IMG/VR virus record: IMGVR_UViG_3300046749_000201
Location: 1-42,357 of that record
Length of the DNA: 42,357 nt
Strand: one strand, 5' to 3'
Source: a virus
The notes below the pieces were generated by a model. The model saw only the letters and a list, made by a program, of their open reading frames with translations, did no database searches and was not told the origin of the DNA. Below are positions 1 through 42,357 of the stretch, one piece after another. A program made the translations under genes and the position numbers. Within the stretch, counting starts at the first letter, position 1; each line of letters begins with the position of its first letter.

Positions 1-86
1 GGATAACCTTCACTTCGTGGACAATAATTACAAGTCTTATTACAAAGTCCTGTTACATCTATATTAATCAGTCCTGGTTGTTTCAT
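1..86 (-). CDS. Radical SAM protein, N-terminal fragment
   Basis: The first 28 codons of a leftward gene cut by the window edge. It starts at ATG 84-86, inside the end of the GNAT gene. Residues 15-22 read CNKTCNYC, the CxxxCxxC motif that binds the 4Fe-4S cluster of radical SAM enzymes, followed by PRSEG as in SPASM-type or peptide-modifying members. Substrate cannot be told from this fragment. It overlaps its upstream neighbour, so it belongs to the same operon. Confidence 0.75.
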   Translation of the reverse strand, partial: MKQPGLINIDVTGLCNKTCNYCPRSEGY

Positions 87-594
87 TTGCCCATCCACTT
101 GACATTTCGTCCATGACAAATACCCAGTTCTTTCTACCTGCTGGGTCTATGTTTGTTCCTACTTCTCTGCAACCTAAGTCTAAAAAGACTTGTCTGCCTG
201 GTTCATAAGTTATTTCTAACATTCTATGAGGTGACCCTAGTTTTTTACTTAAGAACTTGCCACCTTGTTTGAAATCATATACTGACATTCCGCCTTTATA
301 TTCATCCATACATGCCTGTCTACGGGCTGCTGGGTATCGATACTCTCTGCCATCATCTCCTACAAATACTTTATTTAAACACCATGATATAGTTCCTACC
401 ATATTCTGTGGCTCTAATCCTAGTACTGTATCATAGTTCATACACCAATAACTATTTTTATCATAGTGTGCTTCTAAGTCTTGATAACATACTTTGTTTC
501 TTACTATAAAGCCTTGTATTCTTAACTGAATTATTCTATATAATTCATTAGCTGTTAGTTCATCGTAATGTTTTACTACTGTTATTATTGACAT
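64..594 (-). CDS. ElaA-like GNAT N-acetyltransferase
   Basis: About 176 aa. The N-terminal half (ELYRIIQLRIQGFIVRNKV, then CYQDLEAHYD) follows the ElaA-type GNAT pattern 'LYxxLQLRxxVFVVEQxCPYQDxD', and the C-terminal 'FLDLGCREVG' resembles the 'FYxxxGFxxVG' end of that family. Members transfer acetyl from acetyl-CoA to amines; the acceptor here is unknown. I chose the ATG at 594 because it overlaps the stop of the upstream cupin gene (translational coupling); an in-frame ATG at 618 is possible. The acetyl-CoA loop is not clearly canonical, so activity is uncertain. Confidence 0.6.
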   Translation of the reverse strand: MSIITVVKHYDELTANELYRIIQLRIQGFIVRNKVCYQDLEAHYDKNSYWCMNYDTVLGLEPQNMVGTISWCLNKVFVGDDGREYRYPAARRQACMDEYKGGMSVYDFKQGGKFLSKKLGSPHRMLEITYEPGRQVFLDLGCREVGTNIDPAGRKNWVFVMDEMSSGWANETTRTD

Positions 595-1124
595 ATTTGT
601 TCTATTATCTCCCAACATTTATCTTCTGGTGTCACAAAGTCCGCTATGGGACACACAGGTTGTTTATCTTTATCATATACTGCTAATCCTAATGTATCGC
701 CTGGCATACGAGTTAGTTTTGTTATTGTAGGTTCTTCTACCCACACTTTATGCATTTCAGTTGAACGCATTTCATAAATGTCTCCAACATTATATTGTTC
801 AGTTTCTCCTTCTAGTATTGCTACTCCCTGCTGTACATAAGGAAAGTCAGGGGTTTTACCCTTCTTCAAGTAAGTGATACAATCTATGTTTCTCATAACC
901 TGATTTCCATGTACAACTACTCCTCTCTTATTAAATAATTTACCTTGCATAACCACACTTCTAAAAGTACTTCTATGGTTATGGTATTCATCTACTACTA
1001 CTGGAGTAAGAGTTGGATGATAAAAGTTCCATCTTTCATTAGCTGTTCTATTTAACCAAATAAAACCTAATCCATTCATTTGTGGAGTCTTGCCCCATGA
1101 CCTTAAATAATCTACATTAATCAT
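585..1124 (-). CDS. Cupin-fold protein
   Basis: 179 aa. Two cupin-like motifs are visible: 'DEYHNHRSTFRSVVMQGKL' near residues 46-64 (HxH then G) and 'VGDIYEMRSTEMHKV' near 112-126 (G...H). This layout matches small metal-binding RmlC-type cupins; a dioxygenase or isomerase role cannot be assigned. The start overlaps the ligase stop by 4 nt (ATGA) and its 3' end overlaps the GNAT gene, so the three are co-translated. Confidence 0.5.
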   Translation of the reverse strand: MINVDYLRSWGKTPQMNGLGFIWLNRTANERWNFYHPTLTPVVVDEYHNHRSTFRSVVMQGKLFNKRGVVVHGNQVMRNIDCITYLKKGKTPDFPYVQQGVAILEGETEQYNVGDIYEMRSTEMHKVWVEEPTITKLTRMPGDTLGLAVYDKDKQPVCPIADFVTPEDKCWEIIEQICQ

Positions 1125-2065
1125 ACTCGCCGTACAACTCGAGGTATTATTTCTCCACTTCGGATAACTTCTACATCACACCCGATTTTTAAATCTAGTG
1201 CTTCGATATATCCAATGTTATGTAAGGTTGCTCTTGAAACTATCGCATCGCCGATAATACAAGGAGATAATATAGCGACAGGAGAAACTGCTCCTGACTT
1301 ACCTACTTGCCAATCGACATCAAGTAGTTCTGTTACTACTCCTGCTTGTCTAGTTTTTATTGCAAACGCTCCACGGGGATGGTGTGATGTGTAGCCTAAC
1401 GATTCAAATTTACTGTTAGAGTCGACTCTTACAACTTTACCATCATTTGGGAACAACGAGTAATCACTTAATGTGATAGACTCGAAACCTTTGTCAGATA
1501 ACACTTTCATATCTTTTACCCAACTGTCTGAAAGACAAGGTTGAATACCATAAGATACAAAAGTCAAATCACGACTTTTAAACTCTTCTACATCTTTTAA
1601 ATTCAATGCACCAGAGGCATAGTTTCTTGCATTAGGTATAGACTTGGGAGCTACAATCTCTCCTGTGATCTGGACTAGTCCTTCGATAGAAATATCGTTA
1701 GGCACAAGAAAGGACATCTTATTAGTAATGTCTAGTCCTTGTTTACCATCTCCCCTAGTAAGTGCTTGATGCAGCTTCCCGTCTATATATGTCAAAGAAA
1801 CAGCGGCACCGTCTAACTTGGTCGTCATAATATGGGCGTGTTTACCTGTCCAATCTGGCTCTTTGGTTTCGCCTATAAATACTTTTTGGAGTGAGTACAT
1901 TTGATACGGATGTGTGTACCTTTGCTCGTTGACCTTGCTCCCAACTTCATTTTCCAACTGTGTATTTTCAACAAGTCGGTCATAAACTTCATCTGGGATA
2001 AGAGGGTTGCCCTCTACATATGCTTGATTGCATATGCGTAAATATGCTTCTAGTTGTTTATTCAT
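1121..2065 (-). CDS. ligA: Minimal NAD+-dependent DNA ligase
   Basis: 314 aa. It seals nicks in DNA with NAD+ as adenylate donor. Visible in order: a domain Ia helix pair with 'IPDEVYDRL' (NMN binding, ~23-31), the adenylation motif KLDG with nucleophile K83, TRGDG (~98-102), the SGALN motif (~151-155), 'WQVGKSGAVSPVA', and an OB-fold segment 'VSRATLHN' to the end. Cellular LigA is roughly 670 aa; the zinc finger, helix-hairpin-helix and BRCT domains are absent here. Small phage and viral NAD+ ligases are known. Its start codon coincides with the predicted transcription start of the promoter at 2072-2111, so the mRNA may be leaderless. Confidence 0.9.
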   Translation of the reverse strand: MNKQLEAYLRICNQAYVEGNPLIPDEVYDRLVENTQLENEVGSKVNEQRYTHPYQMYSLQKVFIGETKEPDWTGKHAHIMTTKLDGAAVSLTYIDGKLHQALTRGDGKQGLDITNKMSFLVPNDISIEGLVQITGEIVAPKSIPNARNYASGALNLKDVEEFKSRDLTFVSYGIQPCLSDSWVKDMKVLSDKGFESITLSDYSLFPNDGKVVRVDSNSKFESLGYTSHHPRGAFAIKTRQAGVVTELLDVDWQVGKSGAVSPVAILSPCIIGDAIVSRATLHNIGYIEALDLKIGCDVEVIRSGEIIPRVVRRV

Positions 2066-2071
2066 ATGTAT

Positions 2072-2111
2072 ATTATATCCGATTTTCGGGATTGTGTCAA
2101 GAACTATTTTT
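2072..2111 (-). promoter_or_regulatory. sigma70 promoter with AAAAATAGTTC box (ligase)
   Basis: Read leftward: AAAAATAGTTC (2101-2111), TTGACA (2095-2100), 17-nt spacer, TATAAT (2072-2077). Expected +1 is position 2065, the A of the ligase ATG. The TAG inside the upstream box is the stop codon of the PC4-like gene. Confidence 0.85.
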
Positions 2112-2409
2112 GATAGATGTTGTCTAGAGTCTCTTTGAAATGAGTTGACAGAACATCTTTTACTTCAGATATGGAAAGGATTTCTACTAAGGCATCGAAT
2201 AAACCACGAGTATTATCAAAATCCATCTTAATTGCTATACCATTCTTTGTAGGTTTCCATTGTTCATCAAAGTCTTGGTAATATTTTCTTATGTGTAAGT
2301 ATTCCTCTCCACGAAAAGTATTGACCATAACGAAAACTTTTTCATTCTTGTCTTGGTTATAGTGTATTTCCCTTTCGTAAACAGGGGGTGCTTCATGTAT
2401 TTCTATCAT
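2104..2409 (-). CDS. PC4/Sub1-like ssDNA-binding protein
   Basis: 101 aa. Residues ~24-78 fit the PC4 fold: 'VFVMVNTFRGEEYLHIRKYY', 'WKPTKNGIAI', then a helix after 'MDFDNTRGLFDALVEI'. Family members bind single-stranded DNA as dimers and act in transcription, replication or repair; related proteins occur in many marine phages. It sits immediately upstream of the ligase, which is consistent with a role at nicked or melted DNA. Its 5' end overlaps the preceding gene by 17 nt. Confidence 0.75.
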   Translation of the reverse strand: MIEIHEAPPVYEREIHYNQDKNEKVFVMVNTFRGEEYLHIRKYYQDFDEQWKPTKNGIAIKMDFDNTRGLFDALVEILSISEVKDVLSTHFKETLDNIYQK

Positions 2410-2665
2410 TTTTCAATATCCTTGCTAGAGGCACAATAGAAGTTACATTTGATGGTTGCAATAATCTAAAAGAATCAGTGTCCCAACAAAATAATAACAT
2501 TTGAGTTTTATTTGGTTTCGCCCTGTTCTTTTTAGTTTGTATGTATTTGTTATCAAAATCCATAGTGCAGACATTATACTTCAGTCTGCGACTGTTTTGA
2601 CTTCGGTAGGTAATTATTGCATCACCTGCATCCGTTACTGTTTTAGTAAAATCGTCTTTCTTCAT
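2393..2665 (-). CDS. Conserved phage protein, function unknown
   Basis: 90 aa. I recognise the core 'YNVCTMDFDNKYIQTKKN' and 'LLFCWDTDSFRLL' as a type found in marine myophages, but no function is known to me. No signal or membrane segment. It is the first gene after the UACG-loop terminator at 2754-2773, and no strong promoter is visible in the 120-nt gap, so it may depend on read-through. Confidence 0.7.
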   Translation of the reverse strand: MKKDDFTKTVTDAGDAIITYRSQNSRRLKYNVCTMDFDNKYIQTKKNRAKPNKTQMLLFCWDTDSFRLLQPSNVTSIVPLARILKNDRNT

Positions 2666-2739
2666 CCGTATCCTTGTGGGTAGTTAATATCTATTAGCGT
2701 CCCAACAATGGTTTGGTTGTTTCGAGCTTCTTTTTATAG

Positions 2740-2780
2740 ATGCAAAAATATGCGGACAGTCCGTAGACTGCCCACACTCA
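2740..2780 (-). terminator. Intrinsic terminator with cUACGg tetraloop
   Basis: Leftward RNA GGGCAGTC-UACG-GACTGUCC (arms 2766-2773 and 2754-2761; one G-U pair) followed by CAUAUUUUU. The UNCG tetraloop closed by C-G is especially stable. It lies just after the HTH gene stop at 2788. Confidence 0.65.
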
Positions 2781-2787
2781 GGGGTAG

Positions 2788-3258
2788 TTAATCGTTTAGT
2801 TTATTGATTAGTGTTGCAAAGTACATAGCAGCTTTCCCTGTGAGTCTGCCTATGATAGCTGCGTCTGGCTCTTCACCAGCATCGCTTATTGCACTTGTAA
2901 GTGTTTCTTGAGCAACGGCTACATTAACTCTGCCGCCACCTGTCGAACCTCCACCAGATTTAGGAGCAGGTGTTTTTCTTACATAAACTTCTGCTTTTGT
3001 CAAAATCATACGAACTCCATTTGGGCTCTCGCCTAATTCGTCTGCAATCATTTTAACAATCTCCATACTTGTTTCTGGAGTTGGTTCTTCTGCAGTATAC
3101 ATCTCTACTGCTTGAGCTTTTAATTCGTCTGTCCAAGCCATTTTTCTTTTTTTCCTTAATGTGTATTTTGTTTTGTATTCGGCAAGAGTGGAAGTATTAC
3201 GATAACCAGGGCACCAACCTGTGGTCTCTAGCATCTGTGTGTAAAACCTGTCGCTCAT
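2788..3258 (-). CDS. Myb/SANT-like HTH protein, paralogue 1
   Basis: 156 aa from ATG 3258, or 117 aa from the internal ATG 3141 ('MAWTDELKAQAVEMY'); both have an AAGGAA element upstream. The internal start gives the same architecture as the proteins at 14764 and 20169: 'AW/NYT-DE', 'PTPETSMEIVKMIADELGES', 'VRMILTKAEVYVRK', a Gly/Pro linker, and a second helical domain. The pattern suggests an HTH domain counting on a DNA-binding role. The 39-residue N-terminal extension contains 'GWCPGYRNT' and may be real or a leader frame. Promoter at 3283-3322, terminator directly after. Confidence 0.65.
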   Translation of the reverse strand: MSDRFYTQMLETTGWCPGYRNTSTLAEYKTKYTLRKKRKMAWTDELKAQAVEMYTAEEPTPETSMEIVKMIADELGESPNGVRMILTKAEVYVRKTPAPKSGGGSTGGGRVNVAVAQETLTSAISDAGEEPDAAIIGRLTGKAAMYFATLINKLND

Positions 3259-3282
3259 TGCTTATTTCCTTAATATAAATAT

Positions 3283-3322
3283 ATTATACAAGAAATTTAA
3301 GCATGAGTCAAGAACTATTTTT
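3283..3322 (-). promoter_or_regulatory. sigma70 promoter with AAAAATAGTTC box
   Basis: Leftward AAAAATAGTTC (3312-3322), TTGACT (3306-3311), 17-nt spacer, TATAAT (3283-3288). Unlike the ligase promoter it leaves a short leader with AAGGAA before ATG 3258. The upstream stop codon (sulfotransferase-like gene, 3322) abuts the box. Confidence 0.8.
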
Positions 3323-3675
3323 TAGAAGCTATGACCGTAGGTCATTATATCATCCTTATATAGTACGGCTATATTAGTTTTGCTCTTAATTGTATACCAT
3401 CTTTTCCAATCTGTTACAATCTTGACATCCTCTAAAACTGATGTATCTTTTGGATGTAGGTTGAGTTCTTTCAACTCATCTTTCCAAGCACTAAAATTAA
3501 CTATGTAGTCGCAATCTTTATAAAGTTTTGTCTGTGCTTCAAGAGGAAACTTTAAACACCACTTGTCAAAGCCTATATAATTAAAAGCATAAAAGTATTC
3601 AGTAACTGCTCTCTCATATGGATTTCTTACTACCCCTATGGTTTTCTTTTTATCCTTTAGTATTAGACTGGACAT
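3322..3675 (-). CDS. Truncated sulfotransferase-like protein
   Basis: 117 aa. Residues 13-29 (IGVVRNPYERAVTEYFY) match the 3'-phosphate-binding segment 'RNPYERxxSxY' of PAPS-dependent sulfotransferases, and the end 'VLYKDDIMTYGHSF' resembles a later part of that fold. The N-terminal 5'-phosphosulfate loop of full-length enzymes (250 aa or more) is missing, so it is either a minimal homologue or a remnant. Overlaps the coiled-coil ORF upstream by 26 nt. Confidence 0.5.
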   Translation of the reverse strand: MSSLILKDKKKTIGVVRNPYERAVTEYFYAFNYIGFDKWCLKFPLEAQTKLYKDCDYIVNFSAWKDELKELNLHPKDTSVLEDVKIVTDWKRWYTIKSKTNIAVLYKDDIMTYGHSF

Positions 3676-3787
3676 TTTGTTCCTGTAGTTTCTTGTTTAG
3701 TTTCTCTACTTGTATATACAACTCATATAGCTGTTTAGTTTGTTCAGCTACCATCTCTTTTAGTATTTCTACTTCTGTCTTTCTCAT
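3650..3787 (-). CDS. Small coiled-coil protein (45 aa)
   Basis: ATG 3785-3787 overlaps the stop of the next gene upstream by ATGA. The product is almost entirely heptad-like: VEILKEMVAEQ, QLYELYIQVEKL, NKKLQEQ. No known function. Coupling on both sides supports it being translated. Confidence 0.6.
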   Translation of the reverse strand: MRKTEVEILKEMVAEQTKQLYELYIQVEKLNKKLQEQNVQSNTKG

Positions 3788-3993
3788 TTGAAATACTTAA
3801 CAAGAACTGCGAGTTTATCTTCTAGTGAAGATAGTTTCTCTACTTCTGCATCTAGTGTTTCTATAATATCGCCATGTTCTGCAAGTCCTACATGAGAACC
3901 TAGTAGCACTTCAATATTTACTTTGTGTGCTTCTATACCACCCTCATAAAATTTTATGAGAGCTTTAACTAATCTTTCTCTATAATTACTCAT
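3784..3993 (-). CDS. Conserved phage protein, function unknown
   Basis: 69 aa. The start 'YRERLVKALIKFYEGGIEAHKVN' and later 'HGDIIETLDAEVEKL' match a small protein type I recall from cyanophages. Helical and acidic, no membrane segment. Overlaps both neighbours. Confidence 0.65.
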   Translation of the reverse strand: MSNYRERLVKALIKFYEGGIEAHKVNIEVLLGSHVGLAEHGDIIETLDAEVEKLSSLEDKLAVLVKYFK

Positions 3994-4264
3994 CTTTTTC
4001 TCCTATAAGTGCGGGGACAAACCCTCGCATAAAATGTTCTTTTCTTTTGTCATCTAGTAAAACAAGAACTAAAAATGGTAAGCAAAAAAGACTAAATAAT
4101 ATAAATATTATTCCAGTTAACCACTGCCATTGTAGTATCATATTATTAGGCGACATAATTCTTACCAACTTCATAGAAGGTAGGTACAATTGCCAAAATG
4201 CTAGAACTACTCCTGCCATCCAAAATGCCAGTATGTAATTAAATATTGTATATGTCGACTCCAT
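3986..4264 (-). CDS. Small membrane protein, two TM segments
   Basis: 92 aa. Hydrophobic spans at about residues 8-27 and 46-70, then a charged tail DDKRKEHF. Function unknown; holin-like topology is possible but it is not next to the endolysin. Starts inside the 3' end of the HTH gene. Confidence 0.55.
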   Translation of the reverse strand: MESTYTIFNYILAFWMAGVVLAFWQLYLPSMKLVRIMSPNNMILQWQWLTGIIFILFSLFCLPFLVLVLLDDKRKEHFMRGFVPALIGEKDE

Positions 4265-4958
4265 ATTTTTCTAAATGCCTTAAGCTTCCTATATCATAAG
4301 CTAGTTGAAGGGTGTATTTTCCTGCGTATCGTAAATGAGGAAAGAATGTATCGCTCAGATCAGTAGTTTCAATAGTGTATAATAAATACATTTTTGCTCC
4401 ATACTTCTCCTCATAATTACAGGCTTTTGTAATATCGCCTTGACAATTATATCCCTCATGGTCTACTTGCCACTGAGGACTAATCTCTCTTATTACTTTT
4501 GCTGGGTAATTCTTTCGAATTGCCCATACTATTTCTCCTTCTTCAAAGCTCTCAGACATACATTGGTCTGGTAGCATTGCTTCTCTTATTGCTTTATGGT
4601 CGCTTTCTGGGAGCTTCATTGGAACTCCGATTCTTTCGATAATGGCTTTTACAAAAGCAGGAGAACGATATATTCTCTTTGCTATGTTAGACACATTATC
4701 ACCTTGTAAATACCCTTGAACTACAAACTTTATATCTCCGTCTGTAGCAGGAGTACCTCTTAACTTGGCTTTCATCTTCATAGTACGAATTAAATCTTCT
4801 TTATGTTGGTCGATGATATTGCCTAATCGTGTAGTGTTATAACTAATATTCAGAATACTACATGCTTCCTTTTTAGTTATAGGTTTCTCAGCCTCTAATA
4901 GACCGATTACTTTTGCAACATTAACTTTCGTTATGTTTTCGTGTTTCTTGATTCTCAA
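4239..4958 (-). CDS. HTH-containing conserved phage protein
   Basis: 239 aa. Residues ~28-49 (TKKEACSILNISYNTTRLGN) look like a helix-turn-helix; a second helical stretch with 'GYLQGDNVSNIAKRIYRSP' (~83-101) may be another. C-terminal half is mixed alpha/beta with 'WQVDHEGYNCQGD'. I recall similar proteins in marine phages, without known function. The apparent start is TTG at 4958, preceded by AGGGAAAG; no in-frame ATG lies near. Overlaps the DUF3310-like gene by 38 nt. Confidence 0.6.
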   Translation of the reverse strand: MRIKKHENITKVNVAKVIGLLEAEKPITKKEACSILNISYNTTRLGNIIDQHKEDLIRTMKMKAKLRGTPATDGDIKFVVQGYLQGDNVSNIAKRIYRSPAFVKAIIERIGVPMKLPESDHKAIREAMLPDQCMSESFEEGEIVWAIRKNYPAKVIREISPQWQVDHEGYNCQGDITKACNYEEKYGAKMYLLYTIETTDLSDTFFPHLRYAGKYTLQLAYDIGSLRHLEKYGVDIYNI

Positions 4959-5205
4959 TTTCTTTCCCTAATAGCATTACAGCATAATGTAGAATTTTTA
5001 ATAAATCATCTGTGTTCTTTCCATTCTTCTTGCCATATCGTTGGGCATACTTTATGATATTTCCTAAGCAAAACCCTTCCCCATGACCTGCGTCAAATAC
5101 GAACTCTGTTGATTGTATCTTTTCCATACTATAATGACTATTATAAGTTTGAATAATATGGTTATTCAACATATTTAATGCTGTTTCTTCGTTAAATTTG
5201 TTCAT
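4921..5205 (-). CDS. DUF3310-like (SaV) protein
   Basis: 94 aa. Residues 44-80 carry the family signature: 'GFCLGNIIKYAQRYGKKNGK', then 'DDLLKILHYAVMLL', matching the 'fclGNaiKYixRaGkK...DLxKAxwYl' pattern of DUF3310 proteins common in phages. Sometimes annotated as nucleotide kinase-like without proof. Four-nt coupling with the oxygenase gene upstream. Confidence 0.75.
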   Translation of the reverse strand: MNKFNEETALNMLNNHIIQTYNSHYSMEKIQSTEFVFDAGHGEGFCLGNIIKYAQRYGKKNGKNTDDLLKILHYAVMLLGKEIENQETRKHNES

Positions 5206-5834
5206 TGTTTTTCTGTGCTAAAAAAGCAAACCTGTACCAGTCTGCCTGTTTCTTTATCATGCCCCCAACCTGCGTTGAATGGAGCATGCCAATATGTTGC
5301 AGGATACATAACCAATCGATTATATACATTACCTACATATGTATGTAGTTCCCAAGAGGAGTTTTCTTTCTGCTCCCAAGTTCCTGTGAAACTTTCCATA
5401 CTAATTCTTAAATCATCCCTGCACTGTATTGATTGTTTTTCTTTATCTCTAAATAAACCTGTTCCATGAGTTACAGGAGCATTTGGTGTTAGATAACACA
5501 CACTTGCCCATGCTTCTCCATCCATAAGTTTAGTTGTTTTTTCAGTATAGTTAGCGAAATCATGATGTACCCAATTTTTATACTCTTTCGTTTCTAGTCC
5601 TAATGTAAAGGCAGTATTACTATTTCTTTTTGCAAAGTGTATAATTTTTCTGTTTAAGATTTTTTCTAATCTATTCTTTACATATACAAAGTTTTCGTTA
5701 GAAAAAGAACTTATAGTTCTTTGACCTGGAAACATAATTCGTTTACCCTTGACCCCAGGAAAGAAAAACTCTTGTAGAGCTTTTTCTCTAACTTCCTCAG
5801 GATTAGGATAAAAATTGTCTTGAACTACAATCAT
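5202..5834 (-). CDS. 2OG-Fe(II) oxygenase-like protein (DUF6445-like)
   Basis: 210 aa. The jelly-roll iron site is visible: H90-x-D92 in 'WVHHDFANYT', distal H183 in 'ATYWHAPFNAGWG', and R198 (GRLVQVCFF), the expected 2-oxoglutarate-binding arginine. Flanking 'SVCYLTPNAP' and 'HGTGLFRDK' are typical of this phage family. Substrate unknown. One of four oxygenase-like genes in the window. Overlaps neighbours at both ends by 4 nt. Confidence 0.7.
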   Translation of the reverse strand: MIVVQDNFYPNPEEVREKALQEFFFPGVKGKRIMFPGQRTISSFSNENFVYVKNRLEKILNRKIIHFAKRNSNTAFTLGLETKEYKNWVHHDFANYTEKTTKLMDGEAWASVCYLTPNAPVTHGTGLFRDKEKQSIQCRDDLRISMESFTGTWEQKENSSWELHTYVGNVYNRLVMYPATYWHAPFNAGWGHDKETGRLVQVCFFSTEKQ

Positions 5835-6046
5835 TTTTGTAGTTCATCTAGTACATCTAATCCACCTTCAATTTTTGCAAGGTATTCTTTTTTATTGTTT
5901 AGCTGACCTTCAAGCAAAGCAATCTCTGCCTCAGCTTCAGCTTTCTGTTTGTTTAAATTTTGCCTAAGCATATCAGCATGAGACATTGTCTCAACTGGCT
6001 CTTTAGTTATGCCCAATAGCGTTTCAAGAGGAATGTCTTTTGCCAT
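5831..6046 (-). CDS. Coiled-coil protein, function unknown
   Basis: 71 aa, with residues ~25-60 forming a strongly predicted coiled coil (KQKAEAEAEIALLEGQL...). Overlaps the next gene by 23 nt. No known homologue recognised. Confidence 0.55.
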   Translation of the reverse strand: MAKDIPLETLLGITKEPVETMSHADMLRQNLNKQKAEAEAEIALLEGQLNNKKEYLAKIEGGLDVLDELQK

Positions 6047-6218
6047 GTAATCTTACTCCTGTTCCTAGATGAGTTTCTGTTCCATCAGACTTTCTCATAA
6101 TTAATTGTCTACGATGCTTAAGAAACTTCATTCTTGATGTTAAATATTCTTCTAGTGCCGTACTTTGTAAGTTGCTAGGCACAAAGAAAGTATATACTCC
6201 TGATTTTATTTTTTTCAT
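6024..6218 (-). CDS. Small basic protein, function unknown
   Basis: 64 aa, rich in Lys/Arg: 'SGVYTFFVPSNLQSTALEEYL' then 'RMKFLKHRRQLIMRKSDG'. Four-nt overlap with the gene upstream and 23-nt overlap downstream support it as real. Confidence 0.55.
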   Translation of the reverse strand: MKKIKSGVYTFFVPSNLQSTALEEYLTSRMKFLKHRRQLIMRKSDGTETHLGTGVRLHGKRHSS

Positions 6219-6814
6219 GTTCTTGTTATTCTCTTGTCATACCATGCGAGACCTTCATCCCACCAATGGGGATTGTCTCGATATGACCACTTGGCAAAGG
6301 TCGCTTTGTCAGTATGGTAGTATAAACGATAACTACCGACAACATCATCTTCGTCTTTCAACTCATCTGGCATTGCCATACCGAAAGGTGTCTCGCCTAA
6401 ACGAGGCATATTCTTTGGCTCGGGTAGTTTATTTACTACTTCCATAACTGACTTGTGCAACTTACCGTAACGATAATAATACTCATCATTGAGTGCATTT
6501 GCATAGCAGTGCACCCACTCAAAGTTGTCGAGGCTAGACCTAGTCCAAATTGTACAGGGATGATTATACATCATCGGCAAGTACGGAGTGATTGGTCTCT
6601 CCTCTAGTGGCAAATGTTTAATCTTTGCCTTTTCTTCATTTAGAACCTTGCTCTCTTCTTTGTTCAATGCACGAGGCACAAAACCAAGAACTTGGTCTAC
6701 CCACACAGCAGTACACAAAAGTTGTGCTGCCTCTAGTGGCATTTTGACAATATGTTTGTCAACATGATATTGTGCAGACTTGTCAAGGTCTTTATCTAAG
6801 TAAAATAAGTTCAT
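6215..6814 (-). CDS. Conserved phage protein, possible DNA-repair family
   Basis: 199 aa from ATG 6814, one nucleotide after the previous stop. The N-terminus 'YHVDKHIVKMPLEAAQLLCT' and later 'HPCTIWTRSS', 'YYYRYGKLHKS' and 'YRLYYHTDKA' form a pattern I recall across phages and bacteria, sometimes labelled pyrimidine-dimer glycosylase-like. No catalytic residues can be named with confidence. An in-frame ATG at 6847 lies inside the upstream gene and is less likely. Confidence 0.6.
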   Translation of the reverse strand: MNLFYLDKDLDKSAQYHVDKHIVKMPLEAAQLLCTAVWVDQVLGFVPRALNKEESKVLNEEKAKIKHLPLEERPITPYLPMMYNHPCTIWTRSSLDNFEWVHCYANALNDEYYYRYGKLHKSVMEVVNKLPEPKNMPRLGETPFGMAMPDELKDEDDVVGSYRLYYHTDKATFAKWSYRDNPHWWDEGLAWYDKRITRT

Positions 6815-6815
6815 C

Positions 6816-6962
6816 TTATATCCAGCATTTATATTTCGGACATTCACCTGTTATGTGGTCTACTAAGTGTCCACAAAACTCACAGTCATCCCAATACCAT
6901 GTCTCAAAGGACTTGGTATCTGAATTCCACATTTGAACTGTCTTTCTTTCTTGATTTTCCAT
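6816..6962 (-). CDS. Small zinc-ribbon-like protein
   Basis: 48 aa. Cysteines in 'CEFCGHLVDHITGECPKYKC' fit a small metal-binding knuckle. ATG 6962 is one nucleotide past the +1 predicted from the promoter at 6970-7009, so the transcript would be essentially leaderless; the longer in-frame start at 6998 lies within the promoter and is rejected. Confidence 0.65.
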   Translation of the reverse strand: MENQERKTVQMWNSDTKSFETWYWDDCEFCGHLVDHITGECPKYKCWI

Positions 6963-6969
6963 AATATAT

Positions 6970-7009
6970 ATTATACAGAAATTTTTATCTGTTGTCAAGA
7001 ACTATTTTT
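6970..7009 (-). promoter_or_regulatory. sigma70 promoter with AAAAATAGTTC box
   Basis: Leftward AAAAATAGTTC (6999-7009), TTGACA (6993-6998), 17-nt spacer, TATAAT (6970-6975). Expected +1 is 6963 and the ATG is 6962. The stop of the upstream membrane-protein gene (7008-7010) overlaps the box. Confidence 0.85.
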
Positions 7010-7376
7010 ATTTGCCTCCAAAGGCTTTACCAGCCTCAGATATACCAAATGCTCCTAATGTTACTATAACGAAAGAAGTATAAATAGTATCGGATATGAC
7101 TAAGTCTTGTCCCATGAATGCTGTGACTAGGTCACAGATTCCGAACACTGTCATTAAGAAGAAAGAAATAAAACCAATGATAGCTTTTTCATTTATATCA
7201 TTATGGTCTAAGAATAAGTCCATGAACTTACGCTTGCCGGGCTGCATTCGAGCACGGTCTTCTTTCATCTTAGCAATTAAGTCTTCAGCTTCATCGAGTT
7301 TATCGACTAGCTTCATATACTTATCTAAGTCTATCTGAACTTCATTTCTACTGTTATCACTCTCAATTGTTGCCAT
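7008..7376 (-). CDS. Membrane protein with coiled coil
   Basis: 122 aa. Coiled coil at ~15-45, then hydrophobic spans at ~65-85 and ~94-115. Topology resembles small phage membrane proteins or pinholins but no family is recognised. Last gene before the internal promoter at 6970. Confidence 0.55.
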   Translation of the reverse strand: MATIESDNSRNEVQIDLDKYMKLVDKLDEAEDLIAKMKEDRARMQPGKRKFMDLFLDHNDINEKAIIGFISFFLMTVFGICDLVTAFMGQDLVISDTIYTSFVIVTLGAFGISEAGKAFGGK

Positions 7377-7385
7377 AGTAATCTC

Positions 7386-8084
7386 CTATGGTTTCCAGTC
7401 ATACCACTCCCTTCTGCGATAAGGCTTTCCAGGCTTTGCTTCCTGAAAGTGAAAAGAGATAGATAATCTTGGACTTAGAGTATCAACTCTATGAAATTTC
7501 CCTTTCGGGATATATAGTAAATCACCCTCGTCTAGTTCTACAACTTCTTCAACTGTAGCGTCTTTCAATCTATCGTGACCAAGGTCTTTACTAAACTCTT
7601 TATAAATGTACCAGCGTATCTTGCCTGATACATGAAATAAAAAATTGTCCGTTGAGTCAGCATGTATTGGAAAACAATGTGCATCCCTACGCTTACTACA
7701 GTATATATTAGCTTGACCTATTCCATATACTTTTTCAAACTCTTGGCATTGTTTCCACATACTTTCATTTAAGAACTCACTTAATGTAAGTATGAAACTG
7801 CTTCCTCTGTTCCACAAATCTAATATCTGTTCTCTACTATACTTCTTTTTGGACTTCTTCTTACACCACTTATTACCATCTGGTAATACTATTTGTAATT
7901 GGGGAGTCCTGTCCCAGCTACCGACATTTATTTGATTCAAATAGTTGTCAAATTCTTTCCAACTAAAATGGTTTTCAAATATATTATCTTTTGACTTAAT
8001 TATAAAATGTTTTTTACCTTTATACTCGTCTAAAAATCTTTCACGAGAGATAGGGTTAATTAAGTTATCAAAGGTAATTGACAA
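7386..8084 (-). CDS. Cupin/JmjC-type 2OG oxygenase
   Basis: 232 aa. Iron ligands are visible as H141-x-D143 ('FPIHADSTDNFLFHVSG') and H198 ('GDLLYIPKGKFHRV'), with the strand 'LSISFHF' after it. This matches the cupin_4 family that includes ribosomal oxygenases such as YcfD (arginine hydroxylase of ribosomal protein L16), though the target here is unknown. AGGAGA precedes ATG 8084. Overlaps the glycosyltransferase-like gene by 17 nt. Confidence 0.7.
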   Translation of the reverse strand: MSITFDNLINPISRERFLDEYKGKKHFIIKSKDNIFENHFSWKEFDNYLNQINVGSWDRTPQLQIVLPDGNKWCKKKSKKKYSREQILDLWNRGSSFILTLSEFLNESMWKQCQEFEKVYGIGQANIYCSKRRDAHCFPIHADSTDNFLFHVSGKIRWYIYKEFSKDLGHDRLKDATVEEVVELDEGDLLYIPKGKFHRVDTLSPRLSISFHFQEAKPGKPYRRREWYDWKP

Positions 8085-8856
8085 TTTTTGCTAACCTCCA
8101 CCACTCTCTCATTAGGTCAGGTCTAGGATGAGTAGCCTTTGCATGAGGTGTATACTTTGGATGCCATGGTTGGTAACTCAATGCTGTTAAATGTAATTGC
8201 CAAATCATATCCATCTCTAAATTTTCTTTATCTTCCCATGCAGGAGGTGTTTTACTCCATAAATCATACCCTCTAGGTATTGCTGAGGGATTCGTTCCAT
8301 CAAAGACATTCCATCTAGCGTCTAACATATGAACTAACTCTTTTGTCTTTTCTTTATGTGGACTACCTAATTTTTTCATGACTTGCCACTTATAAGAATA
8401 GTTTTTATTCCAATTAATTATATCGTCTATGGGGTCTACAAACTCTTCTGCTTTCTCACAATCTATCAAAAGTACACTATCACACCAGAAACCTCTTGGA
8501 TATCCCATATGAGCTCCTGCTTTACCATTATCTTGTAATGCATCCCATACCATTCCAAATGCTTTTCCTTCTAAGTCTGTATTATATAGTGCAGCTATGT
8601 CTCTAAAGTTAATCATATCTGTATCTGTGTAGAGTGCTTTTCCTTTATATCCCATTAGATGTGGAACTGCATATCTATAACAAGTAAATGGAGTGCCCCA
8701 AGTTTTTCTATTCCACCCTGGAAAGTCACTTGGTCGTAAGAATACTACTTCTACAGGCATTGTTGCATTTTTATGTATTGTATACAAATAAATCTTTTGT
8801 GCTAAATCATCATGAAGGTCACTTGTTCCTACAAATAGTTTAACTGTATCTCGCAT
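8068..8856 (-). CDS. Glycosyltransferase-like protein (DxD)
   Basis: 262 aa from ATG 8856, directly preceded by AGGAGG. The start 'KLFVGTSDLHD' and the acidic 'LYTDTDMINF' (DTD at 78-80) fit a GT-A fold of the GT8 kind, with 'GYPRGFWCDSVLLIDC' as acceptor-side segment. Such enzymes transfer sugar from nucleotide-sugars; acceptor unknown (DNA base, glycan or virion protein). Sits among oxygenase genes. Confidence 0.6.
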   Translation of the reverse strand: MRDTVKLFVGTSDLHDDLAQKIYLYTIHKNATMPVEVVFLRPSDFPGWNRKTWGTPFTCYRYAVPHLMGYKGKALYTDTDMINFRDIAALYNTDLEGKAFGMVWDALQDNGKAGAHMGYPRGFWCDSVLLIDCEKAEEFVDPIDDIINWNKNYSYKWQVMKKLGSPHKEKTKELVHMLDARWNVFDGTNPSAIPRGYDLWSKTPPAWEDKENLEMDMIWQLHLTALSYQPWHPKYTPHAKATHPRPDLMREWWRLAKIVNYL

Positions 8857-9346
8857 ACAATACCTCCTGTCCTTCTTCCATGTGCAAACAATGTGCATAT
8901 CTATTACCTATAACAAATATACTGCCCTCTGCAATAACATTCAATTTTATATTTCTACTTTTATAATTATATAAATCGTAATCATATATAGCTACTGTAT
9001 GTAGCAGTCTTAAAAAGTTTTCAGAAACTAATATTCTTATATCTCCTTTCAATGCATATATTATAGTCGCATCCTTACTAGGAATATGTAATCCCTTGCC
9101 TGAATGTTTAGCTGTCATGATATCAAAGAGAGGAGGAGTTTTGTATTGTTTTCCTACTTTACGAAAGAAGTCAAGAAAATCATCACGATTATCTTGATAC
9201 TCAGGTGTTGAAGTTTCATAGTCATCTCTGGAGTCTCTCCTATAAAATAAAAATGAGTCCATCCATGGAAACATATATTCATGTTGGTATATACCATAAT
9301 CAGCTATACCATTAACTACTTCTTTTACTTGTTTAGTAAGTTGCAC
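8840..9346 (-). CDS. Possible cupin-like protein, function unknown
   Basis: 168 aa from GTG 9346 (GAGGTAAAG upstream). C-terminal beta-rich stretch 'GDIRILVSEN...EGSIFVIGNRYAHCLHME' could be a degenerate cupin, but metal ligands are not convincing. Overlaps both neighbours, so it is part of the operon. Confidence 0.45.
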   Translation of the reverse strand: MQLTKQVKEVVNGIADYGIYQHEYMFPWMDSFLFYRRDSRDDYETSTPEYQDNRDDFLDFFRKVGKQYKTPPLFDIMTAKHSGKGLHIPSKDATIIYALKGDIRILVSENFLRLLHTVAIYDYDLYNYKSRNIKLNVIAEGSIFVIGNRYAHCLHMEEGQEVLYARYS

Positions 9347-9989
9347 CTTTACCTCTCATAAATCCTACTATTATATCTCTTTTGCCCCACTCTAGTGGTT
9401 TGCTCTCATGTTCGTGTATGCTAGTGAAAATAGTTAGACTTCCCTTTTTTCTCATCGATGGGAAACTATGTCTAAAATTCTCTCTCACTTTCATACTATC
9501 TGGTAGAAAATTACTGTCCATATATACATCAGGAACAGTATAACTTTCTACAATTTCTAAATCACCACCACCATATTCTTCAGAGTGGCTCAATTGTATA
9601 CTTAAACTTAGTTTTCGTACTGTATTACTAGACATAGCTTGTAAACTAGGTCTATGGTCACGATGTGGTCGAAAGAACATTCCCTTTTCGTCATATCTAA
9701 CCATGTTTATTTCGTGCCATTTTCTTTCTTGATGTAAATGAAAGTTATATGACCTATCATTATATAAGTTAACAGCTTTTATTAGTCTGTCATAGAATGG
9801 GAACTCTACATTACTTCTCTTTTTACATTTTCTAATCTTACTGTTATACCCTGAGTATCTTGTGGCAGCATACTTCCACTTCATATTCTTATTTATTTCA
9901 AACAAACTATCGCACTCTTCTTCTGTTAAAAAGTCTGGTATGTGTCCTACAATGTCATGTGTTTTATACTTACTCACTAATAATTTCAT
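9333..9989 (-). CDS. 2OG-Fe(II) oxygenase, PKHD/prolyl-hydroxylase type
   Basis: 218 aa. Motifs: H109-x-D111 in 'FFRPHRDHRP', a core 'RKLSLSIQLSHSEEYGGGDL', distal H194 in 'SIHEHESKPL' and R204 (KRDIIVGFMRG) for 2-oxoglutarate. This is the classic P4Hc pattern; substrate unknown. Overlaps the ParB-like gene by 20 nt. Confidence 0.8.
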   Translation of the reverse strand: MKLLVSKYKTHDIVGHIPDFLTEEECDSLFEINKNMKWKYAATRYSGYNSKIRKCKKRSNVEFPFYDRLIKAVNLYNDRSYNFHLHQERKWHEINMVRYDEKGMFFRPHRDHRPSLQAMSSNTVRKLSLSIQLSHSEEYGGGDLEIVESYTVPDVYMDSNFLPDSMKVRENFRHSFPSMRKKGSLTIFTSIHEHESKPLEWGKRDIIVGFMRGKGATY

Positions 9990-10404
9990 TATTAATTACT
10001 CCATCTTGCAATGTTAGTTGATAAGAATGTGCCCACTCCACATTTTCTGCTAAAATACAAGTAATAGTATCATAGCCTAACTTTCTAGCTAAACTTAATC
10101 TTTGATTGCCTGTATAGGCGAGGAGGGGGTAGGATTTTAGCCACGGTTGGTGGTCTTTTACCTGTCTTTGCGACTGATACCAGTTAGGATATGTGTTGGG
10201 TATCACTATAACTGGGTCTAGTAATCCTTTGTTATTGAATGATTGTGCAAGGTGTTTCTGAACTCTCTCATGTTTCACTGCTCTACAAATTAACTGTATC
10301 GCTGCATCCATAGGTTTAGATGTTGTTTCTTCTAAACCCTCTTTGGTCATTAAATATGTAGTTATTGGACTACTGTTTTTCGCTATTAACCTCTTTGGTT
10401 CCAA
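9970..10404 (-). CDS. ParB-like nuclease-fold protein
   Basis: 144 aa. 'NKGLLDPVIVIPN' (58-70) and 'YTGNQRLSLARKLGYDTI' (97-114) match the ParB N-terminal/sulfiredoxin fold, where the GxxR turn binds nucleotide. There is no HTH centre-binding domain, so it is unlikely to be a partition protein. Phage relatives are often of unknown role. Confidence 0.6.
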   Translation of the reverse strand: MEPKRLIAKNSSPITTYLMTKEGLEETTSKPMDAAIQLICRAVKHERVQKHLAQSFNNKGLLDPVIVIPNTYPNWYQSQRQVKDHQPWLKSYPLLAYTGNQRLSLARKLGYDTITCILAENVEWAHSYQLTLQDGVINNEIISE

Positions 10405-10645
10405 GTTCCTCCCTTGCTTCTAATTGTTTTATTCTATTAATTAATTCTGGGTATGCATCAAACTCGTGGAGTTCTTTACATGGGTGGCTATTTTCTTCTA
10501 ACTTTATTACTCTATCTTCTAATTCTTCTAGCCATTCTTCATTTTCTTCAAATCTGTCTTGTGCTGGTTCATGCTTTTCAAACCAGTCTGAGTGTTGGTT
10601 CATGGCTCTTCGCCACTGTAACATTTCCCAAAACCTACTGAACAT
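10370..10645 (-). CDS. Acidic coiled-coil protein, function unknown
   Basis: 91 aa from ATG 10645, which overlaps the end of the gene upstream. Residues 25-55 are a Glu-rich helix (EENEEWLEELEDRVIKLEEN). A longer frame to 10714 exists but lies within the upstream gene. No family recognised. Confidence 0.55.
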   Translation of the reverse strand: MFSRFWEMLQWRRAMNQHSDWFEKHEPAQDRFEENEEWLEELEDRVIKLEENSHPCKELHEFDAYPELINRIKQLEAREELGTKEVNSEKQ

Positions 10646-11234
10646 TTCGGATAACCTCTTTTGCTGCTTCCCATTCGTGTAAGTTCTTTGAAGGGATTGA
10701 TATTTCAAATACAAATCTAGGGTGTTCTAACCCTGTGTTTCTATCTGCTAACCATTGAGTTCCCTCCATGCTACCTGCTAATACTGTCCAGTCTTTTCCT
10801 TGGTGTTGGTCTGGTATTTTCTTTATTTGCCCATCTCCAACCCAATGTGTCACTCCAGTACCTCTATTATAAATAAATCTTATAAACTTTCTTTTCTTTA
10901 GATGACTGTTGTTCCATGCTGTCCAACCCCATTTCTTTGGTTGCACGGCAATCTCACTTACATACCAATTAGCTGTATCAGTGCTTAACTTCATTGCACC
11001 TAAAAATGCATTGACTGCACTATGTAATTCTTCTGAGGGATAACGCTTTGTATAATCTATAGTATTTGTTCTATCTACTGTAGGTGTTGACATAGCCATC
11101 TTATCTTTTAACCTTTTAAATGATACATCTGGTGCTGGGTGTTTATTATATGTTGCTACTTGTTTATAGCAAAACATAGCTAAGTAATGTAATTTAGCCA
11201 CTACTTGCTGGTTATTTAGGTTTACTTTCTCCAT
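10635..11234 (-). CDS. Conserved phage protein, function unknown
   Basis: 199 aa. Notable motifs: 'FIRFIYNRGTGVTHWVGDG' (~117-135), 'DRNTGLEHPRFVFEIS' (~165-180). The H and R spacing could hint at an enzyme, but I do not recognise the family. Lies between the spanin genes and a coiled-coil gene with overlaps at both ends. Confidence 0.5.
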   Translation of the reverse strand: MEKVNLNNQQVVAKLHYLAMFCYKQVATYNKHPAPDVSFKRLKDKMAMSTPTVDRTNTIDYTKRYPSEELHSAVNAFLGAMKLSTDTANWYVSEIAVQPKKWGWTAWNNSHLKKRKFIRFIYNRGTGVTHWVGDGQIKKIPDQHQGKDWTVLAGSMEGTQWLADRNTGLEHPRFVFEISIPSKNLHEWEAAKEVIRNVQ

Positions 11235-11613
11235 TGTTTAAATCCGCTGTCGTTACCTCTCGGTAATATACTACGACATCCTTGAGTTCTGTAATGTATC
11301 TTTTTAGTTCTTGCATATTATATGCCATAACTTCATAATCAGGTATGGTCATTGCAAGAAAGACTAACTCCCCTTCTTGGTCTTCGATAACTTTAAATTG
11401 TGATTCAAAGTTCTCAGGCGTTATGGTTAACCATCTTACCTCTTTTAAATCTATCTCACGAGGCATGATAGGTTGAACTATCGTCCTCTCCATTGGTTTT
11501 GCTACTACTTCTATCTGTTTAGTTGGAATTAGGCTGCAGCTGGAGCCCATCATCAAGGTCATCAACAACAACGCTGAGTTTCTCGATTTCTTCCATAATG
11601 TGTTTTGTTCCAT
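11212..11613 (-). CDS. o-spanin (Rz1-like lipoprotein)
   Basis: 133 aa. N-terminal basic residues, hydrophobic 'ALLLMTLMMGSSC' with candidate lipidated C26, then a periplasmic domain. Starts inside the preceding gene, which has i-spanin architecture; that overlap is typical of Rz/Rz1 pairs that fuse inner and outer membranes at lysis. The lipobox is not ideal (MGSSC). Longer than most Rz1 proteins. Confidence 0.65.
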   Translation of the reverse strand: MEQNTLWKKSRNSALLLMTLMMGSSCSLIPTKQIEVVAKPMERTIVQPIMPREIDLKEVRWLTITPENFESQFKVIEDQEGELVFLAMTIPDYEVMAYNMQELKRYITELKDVVVYYREVTTADLNNGESKPK

Positions 11614-11914
11614 TATTTATCTTCCTTTGCATATCAACTGGGTCGCCCATTATTTTGGCAGTCAGTTTATATTCTCTTATAAATTCTGAATATCTATTCA
11701 GTTCCCTTTGAGCGTTCTGACTCTTTATTGTCATCTCGTTCAGTTGTGTTGTTTGTAAAGCAAAGTCATTAGTCATTGTGTCTAATGCTTCTTGTTGGGT
11801 AGCGATTGCTCCCTCTAATGCTAGATTGTTTGCTTTTAGTGTGACATTCTCGTTGTATAGCCAATATCCACCTAGTCCTAGCACTACAATTATTCCTATA
11901 TAAAATTGATTCAT
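11519..11914 (-). CDS. i-spanin (Rz-like)
   Basis: 131 aa. One N-terminal membrane anchor (residues 4-20) followed by a long periplasmic coiled coil (~22-80) and a second helix. With the overlapping lipoprotein and the endolysin 400 nt upstream this forms a Gram-negative lysis cassette. Confidence 0.65.
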   Translation of the reverse strand: MNQFYIGIIVVLGLGGYWLYNENVTLKANNLALEGAIATQQEALDTMTNDFALQTTQLNEMTIKSQNAQRELNRYSEFIREYKLTAKIMGDPVDMQRKINNGTKHIMEEIEKLSVVVDDLDDGLQLQPNSN

Positions 11915-12099
11915 ACTTCTACTATCCTTTCTCCCTCTACTGTGACTAAGCAGGTTTCACACCAACCAAAGTCATCGTGTTCGCACTTGCCAAACTTTGC
12001 TCTTTTACGAGCATTGCTCTCGTGCATTGTTTTTACCCAAGCATCTGATGTATCCTGCCATGTTTTTGAATTTTCATACATTGACAAAGGATTTCTCAT
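11911..12099 (-). CDS. Small protein with Cys/His motif, function unknown
   Basis: 62 aa. 'CEHDDFGWCETC' near residues 39-50 may bind metal. Overlaps the i-spanin start by 4 nt and its own start overlaps the next gene by 4 nt. Confidence 0.55.
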   Translation of the reverse strand: MRNPLSMYENSKTWQDTSDAWVKTMHESNARKRAKFGKCEHDDFGWCETCLVTVEGERIVEV

Positions 12100-12320
12100 A
12101 TTTCTTCTATTCTGTAGTTTAGTCCTTCTGCTCCTCGGACTTCAATCGTATCTCCTTCCTCGGTTTGAAACTTTAGGTATTTTTCTTCTTTTGCGTTAAA
12201 TTTTCGAACTATATAAGTTGTATCATCAGCGTCTCCGAATATAGCATTATAACTAACAGTTAACTTATATGTGGGATATAAATACCTCAGTATTTTATAA
12301 TATAGTTCTTTCACTTCCAA
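12096..12320 (-). CDS. Small conserved protein, function unknown
   Basis: 74 aa, beta-rich with 'FGDADDTTYIVRKFNAKE' and 'LKFQTEEGDTIEVRG'. No membrane span. Overlaps the endolysin 3' end by 10 nt. Confidence 0.6.
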   Translation of the reverse strand: MEVKELYYKILRYLYPTYKLTVSYNAIFGDADDTTYIVRKFNAKEEKYLKFQTEEGDTIEVRGAEGLNYRIEEI

Positions 12321-12748
12321 TCCTTTCCACAGAACATATTTCCTTCGGCTACTCTTCTTCGAGTTAGTCCTTCAAGCACTTTACCCCCTGCTTTATTCCA
12401 TCTAAGCATTTGATTTGGTACTTCATCATAATCACCTGCATTTAATACTTTTAACATAGTGGATGCTTTCAAATTACCTCCACCTAAATTATAAGTCCAG
12501 CTAACTAAAGCATCGAATTGATTCTGAGCTAAAGGCGATGTTACACTATTGTTTACATAACCCTCATACTCTTCTAGTTCTACTTCTAACATATGGTCAG
12601 CGTGATCTTTACTCCACTCGTCTCCCTTTTGCACTCCTTTGGTATGACCATAACCTATAGTCCATACTCCTGCTGCGCACTGATATGCTTGAAGTTCTAA
12701 TCCTTCAAAATCTTTTATTAACTCTAATCCATATTGTGATGTTTTCAT
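12311..12748 (-). CDS. GH24 endolysin (T4-type lysozyme)
   Basis: 145 aa from ATG 12748 after AGGAG. Hydrolyses the MurNAc-GlcNAc bond of peptidoglycan. Catalytic E15 in 'KDFEGLELQAY', then 'CAAGVWTIGYGHT' with T30; the usual Asp is replaced by C24, a variant I recall in related phage lysozymes. C-terminal 'LTRRRVAEGNMF' is typical. No signal sequence, so export depends on a holin. Confidence 0.9.
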   Translation of the reverse strand: MKTSQYGLELIKDFEGLELQAYQCAAGVWTIGYGHTKGVQKGDEWSKDHADHMLEVELEEYEGYVNNSVTSPLAQNQFDALVSWTYNLGGGNLKASTMLKVLNAGDYDEVPNQMLRWNKAGGKVLEGLTRRRVAEGNMFCGKDWK

Positions 12749-12810
12749 AATTCTCCTGTAAGGAAGGGTTTTCACACTAGAGAAACACCCTTCAAAAACC
12801 TTCCGACAGT

Positions 12811-12942
12811 CTATATAAGAACGCCTATGCTATTAACAATTACACTTCCAAAACCAACGACCAATATTACATTCATCATTGCGTTACATAGTGTTCCGTC
12901 CTCACACATACCATCACGAACTTGCAACAAAATTGCTTTCAT
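12811..12942 (-). CDS. Mini membrane protein, candidate holin
   Basis: 43 aa (MKAILLQVRDGM...). One hydrophobic helix at ~22-43 (MMNVILVVGFGSVIVNSIGV). It sits between Hsp20 and the endolysin with GGAG upstream of ATG 12942. Position and topology suggest a holin, by inference only. Confidence 0.5.
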   Translation of the reverse strand: MKAILLQVRDGMCEDGTLCNAMMNVILVVGFGSVIVNSIGVLI

Positions 12943-12943
12943 T

Positions 12944-13324
12944 TTAATTTATCTCCAAGACTTTCCTCTTAGAATTTGGAGTTCGTGACAGAGTGATTGT
13001 CAGTAATCCGTCTTGTAGATTTACACTTTCTACTTGTAAGTCGGCGTTAAGAATAAATCTTCGTTCAAAAGATTTCAGACTTAATCCCTGATGAACAAAG
13101 CGCTCATCAGTATCTAGTTTTTGTTCTTTCTTACCCTTTAGTTGGAGTTCCTCGCCATCAGCGACTATCTCCAGTTCTTCTTTTTGCCACCCTGGTAAAG
13201 CAATCTCTATACGATAACTGCCTTTACTTTCGATTATATTATATCTAGGATAACTTGTCTCCGTGTATGTTGGGAGCGTTGGCATATCCAATCCAAGCCA
13301 AAATTTACTTAAATCTATACTCAT
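12944..13324 (-). CDS. Small heat shock protein Hsp20
   Basis: 126 aa from ATG 13324, preceded by GGAG. Alpha-crystallin domain at ~25-118: 'YRIEIALPGWQKEELEIVADGEELQLKGKK', 'SLKSFERRFILNADL', 'LQDGLLTITL', then the terminal 'KVLEIN' (I/V-x-I type motif for oligomer contacts). ATP-independent holdase. Phage Hsp20 genes are widespread in marine phages and thought to help virion protein folding. An in-frame ATG at 13363 with GAGAGG adds 13 residues. Confidence 0.85.
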   Translation of the reverse strand: MSIDLSKFWLGLDMPTLPTYTETSYPRYNIIESKGSYRIEIALPGWQKEELEIVADGEELQLKGKKEQKLDTDERFVHQGLSLKSFERRFILNADLQVESVNLQDGLLTITLSRTPNSKRKVLEIN

Positions 13325-13416
13325 TATTTTTCTCCATAATTCCTTTTCAGTAAATACTCGCATTGCCTCTCGGTCAATGCACCAAAATGCAAGTGAAACC
13401 TATCACTTACATACTA

Positions 13417-13456
13417 ATTATATCAATTTTTGACCGTGTTGTCAAGAACTATTTTT
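13417..13456 (-). promoter_or_regulatory. sigma70 promoter with AAAAATAGTTC box (hsp20)
   Basis: Leftward AAAAATAGTTC (13446-13456), TTGACA (13440-13445), 17-nt spacer, TATAAT (13417-13422). Leader about 45-85 nt depending on the start. The box contains the TAG stop of the 48-aa gene upstream. Confidence 0.85.
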
Positions 13457-13595
13457 CAGTATCATCGAAAGTAAGTATTCCTTTCTCTTCCAAATAATCT
13501 ATCGTCCCTCGTATTCCAGTCTGTTTTCCGAAGTAATAGGAACCAGCACAGGTAAAAATTAAAAATATTAAATAACTTATATCATTTTCATTCAT
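13449..13595 (-). CDS. Single-TM mini protein (48 aa)
   Basis: MNENDISYLIFLIFTCAGSY start, hydrophobic at ~8-24, then 'GIRGTIDYLEEKGILTF'. It has its own promoter (13603-13631) whose +1 is one nucleotide before the ATG, so it would be translated nearly leaderless. Function unknown. Confidence 0.65.
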   Translation of the reverse strand: MNENDISYLIFLIFTCAGSYYFGKQTGIRGTIDYLEEKGILTFDDTEK

Positions 13596-13602
13596 AGATA
13601 AT

Positions 13603-13631
13603 ATTATACCAACTTTTTAAGATGATGTCAA
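13603..13631 (-). promoter_or_regulatory. sigma70 promoter (48-aa TM gene)
   Basis: Leftward TTGACA (13626-13631), 17-nt spacer, TATAAT (13603-13608); +1 near 13596, ATG at 13595. Lacks the AAAAATAGTTC box (AAAATTTGCC instead). Divergent from the promoter at 13652. Confidence 0.8.
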
Positions 13632-13651
13632 GGCAAATTTTCTAGTTAATT

Positions 13652-13691
13652 AAAAATAGTTCTTGACTTTATTGGTTATCTTTAGTATAAT
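13652..13691 (+). promoter_or_regulatory. sigma70 promoter with AAAAATAGTTC box (SANT-bS21)
   Basis: AAAAATAGTTC (13652-13662), TTGACT (13663-13668), 17-nt spacer, TATAAT (13686-13691), followed by ATACAT and ATG. The +1 is exactly the A of the start codon. The segment TATAATATACATATGAAT is identical to that at the ligase start. Confidence 0.85.
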
Positions 13692-13697
13692 ATACAT

Positions 13698-13871
13698 ATG
13701 AATAAATGGAAAGACGAAGAAAAGCAGTTTCTAAAGCGTCATTACAACTCAATGCCGACTGATGAAATTGCCACCAAAATAAACAAAACGAAAGAGCAAA
13801 TCTACTCGCAAGTTTTCTACTTAAGGAAACGCGGTTGGACTTTTAATCGGAGGTCAGATGCCCAGTATTGA
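13698..13871 (+). CDS. Myb/SANT-like small DNA-binding protein
   Basis: 57 aa. 'WKDEEKQFLKRHYNSMPTDE', 'IATKINKTKEQIYSQVFYLRKRGW' is a short HTH/SANT pattern with a tryptophan at each end of the domain. Likely DNA-binding regulator. First gene of the only rightward pair in the left half, probably expressed from a leaderless mRNA; it overlaps the bS21 gene by 14 nt. Confidence 0.65.
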   Translation: MNKWKDEEKQFLKRHYNSMPTDEIATKINKTKEQIYSQVFYLRKRGWTFNRRSDAQY

Positions 13872-14094
13872 CATGAAAGGCATGAGTTTTGAGAAAGGTA
13901 TTCGTATTTTTCGAAGAAAATGTGAACGAGCAGGGATAAAAGACAGGTGTAGAGAGAAAGAATACTATGTCAAACCCAATGTCAAAAAGAATGAGAAGAA
14001 CAATTATACGAAACGAAAACGCAAATTGGACTTACAAAAGTCAAAGGAACTCGAATTTAGAAAGAAACTCTCAATGAGAAATAGAGGTGTTTGA
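13858..14094 (+). CDS. rpsU: Phage-encoded ribosomal protein bS21
   Basis: 78 aa. 'SFEKGIRIFRRKCERAGIKD' then 'CREKEYYVKPNVKK' and a basic tail match bS21, a 30S protein at the anti-Shine-Dalgarno region (usual length about 70). Phage bS21 genes are known and are proposed to replace the host copy and favour phage initiation. Here it follows a SANT protein in a genome where several genes appear leaderless, which makes a role in start-site selection attractive but unproven. Confidence 0.85.
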   Translation: MPSIDMKGMSFEKGIRIFRRKCERAGIKDRCREKEYYVKPNVKKNEKNNYTKRKRKLDLQKSKELEFRKKLSMRNRGV

Positions 14095-14209
14095 AAATTC
14101 TCTATATAACATAACTAAATTTTACAATCGTAATTCAAACTAAAAAATATTTTTTCGTATCTAAAGTGTATTCCTACACACCATTACATATACCACCGAA
14201 AAACACATC
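14095..14209. other. AT-rich spacer
   Basis: No supported gene. Contains AAAAAATATTTTTT and a weak GTGT/ACAC hairpin; possibly the untranslated tail and end of the bS21 transcript. Confidence 0.4.
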
Positions 14210-14238
14210 TTGCTTTCTTTTTAAAGTTGTGATATAAT
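14210..14238 (+). promoter_or_regulatory. sigma70-like promoter for small RNA
   Basis: TTGCTT (14210-14215), 17-nt spacer, TATAAT (14233-14238); +1 near 14245. No ORF follows. Confidence 0.6.
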
Positions 14239-14244
14239 ATAATC

Positions 14245-14435
14245 ATAAATTATGATAGTTAACCAAAACAAATCACTGACTGCTCTCTCTTATCTAATCT
14301 GAGACTGGAAAGCTGGAACGAAGCGTAAGCGAGAGTGACAGCGTGTCTCTAATCTAGATAAATTAAGAGAGCTAATTGTGTTAACAATATCAATTCATGA
14401 AACCAAACAATAACCTGTTCTGGGTTATTTTAAAT
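14245..14435 (+). ncRNA. Structured small RNA, about 190 nt, unassigned
   Basis: Noncoding stretch with promoter and terminator. Nested pairings: CTCTC(TTA) 14285-14292 with (TAA)GAGAG 14364-14371; alternative TTATCTA 14290-14296 with TAGATAA 14355-14361; GAGAC 14301-14305 with GTCTC 14345-14349; GCTG 14312-14315 with CAGC 14339-14342; apical GC-GTAA-GC (GNRA type) 14323-14330. Ends with AATAACC (14409-14415)/GGTTATT (14423-14429) and TTTTAAATT. No known RNA family recognised; it separates the rightward bS21 unit from the convergent leftward operon. Confidence 0.55.
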
Positions 14436-14512
14436 TCCAAATAATAAATCAATTACTACAAAACCCTTTCCAATTACTCCAATTTGCACAAACCAAAATT
14501 TTTTAAAGGCAA

Positions 14513-14537
14513 GAAAAAACCACTACGATGAGTGGCT
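14513..14537 (-). terminator. Intrinsic terminator of the 18.8-14.5 kb operon
   Basis: Leftward RNA AGCCACU (14531-14537), loop CAUCGU, AGUGGUU (14518-14524), then a run of U. Directly after the last leftward gene. Confidence 0.75.
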
Positions 14538-14563
14538 ACTTTCTTTGTTTTCTCCTAGTTATG

Positions 14564-14767
14564 TCAAAACCATGAGTCTTTAGACCTTGGAACATTATCA
14601 TCTTGTAGTATTCGTATTCTTTGAACTGGTAATGTTTCTCTATGACCATTCGGAAATCTTAGTCTTGCTTTCATACCCGTTGGGGCTTCTGTAAGTCCCA
14701 TGACCTCAGCATACTGTCCATGTTTTTCTACTAACTCATCCATTCTTCCTAGTTTACACACTCTCAT
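14564..14767 (-). CDS. Small SH3-like protein, function unknown
   Basis: 67 aa, last gene of the leftward operon. 'MKARLRFPNGHRETLPVQRIRIL' has the strand pattern of small SH3/KOW-like barrels, as in the genes at 15214 and 16094. Four-nt overlap with the HTH gene. Confidence 0.55.
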   Translation of the reverse strand: MRVCKLGRMDELVEKHGQYAEVMGLTEAPTGMKARLRFPNGHRETLPVQRIRILQDDNVPRSKDSWF

Positions 14768-15072
14768 ATTGCACTCCTTAAATTTTTTAGTGTTGACTTT
14801 GGTGCTTTCTCTAACCCCGCTAGGGCTGTGGTAGAGAGTTCTAACCTCTCAGCTAGTTGTTGCACTATTTCTAATTTTGTTTCAGGTTTCTCCCCAGTTT
14901 TGGTGACATATTCTGTCTTTAGATAAACTCCTTCCCTACTTAGTTTACCTATGATAGATTTTATACTCTTGTCCATACTTTTAGCTAGATTTTCTACTGT
15001 TTCTCTAGTCGGATTAGCACTATATTGTTCTATCATTTGCTCTACTTGTTCTTCTGTGTAGTTTACTGCCAT
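14764..15072 (-). CDS. Myb/SANT-like HTH protein, paralogue 2
   Basis: 102 aa from ATG 15072 (GGGAG upstream). 'NYTEEQVEQMIEQYSANPTR', 'ETVENLAKSMDKSIKSIIGKLSREGVYLK' is near-identical in plan to paralogue 3 at 20169 and related to paralogue 1 at 2788. C-terminal domain 'KLEIVQQLAERLELS'. Likely sequence-specific DNA-binding regulator or nucleoid factor; found in marine T4-like phages. Confidence 0.65.
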   Translation of the reverse strand: MAVNYTEEQVEQMIEQYSANPTRETVENLAKSMDKSIKSIIGKLSREGVYLKTEYVTKTGEKPETKLEIVQQLAERLELSTTALAGLEKAPKSTLKNLRSAI

Positions 15073-15227
15073 AGTTTGTTCTCCCATTTTTCTACTTGTT
15101 TAGCCACTCTAAAATTAGACCAGCCCCATTCTTCAGCTGCTATCTCTATAGCCTCCTCTTTGCCATACTTCAGTTCCCAACCCATAAAGTCTACTTCCAT
15201 ATCATCTAGTGTATCAAGATAACTCAT
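15063..15227 (-). CDS. Small protein, function unknown
   Basis: 54 aa from ATG 15227 (GGGAG upstream). Contains 'KYGKEEAIEIAAEEWGWSN', an acidic helix. Overlaps both neighbours. Confidence 0.55.
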   Translation of the reverse strand: MSYLDTLDDMEVDFMGWELKYGKEEAIEIAAEEWGWSNFRVAKQVEKWENKLWQ

Positions 15228-15480
15228 TATTAAATCTCTCCCACTCATCTATTAGTCTATCGTTTTTCAACTGACTTGGCACTAATTCTATATCATTTCT
15301 AGTTATTCTACCATCGTTGTATTCAATGTCTACAACTCCTACTTCTTTTTTTACATCGGGTTCTGGCTCATACCACATCGAATTTAGACTATGTGCATGA
15401 AGTGATTTCACTCCTCTAGCCCATTCCTCTGCAGCGATCTGTTTAGCTCGTTTTACTACTCTATCATGGTATTGTGTCAT
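15214..15480 (-). CDS. Small SH3-like protein, function unknown
   Basis: 88 aa. N-terminal helix 'VVKRAKQIAAEEWARGVK' and C-terminal 'GVVDIEYNDGRITRNDIELV', a short barrel-like strand pattern. Coupled by overlap on both sides. Confidence 0.55.
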   Translation of the reverse strand: MTQYHDRVVKRAKQIAAEEWARGVKSLHAHSLNSMWYEPEPDVKKEVGVVDIEYNDGRITRNDIELVPSQLKNDRLIDEWERFNNELS

Positions 15481-16094
15481 AATATCTCCAATGTTCCTCT
15501 ATCAAAGAATTGATATACTAGCTCATCACAGTATCCTTGTGGTTCCCACTTCTCTCCTTTGTAGCTACCTTTTACTAATTCGTATTCTTCCCACCAGTCA
15601 AAGTCATCTGATTCAAACCAGCTTTCTTCTTTACCAAATGCTGTTAATAGAACTTCGTTTAGTTCTTCACCATCTATTTCATCAGTGTCGTCATAGCACT
15701 CTCCACCTTCAATAAAGTAAGTGGTTTTTCCTACAAAGTTTCTGAACTCATCTTCATAAGTCATGGTAGCAGTTGGTTTAGTTCCTAACTCATTATGTAT
15801 ATACTGCACTAGATGTTTTACAAAGGGTATTGGTGGACTCCATGCTGAATATCCACTAAAGTAATCTTCATGATATTCTTCAACATGACACCACTTTGCT
15901 CCAATATTCTCAATACCCCAGTTATACCAACCTTCTTCATCATATTCGGTAGGGTATATAGGTAATTTCTCTATTTCATACTCCAACCAACCATGTGTCG
16001 TTTTACTACTAATGTTTTCCATTAGAAATTGCAGTAGTTTACTTTCTTTTTCATCAATGTCAAAAGTGACATGAAAATGTACATTATTTGCCAT
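15477..16094 (-). CDS. DUF1281/Api92-like ferredoxin-fold protein
   Basis: 205 aa, acidic. 'WYNWGIENIGAKWC' and 'SAWSPPIPFVKHLVQYI' match the 'WYxWrxexWGTKW ... TaWsPp' motif of the DUF1281 (YubB/Api92 ferredoxin-like) family carried by plasmids and phages, function unknown. ATG 16094 overlaps the TAA of the next gene. Confidence 0.65.
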   Translation of the reverse strand: MANNVHFHVTFDIDEKESKLLQFLMENISSKTTHGWLEYEIEKLPIYPTEYDEEGWYNWGIENIGAKWCHVEEYHEDYFSGYSAWSPPIPFVKHLVQYIHNELGTKPTATMTYEDEFRNFVGKTTYFIEGGECYDDTDEIDGEELNEVLLTAFGKEESWFESDDFDWWEEYELVKGSYKGEKWEPQGYCDELVYQFFDRGTLEIL

Positions 16095-16312
16095 TAGTTT
16101 ACTACTCCAAACGCAGCTTCGTATTCGGACTTACTAATCAAAACAAGCTGTTCATCTCGAATTGTCCTTCCATCTTCTAGGTCTATCAACATATGTGTCG
16201 AATTTCTACTCACATGACCAAACCATCTAGGTTTGCTATCCTCTGGGTATCGTATTGCTACTATTTTACTACCATTTGCTTCCATTCCTACTTTATAATG
16301 TCTACTCGCCAT
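16094..16312 (-). CDS. Small SH3-like protein
   Basis: 72 aa from ATG 16312 (GGGAAGA upstream). 'WFGHVSRNSTHMLIDLEDGR', 'TIRDEQLVLI' is a compact beta pattern. Function unknown. Confidence 0.55.
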   Translation of the reverse strand: MASRHYKVGMEANGSKIVAIRYPEDSKPRWFGHVSRNSTHMLIDLEDGRTIRDEQLVLISKSEYEAAFGVVN

Positions 16313-16427
16313 ATTCTTCCCTCTCTTTCTTTTTAGCCCAGTCACTCCATGTTATGAAAAACATAGGCAATACTATTGTTGCAAATCCAAACAATGCAAT
16401 AAATGTAATTAACTCTCCAATACTCAT
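16302..16427 (-). CDS. Single-TM mini protein (41 aa)
   Basis: Hydrophobic helix ~5-27 (ELITFIALFGFATIVLPMFF) and a charged tail WAKKKEREEYGE. Overlaps the MazG gene start by 4 nt and the next gene by 11 nt. Confidence 0.6.
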   Translation of the reverse strand: MSIGELITFIALFGFATIVLPMFFITWSDWAKKKEREEYGE

Positions 16428-16861
16428 ATATCTCCTTCCTGTCTGCTCTCAGACCTTGCTACCTCAAAACCATTTGGGTATCGCTTTTCAAGTTTGTTTA
16501 TATTTTCGTCCATTACTTCATCAGGTGTAAATCCAAGTGCGATACAACCTTGAACCCAATACCAAAGGACATCTCCTAGTTCTCTTTTCATGTGGAATAT
16601 TTCATCAGCACTGAACTTACTATCTGATTGAAATACTTTTTTCTTTACTACTTCGGCAAACTCTCCACTTTCTGCCATCATACCTATCAATGCGGTCATT
16701 AGTCTTGCCATATCTATTTCTTGGTCAATCACTTCACTACCTTGCATTGTATAAGTTCCTCGTAGATACTCTACTCTGTCACACATTTTGGTCGTATCCT
16801 TACTTGCTCCAGAGGTAGTTGTGTCTACAAACTTTGCGTAGTCATTAATTTTACTTTCCAA
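16424..16861 (-). CDS. mazG: MazG-like NTP pyrophosphohydrolase
   Basis: 145 aa. Metal-binding residues of the all-alpha MazG fold are visible: E64xxE67xxE70 in 'AESGEFAEVVKKK' and E94xxD97 in 'RELGDVLWYW', then 'KLEKRYPNGF'. Such enzymes hydrolyse NTPs or (p)ppGpp-like substrates; in marine phages they are proposed to tune host metabolism. Conserved phage auxiliary gene. Confidence 0.85.
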   Translation of the reverse strand: MESKINDYAKFVDTTTSGASKDTTKMCDRVEYLRGTYTMQGSEVIDQEIDMARLMTALIGMMAESGEFAEVVKKKVFQSDSKFSADEIFHMKRELGDVLWYWVQGCIALGFTPDEVMDENINKLEKRYPNGFEVARSESRQEGDI

Positions 16862-17153
16862 TATCTTTTACCTCTTTTTTTGGTATCACTTGGTATGCAC
16901 CTTTGTTATAAGCAATTGATACCGTGTATTGCTTACTGATTTCTTTCTTATATGAAGTATCTTCAGGTGTTTGATACTCCTTCACTTTTGCACTAGGATA
17001 GGTCGTTTGTTTACTACTTTTTGTCGTTTTATTACTATGTATATCACTTTTAGTTGCTTTTTGCCACTTATTAGTCGCTTTTTTAGTAGTTTTTCTCACT
17101 TTTTTCCTTTTTCTGCCATGTATATCATAACTCATGCTACCTTTAACTATCAT
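16851..17153 (-). CDS. Lys/Thr-rich basic protein, function unknown
   Basis: 100 aa from ATG 17153 (GGGAGA); ATG 17135 (MSYDIHGRKRKK) is an alternative. The N-terminal 60 residues are basic and low in complexity, probably nucleic-acid binding; C-terminal 'YTVSIAYNKGAYQVIPKKE'. I recall similar cyanophage proteins. Confidence 0.55.
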   Translation of the reverse strand: MIVKGSMSYDIHGRKRKKVRKTTKKATNKWQKATKSDIHSNKTTKSSKQTTYPSAKVKEYQTPEDTSYKKEISKQYTVSIAYNKGAYQVIPKKEVKDIGK

Positions 17154-17355
17154 TCTTGTAATCTCCCATGTCTATGTTGTAGATTTCACACAATCTATTT
17201 AACATTAGTTCATATTCTAGTGTTAATTCTACAATGTGTTCGTTAAGATGTTGCAAATCATCAAGGCACAACTTTATTTCATCTTCATGCTTTTTCAGTT
17301 CTACCTTGATTTTATCCCCCTCTGTGACAGTAGGGAACTGTATAATTTTACCCAT
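17143..17355 (-). CDS. Coiled-coil protein, function unknown
   Basis: 70 aa, mainly one helix (KKHEDEIKLCLDDLQHLNEHI...). TAATG coupling to the mini-TM gene upstream. Confidence 0.55.
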   Translation of the reverse strand: MGKIIQFPTVTEGDKIKVELKKHEDEIKLCLDDLQHLNEHIVELTLEYELMLNRLCEIYNIDMGDYKNDS

Positions 17356-17459
17356 TATTTAAACCCCTCAAAAATGTGGTCTATCATTACTAGCACAAAT
17401 GTGCCTATGATACAGAACACTATTAAGCAAGTGTATACTTCTACAAACCACTCACCCAT
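17355..17459 (-). CDS. Mini membrane protein (34 aa)
   Basis: MGEWFVEVYTCLIVFCIIGT start, hydrophobic ~8-26, ends FEGFK. TAATG overlap with the gene downstream and 8-nt overlap upstream. Too short for many gene finders. Confidence 0.55.
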   Translation of the reverse strand: MGEWFVEVYTCLIVFCIIGTFVLVMIDHIFEGFK

Positions 17460-17538
17460 AGTTATTATCGTCATCGTTGTTGCTAAAGTATATAAATACT
17501 AGAAACATAGCAACTAGAATTATTACTGTGTAATCCAT
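17452..17538 (-). CDS. Mini membrane protein (28 aa)
   Basis: MDYTVIILVAMFLVFIYF followed by a tail SNNDDDNNYG. One TM helix with an acidic C-terminus. Overlaps both neighbouring mini-TM genes. Confidence 0.5.
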   Translation of the reverse strand: MDYTVIILVAMFLVFIYFSNNDDDNNYG

Positions 17539-17687
17539 TCAAATCCTCCTACTAATAACATCATTACTATTACTCCGATACCGAAACCTATCAGTATCCA
17601 CTCTAGTGGGTCTTCCTTATCAAAAGGTTTCCACACTTCATGATTGGCTTTCTCAATCCAACCATAGCCTTTCCACTTATCCTTCAT
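17523..17687 (-). CDS. Mini membrane protein (54 aa)
   Basis: ATG 17687 with GGGGGA upstream. Charged N-terminus 'KDKWKGYGWIEKANHEVW', TM helix at ~31-50. Third of three consecutive mini-TM genes. Confidence 0.6.
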   Translation of the reverse strand: MKDKWKGYGWIEKANHEVWKPFDKEDPLEWILIGFGIGVIVMMLLVGGFEWITQ

Positions 17688-18060
17688 TAGCAAATCCCCC
17701 TGTGTATAAATCAATTAAGTATGACTCTATTAGATCGATGTAGTCTTGATAGCTGTCATACTCTCCACTTATACTGTCATAAGCATACTTCATTGCTCTT
17801 AGCATATCCTCTTTAGGAATTTGAAACGCATCTATGATGTGTCCATCATGGTCTTTGTCAAAGTTAGGGTAGTATGATAATTCATTTTGCACTTCTTGTA
17901 GTTCTAAAACACCATAGATTATGCACTCATAGAACTCCTCTACTTTCTTCATAACTGTCCAAAGTGAGTGGGAATGAAAAAAGAGCAACCCATCGCTCTC
18001 ATCTTGAACGGGTTGCTCTTTGTATTTGTCATTGAATAGTTTGTTTTTGATACTACTCAT
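17677..18060 (-). CDS. Acidic protein, function unknown
   Basis: 127 aa, Asp/Tyr-rich C-terminal half (ISGEYDSYQDYIDLIESYL). GAGGAG precedes ATG 18060. No family recognised. Confidence 0.55.
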   Translation of the reverse strand: MSSIKNKLFNDKYKEQPVQDESDGLLFFHSHSLWTVMKKVEEFYECIIYGVLELQEVQNELSYYPNFDKDHDGHIIDAFQIPKEDMLRAMKYAYDSISGEYDSYQDYIDLIESYLIDLYTGGFANEG

Positions 18061-18226
18061 TAGGTTGCTCCTCTACTTTTTGAAAGGTTGTGCCATCACA
18101 GTATCCTACCATTTTTCTTCTGTGTATCTCTTTACGAGCATACTTGCCTTCAACACTCTGGTCGTTTTCTAACTTAGCCAACGCCTTGTCAGTGAATTGC
18201 ATATAATCGTGCCATAACTGTTTCAT
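18053..18226 (-). CDS. Small protein, function unknown
   Basis: 57 aa (MKQLWHDYMQFTDKALAKLE...). ATG 18226 overlaps the upstream TAA (TAATG); its 3' end overlaps the next gene by 8 nt. Confidence 0.55.
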   Translation of the reverse strand: MKQLWHDYMQFTDKALAKLENDQSVEGKYARKEIHRRKMVGYCDGTTFQKVEEQPNE

Positions 18227-18411
18227 TACTTCACTCCTTCGGATAATCTATCCAATTCGTCATAATCATACTCTTTGTTGATAATGATTTTTACTTTTCT
18301 TTTGTTTGCTCCTACCACTGTGTGGTCAAGAACTAAGCCATTTTTTGCTAGAGCATTTACTTTTCTTTTGAATGTTCCATACTCTTTTTGTGTCAATATT
18401 GCTGTTGTCAT
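18226..18411 (-). CDS. Small basic protein, function unknown
   Basis: 61 aa, with 'TQKEYGTFKRKVNALAKNGL' and beta strands 'HTVVGANKRKVKIIINKEYD'. ATGA overlap with the gene upstream. Confidence 0.55.
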   Translation of the reverse strand: MTTAILTQKEYGTFKRKVNALAKNGLVLDHTVVGANKRKVKIIINKEYDYDELDRLSEGVK

Positions 18412-18542
18412 TTGCCTTGCCCCCTATATGCTTTATGTGAACGCTTCTTGTGTTTGTTCATGTTAATACTGAATGTGCTTTTGTTGTTGCCTTGTGAAGT
18501 CTTTTTCACATGACTGATATGTCCTTTACTCCATGATGCCAT
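18408..18542 (-). CDS. Small basic conserved phage protein (44 aa)
   Basis: Very basic: 'GHISHVKKTSQGNNKSTFS' then 'NKHKKRSHKAYRGQGK'. I recall this type across marine T4-like phages; probable nucleic-acid or ribosome binding is a guess. TAATG coupling to the first gene of the operon. Confidence 0.65.
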   Translation of the reverse strand: MASWSKGHISHVKKTSQGNNKSTFSINMNKHKKRSHKAYRGQGK

Positions 18543-18760
18543 TACACACTCTCCTTAGTAGCCCATACCACTTTGATACCTCTACGGGTTAGTTCGTTCA
18601 TACACTTTTGCACTACCTTTGGTTTCGCATTTGAACTATTGATGTAGTCAAATAACTCCTGCTTTGGTGTGTTGTGTATGAAATAATGTTTCATCTTTTG
18701 CTTTGCAGCAGGAATACCTCTTTTGTATTCTCTATGTGATTTCTTAAATTTCATTGGCAT
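18542..18760 (-). CDS. Conserved phage protein, first gene of operon
   Basis: 72 aa from ATG 18760 (AAGGAG 8 nt upstream); an earlier in-frame GTG (18769) is less likely. 'HYFIHNTPKQELFDYINSSN' and 'KCMNELTRRGIKVVWA' match a small protein common in marine phages; function unknown. Confidence 0.65.
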   Translation of the reverse strand: MPMKFKKSHREYKRGIPAAKQKMKHYFIHNTPKQELFDYINSSNAKPKVVQKCMNELTRRGIKVVWATKESV

Positions 18761-18807
18761 AACGCACACTCCTTATTTAATTTGGTTATTATTTTTTATA
18801 TGAGTAT

Positions 18808-18847
18808 ATTATACTCGGTTTGAGAGGTCTTGTCAAGAACTATTTTT
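18808..18847 (-). promoter_or_regulatory. sigma70 promoter with AAAAATAGTTC box
   Basis: Leftward AAAAATAGTTC (18837-18847), TTGACA (18831-18836), 17-nt spacer, TATAAT (18808-18813). Drives the leftward operon ending at 14513. Confidence 0.85.
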
Positions 18848-18882
18848 AAAAAGGTAGGAAATTTTGATGTTAAGTTTTTTGA

Positions 18883-18914
18883 AGGAAAAAGAAAGGGAGT
18901 ATGAAACTCCCTTT
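18883..18914 (-). terminator. Intrinsic terminator of the long RNA
   Basis: Leftward RNA AAAGGGAGU (18906-18914), loop UUCAU, ACUCCCUUU (18892-18900), then CUUUUU. A perfect 9-bp stem at the end of the noncoding stretch. Confidence 0.85.
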
Positions 18915-19837
18915 ACTAATACAAGTCGCAACGCGTGTGGGACAGGGGACACTATCAAAGAAGTTCCAATACTTGGTTGAATACTATGACTTTCACATGG
19001 TTATCCAACACCCCCAAATCCCATTCTTGCCTTGCCATTTCAGTCTGTGCTAGGTCATTTTTACTTCGCTTGACTACCGAATCGGTTGCAGAGGCGAGCA
19101 TTAGTGGACAATTTGGTTATCTCATATACTATCTAGTTGTATCTGCCCCTCTTACCCTACTACAATCTCGGATTTATTTACAGCTAACCTCAAACGATTG
19201 TGTGGGATATCCTCGCAGGATACGATGCAATCTCTCTCTAAATCAGATTGCTTACCCTTGAAACAACTGTGCTCACATTCCTTGGTGGGGTTGACAGCTA
19301 AAGCTGAATCTCGCCTCGCACACTGAGTTGTTAAAAGTGTTGGTTTGGTCGAGAACTCCAACAAACTCCTGACTTTGATTAAGCTAGTGTCAGACTAACT
19401 AGGTTTGCTACTTGCTGTGTCGGTTTACACCTTTGGCTTTCATCTGATATTTTCGTTGTATCCACCCGTTCAATCACGCTTATATCTATCTGTTTCACTT
19501 CTGATTGTATAAGAAAATCCCGAAGGTTTAAAGTCTTCCGACTAGCAAAAGCGAGTGTAGAACTTACTACTTACCACCGACTGCCTTGCCTACTTGAATT
19601 TGGACTTATCGGACTTACTTTGGATTTACTGAATGTCTACCACTCTAACTCTCTTTACGCAGTGCCGTCTGCGAACATAACTCGACTTTTCATGGTTGGT
19701 CACGATGCTTAGAAATATCTCTTATGTTGAGTATCAAACTTACACCGACTAGACACTTAGGACATGCTAGTTTGCCCCCCATCGTTCAAAGCAGTTGGGT
19801 CGCTGTATTTATTTACTTTTTGTTTTTTTCAAAATAT
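18885..19837 (-). ncRNA. Giant structured noncoding RNA, GOLLD/ROOL-like candidate
   Basis: About 950 nt with no convincing gene on either strand, transcribed leftward from the promoter at 19844-19872 to the terminator at 18883. It looks clearly richer in G+C than its flanks. Perfect local hairpins include TATCCT-GCG-AGGATA (~19208-19222), GCAATCT/AGATTGC, CAGCT-TT-AGCTG, CGCAG/CTGCG, CTAGT/ACTAG and TTGG/CCAA. A tRNA-like element lies upstream on the same strand. Known giant phage RNAs (GOLLD, ROOL) have this size, setting and proximity to tRNAs, but I cannot match a family consensus by eye. Confidence 0.6.
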
Positions 19838-19843
19838 AGATAT

Positions 19844-19872
19844 ATTATATCCACTTTCTAACCATTTGTCAA
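19844..19872 (-). promoter_or_regulatory. Promoter of the long RNA
   Basis: Leftward TTGACA (19867-19872), 17-nt spacer, TATAAT (19844-19849); +1 near 19837. The first 9 nt of the spacer region (TTGACAAATGGTT) are shared with the promoter at 19982. Confidence 0.8.
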
Positions 19873-19880
19873 GAAGAATT

Positions 19881-19915
19881 TTGATTTATTTACTACTTGG
19901 TTGGTAATAAATCAA
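19881..19915. repeat. 10-bp perfect inverted repeat
   Basis: TTGATTTATT (19881-19890) and AATAAATCAA (19906-19915) with a 15-nt loop, between the two tandem promoters. Could end or attenuate the upstream transcript. Confidence 0.6.
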
Positions 19916-19981
19916 TTCAGTCCCAACGGGTGTGATACTTTCGTTTTCTCACTTGGTTTCCCTTTTTCTAAATATAAGTAT

Positions 19982-20010
19982 ATTATACTCACTCTAGAAC
20001 CATTTGTCAA
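19982..20010 (-). promoter_or_regulatory. Second tandem promoter upstream of the long RNA
   Basis: Leftward TTGACA (20005-20010), 17-nt spacer, TATAAT (19982-19987); +1 near 19975. No ORF starts between it and the 19844 promoter. Confidence 0.75.
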
Positions 20011-20044
20011 CAAAAACTTTACATTATTTGTTGAAACTTCACTT

Positions 20045-20136
20045 AAGTCAAGGTGTTGGAGTTGAACCAACCACTTCCTGAATAAGGCGTGCTTCCGCAG
20101 ACACTTACCCTGACTAGGCTCGTCGCCCTGACTTAA
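20045..20136 (-). ncRNA. tRNA-like element
   Basis: Leftward: closing stem TTAAGTCAGGG / CC(T)TTGACTTAA about 11 bp, and near the 3' end a canonical T-arm, GTTGG-TTCAACT-CCAAC. The middle does not give a convincing D-arm or a 7-nt anticodon loop with T33, and there is an extra A between T-stem and acceptor strand. It may be a degenerate class II tRNA, a tRNA mimic, or a processing signal. CCA is not encoded. Confidence 0.4.
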
Positions 20137-20139
20137 ATG

Positions 20140-20157
20140 GGTTAGTATGGCTAACCA
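20140..20157 (-). repeat. Small hairpin between HTH gene and tRNA-like element
   Basis: GGTTAG-(5 nt)-CTAACC perfect 6-bp stem, without a T-run. Possibly a processing or stability hairpin. Confidence 0.4.
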
Positions 20158-20168
20158 CTCCTTGACAA

Positions 20169-20480
20169 TTATTGTGAGATTGCGTCAACCAATCTTTGTA
20201 GGTCTTGCTTTCCAGCTTTGACAAAAGTAGGTAGTTCGATTCCGAAGTGCTCAGAAATAGTGTTTACTAGCTCACTCTTTTGAACTACAGGCTCGCCTGT
20301 TTTAGTTGTTCTAGGTTGTGCTTTGTAAACTCCTTCTCTTGATAACTTAGCAATGATACTTCTTGTAGTTTTGCCTAATTCTTGTGCAAGTGCGTCTACT
20401 GTTTCCCTTGAAGGGTTTTCTTGGTAGGCTTTAGTCATAGATGCTACCATTTCATCTGTATAATTTTTAGCGTTTGCCAT
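20169..20480 (-). CDS. Myb/SANT-like HTH protein, paralogue 3
   Basis: 103 aa from ATG 20480 after GGGAG. 'NYTDEMVASMTKAYQENPSR', 'ETVDALAQELGKTTRSIIAKLSREGVYKA' aligns throughout with paralogue 2 (14764). C-terminal domain 'SELVNTISEHFGIELPTFVK'. Has its own promoter (20520-20548). A longer in-frame reading from 20618 (MKKDKTSTDT...) starts 3 nt after a second promoter's +1 and may give a leaderless N-extended form or be a leader peptide. Confidence 0.7.
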   Translation of the reverse strand: MANAKNYTDEMVASMTKAYQENPSRETVDALAQELGKTTRSIIAKLSREGVYKAQPRTTKTGEPVVQKSELVNTISEHFGIELPTFVKAGKQDLQRLVDAISQ

Positions 20481-20519
20481 TTTAATAACTCCCATTATTT
20501 TTAATATCTTATATTGTAT

Positions 20520-20548
20520 ATTATATCCAAAGTATCCTCGTTTGTCAA
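20520..20548 (-). promoter_or_regulatory. sigma70 promoter (HTH paralogue 3)
   Basis: Leftward TTGACA (20543-20548), 17-nt spacer, TATAAT (20520-20525). Confidence 0.8.
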
Positions 20549-20627
20549 CCACTTTTTGTAAAAACTTTGATTTTTGTGCATCAAGTGGAGTGTCTGTTGA
20601 GGTTTTATCTTTTTTCATAATATGTAT

Positions 20628-20656
20628 ATTATAGGCGATGTGATTAGTCATGTCAA
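20628..20656 (-). promoter_or_regulatory. sigma70 promoter, upstream copy
   Basis: Leftward TTGACA (20651-20656), 17-nt spacer, TATAAT (20628-20633); +1 near 20621, with ATG at 20618. Confidence 0.75.
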
Positions 20657-20762
20657 GAAGAAATGCGAATTATTTATAAAAATGCACATCGTTATTTCGG
20701 GGGCAGGGACGCGAAACCTCACAGCGGGTGTGCACAAATCTCCAAAAAACGCAAAATTTCTC

Positions 20763-20791
20763 TTGACACCCGCGCAAATCTGTGCTAAACT
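20763..20791 (+). promoter_or_regulatory. Rightward promoter, copy 1
   Basis: TTGACA (20763-20768), 17-nt spacer, TAAACT (20786-20791). Preceded by GCAAAATTTCTC, like copy 2 at 21016. Confidence 0.55.
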
Positions 20792-20821
20792 ATAAATAAG
20801 TCTTATTATAGACTAATACAT

Positions 20822-20883
20822 CACTTTGACACTCCGTTTTATCACTTTAGCACTTCGTTTATGCACTTCAGTTTTGCACTTTG
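20822..20883 (+). repeat. CACTTYR iteron cluster, six copies
   Basis: CACTTTG, CACTCCG, CACTTTA, CACTTCG, CACTTCA, CACTTTG start at 20822, 20830, 20843, 20851, 20864 and 20877, i.e. spacings 8, 13, 8, 13, 13. The regular phasing suggests protein-binding iterons. Confidence 0.65.
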
Positions 20884-21015
20884 GCGCCGGAGGTGGCTTT
20901 AAGCGGGTAAAGTGGCGTATTTATGCGGGTTTTGACGAAACAATCGATAATTAAAGTGGTTTTCACGAAACAGACTAGCAATATAAAAAATTCTTCGATA
21001 AATGCGAAAATTCTC

Positions 21016-21044
21016 TTGACACCCGCCTCAGAGTATGATAAAAT
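21016..21044 (+). promoter_or_regulatory. Rightward promoter, copy 2
   Basis: TTGACA (21016-21021), 17-nt spacer, TAAAAT (21039-21044). The stretch ATGATAAAATCGGCGC recurs at the Fur-box promoter (23824). Confidence 0.6.
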
Positions 21045-21106
21045 CGGCGCGATTTGATGCACAGATTATGCGAAGTAAAATAATTGAATTATTTTCGCTT
21101 TACCTA

Positions 21107-21134
21107 TTGATATTTCTAATAAAGTGCGTATAAT
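21107..21134 (+). promoter_or_regulatory. Promoter of the 46-aa gene
   Basis: TTGATA (21107-21112), 16-nt spacer, TATAAT (21129-21134); +1 near 21141 and ATG at 21142, so nearly leaderless. Confidence 0.65.
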
Positions 21135-21141
21135 ACATATT

Positions 21142-21282
21142 ATGAAAAACGAAAAGAAAGTTGAAAAAACAAAAGCAACATTAGTTCGTGAAGTGGAAGC
21201 TAAATTCAAAGTAAAAGATGGTTTCTTTGACTCTTTAGAGAGAGCTAACAAAGAAACAATTGTCAAATTACTCTCCCTTTAA
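21142..21282 (+). CDS. Small charged protein (46 aa), function unknown
   Basis: MKNEKKVEKTKATLVREVEA then 'DGFFDSLERANKETIVKLLSL'. Lys/Glu-rich N-terminus and an amphipathic C-terminal helix. It lies between two iteron clusters, has its own promoter and is followed by a strong terminator, so it could be an origin-associated regulator; this is inference. Confidence 0.6.
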   Translation: MKNEKKVEKTKATLVREVEAKFKVKDGFFDSLERANKETIVKLLSL

Positions 21283-21341
21283 GTGAACAGTTGTCTAAAA
21301 TTCGAAGTGTAAGTTACTTTGTTCCTCAAAACTAGGCAAAA

Positions 21342-21417
21342 GTCCCTATTGGCACGGGACTGAGCTCGCCAAACCCGACAAATGTCCCCGAGGAACGGAC
21401 AGGCGTCGGGTTTTTTT
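21342..21417 (+). terminator. Strong intrinsic terminator with preceding hairpin
   Basis: AAACCCGAC (21371-21379) pairs with GTCGGGTTT (21405-21413), inner TGTCC/GGACA stem, and a T run to 21417. A separate AGTCCC/GGGACT hairpin (~21342-21361) precedes it. Confidence 0.9.
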
Positions 21418-21439
21418 GTGAATTATTTTAAATTTTTCC

Positions 21440-21468
21440 TTGACAAAAGTAAAAATGTGTGCTACAAT
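21440..21468 (+). promoter_or_regulatory. Promoter reading into the DnaA-box region
   Basis: TTGACA (21440-21445), 17-nt spacer, TACAAT (21463-21468). No supported rightward gene follows for 700 nt; may make an origin transcript. Confidence 0.6.
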
Positions 21469-21512
21469 ACTAGGGTGGCGGGCGGGATACCCACGGAGAC
21501 TTGGGGATAACC

Positions 21513-21521
21513 TGTGGATAA
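21513..21521 (-). promoter_or_regulatory. Perfect DnaA box
   Basis: TGTGGATAA on the plus strand is the complement of the consensus DnaA box TTATCCACA. It lies between promoter 21440 and the second CACTYTG cluster, supporting an origin. Confidence 0.6.
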
Positions 21522-21546
21522 GTCGGCTTCGCCAAGGTAGACTTTG

Positions 21547-21629
21547 CACTTGTTTCGCTTTCGCACTCTGGCGCACAAGCGCTTCGCTTTACCACTTCAC
21601 TTTTTCACTCTGGCGCAGAGCGCACTGAT
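21547..21629 (+). repeat. Second CACTYTG repeat cluster
   Basis: CACTTG, CACTCTG, CACTTCA, CACTTTT, CACTCTG and CACTGAT start at 21547, 21564, 21593, 21598, 21606 and 21623; two are in CACTCTGGCGCA contexts, echoing CACTTTGGCGC of cluster 1. Confidence 0.5.
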
Positions 21630-21791
21630 GCAGTTCTCTAAATCTCAGGCAGGGGGTATCCCTCAAAATTAATTGACGAAAAAAAGAGTGAGGGTGGGAA
21701 ATCTTGAATAATCGCAATTTCCCAATCCTCAGAAGGTGGTCTTTGTTAATCCGAAAATTAGCATTTTTTCCTTCTTTTTGAAAAGTGGCAG

Positions 21792-21965
21792 TTATCTTGA
21801 AAGTTCGTAGAAGTTCGGTTGATGTTTTCCCTTCTCGGTTCTATCTAAGAAAATCTGATCTTTTCTCATTTTCCCCAAGTTCTCGATCTTGCGATAAAGT
21901 CTTGGTGTCAATCCCCTATTTTCTGTTTTCCCTTTAAGGTGTGTTTCCTTAGTTGATATAATCAT
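21792..21965 (-). CDS. Small winged-helix-like ORF (57 aa)
   Basis: Residues 'GLTPRLYRKIENLGKMRKDQ' then 'IFLDRTEKGKHQPNFYELSR' look like the recognition helix and wing of a wHTH domain, as at the ends of replication or regulatory proteins. The ATG at 21963-21965 overlaps the -10 box of the promoter at 21964-21991, so that promoter could not express the full frame; TTG at codon 19 would leave only the wing. It may be a remnant or be expressed from elsewhere. Confidence 0.4.
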   Translation of the reverse strand: MIISTKETHLKGKTENRGLTPRLYRKIENLGKMRKDQIFLDRTEKGKHQPNFYELSR

Positions 21966-21991
21966 TATAAGGATTTTCTGTCCTATGTCAA
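21964..21991 (-). promoter_or_regulatory. Leftward promoter
   Basis: Leftward TTGACA (21986-21991), 16-nt spacer, TATAAT (21964-21969); +1 near 21957. It would transcribe the wHTH-like ORF region and then into the origin. Confidence 0.55.
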
Positions 21992-22004
21992 CAATTATTT
22001 TAAA

Positions 22005-22133
22005 TTAATTTAATAAATTCACAATAATAAAAATCTGTAATACTAATACAATTAGAGGTATTACAGTTCTTATAAGTTCCATAATGTGATTATACTTATC
22101 AAGCCACCTTTCAAATCTATAAATTTTGTTCAT
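22005..22133 (-). CDS. Mini membrane protein (42 aa)
   Basis: MNKIYRFERWLDKYNHIMEL, then a hydrophobic helix to the end (VIPLIVLVLQIFIIVNLL). ATG follows directly after the T run of the terminator at 22139, so expression would need read-through or an unseen promoter. Confidence 0.45.
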   Translation of the reverse strand: MNKIYRFERWLDKYNHIMELIRTVIPLIVLVLQIFIIVNLLN

Positions 22134-22169
22134 AAAAAAAGGGAGTAAGTTTATTGGACTTACTCCCTT
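22134..22169 (-). terminator. Intrinsic terminator of the HAD operon
   Basis: Leftward RNA AAGGGAGUAAGU (22158-22169), 7-nt loop, ACUUACUCCCUU (22139-22150), then U run: a 12-bp perfect stem. Its AAGGGAGT core resembles the long-RNA terminator at 18892. Confidence 0.9.
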
Positions 22170-22182
22170 AGGTTGTTAGAAA

Positions 22183-22698
22183 CTAAGCAAATCGCTTGTT
22201 CCATATTCTCGCATTAACTGTTTCAACATTTCCATATTTTCGGATAGCAGTTAAATTTGCTGTCCTATCATCATAGAAATATTTCTTTAGTTTTGCGAAT
22301 TGCTTGAAATTCCAAAAGTGTCGCAGTTGCTTTGCTTTTAGAATATCATCTCTAGTAATGTTATCCTTAGGTCTTGAATAAATATAATCATAGTAAATAC
22401 CCATTGAATGAATATATTCCAAATCATATTCTCCAAGTTCTCTAGCTGTGCAAATTATGACAATGTTTCCATTTTCATAATCTTGTCTTAACTGCCAATA
22501 CATAGGAAGTAAATCATCTTTAAAAATGTTTTCCTTAGTATTGTTAGCTTTCCAATTAGCCAAGTCTAGTTCCCCATTTTCCATATATTTTGTTCGGTGG
22601 CTACTATCAATGATAGTTCCATCTAAATCATATATGCAAATTTTCGGATTAACAAAGTTTAGAATTCTAGGTATAAATTGAGTTTTAAGTTTCAACAT
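22183..22698 (-). CDS. HAD-family phosphatase (PNK 3'-phosphatase-like)
   Basis: 171 aa. HAD motif I 'YDLDGTIIDSSHR' with nucleophile D24 and D26; motif II in 'IVIICTARE' (~78-86); later 'RPKDN' and 'YFYDDRTANL' (~140-149) as motif IV acidic pair. Phage proteins of this kind resemble the phosphatase half of T4 polynucleotide kinase; a nucleotide or DNA/RNA 3'-phosphate is a likely substrate. Confidence 0.7.
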   Translation of the reverse strand: MLKLKTQFIPRILNFVNPKICIYDLDGTIIDSSHRTKYMENGELDLANWKANNTKENIFKDDLLPMYWQLRQDYENGNIVIICTARELGEYDLEYIHSMGIYYDYIYSRPKDNITRDDILKAKQLRHFWNFKQFAKLKKYFYDDRTANLTAIRKYGNVETVNARIWNKRFA

Positions 22699-22852
22699 CT
22701 TTTAAACCCTCTTTAATTTTCTGCTTTGCTCTTTGTTCCATATGTCGCCAAGCTCTATCATATGATTTTGCTTTTAGCCATTCTTCCCTAGTTGCAAAGC
22801 CGAATTTTTCCCATTCTTCTTTTTTAGTTTCAAATAAATCAAGTTGTTTCAT
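22685..22852 (-). CDS. Small charged protein (55 aa)
   Basis: MKQLDLFETKKEEWEKFGFA then 'REEWLKAKSYDRAWRHMEQR'. Helical, with Trp-rich repeats. Overlaps both neighbours by 14 nt, which supports translation. Function unknown. Confidence 0.6.
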   Translation of the reverse strand: MKQLDLFETKKEEWEKFGFATREEWLKAKSYDRAWRHMEQRAKQKIKEGLKDVET

Positions 22853-23231
22853 TCTTACCTCTTTTCTTTATTTGTTTATTAACGATTTTGTATGCTTGTA
22901 AAATACAAGATTTAATCTGATTTCCAGAACAGTAAAACCATTCTGTATAACCAAGACCTAAATTCTTGTCATTTACTTTTTCATACCCTCGCAAAATAGC
23001 AATTTCAGTTGCTATCCTTTCAATGCTTTTTGCAAGTATATTTTCGGATATAAAAACCTTTTTTATAAGGTGTTCTTGTCCTTTCAAATTTCCTGACATT
23101 CTGAAACCTGAAATTCTTCTATCTATATCCTTAGTAGTATAGCCCACCTTAGACCTAATTCTTTTGTTTTGATACAACTGATTTAGGTCTAGTTCAAGGG
23201 CATAAACTTTATCTTGAAGATTTAAATTCAT
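22839..23231 (-). CDS. GIY-YIG-like (MUG113/T5orf172 type) protein
   Basis: 130 aa. 'VYALELD' and 'SKVGYTTKDIDRRISGFR' match the 'vYil...vKIGyT.d..kRi' start of MUG113/T5orf172 members of the GIY-YIG superfamily, and 'YTEWFYCSG' supplies the tEWF motif. Probable nuclease or nuclease-derived protein. Confidence 0.6.
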   Translation of the reverse strand: MNLNLQDKVYALELDLNQLYQNKRIRSKVGYTTKDIDRRISGFRMSGNLKGQEHLIKKVFISENILAKSIERIATEIAILRGYEKVNDKNLGLGYTEWFYCSGNQIKSCILQAYKIVNKQIKKRGKNETT

Positions 23232-23419
23232 GCTCTATCTTTTAAAGGTGTTTTAGTTTCAATATTCCAATTCATTACCAATGCGACTAGATCAGATTTA
23301 TTCGATCTGTCAAATGCAGTAAATGGAGTTAAACCCTCATTCATAAGAAATTCATTGATTTCTCTTTGCATTGTCGCCTTTGGTAAATTCTCAAAATAAA
23401 CTATTTTTTCTTTAGCCAT
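23228..23419 (-). CDS. Small protein, function unknown
   Basis: 63 aa, first gene of a leftward operon (GAGGT before ATG 23419). 'FENLPKATMQREINEFLMNE' and 'RSNKSDLVALVMNW' are helical. A leader of about 145 nt precedes it. Confidence 0.55.
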   Translation of the reverse strand: MAKEKIVYFENLPKATMQREINEFLMNEGLTPFTAFDRSNKSDLVALVMNWNIETKTPLKDRA

Positions 23420-23598
23420 TTTATTACCTCGTTTATTAACTACCTACATCTTATAGGGTGTAGATTTCCCTAGTTCTTTTATGTCGTTCTTGTTTTCATA
23501 ACCGAAGTTAAGATTGTCTCCACGACCCCGACCAATATTTTATAAGGCGTTCTCGGTAATCCTTATATCTATAATATCAAAGTGATTGAAAAAATCAA
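23420..23598 (-). promoter_or_regulatory. Candidate promoter with long structured leader
   Basis: Leftward TTGATT (23593-23598), 16-nt spacer, TATTAT (23571-23576) gives a leader of about 145 nt, unusually long for this genome. It contains CTACA/TGTAG (23444-23463) and G-rich segments (GGTCGGGGTCGTGG). Possibly a cis-regulatory RNA; no known riboswitch recognised. Confidence 0.35.
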
Positions 23599-23621
23599 GC
23601 AAAATCACAGTGATTTTTTCC

Positions 23622-23650
23622 TTGACTTTTCCCTAAATATAGTGTAAAAA
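23622..23650 (+). promoter_or_regulatory. Weak rightward promoter
   Basis: TTGACT (23622-23627), 17-nt spacer, TAAAAA (23645-23650). Followed by two GAAAAAAAGTGTTGC direct repeats (23656-23670 and 23701-23715). Confidence 0.35.
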
Positions 23651-23730
23651 AATATGAAAAAAAGTGTTGCTTTTTTCTTGAAATTGTGGTAGGAAAATTT
23701 GAAAAAAAGTGTTGCAAAAAATTCAATCAT

Positions 23731-23761
23731 GGTTTAAAATAACTGTAAGTTATTTTAAACC
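23731..23761. repeat. 14-bp perfect palindrome
   Basis: GGTTTAAAATAACT (23731-23744), GTA, AGTTATTTTAAACC (23748-23761). Between divergent transcription units; could be an operator or a bidirectional stop. Confidence 0.7.
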
Positions 23762-23823
23762 AAGCCTCCCAAATCCACCAAGACAAGCCGATAAAATCAA
23801 TCGATCTTTTTTCGAAAAAAACC

Positions 23824-23852
23824 TTGACAAATCTTGACAGATATGATAAAAT
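23824..23852 (+). promoter_or_regulatory. Rightward promoter upstream of the Fur box
   Basis: TTGACA (23824-23829), 17-nt spacer, TAAAAT (23847-23852); +1 near 23859. Confidence 0.65.
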
Positions 23853-23864
23853 CGGCGCCCCAAA

Positions 23865-23879
23865 TGAGAATGATTATCA
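23865..23879 (+). promoter_or_regulatory. Fur-type operator
   Basis: TGAGAATGATTATCA matches the 7-1-7 Fur consensus TGATAATnATTATCA at all but one defined position. It sits about 6 nt downstream of the predicted +1 of the 23824 promoter, where a bound repressor would block initiation. Confidence 0.55.
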
Positions 23880-23911
23880 TTTACAATATTAAAAATAATT
23901 GTAGAAAAGTG

Positions 23912-23939
23912 TTGACAAGTATTGAATAATGCTTATAAT
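23912..23939 (+). promoter_or_regulatory. Rightward promoter
   Basis: TTGACA (23912-23917), 16-nt spacer, TATAAT (23934-23939), ahead of the gene at 23974 (AAGGAG). Confidence 0.75.
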
Positions 23940-23973
23940 AATAGGTATGTTAAACAAAAAAGGAGAAATTAAC

Positions 23974-24216
23974 ATGGAATATATAATAACAGTAGCAGTA
24001 TTTTTCTTAGTAGCGATAGGATTAATGTATGCAGTATCAAGTGAGGGATCGAACCCTACACGCCAGCAGATGAGGAATAGAATTAAGATGCAAAGAGCGT
24101 GGAAGAGGTTTAAGAGAACATTAAAAGTTGATGAGGTTCTTGCTCCCTTTATAGGTGGATTAATCATAATATTCTTTGTGTTAGTCTTTACATTCAAATT
24201 ACATGGAGTTATATAA
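23974..24216 (+). CDS. Membrane protein, two TM segments
   Basis: 80 aa from ATG 23974 (AAGGAG). TM at ~2-20, a basic loop (RNRIKMQRAWKRFKRTLK), and TM at ~55-76. Function unknown. TAATG coupling to the next gene. First gene after the Fur-box promoter. Confidence 0.6.
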   Translation: MEYIITVAVFFLVAIGLMYAVSSEGSNPTRQQMRNRIKMQRAWKRFKRTLKVDEVLAPFIGGLIIIFFVLVFTFKLHGVI

Positions 24217-24440
24217 TGAAGAGCTATAAAATTAAAGTTCAATTGCGTGGTGGTAGTGGCTATCTGGAAACAGTAGAGCTAACAGAAAAAGAGGTAATAT
24301 GGTTCTTAAATAAGAATGATATAAACGGCTGTTGGACGAAGTTATGCCAATCTATAGAGGATAGATTAGGAATGAGAATTATAGGGCATTTTAATCTCAT
24401 TAGCTATTTTATAGATGATGAGGAATTTCCCTTACATTAA
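24216..24440 (+). CDS. Small protein, function unknown
   Basis: 74 aa, beta strand start 'SYKIKVQLRGGSGYLETVEL' and a helix 'CWTKLCQSIEDRLG'. Followed by the hairpin at 24454. Confidence 0.55.
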   Translation: MKSYKIKVQLRGGSGYLETVELTEKEVIWFLNKNDINGCWTKLCQSIEDRLGMRIIGHFNLISYFIDDEEFPLH

Positions 24441-24453
24441 AAAGTTCTCCAAA

Positions 24454-24485
24454 GGGGGTGAAATTCCCCCAATTTATTTTTAAAA
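24454..24485 (+). terminator. Probable intrinsic terminator
   Basis: GGGGG (24454-24458), 7-nt loop, CCCCC (24466-24470), then AATTTATTTTTA. Confidence 0.6.
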
Positions 24486-24501
24486 TAAATGTAAATAAAT
24501 G

Positions 24502-24531
24502 TTGCATAATTAAGAATTATCATGTTATAAT
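24502..24531 (+). promoter_or_regulatory. Rightward promoter
   Basis: TTGCAT (24502-24507), 18-nt spacer, TATAAT (24526-24531), ahead of AAGGAG and ATG 24556. Confidence 0.5.
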
Positions 24532-24555
24532 ATATTTATATTAAGGAGAAAGAAA

Positions 24556-24726
24556 ATGAAAAAACAAGACCAAGACCTAACAAAAGCTGAATTACAAAAA
24601 GCAATCAATCAGCTAATCAGGTTAAAAGGCAACGCCCAAGTATGGAACGGATTTAACAAACATATGAAAGGAGCGATAGTCTACAGGATTGGGAAGTTTG
24701 AGAGATTGCTAAGAGAGAAAGGTTGA
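24556..24726 (+). CDS. Small protein (56 aa), function unknown
   Basis: 'TKAELQKAINQLIRLKGNAQ' then 'YRIGKFERLLREKG'. Helical and basic. AAGGAG upstream. Its TGA lies in the loop of a terminator hairpin (24711-24739). Confidence 0.6.
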   Translation: MKKQDQDLTKAELQKAINQLIRLKGNAQVWNGFNKHMKGAIVYRIGKFERLLREKG

Positions 24727-24742
24727 CACCTTCTCTCTTTTG
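24711..24742 (+). terminator. Intrinsic terminator overlapping the stop codon
   Basis: AAGAGAGAAAGG (24711-24722), loop TTGACA, CCTTCTCTCTT (24729-24739), then TTTG. One bulged A. Confidence 0.65.
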
Positions 24743-24874
24743 TGGTAAGGGGGGTTAGTAGACCTGCCCTGCCACCCTCACTCTAATACCCCCACGCGTA
24801 CAACTTTTTAAAAAATCGCGAATCAATAAAAAGACGCGGCGAGTACATCGTGACGATGCTTCCAAAAATACTTC

Positions 24875-24903
24875 TTGACACGAGGATGAAATTTTGATAT
24901 AAT
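24875..24903 (+). promoter_or_regulatory. sigma70 promoter (small terminase unit)
   Basis: TTGACA (24875-24880), 17-nt spacer, TATAAT (24898-24903), TCAAGT, then ATG 24910; +1 equals the A of the start codon, predicting a leaderless mRNA. Confidence 0.85.
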
Positions 24904-24909
24904 TCAAGT

Positions 24910-25368
24910 ATGAAGAATGAAATTGTAACCAAGATGAGTCCAGAGGGATTAGAAATCGCGAACGCATACTTAGAGCTGGGGAATCTTCCGTCAGTGTGTG
25001 CACGATTAAGTATAGATGAAAATACCGTACAAGAGTACCTAGGTAAACGAGAAATTAAACAATACATCGACCAAGTATACTTAGACACAGGTTACAGAAA
25101 TAGATTTAAATTAGCAACAACGCTTGACGATATAATAGACAAGAAGCTAGAAGAATCAGAAGAGAGTCAAATTTATACTAATAAAGACTTAGCAGATTTA
25201 ATACAAATGGCACATAAAATGCGTATGGATGAAATTAAAGCCATGGCAGAGTTAGAAAAAGCAAAAGCCTCTAACATAAAGAACCAGACTAACGTACAGA
25301 TTAATAGTGAGTTACCTTTTGGACAAGGCAACTACGGTAAACTTATGGAAAAATTACTAACAAAATAG
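24910..25368 (+). CDS. terS: Candidate terminase small subunit
   Basis: 152 aa. N-terminal HTH-like 'NAYLELGNLPSVCARLSIDE' then 'EYLGKREIKQYIDQVYLDTG'; central helical oligomerisation region; C-terminal 'NSELPFGQGNYGKLMEKLL'. This plan fits marine-phage small terminases, which bind the packaging site and recruit TerL. TerL lies 12 kb away, unusually distant, so the assignment rests on sequence pattern alone. Confidence 0.55.
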   Translation: MKNEIVTKMSPEGLEIANAYLELGNLPSVCARLSIDENTVQEYLGKREIKQYIDQVYLDTGYRNRFKLATTLDDIIDKKLEESEESQIYTNKDLADLIQMAHKMRMDEIKAMAELEKAKASNIKNQTNVQINSELPFGQGNYGKLMEKLLTK

Positions 25369-25376
25369 GAGAGCTT

Positions 25377-25562
25377 ATGATATATAGCACATATGTAGAC
25401 GGCAATAGAAAAGCCGATGTTATCAAATTAGACAATCACTGGGGTTGTCGATTATACGAAGATGGAAAACTTATAACAACAGAGTTTTACAAAGGGCATA
25501 GTGAAGCATACGCAGAAGATGCAGCAGAGAACTATGTACTAGGAATAAAAAATGCCGTATAG
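25377..25562 (+). CDS. Small protein linked to IscU, function unknown
   Basis: 61 aa. 'VIKLDNHWGCRLYEDGKLIT' and 'SEAYAEDAAENYVLGIK'. AGGAGA precedes ATG. Overlaps the IscU-like start by 11 nt. Confidence 0.6.
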   Translation: MIYSTYVDGNRKADVIKLDNHWGCRLYEDGKLITTEFYKGHSEAYAEDAAENYVLGIKNAV

Positions 25563-25995
25563 CAAAGAAGTAAATGATAGATTCTACGGAGTACTGAATA
25601 ATCCACAGGAGTTCAGTGTAGGACGCTTCGACCCAAAAGACCCAGACGTAGCAACTGGCATGACTGGAGCACCCGCTTGTGGTGACGTCATGAAGTTACA
25701 ATTAAAACTTGACCACGATGAAAAGATACTAGATGTCAAGTTCAAGACATATGGATGCGGTAGTGCAATTGCCTCGTCCACCCTGTTCGTAGATATGCTG
25801 AAAGGCAAAACTATCGAACAAGCCAAACAAATAAAAGATAGAGATATCGCTGAGGCATTACAGTTGCCTCCTATTAAATTACACTGTTCTGTTCTAGCCG
25901 AAGATTCTATTAAGAAAGCAATAGAAAATTGGGAGGAAAAAATTGAACATAGGAAACATAATCAATACGATTCATCGCTTGATGAAATCGGGTAG
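25552..25995 (+). CDS. iscU: IscU-like Fe-S cluster scaffold
   Basis: 147 aa. All three cluster-ligand cysteines are present: C43 (PACGDVMK, with D45), C69 (KTYGCGSAIASS) and C112, preceded by 'LPPIKLHC', the site that in host IscU contacts the HscA chaperone. Full family length and intact ligands suggest a working scaffold that could feed clusters into phage or host proteins. Followed after 12 nt by an IscA-like gene. Confidence 0.9.
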   Translation: MPYSKEVNDRFYGVLNNPQEFSVGRFDPKDPDVATGMTGAPACGDVMKLQLKLDHDEKILDVKFKTYGCGSAIASSTLFVDMLKGKTIEQAKQIKDRDIAEALQLPPIKLHCSVLAEDSIKKAIENWEEKIEHRKHNQYDSSLDEIG

Positions 25996-26007
25996 GATTC
26001 ATAAAGT

Positions 26008-26385
26008 ATGGAAAATCAGTGGATTGAAATAACAGATGAAGCAATCACCAAGATTTTGGAGAAACAGGAAACAGAACGTTTCCTGGCAATCCGTCTTGGT
26101 ATTACTGGTGGCGGCTGTGCTGGTTTTGAATATGTATTTGATAAATGCAACGATGAACCAACTCAAGAAGACGTGCGATTGGATTATGGAAAGTTTGGGG
26201 TGGTAATTAATAAGATGTCAATTCCATACTTACTAGGAATGACACTAGACTACCAAAAAGAAGGATTGAACGAAGTATTTAAATTTATCAATCCAAAAGA
26301 ACAATCCGCGTGTGGATGTGGCGTCTCAATCAATTTCGATTTAGAACAAGTAAATAAAGACAAAATATTAGCAATACAACTATAA
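26008..26385 (+). CDS. iscA: IscA/ErpA-like Fe-S carrier
   Basis: 125 aa. Ligand cysteines C37 ('GGGCAGFEY') and C102/C104 ('SACGCGVS') are in the A-type carrier positions. A-type carriers deliver Fe-S clusters from the scaffold to apo-proteins. Pairing with IscU, no cysteine desulfurase or chaperones, implies use of the host's sulfur source. Its stop overlaps the next ATG. Confidence 0.9.
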   Translation: MENQWIEITDEAITKILEKQETERFLAIRLGITGGGCAGFEYVFDKCNDEPTQEDVRLDYGKFGVVINKMSIPYLLGMTLDYQKEGLNEVFKFINPKEQSACGCGVSINFDLEQVNKDKILAIQL

Positions 26386-26687
26386 TGGAAGAATATACAA
26401 TATTTAATTTTATAAGTGATGTAGGAGCCCCTATAGCCGCAGCGTTATTTATGGGTGCTTTCATATTTATCATTATAAGAAAGATAATGGAAGATGTAGT
26501 TGGCAATACTGAAGAGTTAAAAGGTATCTGCAAAATGTTGGTTACTAGAATTAAAGTAATGAACAATGACATGATACGAATAGATGTAAGCGTTAGTTCT
26601 GCACTTGAACTTACACCAGATTTAAAAAGAATATCAAGAGCAGAAAATTTTGTAGAAGATGGCACTATAGATGCAAGGAGAGACTAA
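26385..26687 (+). CDS. TM plus coiled-coil protein, copy 1
   Basis: 100 aa. TM at ~15-33, then coiled coil with 'RIKVMNNDMIRIDVSVSSAL'. That stretch is shared with the protein at 26851 ('QIRMMDNDMIRLQEKLDTVL'), so they are paralogues. BhlA/holin-like topology is possible. Confidence 0.6.
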   Translation: MEEYTIFNFISDVGAPIAAALFMGAFIFIIIRKIMEDVVGNTEELKGICKMLVTRIKVMNNDMIRIDVSVSSALELTPDLKRISRAENFVEDGTIDARRD

Positions 26688-26851
26688 TGCAAAACTGGTT
26701 GTTTAATAAAATGGCACCTTATGCGTTAAAGTTTAGAGAATGGTCTAAAGGTAAACTCTGGATTCAAATACCACTATGGATTTTAATATTATGGATGTTA
26801 GGAATATTTAATCCTTACTGGTGCGTATATCCAGTCTGTTGGATTCAATAA
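26687..26851 (+). CDS. Small Trp-rich membrane protein (54 aa)
   Basis: MQNWLFNKMAPYALKFREWS, TM ~27-42 (IQIPLWILILWMLGIF), then 'PYWCVYPVCW'. TAATG overlaps at both ends place it between two paralogous genes. Confidence 0.65.
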   Translation: MQNWLFNKMAPYALKFREWSKGKLWIQIPLWILILWMLGIFNPYWCVYPVCWIQ

Positions 26852-27111
26852 TGGATTGGATGGAAGATGCTGCAGAAGCAGTTCAACAGTTCGGATTCCC
26901 TATAATAGCTATGCTCGGTCTTGGATACTTTGTCTATTTTGTTTGGACTACAATCACGGAAAAAATCGACCCAGCAACTGAAGATATGAAAATGACCGTT
27001 CTAAAGTTAATAGACCAAATTAGAATGATGGACAATGATATGATTCGCTTGCAAGAGAAACTGGACACAGTTTTACAGATGAAAGAAAATGAACGAAAGA
27101 AAACTAAATAA
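26851..27111 (+). CDS. TM plus coiled-coil protein, copy 2
   Basis: 86 aa from ATG 26851 (TAATG). TM ~17-36, then a coiled coil sharing 'NDMIR' with copy 1. An upstream in-frame GTG (26821) lies in the previous gene. Possibly holin-like. Confidence 0.6.
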   Translation: MDWMEDAAEAVQQFGFPIIAMLGLGYFVYFVWTTITEKIDPATEDMKMTVLKLIDQIRMMDNDMIRLQEKLDTVLQMKENERKKTK

Positions 27112-27625
27112 TAGAATTTCGAACGGTGTAGTTGGAACATTAATAGCTTTAAGCTTTATAGTAATTGCATCAGACTTAAATGCTACAGAAATAGTACATA
27201 AATTTGGTTCGCCTAGTTTTAGTGGGATTAATCAATCTGCACACTATTTAACTATTGACGAACAAGAAAGAACAAGAAAAGATGCACTTGCACAAAAAGC
27301 TCAAGATGCATTAGACGAGGCCCAAAGAGAAGCAGACAATACAACTCTCGCTAAATTCTTAAGAAACCTAGAAAGCAGAATTTATTCTACACTTGCAAAG
27401 GATATATCAGAATCTTTATTTGATTATAACAATCCTGGCACACTAGAGAATCCTGTAACTGGAGAAATCTGGTTAGAAGGCAACAGAATAATTTGGACAA
27501 ATAACGGAGTCACAATCACTCTAGTAGTTGAAGAATGGTTAGATGGAGTGTTGTTATCAACAACAACTATCGAAATACCAGTCGGAAGCTTCGGGGGATG
27601 TTTTAGTGACTGCGCGACTGGCTAA
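27089..27625 (+). CDS. csgF: CsgF-like curli assembly protein
   Basis: 178 aa. Signal peptide ~1-32, then 'IVHKFGSPSFSG' which matches the CsgF N-terminus ('...QFRNPNFGG') that inserts in the CsgG pore. Followed by a coiled coil (~58-85) and a beta-rich end with 'GCFSDC'. Bacterial CsgF couples curlin secretion to nucleation at the cell surface. Longer than the usual ~140 aa. Overlaps CsgG by 20 nt. Confidence 0.8.
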   Translation: MNERKLNNRISNGVVGTLIALSFIVIASDLNATEIVHKFGSPSFSGINQSAHYLTIDEQERTRKDALAQKAQDALDEAQREADNTTLAKFLRNLESRIYSTLAKDISESLFDYNNPGTLENPVTGEIWLEGNRIIWTNNGVTITLVVEEWLDGVLLSTTTIEIPVGSFGGCFSDCATG

Positions 27626-28502
27626 TGTATTAGCGCCTTTACTACTTGTCGGCTGTGCTTCATTTGGAGCACCGCAACAATATGACAACTGTTATAAATT
27701 CGAAGAAGGATTTAATAAAGATGTTGTAACAGGAATTGCAAAAGCAGGCACAGATAGAATGATATGTAGGACAGGACCTGTCATACAGCCTAGCGCTACT
27801 CAACAATTACTCAATTTACCATACCCCAACCAAAAGACAGTTGTAGCAGTATACAACTTTGGAGATAACTCGGGTCAAAGAAAAGGTGGAGACAATATAG
27901 CTAGTTTTAGTACTGCTGTAACCCAGGGAGCTCACCATATTTTGATTGAAGCTTTGAGGGACGCAGGTAGAGGAAATTGGTTTGTAGTCGTAGAGAGAAC
28001 TGGACTTGATGCTTTGACAAAAGAAAGACAACTTGTAAGAAGTACTTTTGAAGCATACAATAAAGGGGCAGATGGAAAAACAATTTTAAAACCACTACTA
28101 TATGCAGGAATGATTATAGAAGGTGGTATAGTTAGTTATGATACTAACATAAGAACTGGTGGTAACGGTGCTCGATATCTAGGAATAGGTATGAAGAATC
28201 AATATCGTGAGGATGTCGTTACAGTAACATTAAGAGCTGTATTAGTTCAAACAGGGGAGGTCTTGTTAAATGTTACAACCACAAAAACTATACTATCTAC
28301 TGGAGGTGGAGGCGATGTATTCAGGTTTATAGAACTTGGGACAGAACTCGTTGAAATCGAAAGTGGTAGTACAGAGAACGAGCCAGTAGGACAAGCTGTA
28401 AGAGCTGCTATAGAAGCAGCTGTATATGGCCTAGTTGTCCAGGGACTCGAAAAAGAGGTTTGGGACTTCGACTACCCAAGCCTGGGAGAAAAGAATGAAT
28501 AA
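27606..28502 (+). CDS. csgG: CsgG-like curli secretion channel lipoprotein
   Basis: 298 aa from GTG 27606 (GGGGGA 7 nt upstream). A perfect lipobox LVGC ends at C17. Conserved CsgG blocks: 'TVVAVYNFGDNSGQRK', 'GAHHILIEALRDAGRGNW', 'VVVERTGLDALTKERQ', 'LLYAGMIIEGGIVSYDTN', 'VTVTLRAVLVQTGEVL'. CsgG is a nonameric outer-membrane pore for unfolded curlin. Full length suggests function. An ATG at 27543 is in frame but far upstream in csgF. Confidence 0.9.
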   Translation: MTARLANVLAPLLLVGCASFGAPQQYDNCYKFEEGFNKDVVTGIAKAGTDRMICRTGPVIQPSATQQLLNLPYPNQKTVVAVYNFGDNSGQRKGGDNIASFSTAVTQGAHHILIEALRDAGRGNWFVVVERTGLDALTKERQLVRSTFEAYNKGADGKTILKPLLYAGMIIEGGIVSYDTNIRTGGNGARYLGIGMKNQYREDVVTVTLRAVLVQTGEVLLNVTTTKTILSTGGGGDVFRFIELGTELVEIESGSTENEPVGQAVRAAIEAAVYGLVVQGLEKEVWDFDYPSLGEKNE

Positions 28503-29172
28503 GATAATTGGACTATTCGCGATTGTTCTATCTTTTTCAGCGTTCGCGGGTAATAATGATTTATATATTACTCAAACAGGTACAGGACTTACTTTGACTA
28601 TTGACCAAATAGGTGCTACTAACAATGTTGGTACATCTCAAAATAGAGCAACTTTGTCAGGTACTTCAATGACAGTAGACATAGACCAGATTGGAGATAC
28701 TAACTCCTTCTTGGCTTCACTACTTCAAGGCAACTCATCTAGTTGGACTTACAAAGTCACTGGTGATAGTAACACCGCTACTTTAGCAGGTGGAGCTTCA
28801 GGAGATATTGCTAGTTCCGATTTTGACTATATCACGATTGGTGACAGTAATACTCTTTCATGGACTCAGGGTGCTGCTTCGACAGCCACTGGAGCCAACA
28901 CTGACTTTAGCATAACAGGAACTTCAAATGCTGTAACAGGTACTTGTGAAGTTGTGGGTTGTATAAATAATTGGACTATTAGTGGAAACAGTAATAGTAT
29001 TACTACATTACAGACAGGTTCTGCTGACCATCAAATCACAGCATCTTTAACTGGAAGTTCTAATACTGTAACTATTGACCAAACTGATACTGCAAGTACG
29101 AACGTTGCAAACATAGTATCTACCACGTCAAGTGGTACTATTGATGTAGATCAATGCGCATCTGGCTGTTAA
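28495..29172 (+). CDS. Curlin-like secreted amyloid protein 1
   Basis: 225 aa from ATG 28495 (GGGAGA). Signal peptide 1-18 (LFAIVLSFSAFA). At least six repeats of the CsgA/CsgB kind: 'TLTIDQIGATN', 'VDIDQIGDTN', 'VTGDSNTATL', 'ISGNSNSITTLQTG', 'LTGSSNTVTIDQTD'. Ends with QCASGC, a CX3C not found in E. coli curlins. Overlaps csgG by 8 nt. Confidence 0.8.
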   Translation: MNKIIGLFAIVLSFSAFAGNNDLYITQTGTGLTLTIDQIGATNNVGTSQNRATLSGTSMTVDIDQIGDTNSFLASLLQGNSSSWTYKVTGDSNTATLAGGASGDIASSDFDYITIGDSNTLSWTQGAASTATGANTDFSITGTSNAVTGTCEVVGCINNWTISGNSNSITTLQTGSADHQITASLTGSSNTVTIDQTDTASTNVANIVSTTSSGTIDVDQCASGC

Positions 29173-30254
29173 TACTTCTCAGTATACCGGCCTTTTCAAC
29201 AGAAATAGGAGAGATATCTGAGCTAAAAGGAAACGGAGAGATTACTAGAGTAAACTCTAGTGAAACTTTTACCGCAGAACTAGACTCAGATATCTTTTCA
29301 TTCGATGATGTAAGAACCGGAAACGGTAGACTTGCAATAGAGTTCTTAGATGACTCTGTAGTTAAATTGACAGAACACTCGAAATTAATTATAGATGAAT
29401 ATATCTTTGACCCAGACCCAAGTAAGAGTAAAATGTCTCTTCAAATGGCATCTGGAACAGCTCGATTTATTTCGGGCGCTTTTGGAAAAATTAATAAAGA
29501 AAACATAACTATTAATACTCCAACAGCAACTATCGGTATTCGTGGTACAGACTTTACAACAACTGTAGACGAATTAGGCAGAAGCTTAGTTATACTACTA
29601 CCTGATAAAAATGGAGATTCATCAGGAGAGATAACAGTAACAACTGCAGCAGGAGTAGAGATACTCAATGAGCCTTTTCAGGCTACTATGGTTTCAGCAT
29701 GGGAACAACCACCCACACAAGCTGTTACTCTAGCAAACATGACACTTGGACTAATTGATAATATGTTGATAGTTCAAAGACCAGACGAAGTCGAACAAGC
29801 AGTAGAAGAACAACAAGCAGGAACTTCACCTACCGCAGATTTAGATAAAGACTTTTTCGAAGATGCACCAGACTTAAATTGTGATGCTCTAGTAGAGGAA
29901 TGTGACGAAGAAAATGATGAAGTTACAAGACTAGACATTGACTTATTAAGTGTAGAGTTTCTCGTAGATTTACTGGCACTAGTGGAGACTACTAGTAAAA
30001 AGAGAAACCAGACTTCAGAACTAAATGGAGTAGAACTCGAAGGTATCATTGCAGGCTTTGACCCAATATACCAAACATACACTTTCGTGGAAGAAGGAAT
30101 GATTTATTTTGTACACGAAGGACAGAACAACTACGATATAGGTATCGATATAAATGCAGGTACTTATTTATACATAAACAACGCAGGAGTAATATTGGAG
30201 GTAAATATAAATGGTGCGGGTGATAACGTTATTATTATTAATCAGTCCCCTTAG
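29154..30254 (+). CDS. Secreted FecR-domain protein
   Basis: 366 aa. Signal peptide 1-15, FecR domain ~45-140: 'DDVRTGNGRLAIEFLDDSVVKL', 'ASGTARFISGAF', 'TPTATIGIRGTDF'. C-terminal ~200 residues are acidic and include 'LNCDALVEEC', then a beta-rich end. Classic FecR is an anti-sigma transducer with an N-terminal cytoplasmic segment; this one lacks that and seems to be entirely periplasmic. FecR genes often neighbour CHASE2 cyclases, as here. Confidence 0.8.
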   Translation: MRIWLLILLSIPAFSTEIGEISELKGNGEITRVNSSETFTAELDSDIFSFDDVRTGNGRLAIEFLDDSVVKLTEHSKLIIDEYIFDPDPSKSKMSLQMASGTARFISGAFGKINKENITINTPTATIGIRGTDFTTTVDELGRSLVILLPDKNGDSSGEITVTTAAGVEILNEPFQATMVSAWEQPPTQAVTLANMTLGLIDNMLIVQRPDEVEQAVEEQQAGTSPTADLDKDFFEDAPDLNCDALVEECDEENDEVTRLDIDLLSVEFLVDLLALVETTSKKRNQTSELNGVELEGIIAGFDPIYQTYTFVEEGMIYFVHEGQNNYDIGIDINAGTYLYINNAGVILEVNINGAGDNVIIINQSP

Positions 30255-31005
30255 TTTTGCTGGGGATAATGAAGTTTCAATTATAACTAAAGGAACTAAT
30301 AATCAAATTACTACTAAGCAAATTGGTAATGGTAATACTACTAATATTCTTTGTGGTGCAAACTCAAGTGGTTCTGTGCCCGGTAGTAACTATACCTCTC
30401 ATTCTTGCACTAATGCCGTATGGAATGTCAGTGTTGACGGAAACAGTAATAGTGTTAGAATGTATACTGTATGGTCAAACAATATAGGAAATGAAAGCAC
30501 CATAACTATAGAGGGTAATGATAACTACGCATATATTGACCAAGACGAAGATGATAATACTGTAACTATTACTCAAACAGGAAACAGTAATCACGCAGAA
30601 GCATTAGGCTCAGGAGATGACAATGTTTACTCAACAACTCAAACAGGAAATAATAAGTATAGCAAAATATTCTTTTTCGGGGATGATTCTGATATCACTG
30701 TTAATCAGTATGGTACTGGCACACACAATTCTTATATCTATGGAAATGGTATTGCGCACAATAACTCGGTAAATGTCATTCAATATGGCAGCGGTAATAA
30801 GGATGCAGACATATTCTTTTATAGTGCTGATAATGATGTAGATTTAACACAATACGGAACAGGAGCTCATGTAGCAAATATGAAGTTTTATACAACAGAC
30901 TACAATGTAGATGTTACTCAACTAGGGTCTACGAATCAAACATACACAGCTACATTTAATTGCACTCAAAACTGCACAAAAACTATAAGTATAACCCAAC
31001 AATGA
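30211..31005 (+). CDS. Curlin-like secreted amyloid protein 2
   Basis: 264 aa. Signal peptide 1-17. Many repeats: 'TKQIGNGNTTN', 'VTITQTGNSNHAE', 'YSTTQTGNNKYSK', 'ITVNQYGTGTHNS', 'VNVIQYGSGNKDA', 'VDLTQYGTGAHVA', 'VDVTQLGSTNQTY', the last four in a regular period. Ends with NCTQNC plus a short tail. Overlaps FecR gene by 44 nt and the next by ATGA. Confidence 0.8.
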   Translation: MVRVITLLLLISPLSFAGDNEVSIITKGTNNQITTKQIGNGNTTNILCGANSSGSVPGSNYTSHSCTNAVWNVSVDGNSNSVRMYTVWSNNIGNESTITIEGNDNYAYIDQDEDDNTVTITQTGNSNHAEALGSGDDNVYSTTQTGNNKYSKIFFFGDDSDITVNQYGTGTHNSYIYGNGIAHNNSVNVIQYGSGNKDADIFFYSADNDVDLTQYGTGAHVANMKFYTTDYNVDVTQLGSTNQTYTATFNCTQNCTKTISITQQ

Positions 31006-31502
31006 AAAGAGATAAAATTAGAGACAGTATAGAACTTACTACTTTAATAAGTATATTTCTATTTTCAGTACTAGCACTAACCCCTAATGTAAACGCCTAC
31101 GAATTACCAGACACTCCTTTTGATTTTGAACAAATGAAGGCAGACGCAGAACTAATCAAACAATCAGATAAACCTTTATTCGACCTCAAAATTGAAGAAC
31201 CAGTTTCAACTGTTCAGTGGGTTACATTCGGAACATTACAAATTGCAGACATCTATACCACATACCGTGGACTTAAATATAATTGTGTTAGAGAAGTAAA
31301 TCCAATTGCTGGAGAAAGACCATCAGTACCAAAGATGTTCTTTATTAAAACAGCAGTTCTTTCCCCGGCAATCTATGCGGAACGACAAACACTAACACTA
31401 AAACCAAAAACTATGGATGAAATAAATTTTCTAATGGCAATAGTTGTAAATCATAATTACAAAGTATGGCATAAAGCAGAACAAAGATGTATCAAAAGAT
31501 AA
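31002..31502 (+). CDS. DUF5658-like small exported/membrane protein
   Basis: 166 aa from ATG 31002. N-terminal hydrophobic segment (13-32) ending NAYE suggests signal or anchor. 'TLQIADIYTTYRGLKYNCVR' and 'EVNPIAGE' resemble DUF5658-type 'DlxTTyxgl...vxExNPl' motifs. Role in the curli module unknown. Overlaps the cyclase by 16 nt. Confidence 0.5.
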   Translation: MKRDKIRDSIELTTLISIFLFSVLALTPNVNAYELPDTPFDFEQMKADAELIKQSDKPLFDLKIEEPVSTVQWVTFGTLQIADIYTTYRGLKYNCVREVNPIAGERPSVPKMFFIKTAVLSPAIYAERQTLTLKPKTMDEINFLMAIVVNHNYKVWHKAEQRCIKR

Positions 31503-33271
31503 TCACAATAGTACTATTTATGGGATTGCTTATCTGGAATCCATACCCTTTTCAAGTTTTAGAACTAAAAACCTTTGATTGGTTTATAATGAATACTGAG
31601 CCTGTACAAAATGACAATATTGTAATAGTAGACTTAGACGAAGAATTTATAAAAGATTACAAAGGTTGGCCACTACCTAGAACAGCTTTCGCAGACTTAA
31701 TAGCAACAACAAGAGCTGTATCAGGAATAACAGTGCTTATGCCCAATCCCGATATTCGTAATACTGGAAATGACGAAGTATTGGCACTAAGAATGAATTA
31801 TACACCAACAGTCCTTGCTAGTGCAGCATCGACACAAGTAACTGGCACTAACCCTCATGTAGGTACTGCCCAGTTAGGAGAGGACCCATTACCATGGCTA
31901 TATCAATACCCAGGAATTTTACCTACAGAATCTATGCTGGCGTCAAAGGCAAAGGGACTAGGAGTAGTAACCGCTACACCGGAAATAGACGGGGTTACTC
32001 GTCGTATTCCCCTAGTCGTAAACGTAGGGTCAAAATTATACCCAAGCTTCGGACTAGAACTCTTAAGAGTAGGAACAGGCGATATAAGTTACCAAATAAA
32101 AACAGAAGAACAGGGTTTAGCTTGGGTTAGAGTCCCAACTTATCCTGTAATGAATACAGATGCAAATGGACGTATCTGGTTAAACTGGAACACAAAATTT
32201 TACAAACAAACAGCGAAGGAATATCTTAGTAATCCAATTCAAGCTCCCTTCGTTATATTCGGCACGACTGCAGAGGGTGTAACAAACCCTGTGCCGACCC
32301 CTGCGGGGGCTAAGTATCCTCATGAGATACAAGCAAACATTTTACACAACCTTATTCAAGGTACAGCACCTAGTTCACCTACTTGGGCTTCTGCAGCTGA
32401 GTATGGAATCGGACTACTTGCCCTCATCATTTTAGCACTAGCTACAAGGTCAGTTTGGTTATCGGTACCGAGTTTAGTACTTGTTGTCGGTGGTTCTTCT
32501 TATGGAGCCTGGTATGCCTATCAATCTTCGTATCTCATAGACGCTAGTGGAATCGTAATTATCTGCGTTTTGTTTTGGGCATATCATTCGTTTCTGAGTT
32601 TCATATCCGAGTATCGTCAGAAACTTCGAATCAAACAACAATTCGGCACGTACGTTAGTCCCGACTTGGTTAAAAAACTCCAGGAAGACCCATCATTGCT
32701 GAGATTGGGTGGGTCAACAGAACAACTAACTTTTCTTTTCTCGGATATACGAGGATTTACCCCGATTTCTGAAAAATACCAAAAGAATCCGCAAGGACTT
32801 ACTGTTCTGATTAATAGATTTTTAGACAATCAAACTAAGATAATTCTCAAACATGGGGGAACAATAGACAAATATATGGGAGACTGCATCATGGCATTTT
32901 GGGGTGCTCCTCTTCCAGACGAAAACCATAAGCAAAATGCAACAGCTGCCTTGATAGAAATGAAAAAGGCATTGGAGGAATTAAATGAAAGATTCAGAGA
33001 AGAAGGCCTGGATACGATTAATACGGGCGCGGGCATCAACACCGGCCTCTGTGTCGTCGGAAACTTTGGAAGTAGCAGTAGGTTTGATTACAGTGTTCTT
33101 GGTGATAGCGTCAATCTGGCTGCTAGGTTAGAATCAAGTTGTAAGAATTACGATGTGGATAATGTCATTTCTGAGCACAGCTTGGTTGATGGCTACGAGT
33201 ACGACTTTCTTGACGAAGTAACTGTCAAAGGTAAGTCCGAACCTGTTAAAATCTACACCATACGAAAATAG
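31487..33271 (+). CDS. CHASE2-adenylate cyclase, class III
   Basis: 594 aa. N-terminal TM, CHASE2 sensor ~25-295, three TM helices ~303-370, then a class III cyclase domain ~385-594: metal D420 (LFSDIRGFT), K462 and D466 (DKYMGDCIMAFWG), 'GINTGLCVVGNFGSS', S536 at the base-selecting position, N543 and R547 (SVNLAARLE). These match adenylate rather than guanylate cyclases. It would sense an extracytoplasmic signal and make cAMP. Its stop TAG lies in a promoter box. Confidence 0.9.
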   Translation: MYQKIITIVLFMGLLIWNPYPFQVLELKTFDWFIMNTEPVQNDNIVIVDLDEEFIKDYKGWPLPRTAFADLIATTRAVSGITVLMPNPDIRNTGNDEVLALRMNYTPTVLASAASTQVTGTNPHVGTAQLGEDPLPWLYQYPGILPTESMLASKAKGLGVVTATPEIDGVTRRIPLVVNVGSKLYPSFGLELLRVGTGDISYQIKTEEQGLAWVRVPTYPVMNTDANGRIWLNWNTKFYKQTAKEYLSNPIQAPFVIFGTTAEGVTNPVPTPAGAKYPHEIQANILHNLIQGTAPSSPTWASAAEYGIGLLALIILALATRSVWLSVPSLVLVVGGSSYGAWYAYQSSYLIDASGIVIICVLFWAYHSFLSFISEYRQKLRIKQQFGTYVSPDLVKKLQEDPSLLRLGGSTEQLTFLFSDIRGFTPISEKYQKNPQGLTVLINRFLDNQTKIILKHGGTIDKYMGDCIMAFWGAPLPDENHKQNATAALIEMKKALEELNERFREEGLDTINTGAGINTGLCVVGNFGSSSRFDYSVLGDSVNLAARLESSCKNYDVDNVISEHSLVDGYEYDFLDEVTVKGKSEPVKIYTIRK

Positions 33272-33303
33272 TACTTGACATGAGGTACTAATTTTGATAT
33301 AAT
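33264..33303 (+). promoter_or_regulatory. sigma70 promoter with AAAATAGTnC box
   Basis: GAAAATAGTAC (33264-33274), TTGACA (33275-33280), 17-nt spacer, TATAAT (33298-33303). Cyclase stop TAG (33269-33271) is in the box. Resembles promoters on the left arm. Confidence 0.8.
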
Positions 33304-33328
33304 TATCATGTAGTTAATACAAAAGTTT

Positions 33329-33565
33329 ATGGAGAAAGCATTGGACTCAGATATACAGAAGAACGCAACAGGCATCATTGACCTAGATAAAAGACTGTCT
33401 AGCCACGAGACTATGTGCGAAGAAAGATGGAAAACATGCTTCAATCGTTTTGATGACATGGATAAATCTATAGGTAGAATCGAAACTATACTAATAGGAG
33501 CATCAGGAAGCTTAATAGCAGGCGGTGCCATATTAATATTGGCCATGTACAACATACACGTTTAG
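33329..33565 (+). CDS. XhlA-like coiled coil plus C-terminal TM protein
   Basis: 78 aa. Helical region ~9-55 and TM ~58-75 (ILIGASGSLIAGGAILILAM). Topology like XhlA/holin-type proteins. The ATG lacks a Shine-Dalgarno; TTG at 33341 with GGAG 6 nt upstream may be the start. Confidence 0.6.
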   Translation: MEKALDSDIQKNATGIIDLDKRLSSHETMCEERWKTCFNRFDDMDKSIGRIETILIGASGSLIAGGAILILAMYNIHV

Positions 33566-33574
33566 GAGAAAACA

Positions 33575-33745
33575 ATGGAATTAGATTATAATAAAAAAGA
33601 TATATCAAAATCCCCGAAAGCAAAAGCAGTAGAATACGATATGAGCGTACTGTATTGCAAAAGAGGAATTTGGTACGCTGTTAAAAATGAACAGAAAATG
33701 AAGTTCAACAGCAAAGAAGAGGCAATCAAATGGCTGGAGAAATAA
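33575..33745 (+). CDS. Small protein (56 aa), function unknown
   Basis: 'SVLYCKRGIWYAVKNEQKMK' then 'NSKEEAIKWLEK', like a small beta/alpha DNA-binding fold. AGGAG upstream. Overlaps the next gene by 16 nt. Confidence 0.6.
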   Translation: MELDYNKKDISKSPKAKAVEYDMSVLYCKRGIWYAVKNEQKMKFNSKEEAIKWLEK

Positions 33746-33879
33746 AGAAAGCTTTAGAAGAAGCTGTCGAAAAAGACAATGAAGCACCAGAACTTAATGC
33801 TAGAGTCAGAAAACTACTAGCTCGCAAGAAAAGATTGCAAAGAAAAAACAGACAAAAAATACCACCTTCATTAAAGTGA
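33730..33879 (+). CDS. Small basic protein (49 aa)
   Basis: Acidic helix 'EIKKALEEAVEKDNEAPELN' and basic end 'RKLLARKKRLQRKNRQK'. GTGA overlap with the next gene. Function unknown. Confidence 0.55.
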   Translation: MAGEIKKALEEAVEKDNEAPELNARVRKLLARKKRLQRKNRQKIPPSLK

Positions 33880-34037
33880 AGAAGAAACTCAAACATCAAG
33901 ACAGATTAAAAATATGTCAAGAGTGTCCAAACTATAGTAAGTTTTGGAAAACTTGTAAAATCTGTATGTGTTTTATGCCCCTCAAGACTAAATTACGATG
34001 GGCGGAGTGTCCGGACGAGCCACCTCGTTGGACTTAG
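33876..34037 (+). CDS. Zinc-binding small protein (GTG start)
   Basis: 53 aa. Four cysteines 'CQECPNYSKFWKTCKICMC' plus 'AECPDEPPRW', a pattern typical of phage Zn knuckle proteins ('CxxC...CxxCxCfM..K...CP..kW'). Function unknown. Starts GTG overlapping the upstream TGA. Confidence 0.65.
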   Translation: MKKKLKHQDRLKICQECPNYSKFWKTCKICMCFMPLKTKLRWAECPDEPPRWT

Positions 34038-34046
34038 GAGATACTT

Positions 34047-34109
34047 ATGCCTTATCATTATGGTAAGAAAAAGAAGAAGAAAAAGTCAAAGGGCAGGAAG
34101 AAGAAGTAG
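34047..34109 (+). CDS. Lysine-rich micro-protein (20 aa) ending in amber
   Basis: MPYHYGKKKKKKKSKGRKKK then TAG (GGAG upstream). The frame continues after the TAG for 22 codons to a TAA at 34175 (HSGGDNNLGVDDLILKRKRM K), a stretch that reads like coding sequence. Either the TAG interrupts an ancestral 43-codon gene or it is read through in some cells. See finding. Confidence 0.5.
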   Translation: MPYHYGKKKKKKKSKGRKKK

Positions 34110-34233
34110 CACTCAGGAGGTGACAACAATCTAGGAGTAGATGACCTTATACTAAAGCGAAAACGCATGAAGTAACAATTCATGACACGGAATAAAAAAT
34201 GAGGGGTCTCTACTCCGCCTTTTAGGAGAAAAA
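34110..34233 (+). other. Short gap with inverted repeat
   Basis: Contains the frame beyond the amber codon and an 8-bp pair GGAGTAGA (34134-34141) / TCTACTCC (34209-34216). No other gene seen. Confidence 0.4.
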
Positions 34234-34365
34234 ATGAAATACTTAAAAATGATATGGAATATCATAACAGGTAAAGATAAGAACTGGGATGGAACAGTTG
34301 ACATCAAAGACAAGATGATGGCAGCTAAAGAAAAAACAGAGATTAGTCAATTTAAACCAAAATGA
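34234..34365 (+). CDS. Small protein (43 aa), function unknown
   Basis: MKYLKMIWNIITGKDKNWDG then 'DIKDKMMAAKEKTEISQF'. AGGAG upstream; ATGA overlap with the next gene. Function unknown. Confidence 0.55.
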   Translation: MKYLKMIWNIITGKDKNWDGTVDIKDKMMAAKEKTEISQFKPK

Positions 34366-34844
34366 TTAGAACAATAAATCAAGCGTACCGAATGTATAAA
34401 AATGTTAGTAGCAGTGGACAGAATGTCAAAGCTATTAGCTATGAAACTGCATCGGCAAAGCGTAATTTTAATGTTAGTCAAAAGTCGTATGTGATGTACT
34501 TTCACAATCATACAGTCACACCTAATTTTACTACTGAAAAAATAGAAAGTGTAGGAGAAGGTAGCTGGTTCGAAAAAATAAAACATAATTATTGGTGGGG
34601 AGCAGATTCTCCACTTCTAACTATTACTGTAAGAAATAAACAAGAAGCAACTAAGTTCGAGAATACTCAAAGCAAGTTCGCGGGTTTAACAATTATTACA
34701 GTCGACACTATGATGGTGTTTAGACTTCAACCAGATGATGACGGAAATGTACGATTAGTACGACTTATGAAGAGCCCAGGCTTGCCTTGGTTACGCGGAG
34801 ATTTAGACTTACTCAAATTAGGTGCAGTTTGCAATTACACTTAA
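34362..34844 (+). CDS. Conserved phage protein, function unknown
   Basis: 160 aa. No recognised family; mixed alpha/beta with 'SWFEKIKHNYWWGADSPLLT' and 'FAGLTIITVDTMMVFRL'. Followed by two short hairpins (GTAC/GTAC and ACCT/AGGT). Confidence 0.5.
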   Translation: MIRTINQAYRMYKNVSSSGQNVKAISYETASAKRNFNVSQKSYVMYFHNHTVTPNFTTEKIESVGEGSWFEKIKHNYWWGADSPLLTITVRNKQEATKFENTQSKFAGLTIITVDTMMVFRLQPDDDGNVRLVRLMKSPGLPWLRGDLDLLKLGAVCNYT

Positions 34845-34916
34845 AGTAAGATAAAACGCGCAAGACCTTAAGGTTTTTCGCAAAAGAGTACTTTTTAGTA
34901 CGCAGGGGAGAAAATT

Positions 34917-35093
34917 ATGTTAGAATTTCTTACATGGTTAGTAGCATGGATTCAATTGATTCCATGGATTGTAGCAGCAGCATCATTGATTGCAGCTCTT
35001 ACACCTACTCCAGTTGACGATGGACTAGTCAAGAAAGCATATCATGTGCTTGATTGGTTTGCATTGAATGTTGGTAAAGCAAAAGATAAATAA
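34917..35093 (+). CDS. Small membrane protein, holin candidate (58 aa)
   Basis: Hydrophobic N-terminal ~2-30 (two short helices) then 'DDGLVKKAYHVLDWFALNVGKAK', a motif I recall in marine-phage small membrane proteins. GGGGAG upstream; TAATG with the next gene. Confidence 0.6.
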   Translation: MLEFLTWLVAWIQLIPWIVAAASLIAALTPTPVDDGLVKKAYHVLDWFALNVGKAKDK

Positions 35094-35245
35094 TGCCTGT
35101 AATTAAGGTTAAACGCGGATACAAATGGGGTAAATCTGGAAAGGTTTACCCAACCCGCAAACAAGCAGAAAGGCAAGGCAGAGCAGTTTATGCTTCTGGA
35201 TATAAGAAACGAAATGGCAAAAAGAAGAAAAAGAAAAGCCGCTAA
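35093..35245 (+). CDS. Basic small protein (50 aa)
   Basis: 'KVKRGYKWGKSGKVYPTRKQ', then 'AYASGY' and a lysine tail. Conserved type in marine phages; virion or DNA-binding role is inferred. TAATG coupled. Confidence 0.6.
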   Translation: MPVIKVKRGYKWGKSGKVYPTRKQAERQGRAVYASGYKKRNGKKKKKKSR

Positions 35246-35414
35246 AAAGAGACCTGTACCAACAAATCCAAGTCTCTACGCTAGGATAAAAGCCCAAGCA
35301 AAGAGAAAATTTAAGGTATATCCATCAGCTTATGCTAATGGGTGGCTAGTAAGGACTTACAAAGCCAAAGGTGGTCGGTATCGAATGGGTACTGGTCGTA
35401 AGAGGAGAAAGTAA
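35214..35414 (+). CDS. Basic protein with KVYPSAYANGW motif
   Basis: 66 aa from ATG 35214. 'NPSLYARIKAQAKRKFKVYP', 'SAYANGWLVRTYKAKGGRYR' is a repeating pattern seen in large-virus and phage proteins of unknown role. Overlaps the previous gene by 32 nt. Confidence 0.65.
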   Translation: MAKRRKRKAAKKRPVPTNPSLYARIKAQAKRKFKVYPSAYANGWLVRTYKAKGGRYRMGTGRKRRK

Positions 35415-35572
35415 TGCCACGAGGTAAAGGAACATATGGTAAAAAGAAAGGCCGTCCAATGAAAAAGAAAGCTGGAAGAAAAGGAATGAAACCTTGTTTA
35501 ACAGCAAAGCAAAAGAAGTTACCAAAAGCACTTCAAGCTGGTATTCGTAAGAAGAACAGACCTTGTAGATAA
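35414..35572 (+). CDS. Basic small protein (52 aa)
   Basis: Rich in Lys/Gly: 'RGKGTYGKKKGRPMKKKAGR' and 'LTAKQKKLPKALQAGIRKKN'. TAATG overlaps at both ends. Function unknown; probable nucleic-acid or virion component. Confidence 0.6.
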   Translation: MPRGKGTYGKKKGRPMKKKAGRKGMKPCLTAKQKKLPKALQAGIRKKNRPCR

Positions 35573-35856
35573 TGGCGAAACCAAAAGGCGGACTGACTAA
35601 ATGGTTCAAAGAAGGATGGGTTGACATCTCTCGTAAGAGAAAAGGCGGAGGCTATATGCCTTGTGGTCGTAAGTCAGCAAGAAAAAGTAAAAGAGGATAT
35701 CCTAAATGCGTTCCTGCTAGCAAAGCCGCTAGAATGACTAAGTCTCAGATAAGGTCAGCAGTTACAAGAAAAAGAAAAGCAGGTAATCCAGGTGGAAAAC
35801 CTCGTAATGTTTCCACTTTTGTAAAAAGAGGTAGAAAGAAAAAAAGGAGTAGATAA
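35572..35856 (+). CDS. DUF5872-like basic protein
   Basis: 94 aa. 'GLTKWFKEGWVDISRKRKGG', 'PCGRKSARKSKRGYPKCVPA', 'MTKSQIRSAVTRKRKAGNPG' match a DUF5872-type family (two conserved Cys) that I recall from phages and large viruses. Role unknown. TAATG overlaps. Confidence 0.65.
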   Translation: MAKPKGGLTKWFKEGWVDISRKRKGGGYMPCGRKSARKSKRGYPKCVPASKAARMTKSQIRSAVTRKRKAGNPGGKPRNVSTFVKRGRKKKRSR

Positions 35857-36053
35857 TGATAAGAAGCCAACTCAAAGAAAAATTCGAAGTTTCGAATGAG
35901 CTGAGTGGGATTGAAAGAAAGTTAGCAGTAAGAATATACGAGCAACGAAAATATCTACAAAAATTAAGTAAATTGAAAGACTACGCAACAATGCGTAAGT
36001 GTAACTTTCAGAGGAAACAACTAGAGTTGTTAAAAGGAGAACTAAATGGCTAA
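35856..36053 (+). CDS. Basic helical protein, function unknown
   Basis: 65 aa, 'SGIERKLAVRIYEQRKYLQK' and other heptads. Overlaps the next gene by 8 nt. Confidence 0.55.
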   Translation: MIRSQLKEKFEVSNELSGIERKLAVRIYEQRKYLQKLSKLKDYATMRKCNFQRKQLELLKGELNG

Positions 36054-36309
36054 GTTTTTAAGCGGACCAACTGGTATTCATAATACACAGAAGATTCGAA
36101 AACATGTACTCAAAAGGGGTATAACAAGAGATATGAACTCTGCAGCTGGAACTGTTGTAAACAGTAAAAATGCAGGTAGCTATGAAGCTTTCAGATATGC
36201 AGCAGCACCTAAAGCAGTCGGACCAAGATATGGCAAGACTCTTAGACCAAAAGCAGCTAGATTCGGAAAGAAAACTTCAGGAAGAATATTACCAAGAAGA
36301 GGTAGATAA
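36046..36309 (+). CDS. Basic protein (87 aa), function unknown
   Basis: 'SGPTGIHNTQKIRKHVLKRG', 'RYAAAPKAVGPRYGKTLRPK', 'GKKTSGRILPRRGR'. Arg/Lys/Gly-rich. Likely virion-associated by context. Confidence 0.55.
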   Translation: MAKFLSGPTGIHNTQKIRKHVLKRGITRDMNSAAGTVVNSKNAGSYEAFRYAAAPKAVGPRYGKTLRPKAARFGKKTSGRILPRRGR

Positions 36310-36311
36310 TA

Positions 36312-36857
36312 ATGATTAGGGTCACAGATAATTTTTTGACAAAAGAACAATGTCAAAATATAATAAATAGTTTTCATACTTGGGAAAGAGATAAAATAAT
36401 TAATGATACCTCTAGACCAGAGAAAACTTTCAGTAAAGAACAGTTAGATGCTAATACTGAGATTGACCCTGAAGGTTATAAAATTAGACAAGTATCTCAG
36501 TCAGGTACTGATTATATTACAGAATGGGATGGACTTCCTGTTTACAGATGTAAAGTTATGAAGTATGACGAAGGAGACTTCGTTGAAGAACATAGAGATA
36601 GTCTATGGATGTGCCAAAGTAATTATTGGAAACCAAATACTAATCAAAGAGCAAAAGACTTGATGGTAATACCACTAAATGATGATTATGAAGGTGGAGA
36701 GTTTACAGTAAATGGAACAGAAATAAAACAAAAGATAGGGTCAGTAATTCAAATGCCACAATCTGGTATTCCAGGATTTAGACCCAGACCTAAGCATGGA
36801 GTTAAAGAAGTAACAAAAGGTACTAGATACTCTATGGTATTTTGGAACTTTGAATGA
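36312..36857 (+). CDS. 2OG-Fe(II) oxygenase
   Basis: 181 aa. H94-x-D96 (FVEEHRDSLW), 'LMVIPLNDDYEGGEFTVNG', distal H162 (RPKHGVKEV) and R172 (GTRYSMVFWNF). P4H-type motif set complete. Substrate unknown; its position among basic virion-like genes makes a virion or ribosomal target conceivable. Confidence 0.75.
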   Translation: MIRVTDNFLTKEQCQNIINSFHTWERDKIINDTSRPEKTFSKEQLDANTEIDPEGYKIRQVSQSGTDYITEWDGLPVYRCKVMKYDEGDFVEEHRDSLWMCQSNYWKPNTNQRAKDLMVIPLNDDYEGGEFTVNGTEIKQKIGSVIQMPQSGIPGFRPRPKHGVKEVTKGTRYSMVFWNFE

Positions 36858-37003
36858 AAAAAGTAAAAGCGCCTAAAGGATTTCATTGGATGAAGACCAA
36901 ATCGGGAGTTCGTTTAATGAAACATAAGGGCAAGTATAAAAAGCATCAAGGGTCTTCGCTGTATCATCAGTTTAAGACTGTAAAAATGCACTCACCACTA
37001 TAA
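36854..37003 (+). CDS. Basic small protein (49 aa)
   Basis: 'MKKVKAPKGFHWMKTKSGVR', 'MKHKGKYKKHQGSSLYHQFK'. A type I recall in marine phages. ATGA and TAATG couplings. Confidence 0.6.
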   Translation: MKKVKAPKGFHWMKTKSGVRLMKHKGKYKKHQGSSLYHQFKTVKMHSPL

Positions 37004-37344
37004 TGGCACTAAGTAAAGCAGAAAAAGCAAGATTAAAACGGGTTGGACTCTCAGGTTTGAACAAACCAAAAAGAACACCCAAACACAAAACCAAGAAAGC
37101 TGTAGTAGCTGTAAGGGTTGGTGGTAGAATAAAGATAATTAGATTCGGAGCGCAAGGCATGGGTCATAATTATAGCGCAGCAGCAAGGAAGAGTTTTAAA
37201 GCTAGACACGGTAGAAATATTCGTAAAGGTAAATCTTCTGCAGCTTACTGGGCAAATAAAGTCTTCTGGGCAGGAAAGGGCGGTTCTAGTAAAAGACCAC
37301 CTAGGTCTCAGAAGCATGTTAAAGGTATAAAAAGGAGAAGATAA
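37003..37344 (+). CDS. DUF6321-like basic protein
   Basis: 113 aa. 'IIRFGAQGMGHNYSAAARKS', 'FKARHGRNIRKGKSSAAYWANKVFWAG' fits the 'RFGxxxM...RKSFRARH...WKARYWsckmW' pattern of a DUF6321-like family. Very basic. Last of the basic-protein run before TerL. Confidence 0.6.
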   Translation: MALSKAEKARLKRVGLSGLNKPKRTPKHKTKKAVVAVRVGGRIKIIRFGAQGMGHNYSAAARKSFKARHGRNIRKGKSSAAYWANKVFWAGKGGSSKRPPRSQKHVKGIKRRR

Positions 37345-37568
37345 TGCAAGAAGTAAGTGGACAAAAGTTATGGCTAGATGAAGCTATGACTCACTCAGAG
37401 GGCTTCCTAACAACATTAGTTAACAGGGAAGGAGAAAGAGATTTATCAACAGCTGAGAAAAATATGAAGCACATCGTTGCGTCTTACTGCTATCTATACC
37501 ACAAGGCACAAGAACTCGGGTTTCTTGATGAGGATTCAGATTTATTTTTTAACGAGAAAATACATTGA
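37344..37568 (+). CDS. Small acidic protein, function unknown
   Basis: 74 aa, helical ('GERDLSTAEKNMKHIVASYC'). TTGA overlap with TerL; could be an accessory packaging factor, by position only. Confidence 0.55.
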   Translation: MQEVSGQKLWLDEAMTHSEGFLTTLVNREGERDLSTAEKNMKHIVASYCYLYHKAQELGFLDEDSDLFFNEKIH

Positions 37569-38866
37569 TAGAAGTTAGTAGAAAAGATGTAATCTCCGAT
37601 AGCCTGATGTCTTATCAAGAACAAGCCAGGTTTATAAAGTTACCTATGGAAGGGTATCTTGACTTATTAGGTATCACACCTAATAGTTCTCAAAATGCAA
37701 TAATCAATGCAATTAATAATCCTAAATATCGTTTTATATGCGCCGCTGTCTCTCGTAGACAGGGTAAAACTTATATTGCAAATATTATAGGTCAGTTAGT
37801 CACTTTAGTACCCAATTGTAATGTACTTTTAATGTCGCCTAACTACTCATTATCACAAATATCTTTTGACTTACAAAGACAACTGATAAAACATTTTGAC
37901 TTAGAAGTATTGAGAGATAATGCAAAAGATAAAGTTATTGAATTAAGTAATCATTCTACTATTCGTATGGGTTCAATCAATCAGGTTGATTCAGTAGTTG
38001 GTAGAAGTTATGATTTAATTATCTTTGACGAGGCAGCACTTGTGGATGGCAGAGATGCGTTCAATGTAGCACTAAGACCTACACTAGATAAAGAAAACTC
38101 AAAAGCACTATTTATATCTACTCCAAGGGGTAGAAATAATTGGTTTGCTGAGTTCTGGAACAGAGGCTTTTCAGGAGAGTATCCAGAATGGTGTTCAGTT
38201 AGAGCAACCTATCATGAAAATCCTCGTATATCTGATACTGATATTGAAGAAGCTAAAAAGACTATGTCTGAAGCTGAGTTCAATCAAGAATACATGGCTG
38301 ACTTTAATGTCTTCGAAGGACAAGTCTGGGCATTTAATCATCAAGAGTGTGTAGCAGATTTATCAGAAATAGATACAAAAAGAATGGATATATTCGCAGG
38401 AATGGACGTAGGTTACAAGGACCCTACTGCTTTCTGTGTCATGGCATACGATTGGAACGATGACAAGTTTTATTTACTAGACGAATATTTAAACAGTGAA
38501 AGAACAACAGAACAACACGCAGTAGAAATAAGAAAACTAATCCATAAATGGAATATTGATTACATTTATATAGATTCTGCAGCTCAACAAACAAGATTTG
38601 ACTTTGCACAAAACTATGACATTACTACTATTAATGCTAAGAAATCAGTACTAGATGGTATAGGTTATGTAGCCGGTATTGTAGATAATGATAAGTTAAC
38701 TGTACATCAATCTTGCACTGAGTCATTGTTAAGTTTAGACCAATATCAGTGGGACCCAAATCCTAATTTGATGAAAGAAAAACCTAAACATAGCTATGCC
38801 TCTCACATGGCTGATGCGATTCGATATGCACTCTACTCGTTTGAGACACATGCCACTACCTTTTAA
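37565..38866 (+). CDS. terL: Terminase large subunit
   Basis: 433 aa from TTG 37565 (overlapping the previous TGA; ATG at 37607 is an alternative). ATPase: 'SRRQGKT' Walker A (63-69), Walker B 'LIIFDEAA' (D155, E156), coupling motif 'FISTPRG' (~184-190). RNase H-type nuclease: D281 (GMDVGYKDPTA), D337 (IYIDSAA) and D417 (HMADAIRY). It pumps and cuts concatemeric DNA. The gene ends 11 nt before a new promoter. Confidence 0.95.
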   Translation: MIEVSRKDVISDSLMSYQEQARFIKLPMEGYLDLLGITPNSSQNAIINAINNPKYRFICAAVSRRQGKTYIANIIGQLVTLVPNCNVLLMSPNYSLSQISFDLQRQLIKHFDLEVLRDNAKDKVIELSNHSTIRMGSINQVDSVVGRSYDLIIFDEAALVDGRDAFNVALRPTLDKENSKALFISTPRGRNNWFAEFWNRGFSGEYPEWCSVRATYHENPRISDTDIEEAKKTMSEAEFNQEYMADFNVFEGQVWAFNHQECVADLSEIDTKRMDIFAGMDVGYKDPTAFCVMAYDWNDDKFYLLDEYLNSERTTEQHAVEIRKLIHKWNIDYIYIDSAAQQTRFDFAQNYDITTINAKKSVLDGIGYVAGIVDNDKLTVHQSCTESLLSLDQYQWDPNPNLMKEKPKHSYASHMADAIRYALYSFETHATTF

Positions 38867-38877
38867 TAACTCCTTGA

Positions 38878-38917
38878 AAAAATAGTTCTTGACATGAGCT
38901 ATAAAATTTGTTAAAAT
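38878..38917 (+). promoter_or_regulatory. sigma70 promoter with AAAAATAGTTC box (HNH/head genes)
   Basis: AAAAATAGTTC (38878-38888), TTGACA (38889-38894), 17-nt spacer, TAAAAT (38912-38917). Starts the HNH, portal and capsid unit. Confidence 0.8.
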
Positions 38918-38937
38918 TCTAATATACAAGTAGGTTT

Positions 38938-39312
38938 ATGACTTTAAAAAGAGATTTAGTTAAGTATGTTCGTGACAAAGCCAAGTCGAAATATAAGAAA
39001 GAGGCGGAATGTTACATCTGTGGAAGTACGGAGAATCTGGACTTTCATCATTTTTATGGATTAACTGAGTTACTAGAATCGTGGATGAAAAATAAAGACA
39101 TCACGGTTGAAACCGAAGAAGAGATACTAGAACTTCGTGAAGTATTTATAAAAGAAAACGAAGATAAAGTTTATAAACAAGCTGTTACATTATGTCATAT
39201 GCATCACCTAAGATTGCATAACATATACGGAAAAAGACCTAAGCTAATAACAGCAAAGAAACAACAACGCTGGGTCGAGATACAAAGGAATAAATATGGC
39301 ATGGTACGATAG
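38938..39312 (+). CDS. HNH endonuclease
   Basis: 124 aa. Zinc knuckle C25xxC28 ('ECYICGS'), catalytic 'DFHHFYG' (H37/H38), C86 and 'MHHLRLHNIYG' (H89/H90/H94). HNH nucleases next to TerL and portal assist DNA packaging in HK97-like phages. Overlaps the portal by 17 nt. Confidence 0.85.
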   Translation: MTLKRDLVKYVRDKAKSKYKKEAECYICGSTENLDFHHFYGLTELLESWMKNKDITVETEEEILELREVFIKENEDKVYKQAVTLCHMHHLRLHNIYGKRPKLITAKKQQRWVEIQRNKYGMVR

Positions 39313-40507
39313 ATTTTTGGGTAGGACAGAAGAAAAACAAAATCCTGCTCAATACGTAATATCAAGGGACGAGGGTCTCACGATTGATAGTAGAGAGAAT
39401 GTTCTCAACTATCGAAATGCCTACGAAACATTAGAAATAGTAAACAGGGCAGTCAACATGATAGTGGATGACGCTGCTGAGATACCATTCGATGTGGGAG
39501 AAAAGATTCAGGGTATAACACCTATTAAGAAAGATCTACGAAGAACACGAGTAGACTTATTAATGAACAAAGAACCGAATCCATTTCAAGACATAAGCAC
39601 ATTTAAAAGAAATCTTTTAGTAGACTTTATGATTGATGGTAACATCTTTGTTTATTTCGATGGTGCACATCTGTACCATCTTCCAGCAGACCATGTTACA
39701 ATCTATAGTGATGATAAACAATATGTTGAAAAATATACATATGACCACTCAATAGATTACAGTCCATCAGAAATTATACATATAAAAGAAAACAGTTTTA
39801 ACTCTATTTATAGAGGAGTTCCTAGATTAAAACCTGCTTTAAGAACTATGCAGTTACTTTCAAGCATGAGAAAATTCCAGGATAACTTCTTTAAAAATGG
39901 GGCAATACCAGGATTGGTATTAAAATCACCTAACACTCTTTCTGAGAAAATCAAAGAAAGAATGTTACAGGCTTGGGTTGCTAGATACAATCCCCAGTCT
40001 GGAGGTAGAAGGCCATTGTTTTTAGACGGTGGTTTAGAGGTTGAAGACTTAACGGAAATTAACTTTAAGGAATTAGACTTTCAAGAAGGAATAGCTTCAA
40101 ATGAAAAGATAATTCTTAAAGCTATAGGTGTTCCACCAATATTGATGGATAGTGGTAATAATGCAAATTTAAGACCTAACCATCGATTATATTATTTAGA
40201 AACCATACTACCAATTATTAATAAAATTGCGTATGCTTTCGAGAGATACTTCGGTTTCAAACTTGACGAAGATGTAACAGGTATTCCTGCTTTACAGCCC
40301 GAGTTAAGAGACCAAGCAGCTTATTATGCTACTCTTGTTAACACAGGAATTATGACACCGAACGAAGCAAGGGAGGCATTAAGGCTTGAGCAAATTGAAG
40401 GGTTTGATACACCAAGAATTCCTGCGAATATCGCAGGTTCAGCCTCAAATCCAGAGGAAGGCGGTAGACCCCAAGAAGGTCCGCCAAGCGAGGAAGAAGA
40501 ATTATGA
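39296..40507 (+). CDS. HK97-type portal protein
   Basis: 403 aa. Recognisable blocks: 'VNRAVNMIVDDAAEIPFDV', 'RRTRVDLLMNKEPNPFQD', 'IDGNIFVYFDGAHLYHLPAD', 'HIKENSFNSIYRGVPRLKPA', 'GAIPGLVLKSPNTLS'. Forms the dodecameric vertex ring. Low-complexity C-term (PEEGGRPQEGPPSEEEEL). Confidence 0.9.
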   Translation: MAWYDRFLGRTEEKQNPAQYVISRDEGLTIDSRENVLNYRNAYETLEIVNRAVNMIVDDAAEIPFDVGEKIQGITPIKKDLRRTRVDLLMNKEPNPFQDISTFKRNLLVDFMIDGNIFVYFDGAHLYHLPADHVTIYSDDKQYVEKYTYDHSIDYSPSEIIHIKENSFNSIYRGVPRLKPALRTMQLLSSMRKFQDNFFKNGAIPGLVLKSPNTLSEKIKERMLQAWVARYNPQSGGRRPLFLDGGLEVEDLTEINFKELDFQEGIASNEKIILKAIGVPPILMDSGNNANLRPNHRLYYLETILPIINKIAYAFERYFGFKLDEDVTGIPALQPELRDQAAYYATLVNTGIMTPNEAREALRLEQIEGFDTPRIPANIAGSASNPEEGGRPQEGPPSEEEEL

Positions 40508-40770
40508 CAAAAGATATGATGATAAAGGGTTTATCCGAGTTCATAGCCAGCAAAGGCGTTGACACTATGGATTTAAAAACCTATAAAAGTTTTGGCAACG
40601 ATGTACCTGTGAAGGACTATCTTTTAAAAAGATATTTTGGTTCATGGAACAGAGTATTATCAGTTGTTAAGAAAAGATATCCTATCTCGGTAGCACCTGT
40701 TGAAGTAAAGGTTGAAAAACCTGCACCTAAACCAAAAGCTAAAAAAGAGGTAAAAGATGTCAAAAAGTAA
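40504..40770 (+). CDS. Small protein with SWNRVL motif
   Basis: 88 aa. 'KDYLLKRYFGSWNRVLSVVK' resembles a helix-turn region seen in HNH/homing-type proteins; C-terminal 25 residues are Pro/Lys-rich. Function unknown. ATGA coupling to portal, overlap with capsid. Confidence 0.5.
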   Translation: MTKDMMIKGLSEFIASKGVDTMDLKTYKSFGNDVPVKDYLLKRYFGSWNRVLSVVKKRYPISVAPVEVKVEKPAPKPKAKKEVKDVKK

Positions 40771-42357
40771 CGAAAAGATATATCAATGGACTAGCACTTT
40801 TAAATCATTAGGTGAAACTGATGATGGAGGAGTTAATATCAAAGGGTCTGCAAGTACAAACGGACTAGATAGAGCTGGAGATATTATTGAATCAGAAGCA
40901 TGGATGAAAGGTGGATTGGATAACTATAAAGGTAACCCAATTATTCTTTTTAATCATGACTACAATAAACCAATTGGCAGAGCAAGTGGTTTAGAAGTAA
41001 CCGATAAAGGCTTAGAGATAACTGCAAAGATATCTAAAGCTGCCGGCGATGTAACTCAATTAGTTAAAGACGGAGTCCTTGGAGCATTTTCTGTTGGTTT
41101 CAGATGCAAGGATTCAGAATATATGACTGAAACTGACGGATATAAAATAAAGGACGCGGAACTTTTTGAAGTTTCTGTAGTATCAGTGCCTTGCAACCAG
41201 GGGGCAACCTTTGGCTTAGCAAAGTCATTTGATAGTATGGCGGATTACAGAAAGTACCAAAGTGAATTTTTACAGGCTAACTCAAACGCGACAGCAGACG
41301 CTGTTAAAATTGAGCAGCCAAGCGAGGAGAAATCCTCATCAACGGAGACTGATATGTCAGAAGATAAAAAATCTCCTGAAGTAGCTTTTGACCTTGAATC
41401 ATTTGCGAAAGATGTAGCAGAAAAAACTGCAACAACTATTGCTATGAAACAAGCGGAGCAAAAAGCAGCCGACCAAAAAGCAGAAGCCGAGCATGCTGAA
41501 AAGCAAGCAGAAGTAGAAGCTAACGAAAAGGTTGCTCAAGAAGCAAAACAGGAAGAGCAAAAAACAGTTATCGAAGCTGGATTATCAGGCGCTGAGAGAC
41601 TCATGAACGACGTAGAGAAACGAGTTTCTGAAAAGCATGAAGACTTAAAAACAGTTGTAGACTCATTAGAGCAACAACTAGCTGAGAAATCAGAAGAAAT
41701 CATGTCAATCAGAGAATCAAAAAGAATCTTTGCGGACAGAAATGGTCAAGGCGACTGGAAAAAAGCTTTCGAAAACGACATCATTGATGCAAAATTTGCT
41801 GGTTTAGCGACTGGTAAAGGATGGAACAATGATTATGCGAAAAACGTTATGGAAAAAGCTAACGCCATGAGTGGTGTTGGAGTTTCTTCAGACGATTTTG
41901 AGCAGATTGTTTCAACAAACATCGAAAGAGATATTCAGAACGAATTAGTATTAGCCCCTCTATTTAGAGAAATACCAATGACTTCTGCTAACATGATTAT
42001 CCCAATATTACCAGATAGTGGTTATGCCGAATTTACAGGCAACCAAGCTGCTACAGGTTCAAGCCCACACGGTAACTTAGCCCAAACAGGCGATACTTAC
42101 GGCTCACCATACGGTGGTATTGATTTAACAGAAAGAACTCTTTCAACCAAAAAACTCATTTCACAATCATACTTAGGTAATGAAACTGAAGAAGATGCAA
42201 TTATGCCAATCTTACCTCTCATCAGAGAATCAATGGTAAGGTCTCATGCAAGAGCTATTGAAAATAGTATCCTAGCAGGTGACGACGCTGACGGCGCATT
42301 TGGTACTGGTGGAGCTTCATTCGAAGGTCTACTACACTTAGCTAGAAATGACAGTGA
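40757..42357 (+). CDS. Fused prohead protease / scaffold / major capsid protein (partial)
   Basis: About 533 codons to the window edge with no stop. Residues 28-155: U35-type prohead protease with H67 ('LFNHDYNKP') and S112 ('GAFSVGF'), then 'LFEVSVVSVPC'. Residues ~190-330: Lys/Glu-rich delta scaffold. From ~330: HK97-fold capsid start ('NDYAKNVMEKANAMSGVG', 'DSGYAEFTGNQAATG'). An internal ATG at codon 200 after GAGGAG-like sequence may give a separate capsid precursor. In HK97 these are separate genes. Confidence 0.85.
   Translation, partial: MSKSNEKIYQWTSTFKSLGETDDGGVNIKGSASTNGLDRAGDIIESEAWMKGGLDNYKGNPIILFNHDYNKPIGRASGLEVTDKGLEITAKISKAAGDVTQLVKDGVLGAFSVGFRCKDSEYMTETDGYKIKDAELFEVSVVSVPCNQGATFGLAKSFDSMADYRKYQSEFLQANSNATADAVKIEQPSEEKSSSTETDMSEDKKSPEVAFDLESFAKDVAEKTATTIAMKQAEQKAADQKAEAEHAEKQAEVEANEKVAQEAKQEEQKTVIEAGLSGAERLMNDVEKRVSEKHEDLKTVVDSLEQQLAEKSEEIMSIRESKRIFADRNGQGDWKKAFENDIIDAKFAGLATGKGWNNDYAKNVMEKANAMSGVGVSSDDFEQIVSTNIERDIQNELVLAPLFREIPMTSANMIIPILPDSGYAEFTGNQAATGSSPHGNLAQTGDTYGSPYGGIDLTERTLSTKKLISQSYLGNETEEDAIMPILPLIRESMVRSHARAIENSILAGDDADGAFGTGGASFEGLLHLARNDS

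Follow-up and report, generated by a model that had tools for sequence, protein, structure and literature searches.

The window analysed here is the complete IMG/VR virus record IMGVR_UViG_3300046749_000201 (42,357 bases). The locus of interest contains the following features:

18885-19837, minus strand: noncoding RNA gene of about 950 nt, with a promoter and a terminator at its ends, ORFs that are not conserved, and covarying homologues.
19844-19872, minus strand: sigma-70 promoter TTGACA-17-TATAAT, matching the consensus at 12/12 positions; near-consensus promoters occupy the equivalent site in most relatives.
18884-18914, minus strand: intrinsic terminator (hairpin 18914-18892) with a 9-bp stem and a U-rich tail.
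19982-20010, minus strand: second consensus promoter, upstream, followed by a short AU-rich hairpin at about 19913-19883.

The original prediction had described a G+C-rich stretch with no convincing ORF, bounded by a promoter and a terminator on one strand, and both signals were confirmed on the minus strand at the positions claimed. The G+C content of the RNA region is indeed higher (40-43%, vs about 36% in the surroundings). The longest ORFs inside it have 108 aa on the plus strand and 70 aa on the minus strand. No conserved ORF was found in the RNA block among 55 non-redundant relatives; their mean longest sense-strand ORF is 55.8 codons vs 54.3 in shuffled sequences, which is the chance level. 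An internal promoter of consensus quality was not found inside the block.

The window phage is classified as an uncultured T5-like phage. Its large terminase shares 49% identity with the counterpart of Pectobacterium phage My1 and also resembles those of other T5-like phages, and the protein adjoining the RNA gene matches the T5 D5-like regulator family (E 1e-6). Cultured phages showed no DNA similarity to the window or to the relative L033, and no match to the neighbour protein. The neighbour gene was found in one short GTDB contig within a Flavobacteriaceae MAG, which is a weak hint of the host. The plus strand at 27543-33271 of this T5-like contig encodes a CsgG protein, a FecR protein and a CHASE2 cyclase, together with two proteins that carry curlin-like Q-x-G-x-x-N repeats (judged by eye). 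In pelagimyophages, CsgF/CsgG have been reported without CsgA/CsgB (PMC7029224); a pelagimyophage identity, prompted by the curli genes, was dropped because the terminase is nearest to those of T5-like phages. The phage contig also encodes a protein with a NifU-like iron-sulfur scaffold domain (25552-25995, plus strand).

Several other elements surround the RNA gene. The region 20010-19883 (minus strand), with the second promoter and the AU-rich hairpin, possibly encodes a separate RNA of about 100 nt; part of it is 92% identical in L012, and tandem promoters are present in most close relatives. A second structured element, at 20147-20036 (minus strand), follows the D5-like gene; Rfam gave no significant match to it. 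Its parts are a long stem (TTTAAGTCAGGG/CCTTGACTTAAG) in which relatives show compensatory changes, a hairpin resembling a T arm (GTTGG-TTCAACT-CCAAC), and a core like AAGTGTCTACGGAAGCAC that is conserved. The adjacent "tRNA-like element" proposed earlier (about 20132-20047) was not borne out: ARAGORN found neither a tRNA nor a tmRNA in the window, and the tRNA-Sec match is at chance level (E 0.88). True tRNA-Glu genes occur in L004-L009, only upstream of the block, where they separate the neighbour gene from the RNA; a degenerate tRNA array was rejected, as tRNAs are absent from the block in every relative. A second long intergenic stretch (20700-22150), with up to 48% G+C and conserved in blocks in relatives, carries repeats like GTGCGAAAGCGAAAC and TTATCCACAGGTTATCC (DnaA-box-like), and is possibly a replication origin. 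On the other side of the RNA gene, a small basic protein (MKFKKSHREYKRG...KPKVVQKCMNELTRRG) is encoded at 18760-18545 (minus strand); 49 of the 55 relatives keep it immediately after the RNA, and a relative's copy had no match in the cultured phage collection.

The homologue set comprised 80 IMG/VR contigs, which were found with the neighbouring protein as bait, and the sampling is thus tied to that gene. In 76/80 contigs a promoter-bounded block of 0.6-1.3 kb was present at or near the equivalent place, and the order was recurrent: the gene, one or two near-consensus promoters, the block, and the promoter of the next gene. A terminator-like hairpin closes the block in 53/55 non-redundant relatives, and nearly all relatives have one promoter and one terminator per block. 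Covariance models were built for two conserved domains (R1 for D1 and R2 for D2) and searched against 694 kb. R1 gave 43 matches (42 loci and the window) and R2 gave 62 (61 loci and the window), all on the expected strand, with E up to 0.5 and nearly all far lower. In the larger contigs the significant match is single and located at the RNA locus. The window copy is a divergent member of the family.

The elements of the two domains are listed below. Alignments were made with MAFFT from sequence only, structure being ignored; the helices were picked by eye on the very alignments used for counting, and the changes given here are tallies over sequences, not over independent events.

19653-19741, minus strand: domain D1, pseudoknot 1 and a hairpin (window match to R1, E 4.9e-9).
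19731-19729 with 19721-19719, minus strand: D1 pseudoknot stem A, CTC/GAG, which is GTC/GAC in relatives.
19728-19723 (loop) with 19679-19674, minus strand: D1 pseudoknot stem B, 6/6 pairs changed on both sides, up to 5 pair types each.
19658-19673, minus strand: D1 hairpin CGCAG/CTGCG, 100% of cells paired (22 sequences), double changes in 4/5 pairs.
19419-19550, minus strand: domain D2, a hairpin, pseudoknot 2 and an internal-loop hairpin (window match to R2, E 1.2e-13; matches in about 60 loci).
19532-19543, minus strand: D2 hairpin AGTC-GGAA-GACT, with GC, CG, UA and AU variants at its pairs.
19525-19522 with 19501-19498, and loop 19513-19508 with 19484-19479, minus strand: D2 pseudoknot, every pair changed on both sides.
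19446-19462, minus strand: D2 internal-loop hairpin GATA(C..A)TATC, with nearly invariant pairs and a covarying closing pair.

In D1, the pairing partner of the loop of a three-pair hairpin is a strand located about 45 nt further downstream, and a five-pair hairpin follows. Counted per sequence in 22 relatives, 96.6% of the cells are paired, vs 71% in shuffles and 32-47% with the partners slid; double changes occur in 15/18 pairs, and the covariation score is 0.678 vs 0.214 +/- 0.020 when shuffled. D2 echoes this theme: the loop of its second hairpin pairs downstream, and a further hairpin, the internal loop of which is conserved, comes next. In 15 relatives 91.5% of the D2 cells are paired, with a score of 0.551 vs 0.174 shuffled. 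None of 500 shuffles reached the main covariation scores. RNAalifold independently returned the D1 helices as well as part of D2. Moreover, the pairs are kept in members outside the training sets, for example L066, L031, L032, L011 and L078 for D1, and L040, L044, L049 and L053 for D2. The order and strand of D1 and D2 are constant among relatives. A kissing interaction of the D1 hairpin loop with the conserved CAGTAA was checked by eye, and no covariation was seen. Two covarying pseudoknots and several hairpins lie in the 5' part of about 400 nt. An additional 5' hairpin, GTGA-GGCA-TCAC, is present in many relatives; its stem occurs in six versions, and its GGC loop can pair with the GCC that follows. 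The 5'-most part of the window copy is without this first hairpin. Among the cells counted, G-U is frequent and A-C mismatches are rare, and therefore the minus strand is likely to be the RNA.

In the 3' half, hairpin modules form a mosaic, and their positions differ among phages. Its main elements are as follows:

19394-19389/19373-19368 and 19363-19358/19343-19338, minus strand: helices common to L010 and L027 (RNAalifold).
19330-19318/19272-19262 and 19251-19245/19233-19227, minus strand: further helices common to L010 and L027 (RNAalifold).
19288-19315, minus strand: mobile hairpin module GCGAGATTCA-GCTTTAGC-TGTCAA, the motif of which is present in 23/55 relatives.

The helices between 19227 and 19394 show some compensatory changes among 4 sequences (RNAalifold), and part of the 3' half of the window RNA is about 80% identical to that of L010. 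The mobile module of 22 nt (GATTCA-stem-TTTA-stem-TGTCAA) has several compensated stem versions, and sits at relative positions from 0.23 to 0.70 of the RNA length in the 23 relatives. A hairpin AGTAGTAGGGCAAGTCCCACGC was seen inside the terminator loop of L012, L015, L022 and L039 and elsewhere in the RNA of relatives, and its recurrence is another sign of module mobility.

Folding energies did not reveal this structure. With z = +1.92, the window RNA has a predicted fold of lower stability than each of the 20 shuffles, and the many perfect hairpins are therefore no evidence alone. Among 17 family members the folding-energy z scattered around zero; the single-sequence minimum free energy, a measure that ignores pseudoknots, gave no structure signal in the window or its relatives. 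Folding energy as proof of structure was dropped, since shuffled sequence folds at least as stably. The original description of the RNA as highly structured thus holds by covariation across homologues, but not by local hairpins. It had also suggested that homologues be collected and analysed for covariation, and covarying pairs were found in these sequence-only alignments; the outcomes named beforehand as speaking against an RNA gene (conserved coding, or no covariation) did not occur.

Known RNA families were compared by covariance models, as had been proposed for GOLLD, ROOL and HEARO. No family of Rfam 15 matches the RNA at gathering or relaxed E-values, and only chance-level matches were seen in the window and the scanned relatives. 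The GOLLD model (RF02032) gave nothing at gathering in the window, nor at E<=10 in the RNA region with permissive filters; in a directed search 0/15 records were above the cut-off, and the lone GOLLD match was 15 nt long and located elsewhere. The ROOL model (RF03087) matched none of 15 records at E<=10, in a directed search in which no positive control gave a signal, and cmscan gave no ROOL match either. The HEARO and OLE models also had no Rfam match in the window or the scanned relatives. The exact RNA pattern is absent from GTDB genomes (pattern search), and no description of the RNA was found among open-licence PMC papers. Membership of GOLLD or ROOL, which the original prediction had considered, is therefore not supported, no model match having been obtained in the window or relatives; its other option, a new class, stands.

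The homologues keep the promoter-RNA-terminator layout without a conserved ORF and with many compensatory changes, and such changes across homologues identify a structured noncoding RNA. The locus is very probably a stand-alone gene for a large (about 950 nt) structured noncoding RNA of a T5-like phage, in a family not in Rfam. As the homologues have covarying structure, with no Rfam match and no cultured-phage or GTDB RNA match, the RNA is judged to be a new family of large structured phage RNA, which is similar in kind to GOLLD and ROOL but not a member of either. Since coding is absent, the pseudoknots are conserved and the periphery is modular, we infer that the RNA acts as a folded molecule, not as a message or antisense. 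The consensus sigma-70 promoter suggests recognition by the unmodified host polymerase, so the minus-strand transcript would probably be made early and strongly. The conserved 5' domain might be the core of a compact RNA particle, with the exchangeable 3' hairpins as its peripheral modules. Tentatively, and as the likeliest of the mechanisms considered, the fold may build such a compact, probably multimeric particle in the infected cell, in the fashion of GOLLD and ROOL. With more reserve, this might be a third giant phage RNA family, unrelated in sequence to GOLLD and ROOL, that self-assembles into a particle in the course of infection, its outer hairpins evolving through exchange of modules around a pseudoknotted core that is retained.

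Other explanations differ in what the fold is for. The RNA might serve a dedicated protein as its scaffold, in the way that HEARO serves IsrB and OLE its associated proteins; we regard this as somewhat doubtful. One candidate partner is the small basic protein of about 70 aa encoded just downstream (18760-18545), a K/R-rich homologue of which lies within 1 kb downstream of the RNA in the 49 relatives mentioned above; however, its gene has its own promoter, the distance from the RNA ranges from about 70 to 750 nt, no PHROG family matches the protein, and in a phage genome this compact, neighbouring genes say little about a shared function. No IsrB/TnpB-like or OapA-like gene was found among the subset of neighbours searched in PHROGs and Pfam. 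Short modules that shift place among phages, as independent units might, would also fit a precursor processed into several small regulatory RNAs, each module being a separate sRNA. This is unlikely given the single promoter and terminator per block in nearly all relatives, the constant order and strand of D1 and D2, and the lack of an internal consensus-quality promoter.

A very divergent GOLLD or ROOL RNA would share the size, the phage setting, the nearby tRNA gene of some relatives and the conserved and variable halves. It is nevertheless highly improbable, because no match was obtained at E<=10 in the window, nor with RF02032 and RF03087 in 15 records, and because the conserved half is at the 5' end, not at the 3' end as in GOLLD. 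The mosaic sequence, with blocks exchanged between phages, could also suggest protein-coding DNA that has decayed or been overlooked, or an element acting at the DNA level, for example a recombination spacer; this is hardly credible, as ORF lengths are those of chance, pairs are upheld by compensatory changes, and the G-U wobble is strand-specific.

With the folded RNA preferred, the existence of an independent family, shared by most of the sampled relatives, points to large folded RNA as a recurrent phage tool. Dozens of divergent homologues are now to hand for structure work. Moreover, Rfam-based annotation overlooks a kilobase-scale gene in uncultured phages.

Very few natural RNAs close to 1 kb in length are known to have an elaborate fold that is conserved. 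OLE and HEARO are likewise large conserved bacterial noncoding RNAs with elaborate structure, whereas their models do not match the window RNA. ROOL is also a large, structured, phage-associated RNA of unknown function; however, its model has 574 positions vs about 950 nt here, and no common conserved element was found. GOLLD and ROOL form RNA-only multimers with an unknown role, and RNA-only cages are known from large phage RNAs that lie close to tRNA genes and have one half conserved and the other divergent (PMC12286853). GOLLD assembles into a homo-14-mer nanocage, and its expression rises at lysis (PMC12286853). The likeness to GOLLD (RF02032) is in the general plan: a stand-alone phage RNA of at least 800 nt, with pseudoknots, and with one conserved and one divergent half. 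GOLLD is often near tRNA genes, and here tRNA-Glu adjoins the RNA in L004-L009; large size, phage location and tRNA proximity are present in this family (blocks of the size given above, on viral contigs), but are not specific to GOLLD. The two differ in that the conserved half is 3' in GOLLD and 5' in the window RNA family, and in that the window RNA has a consensus sigma-70 promoter and belongs to a T5-like phage.
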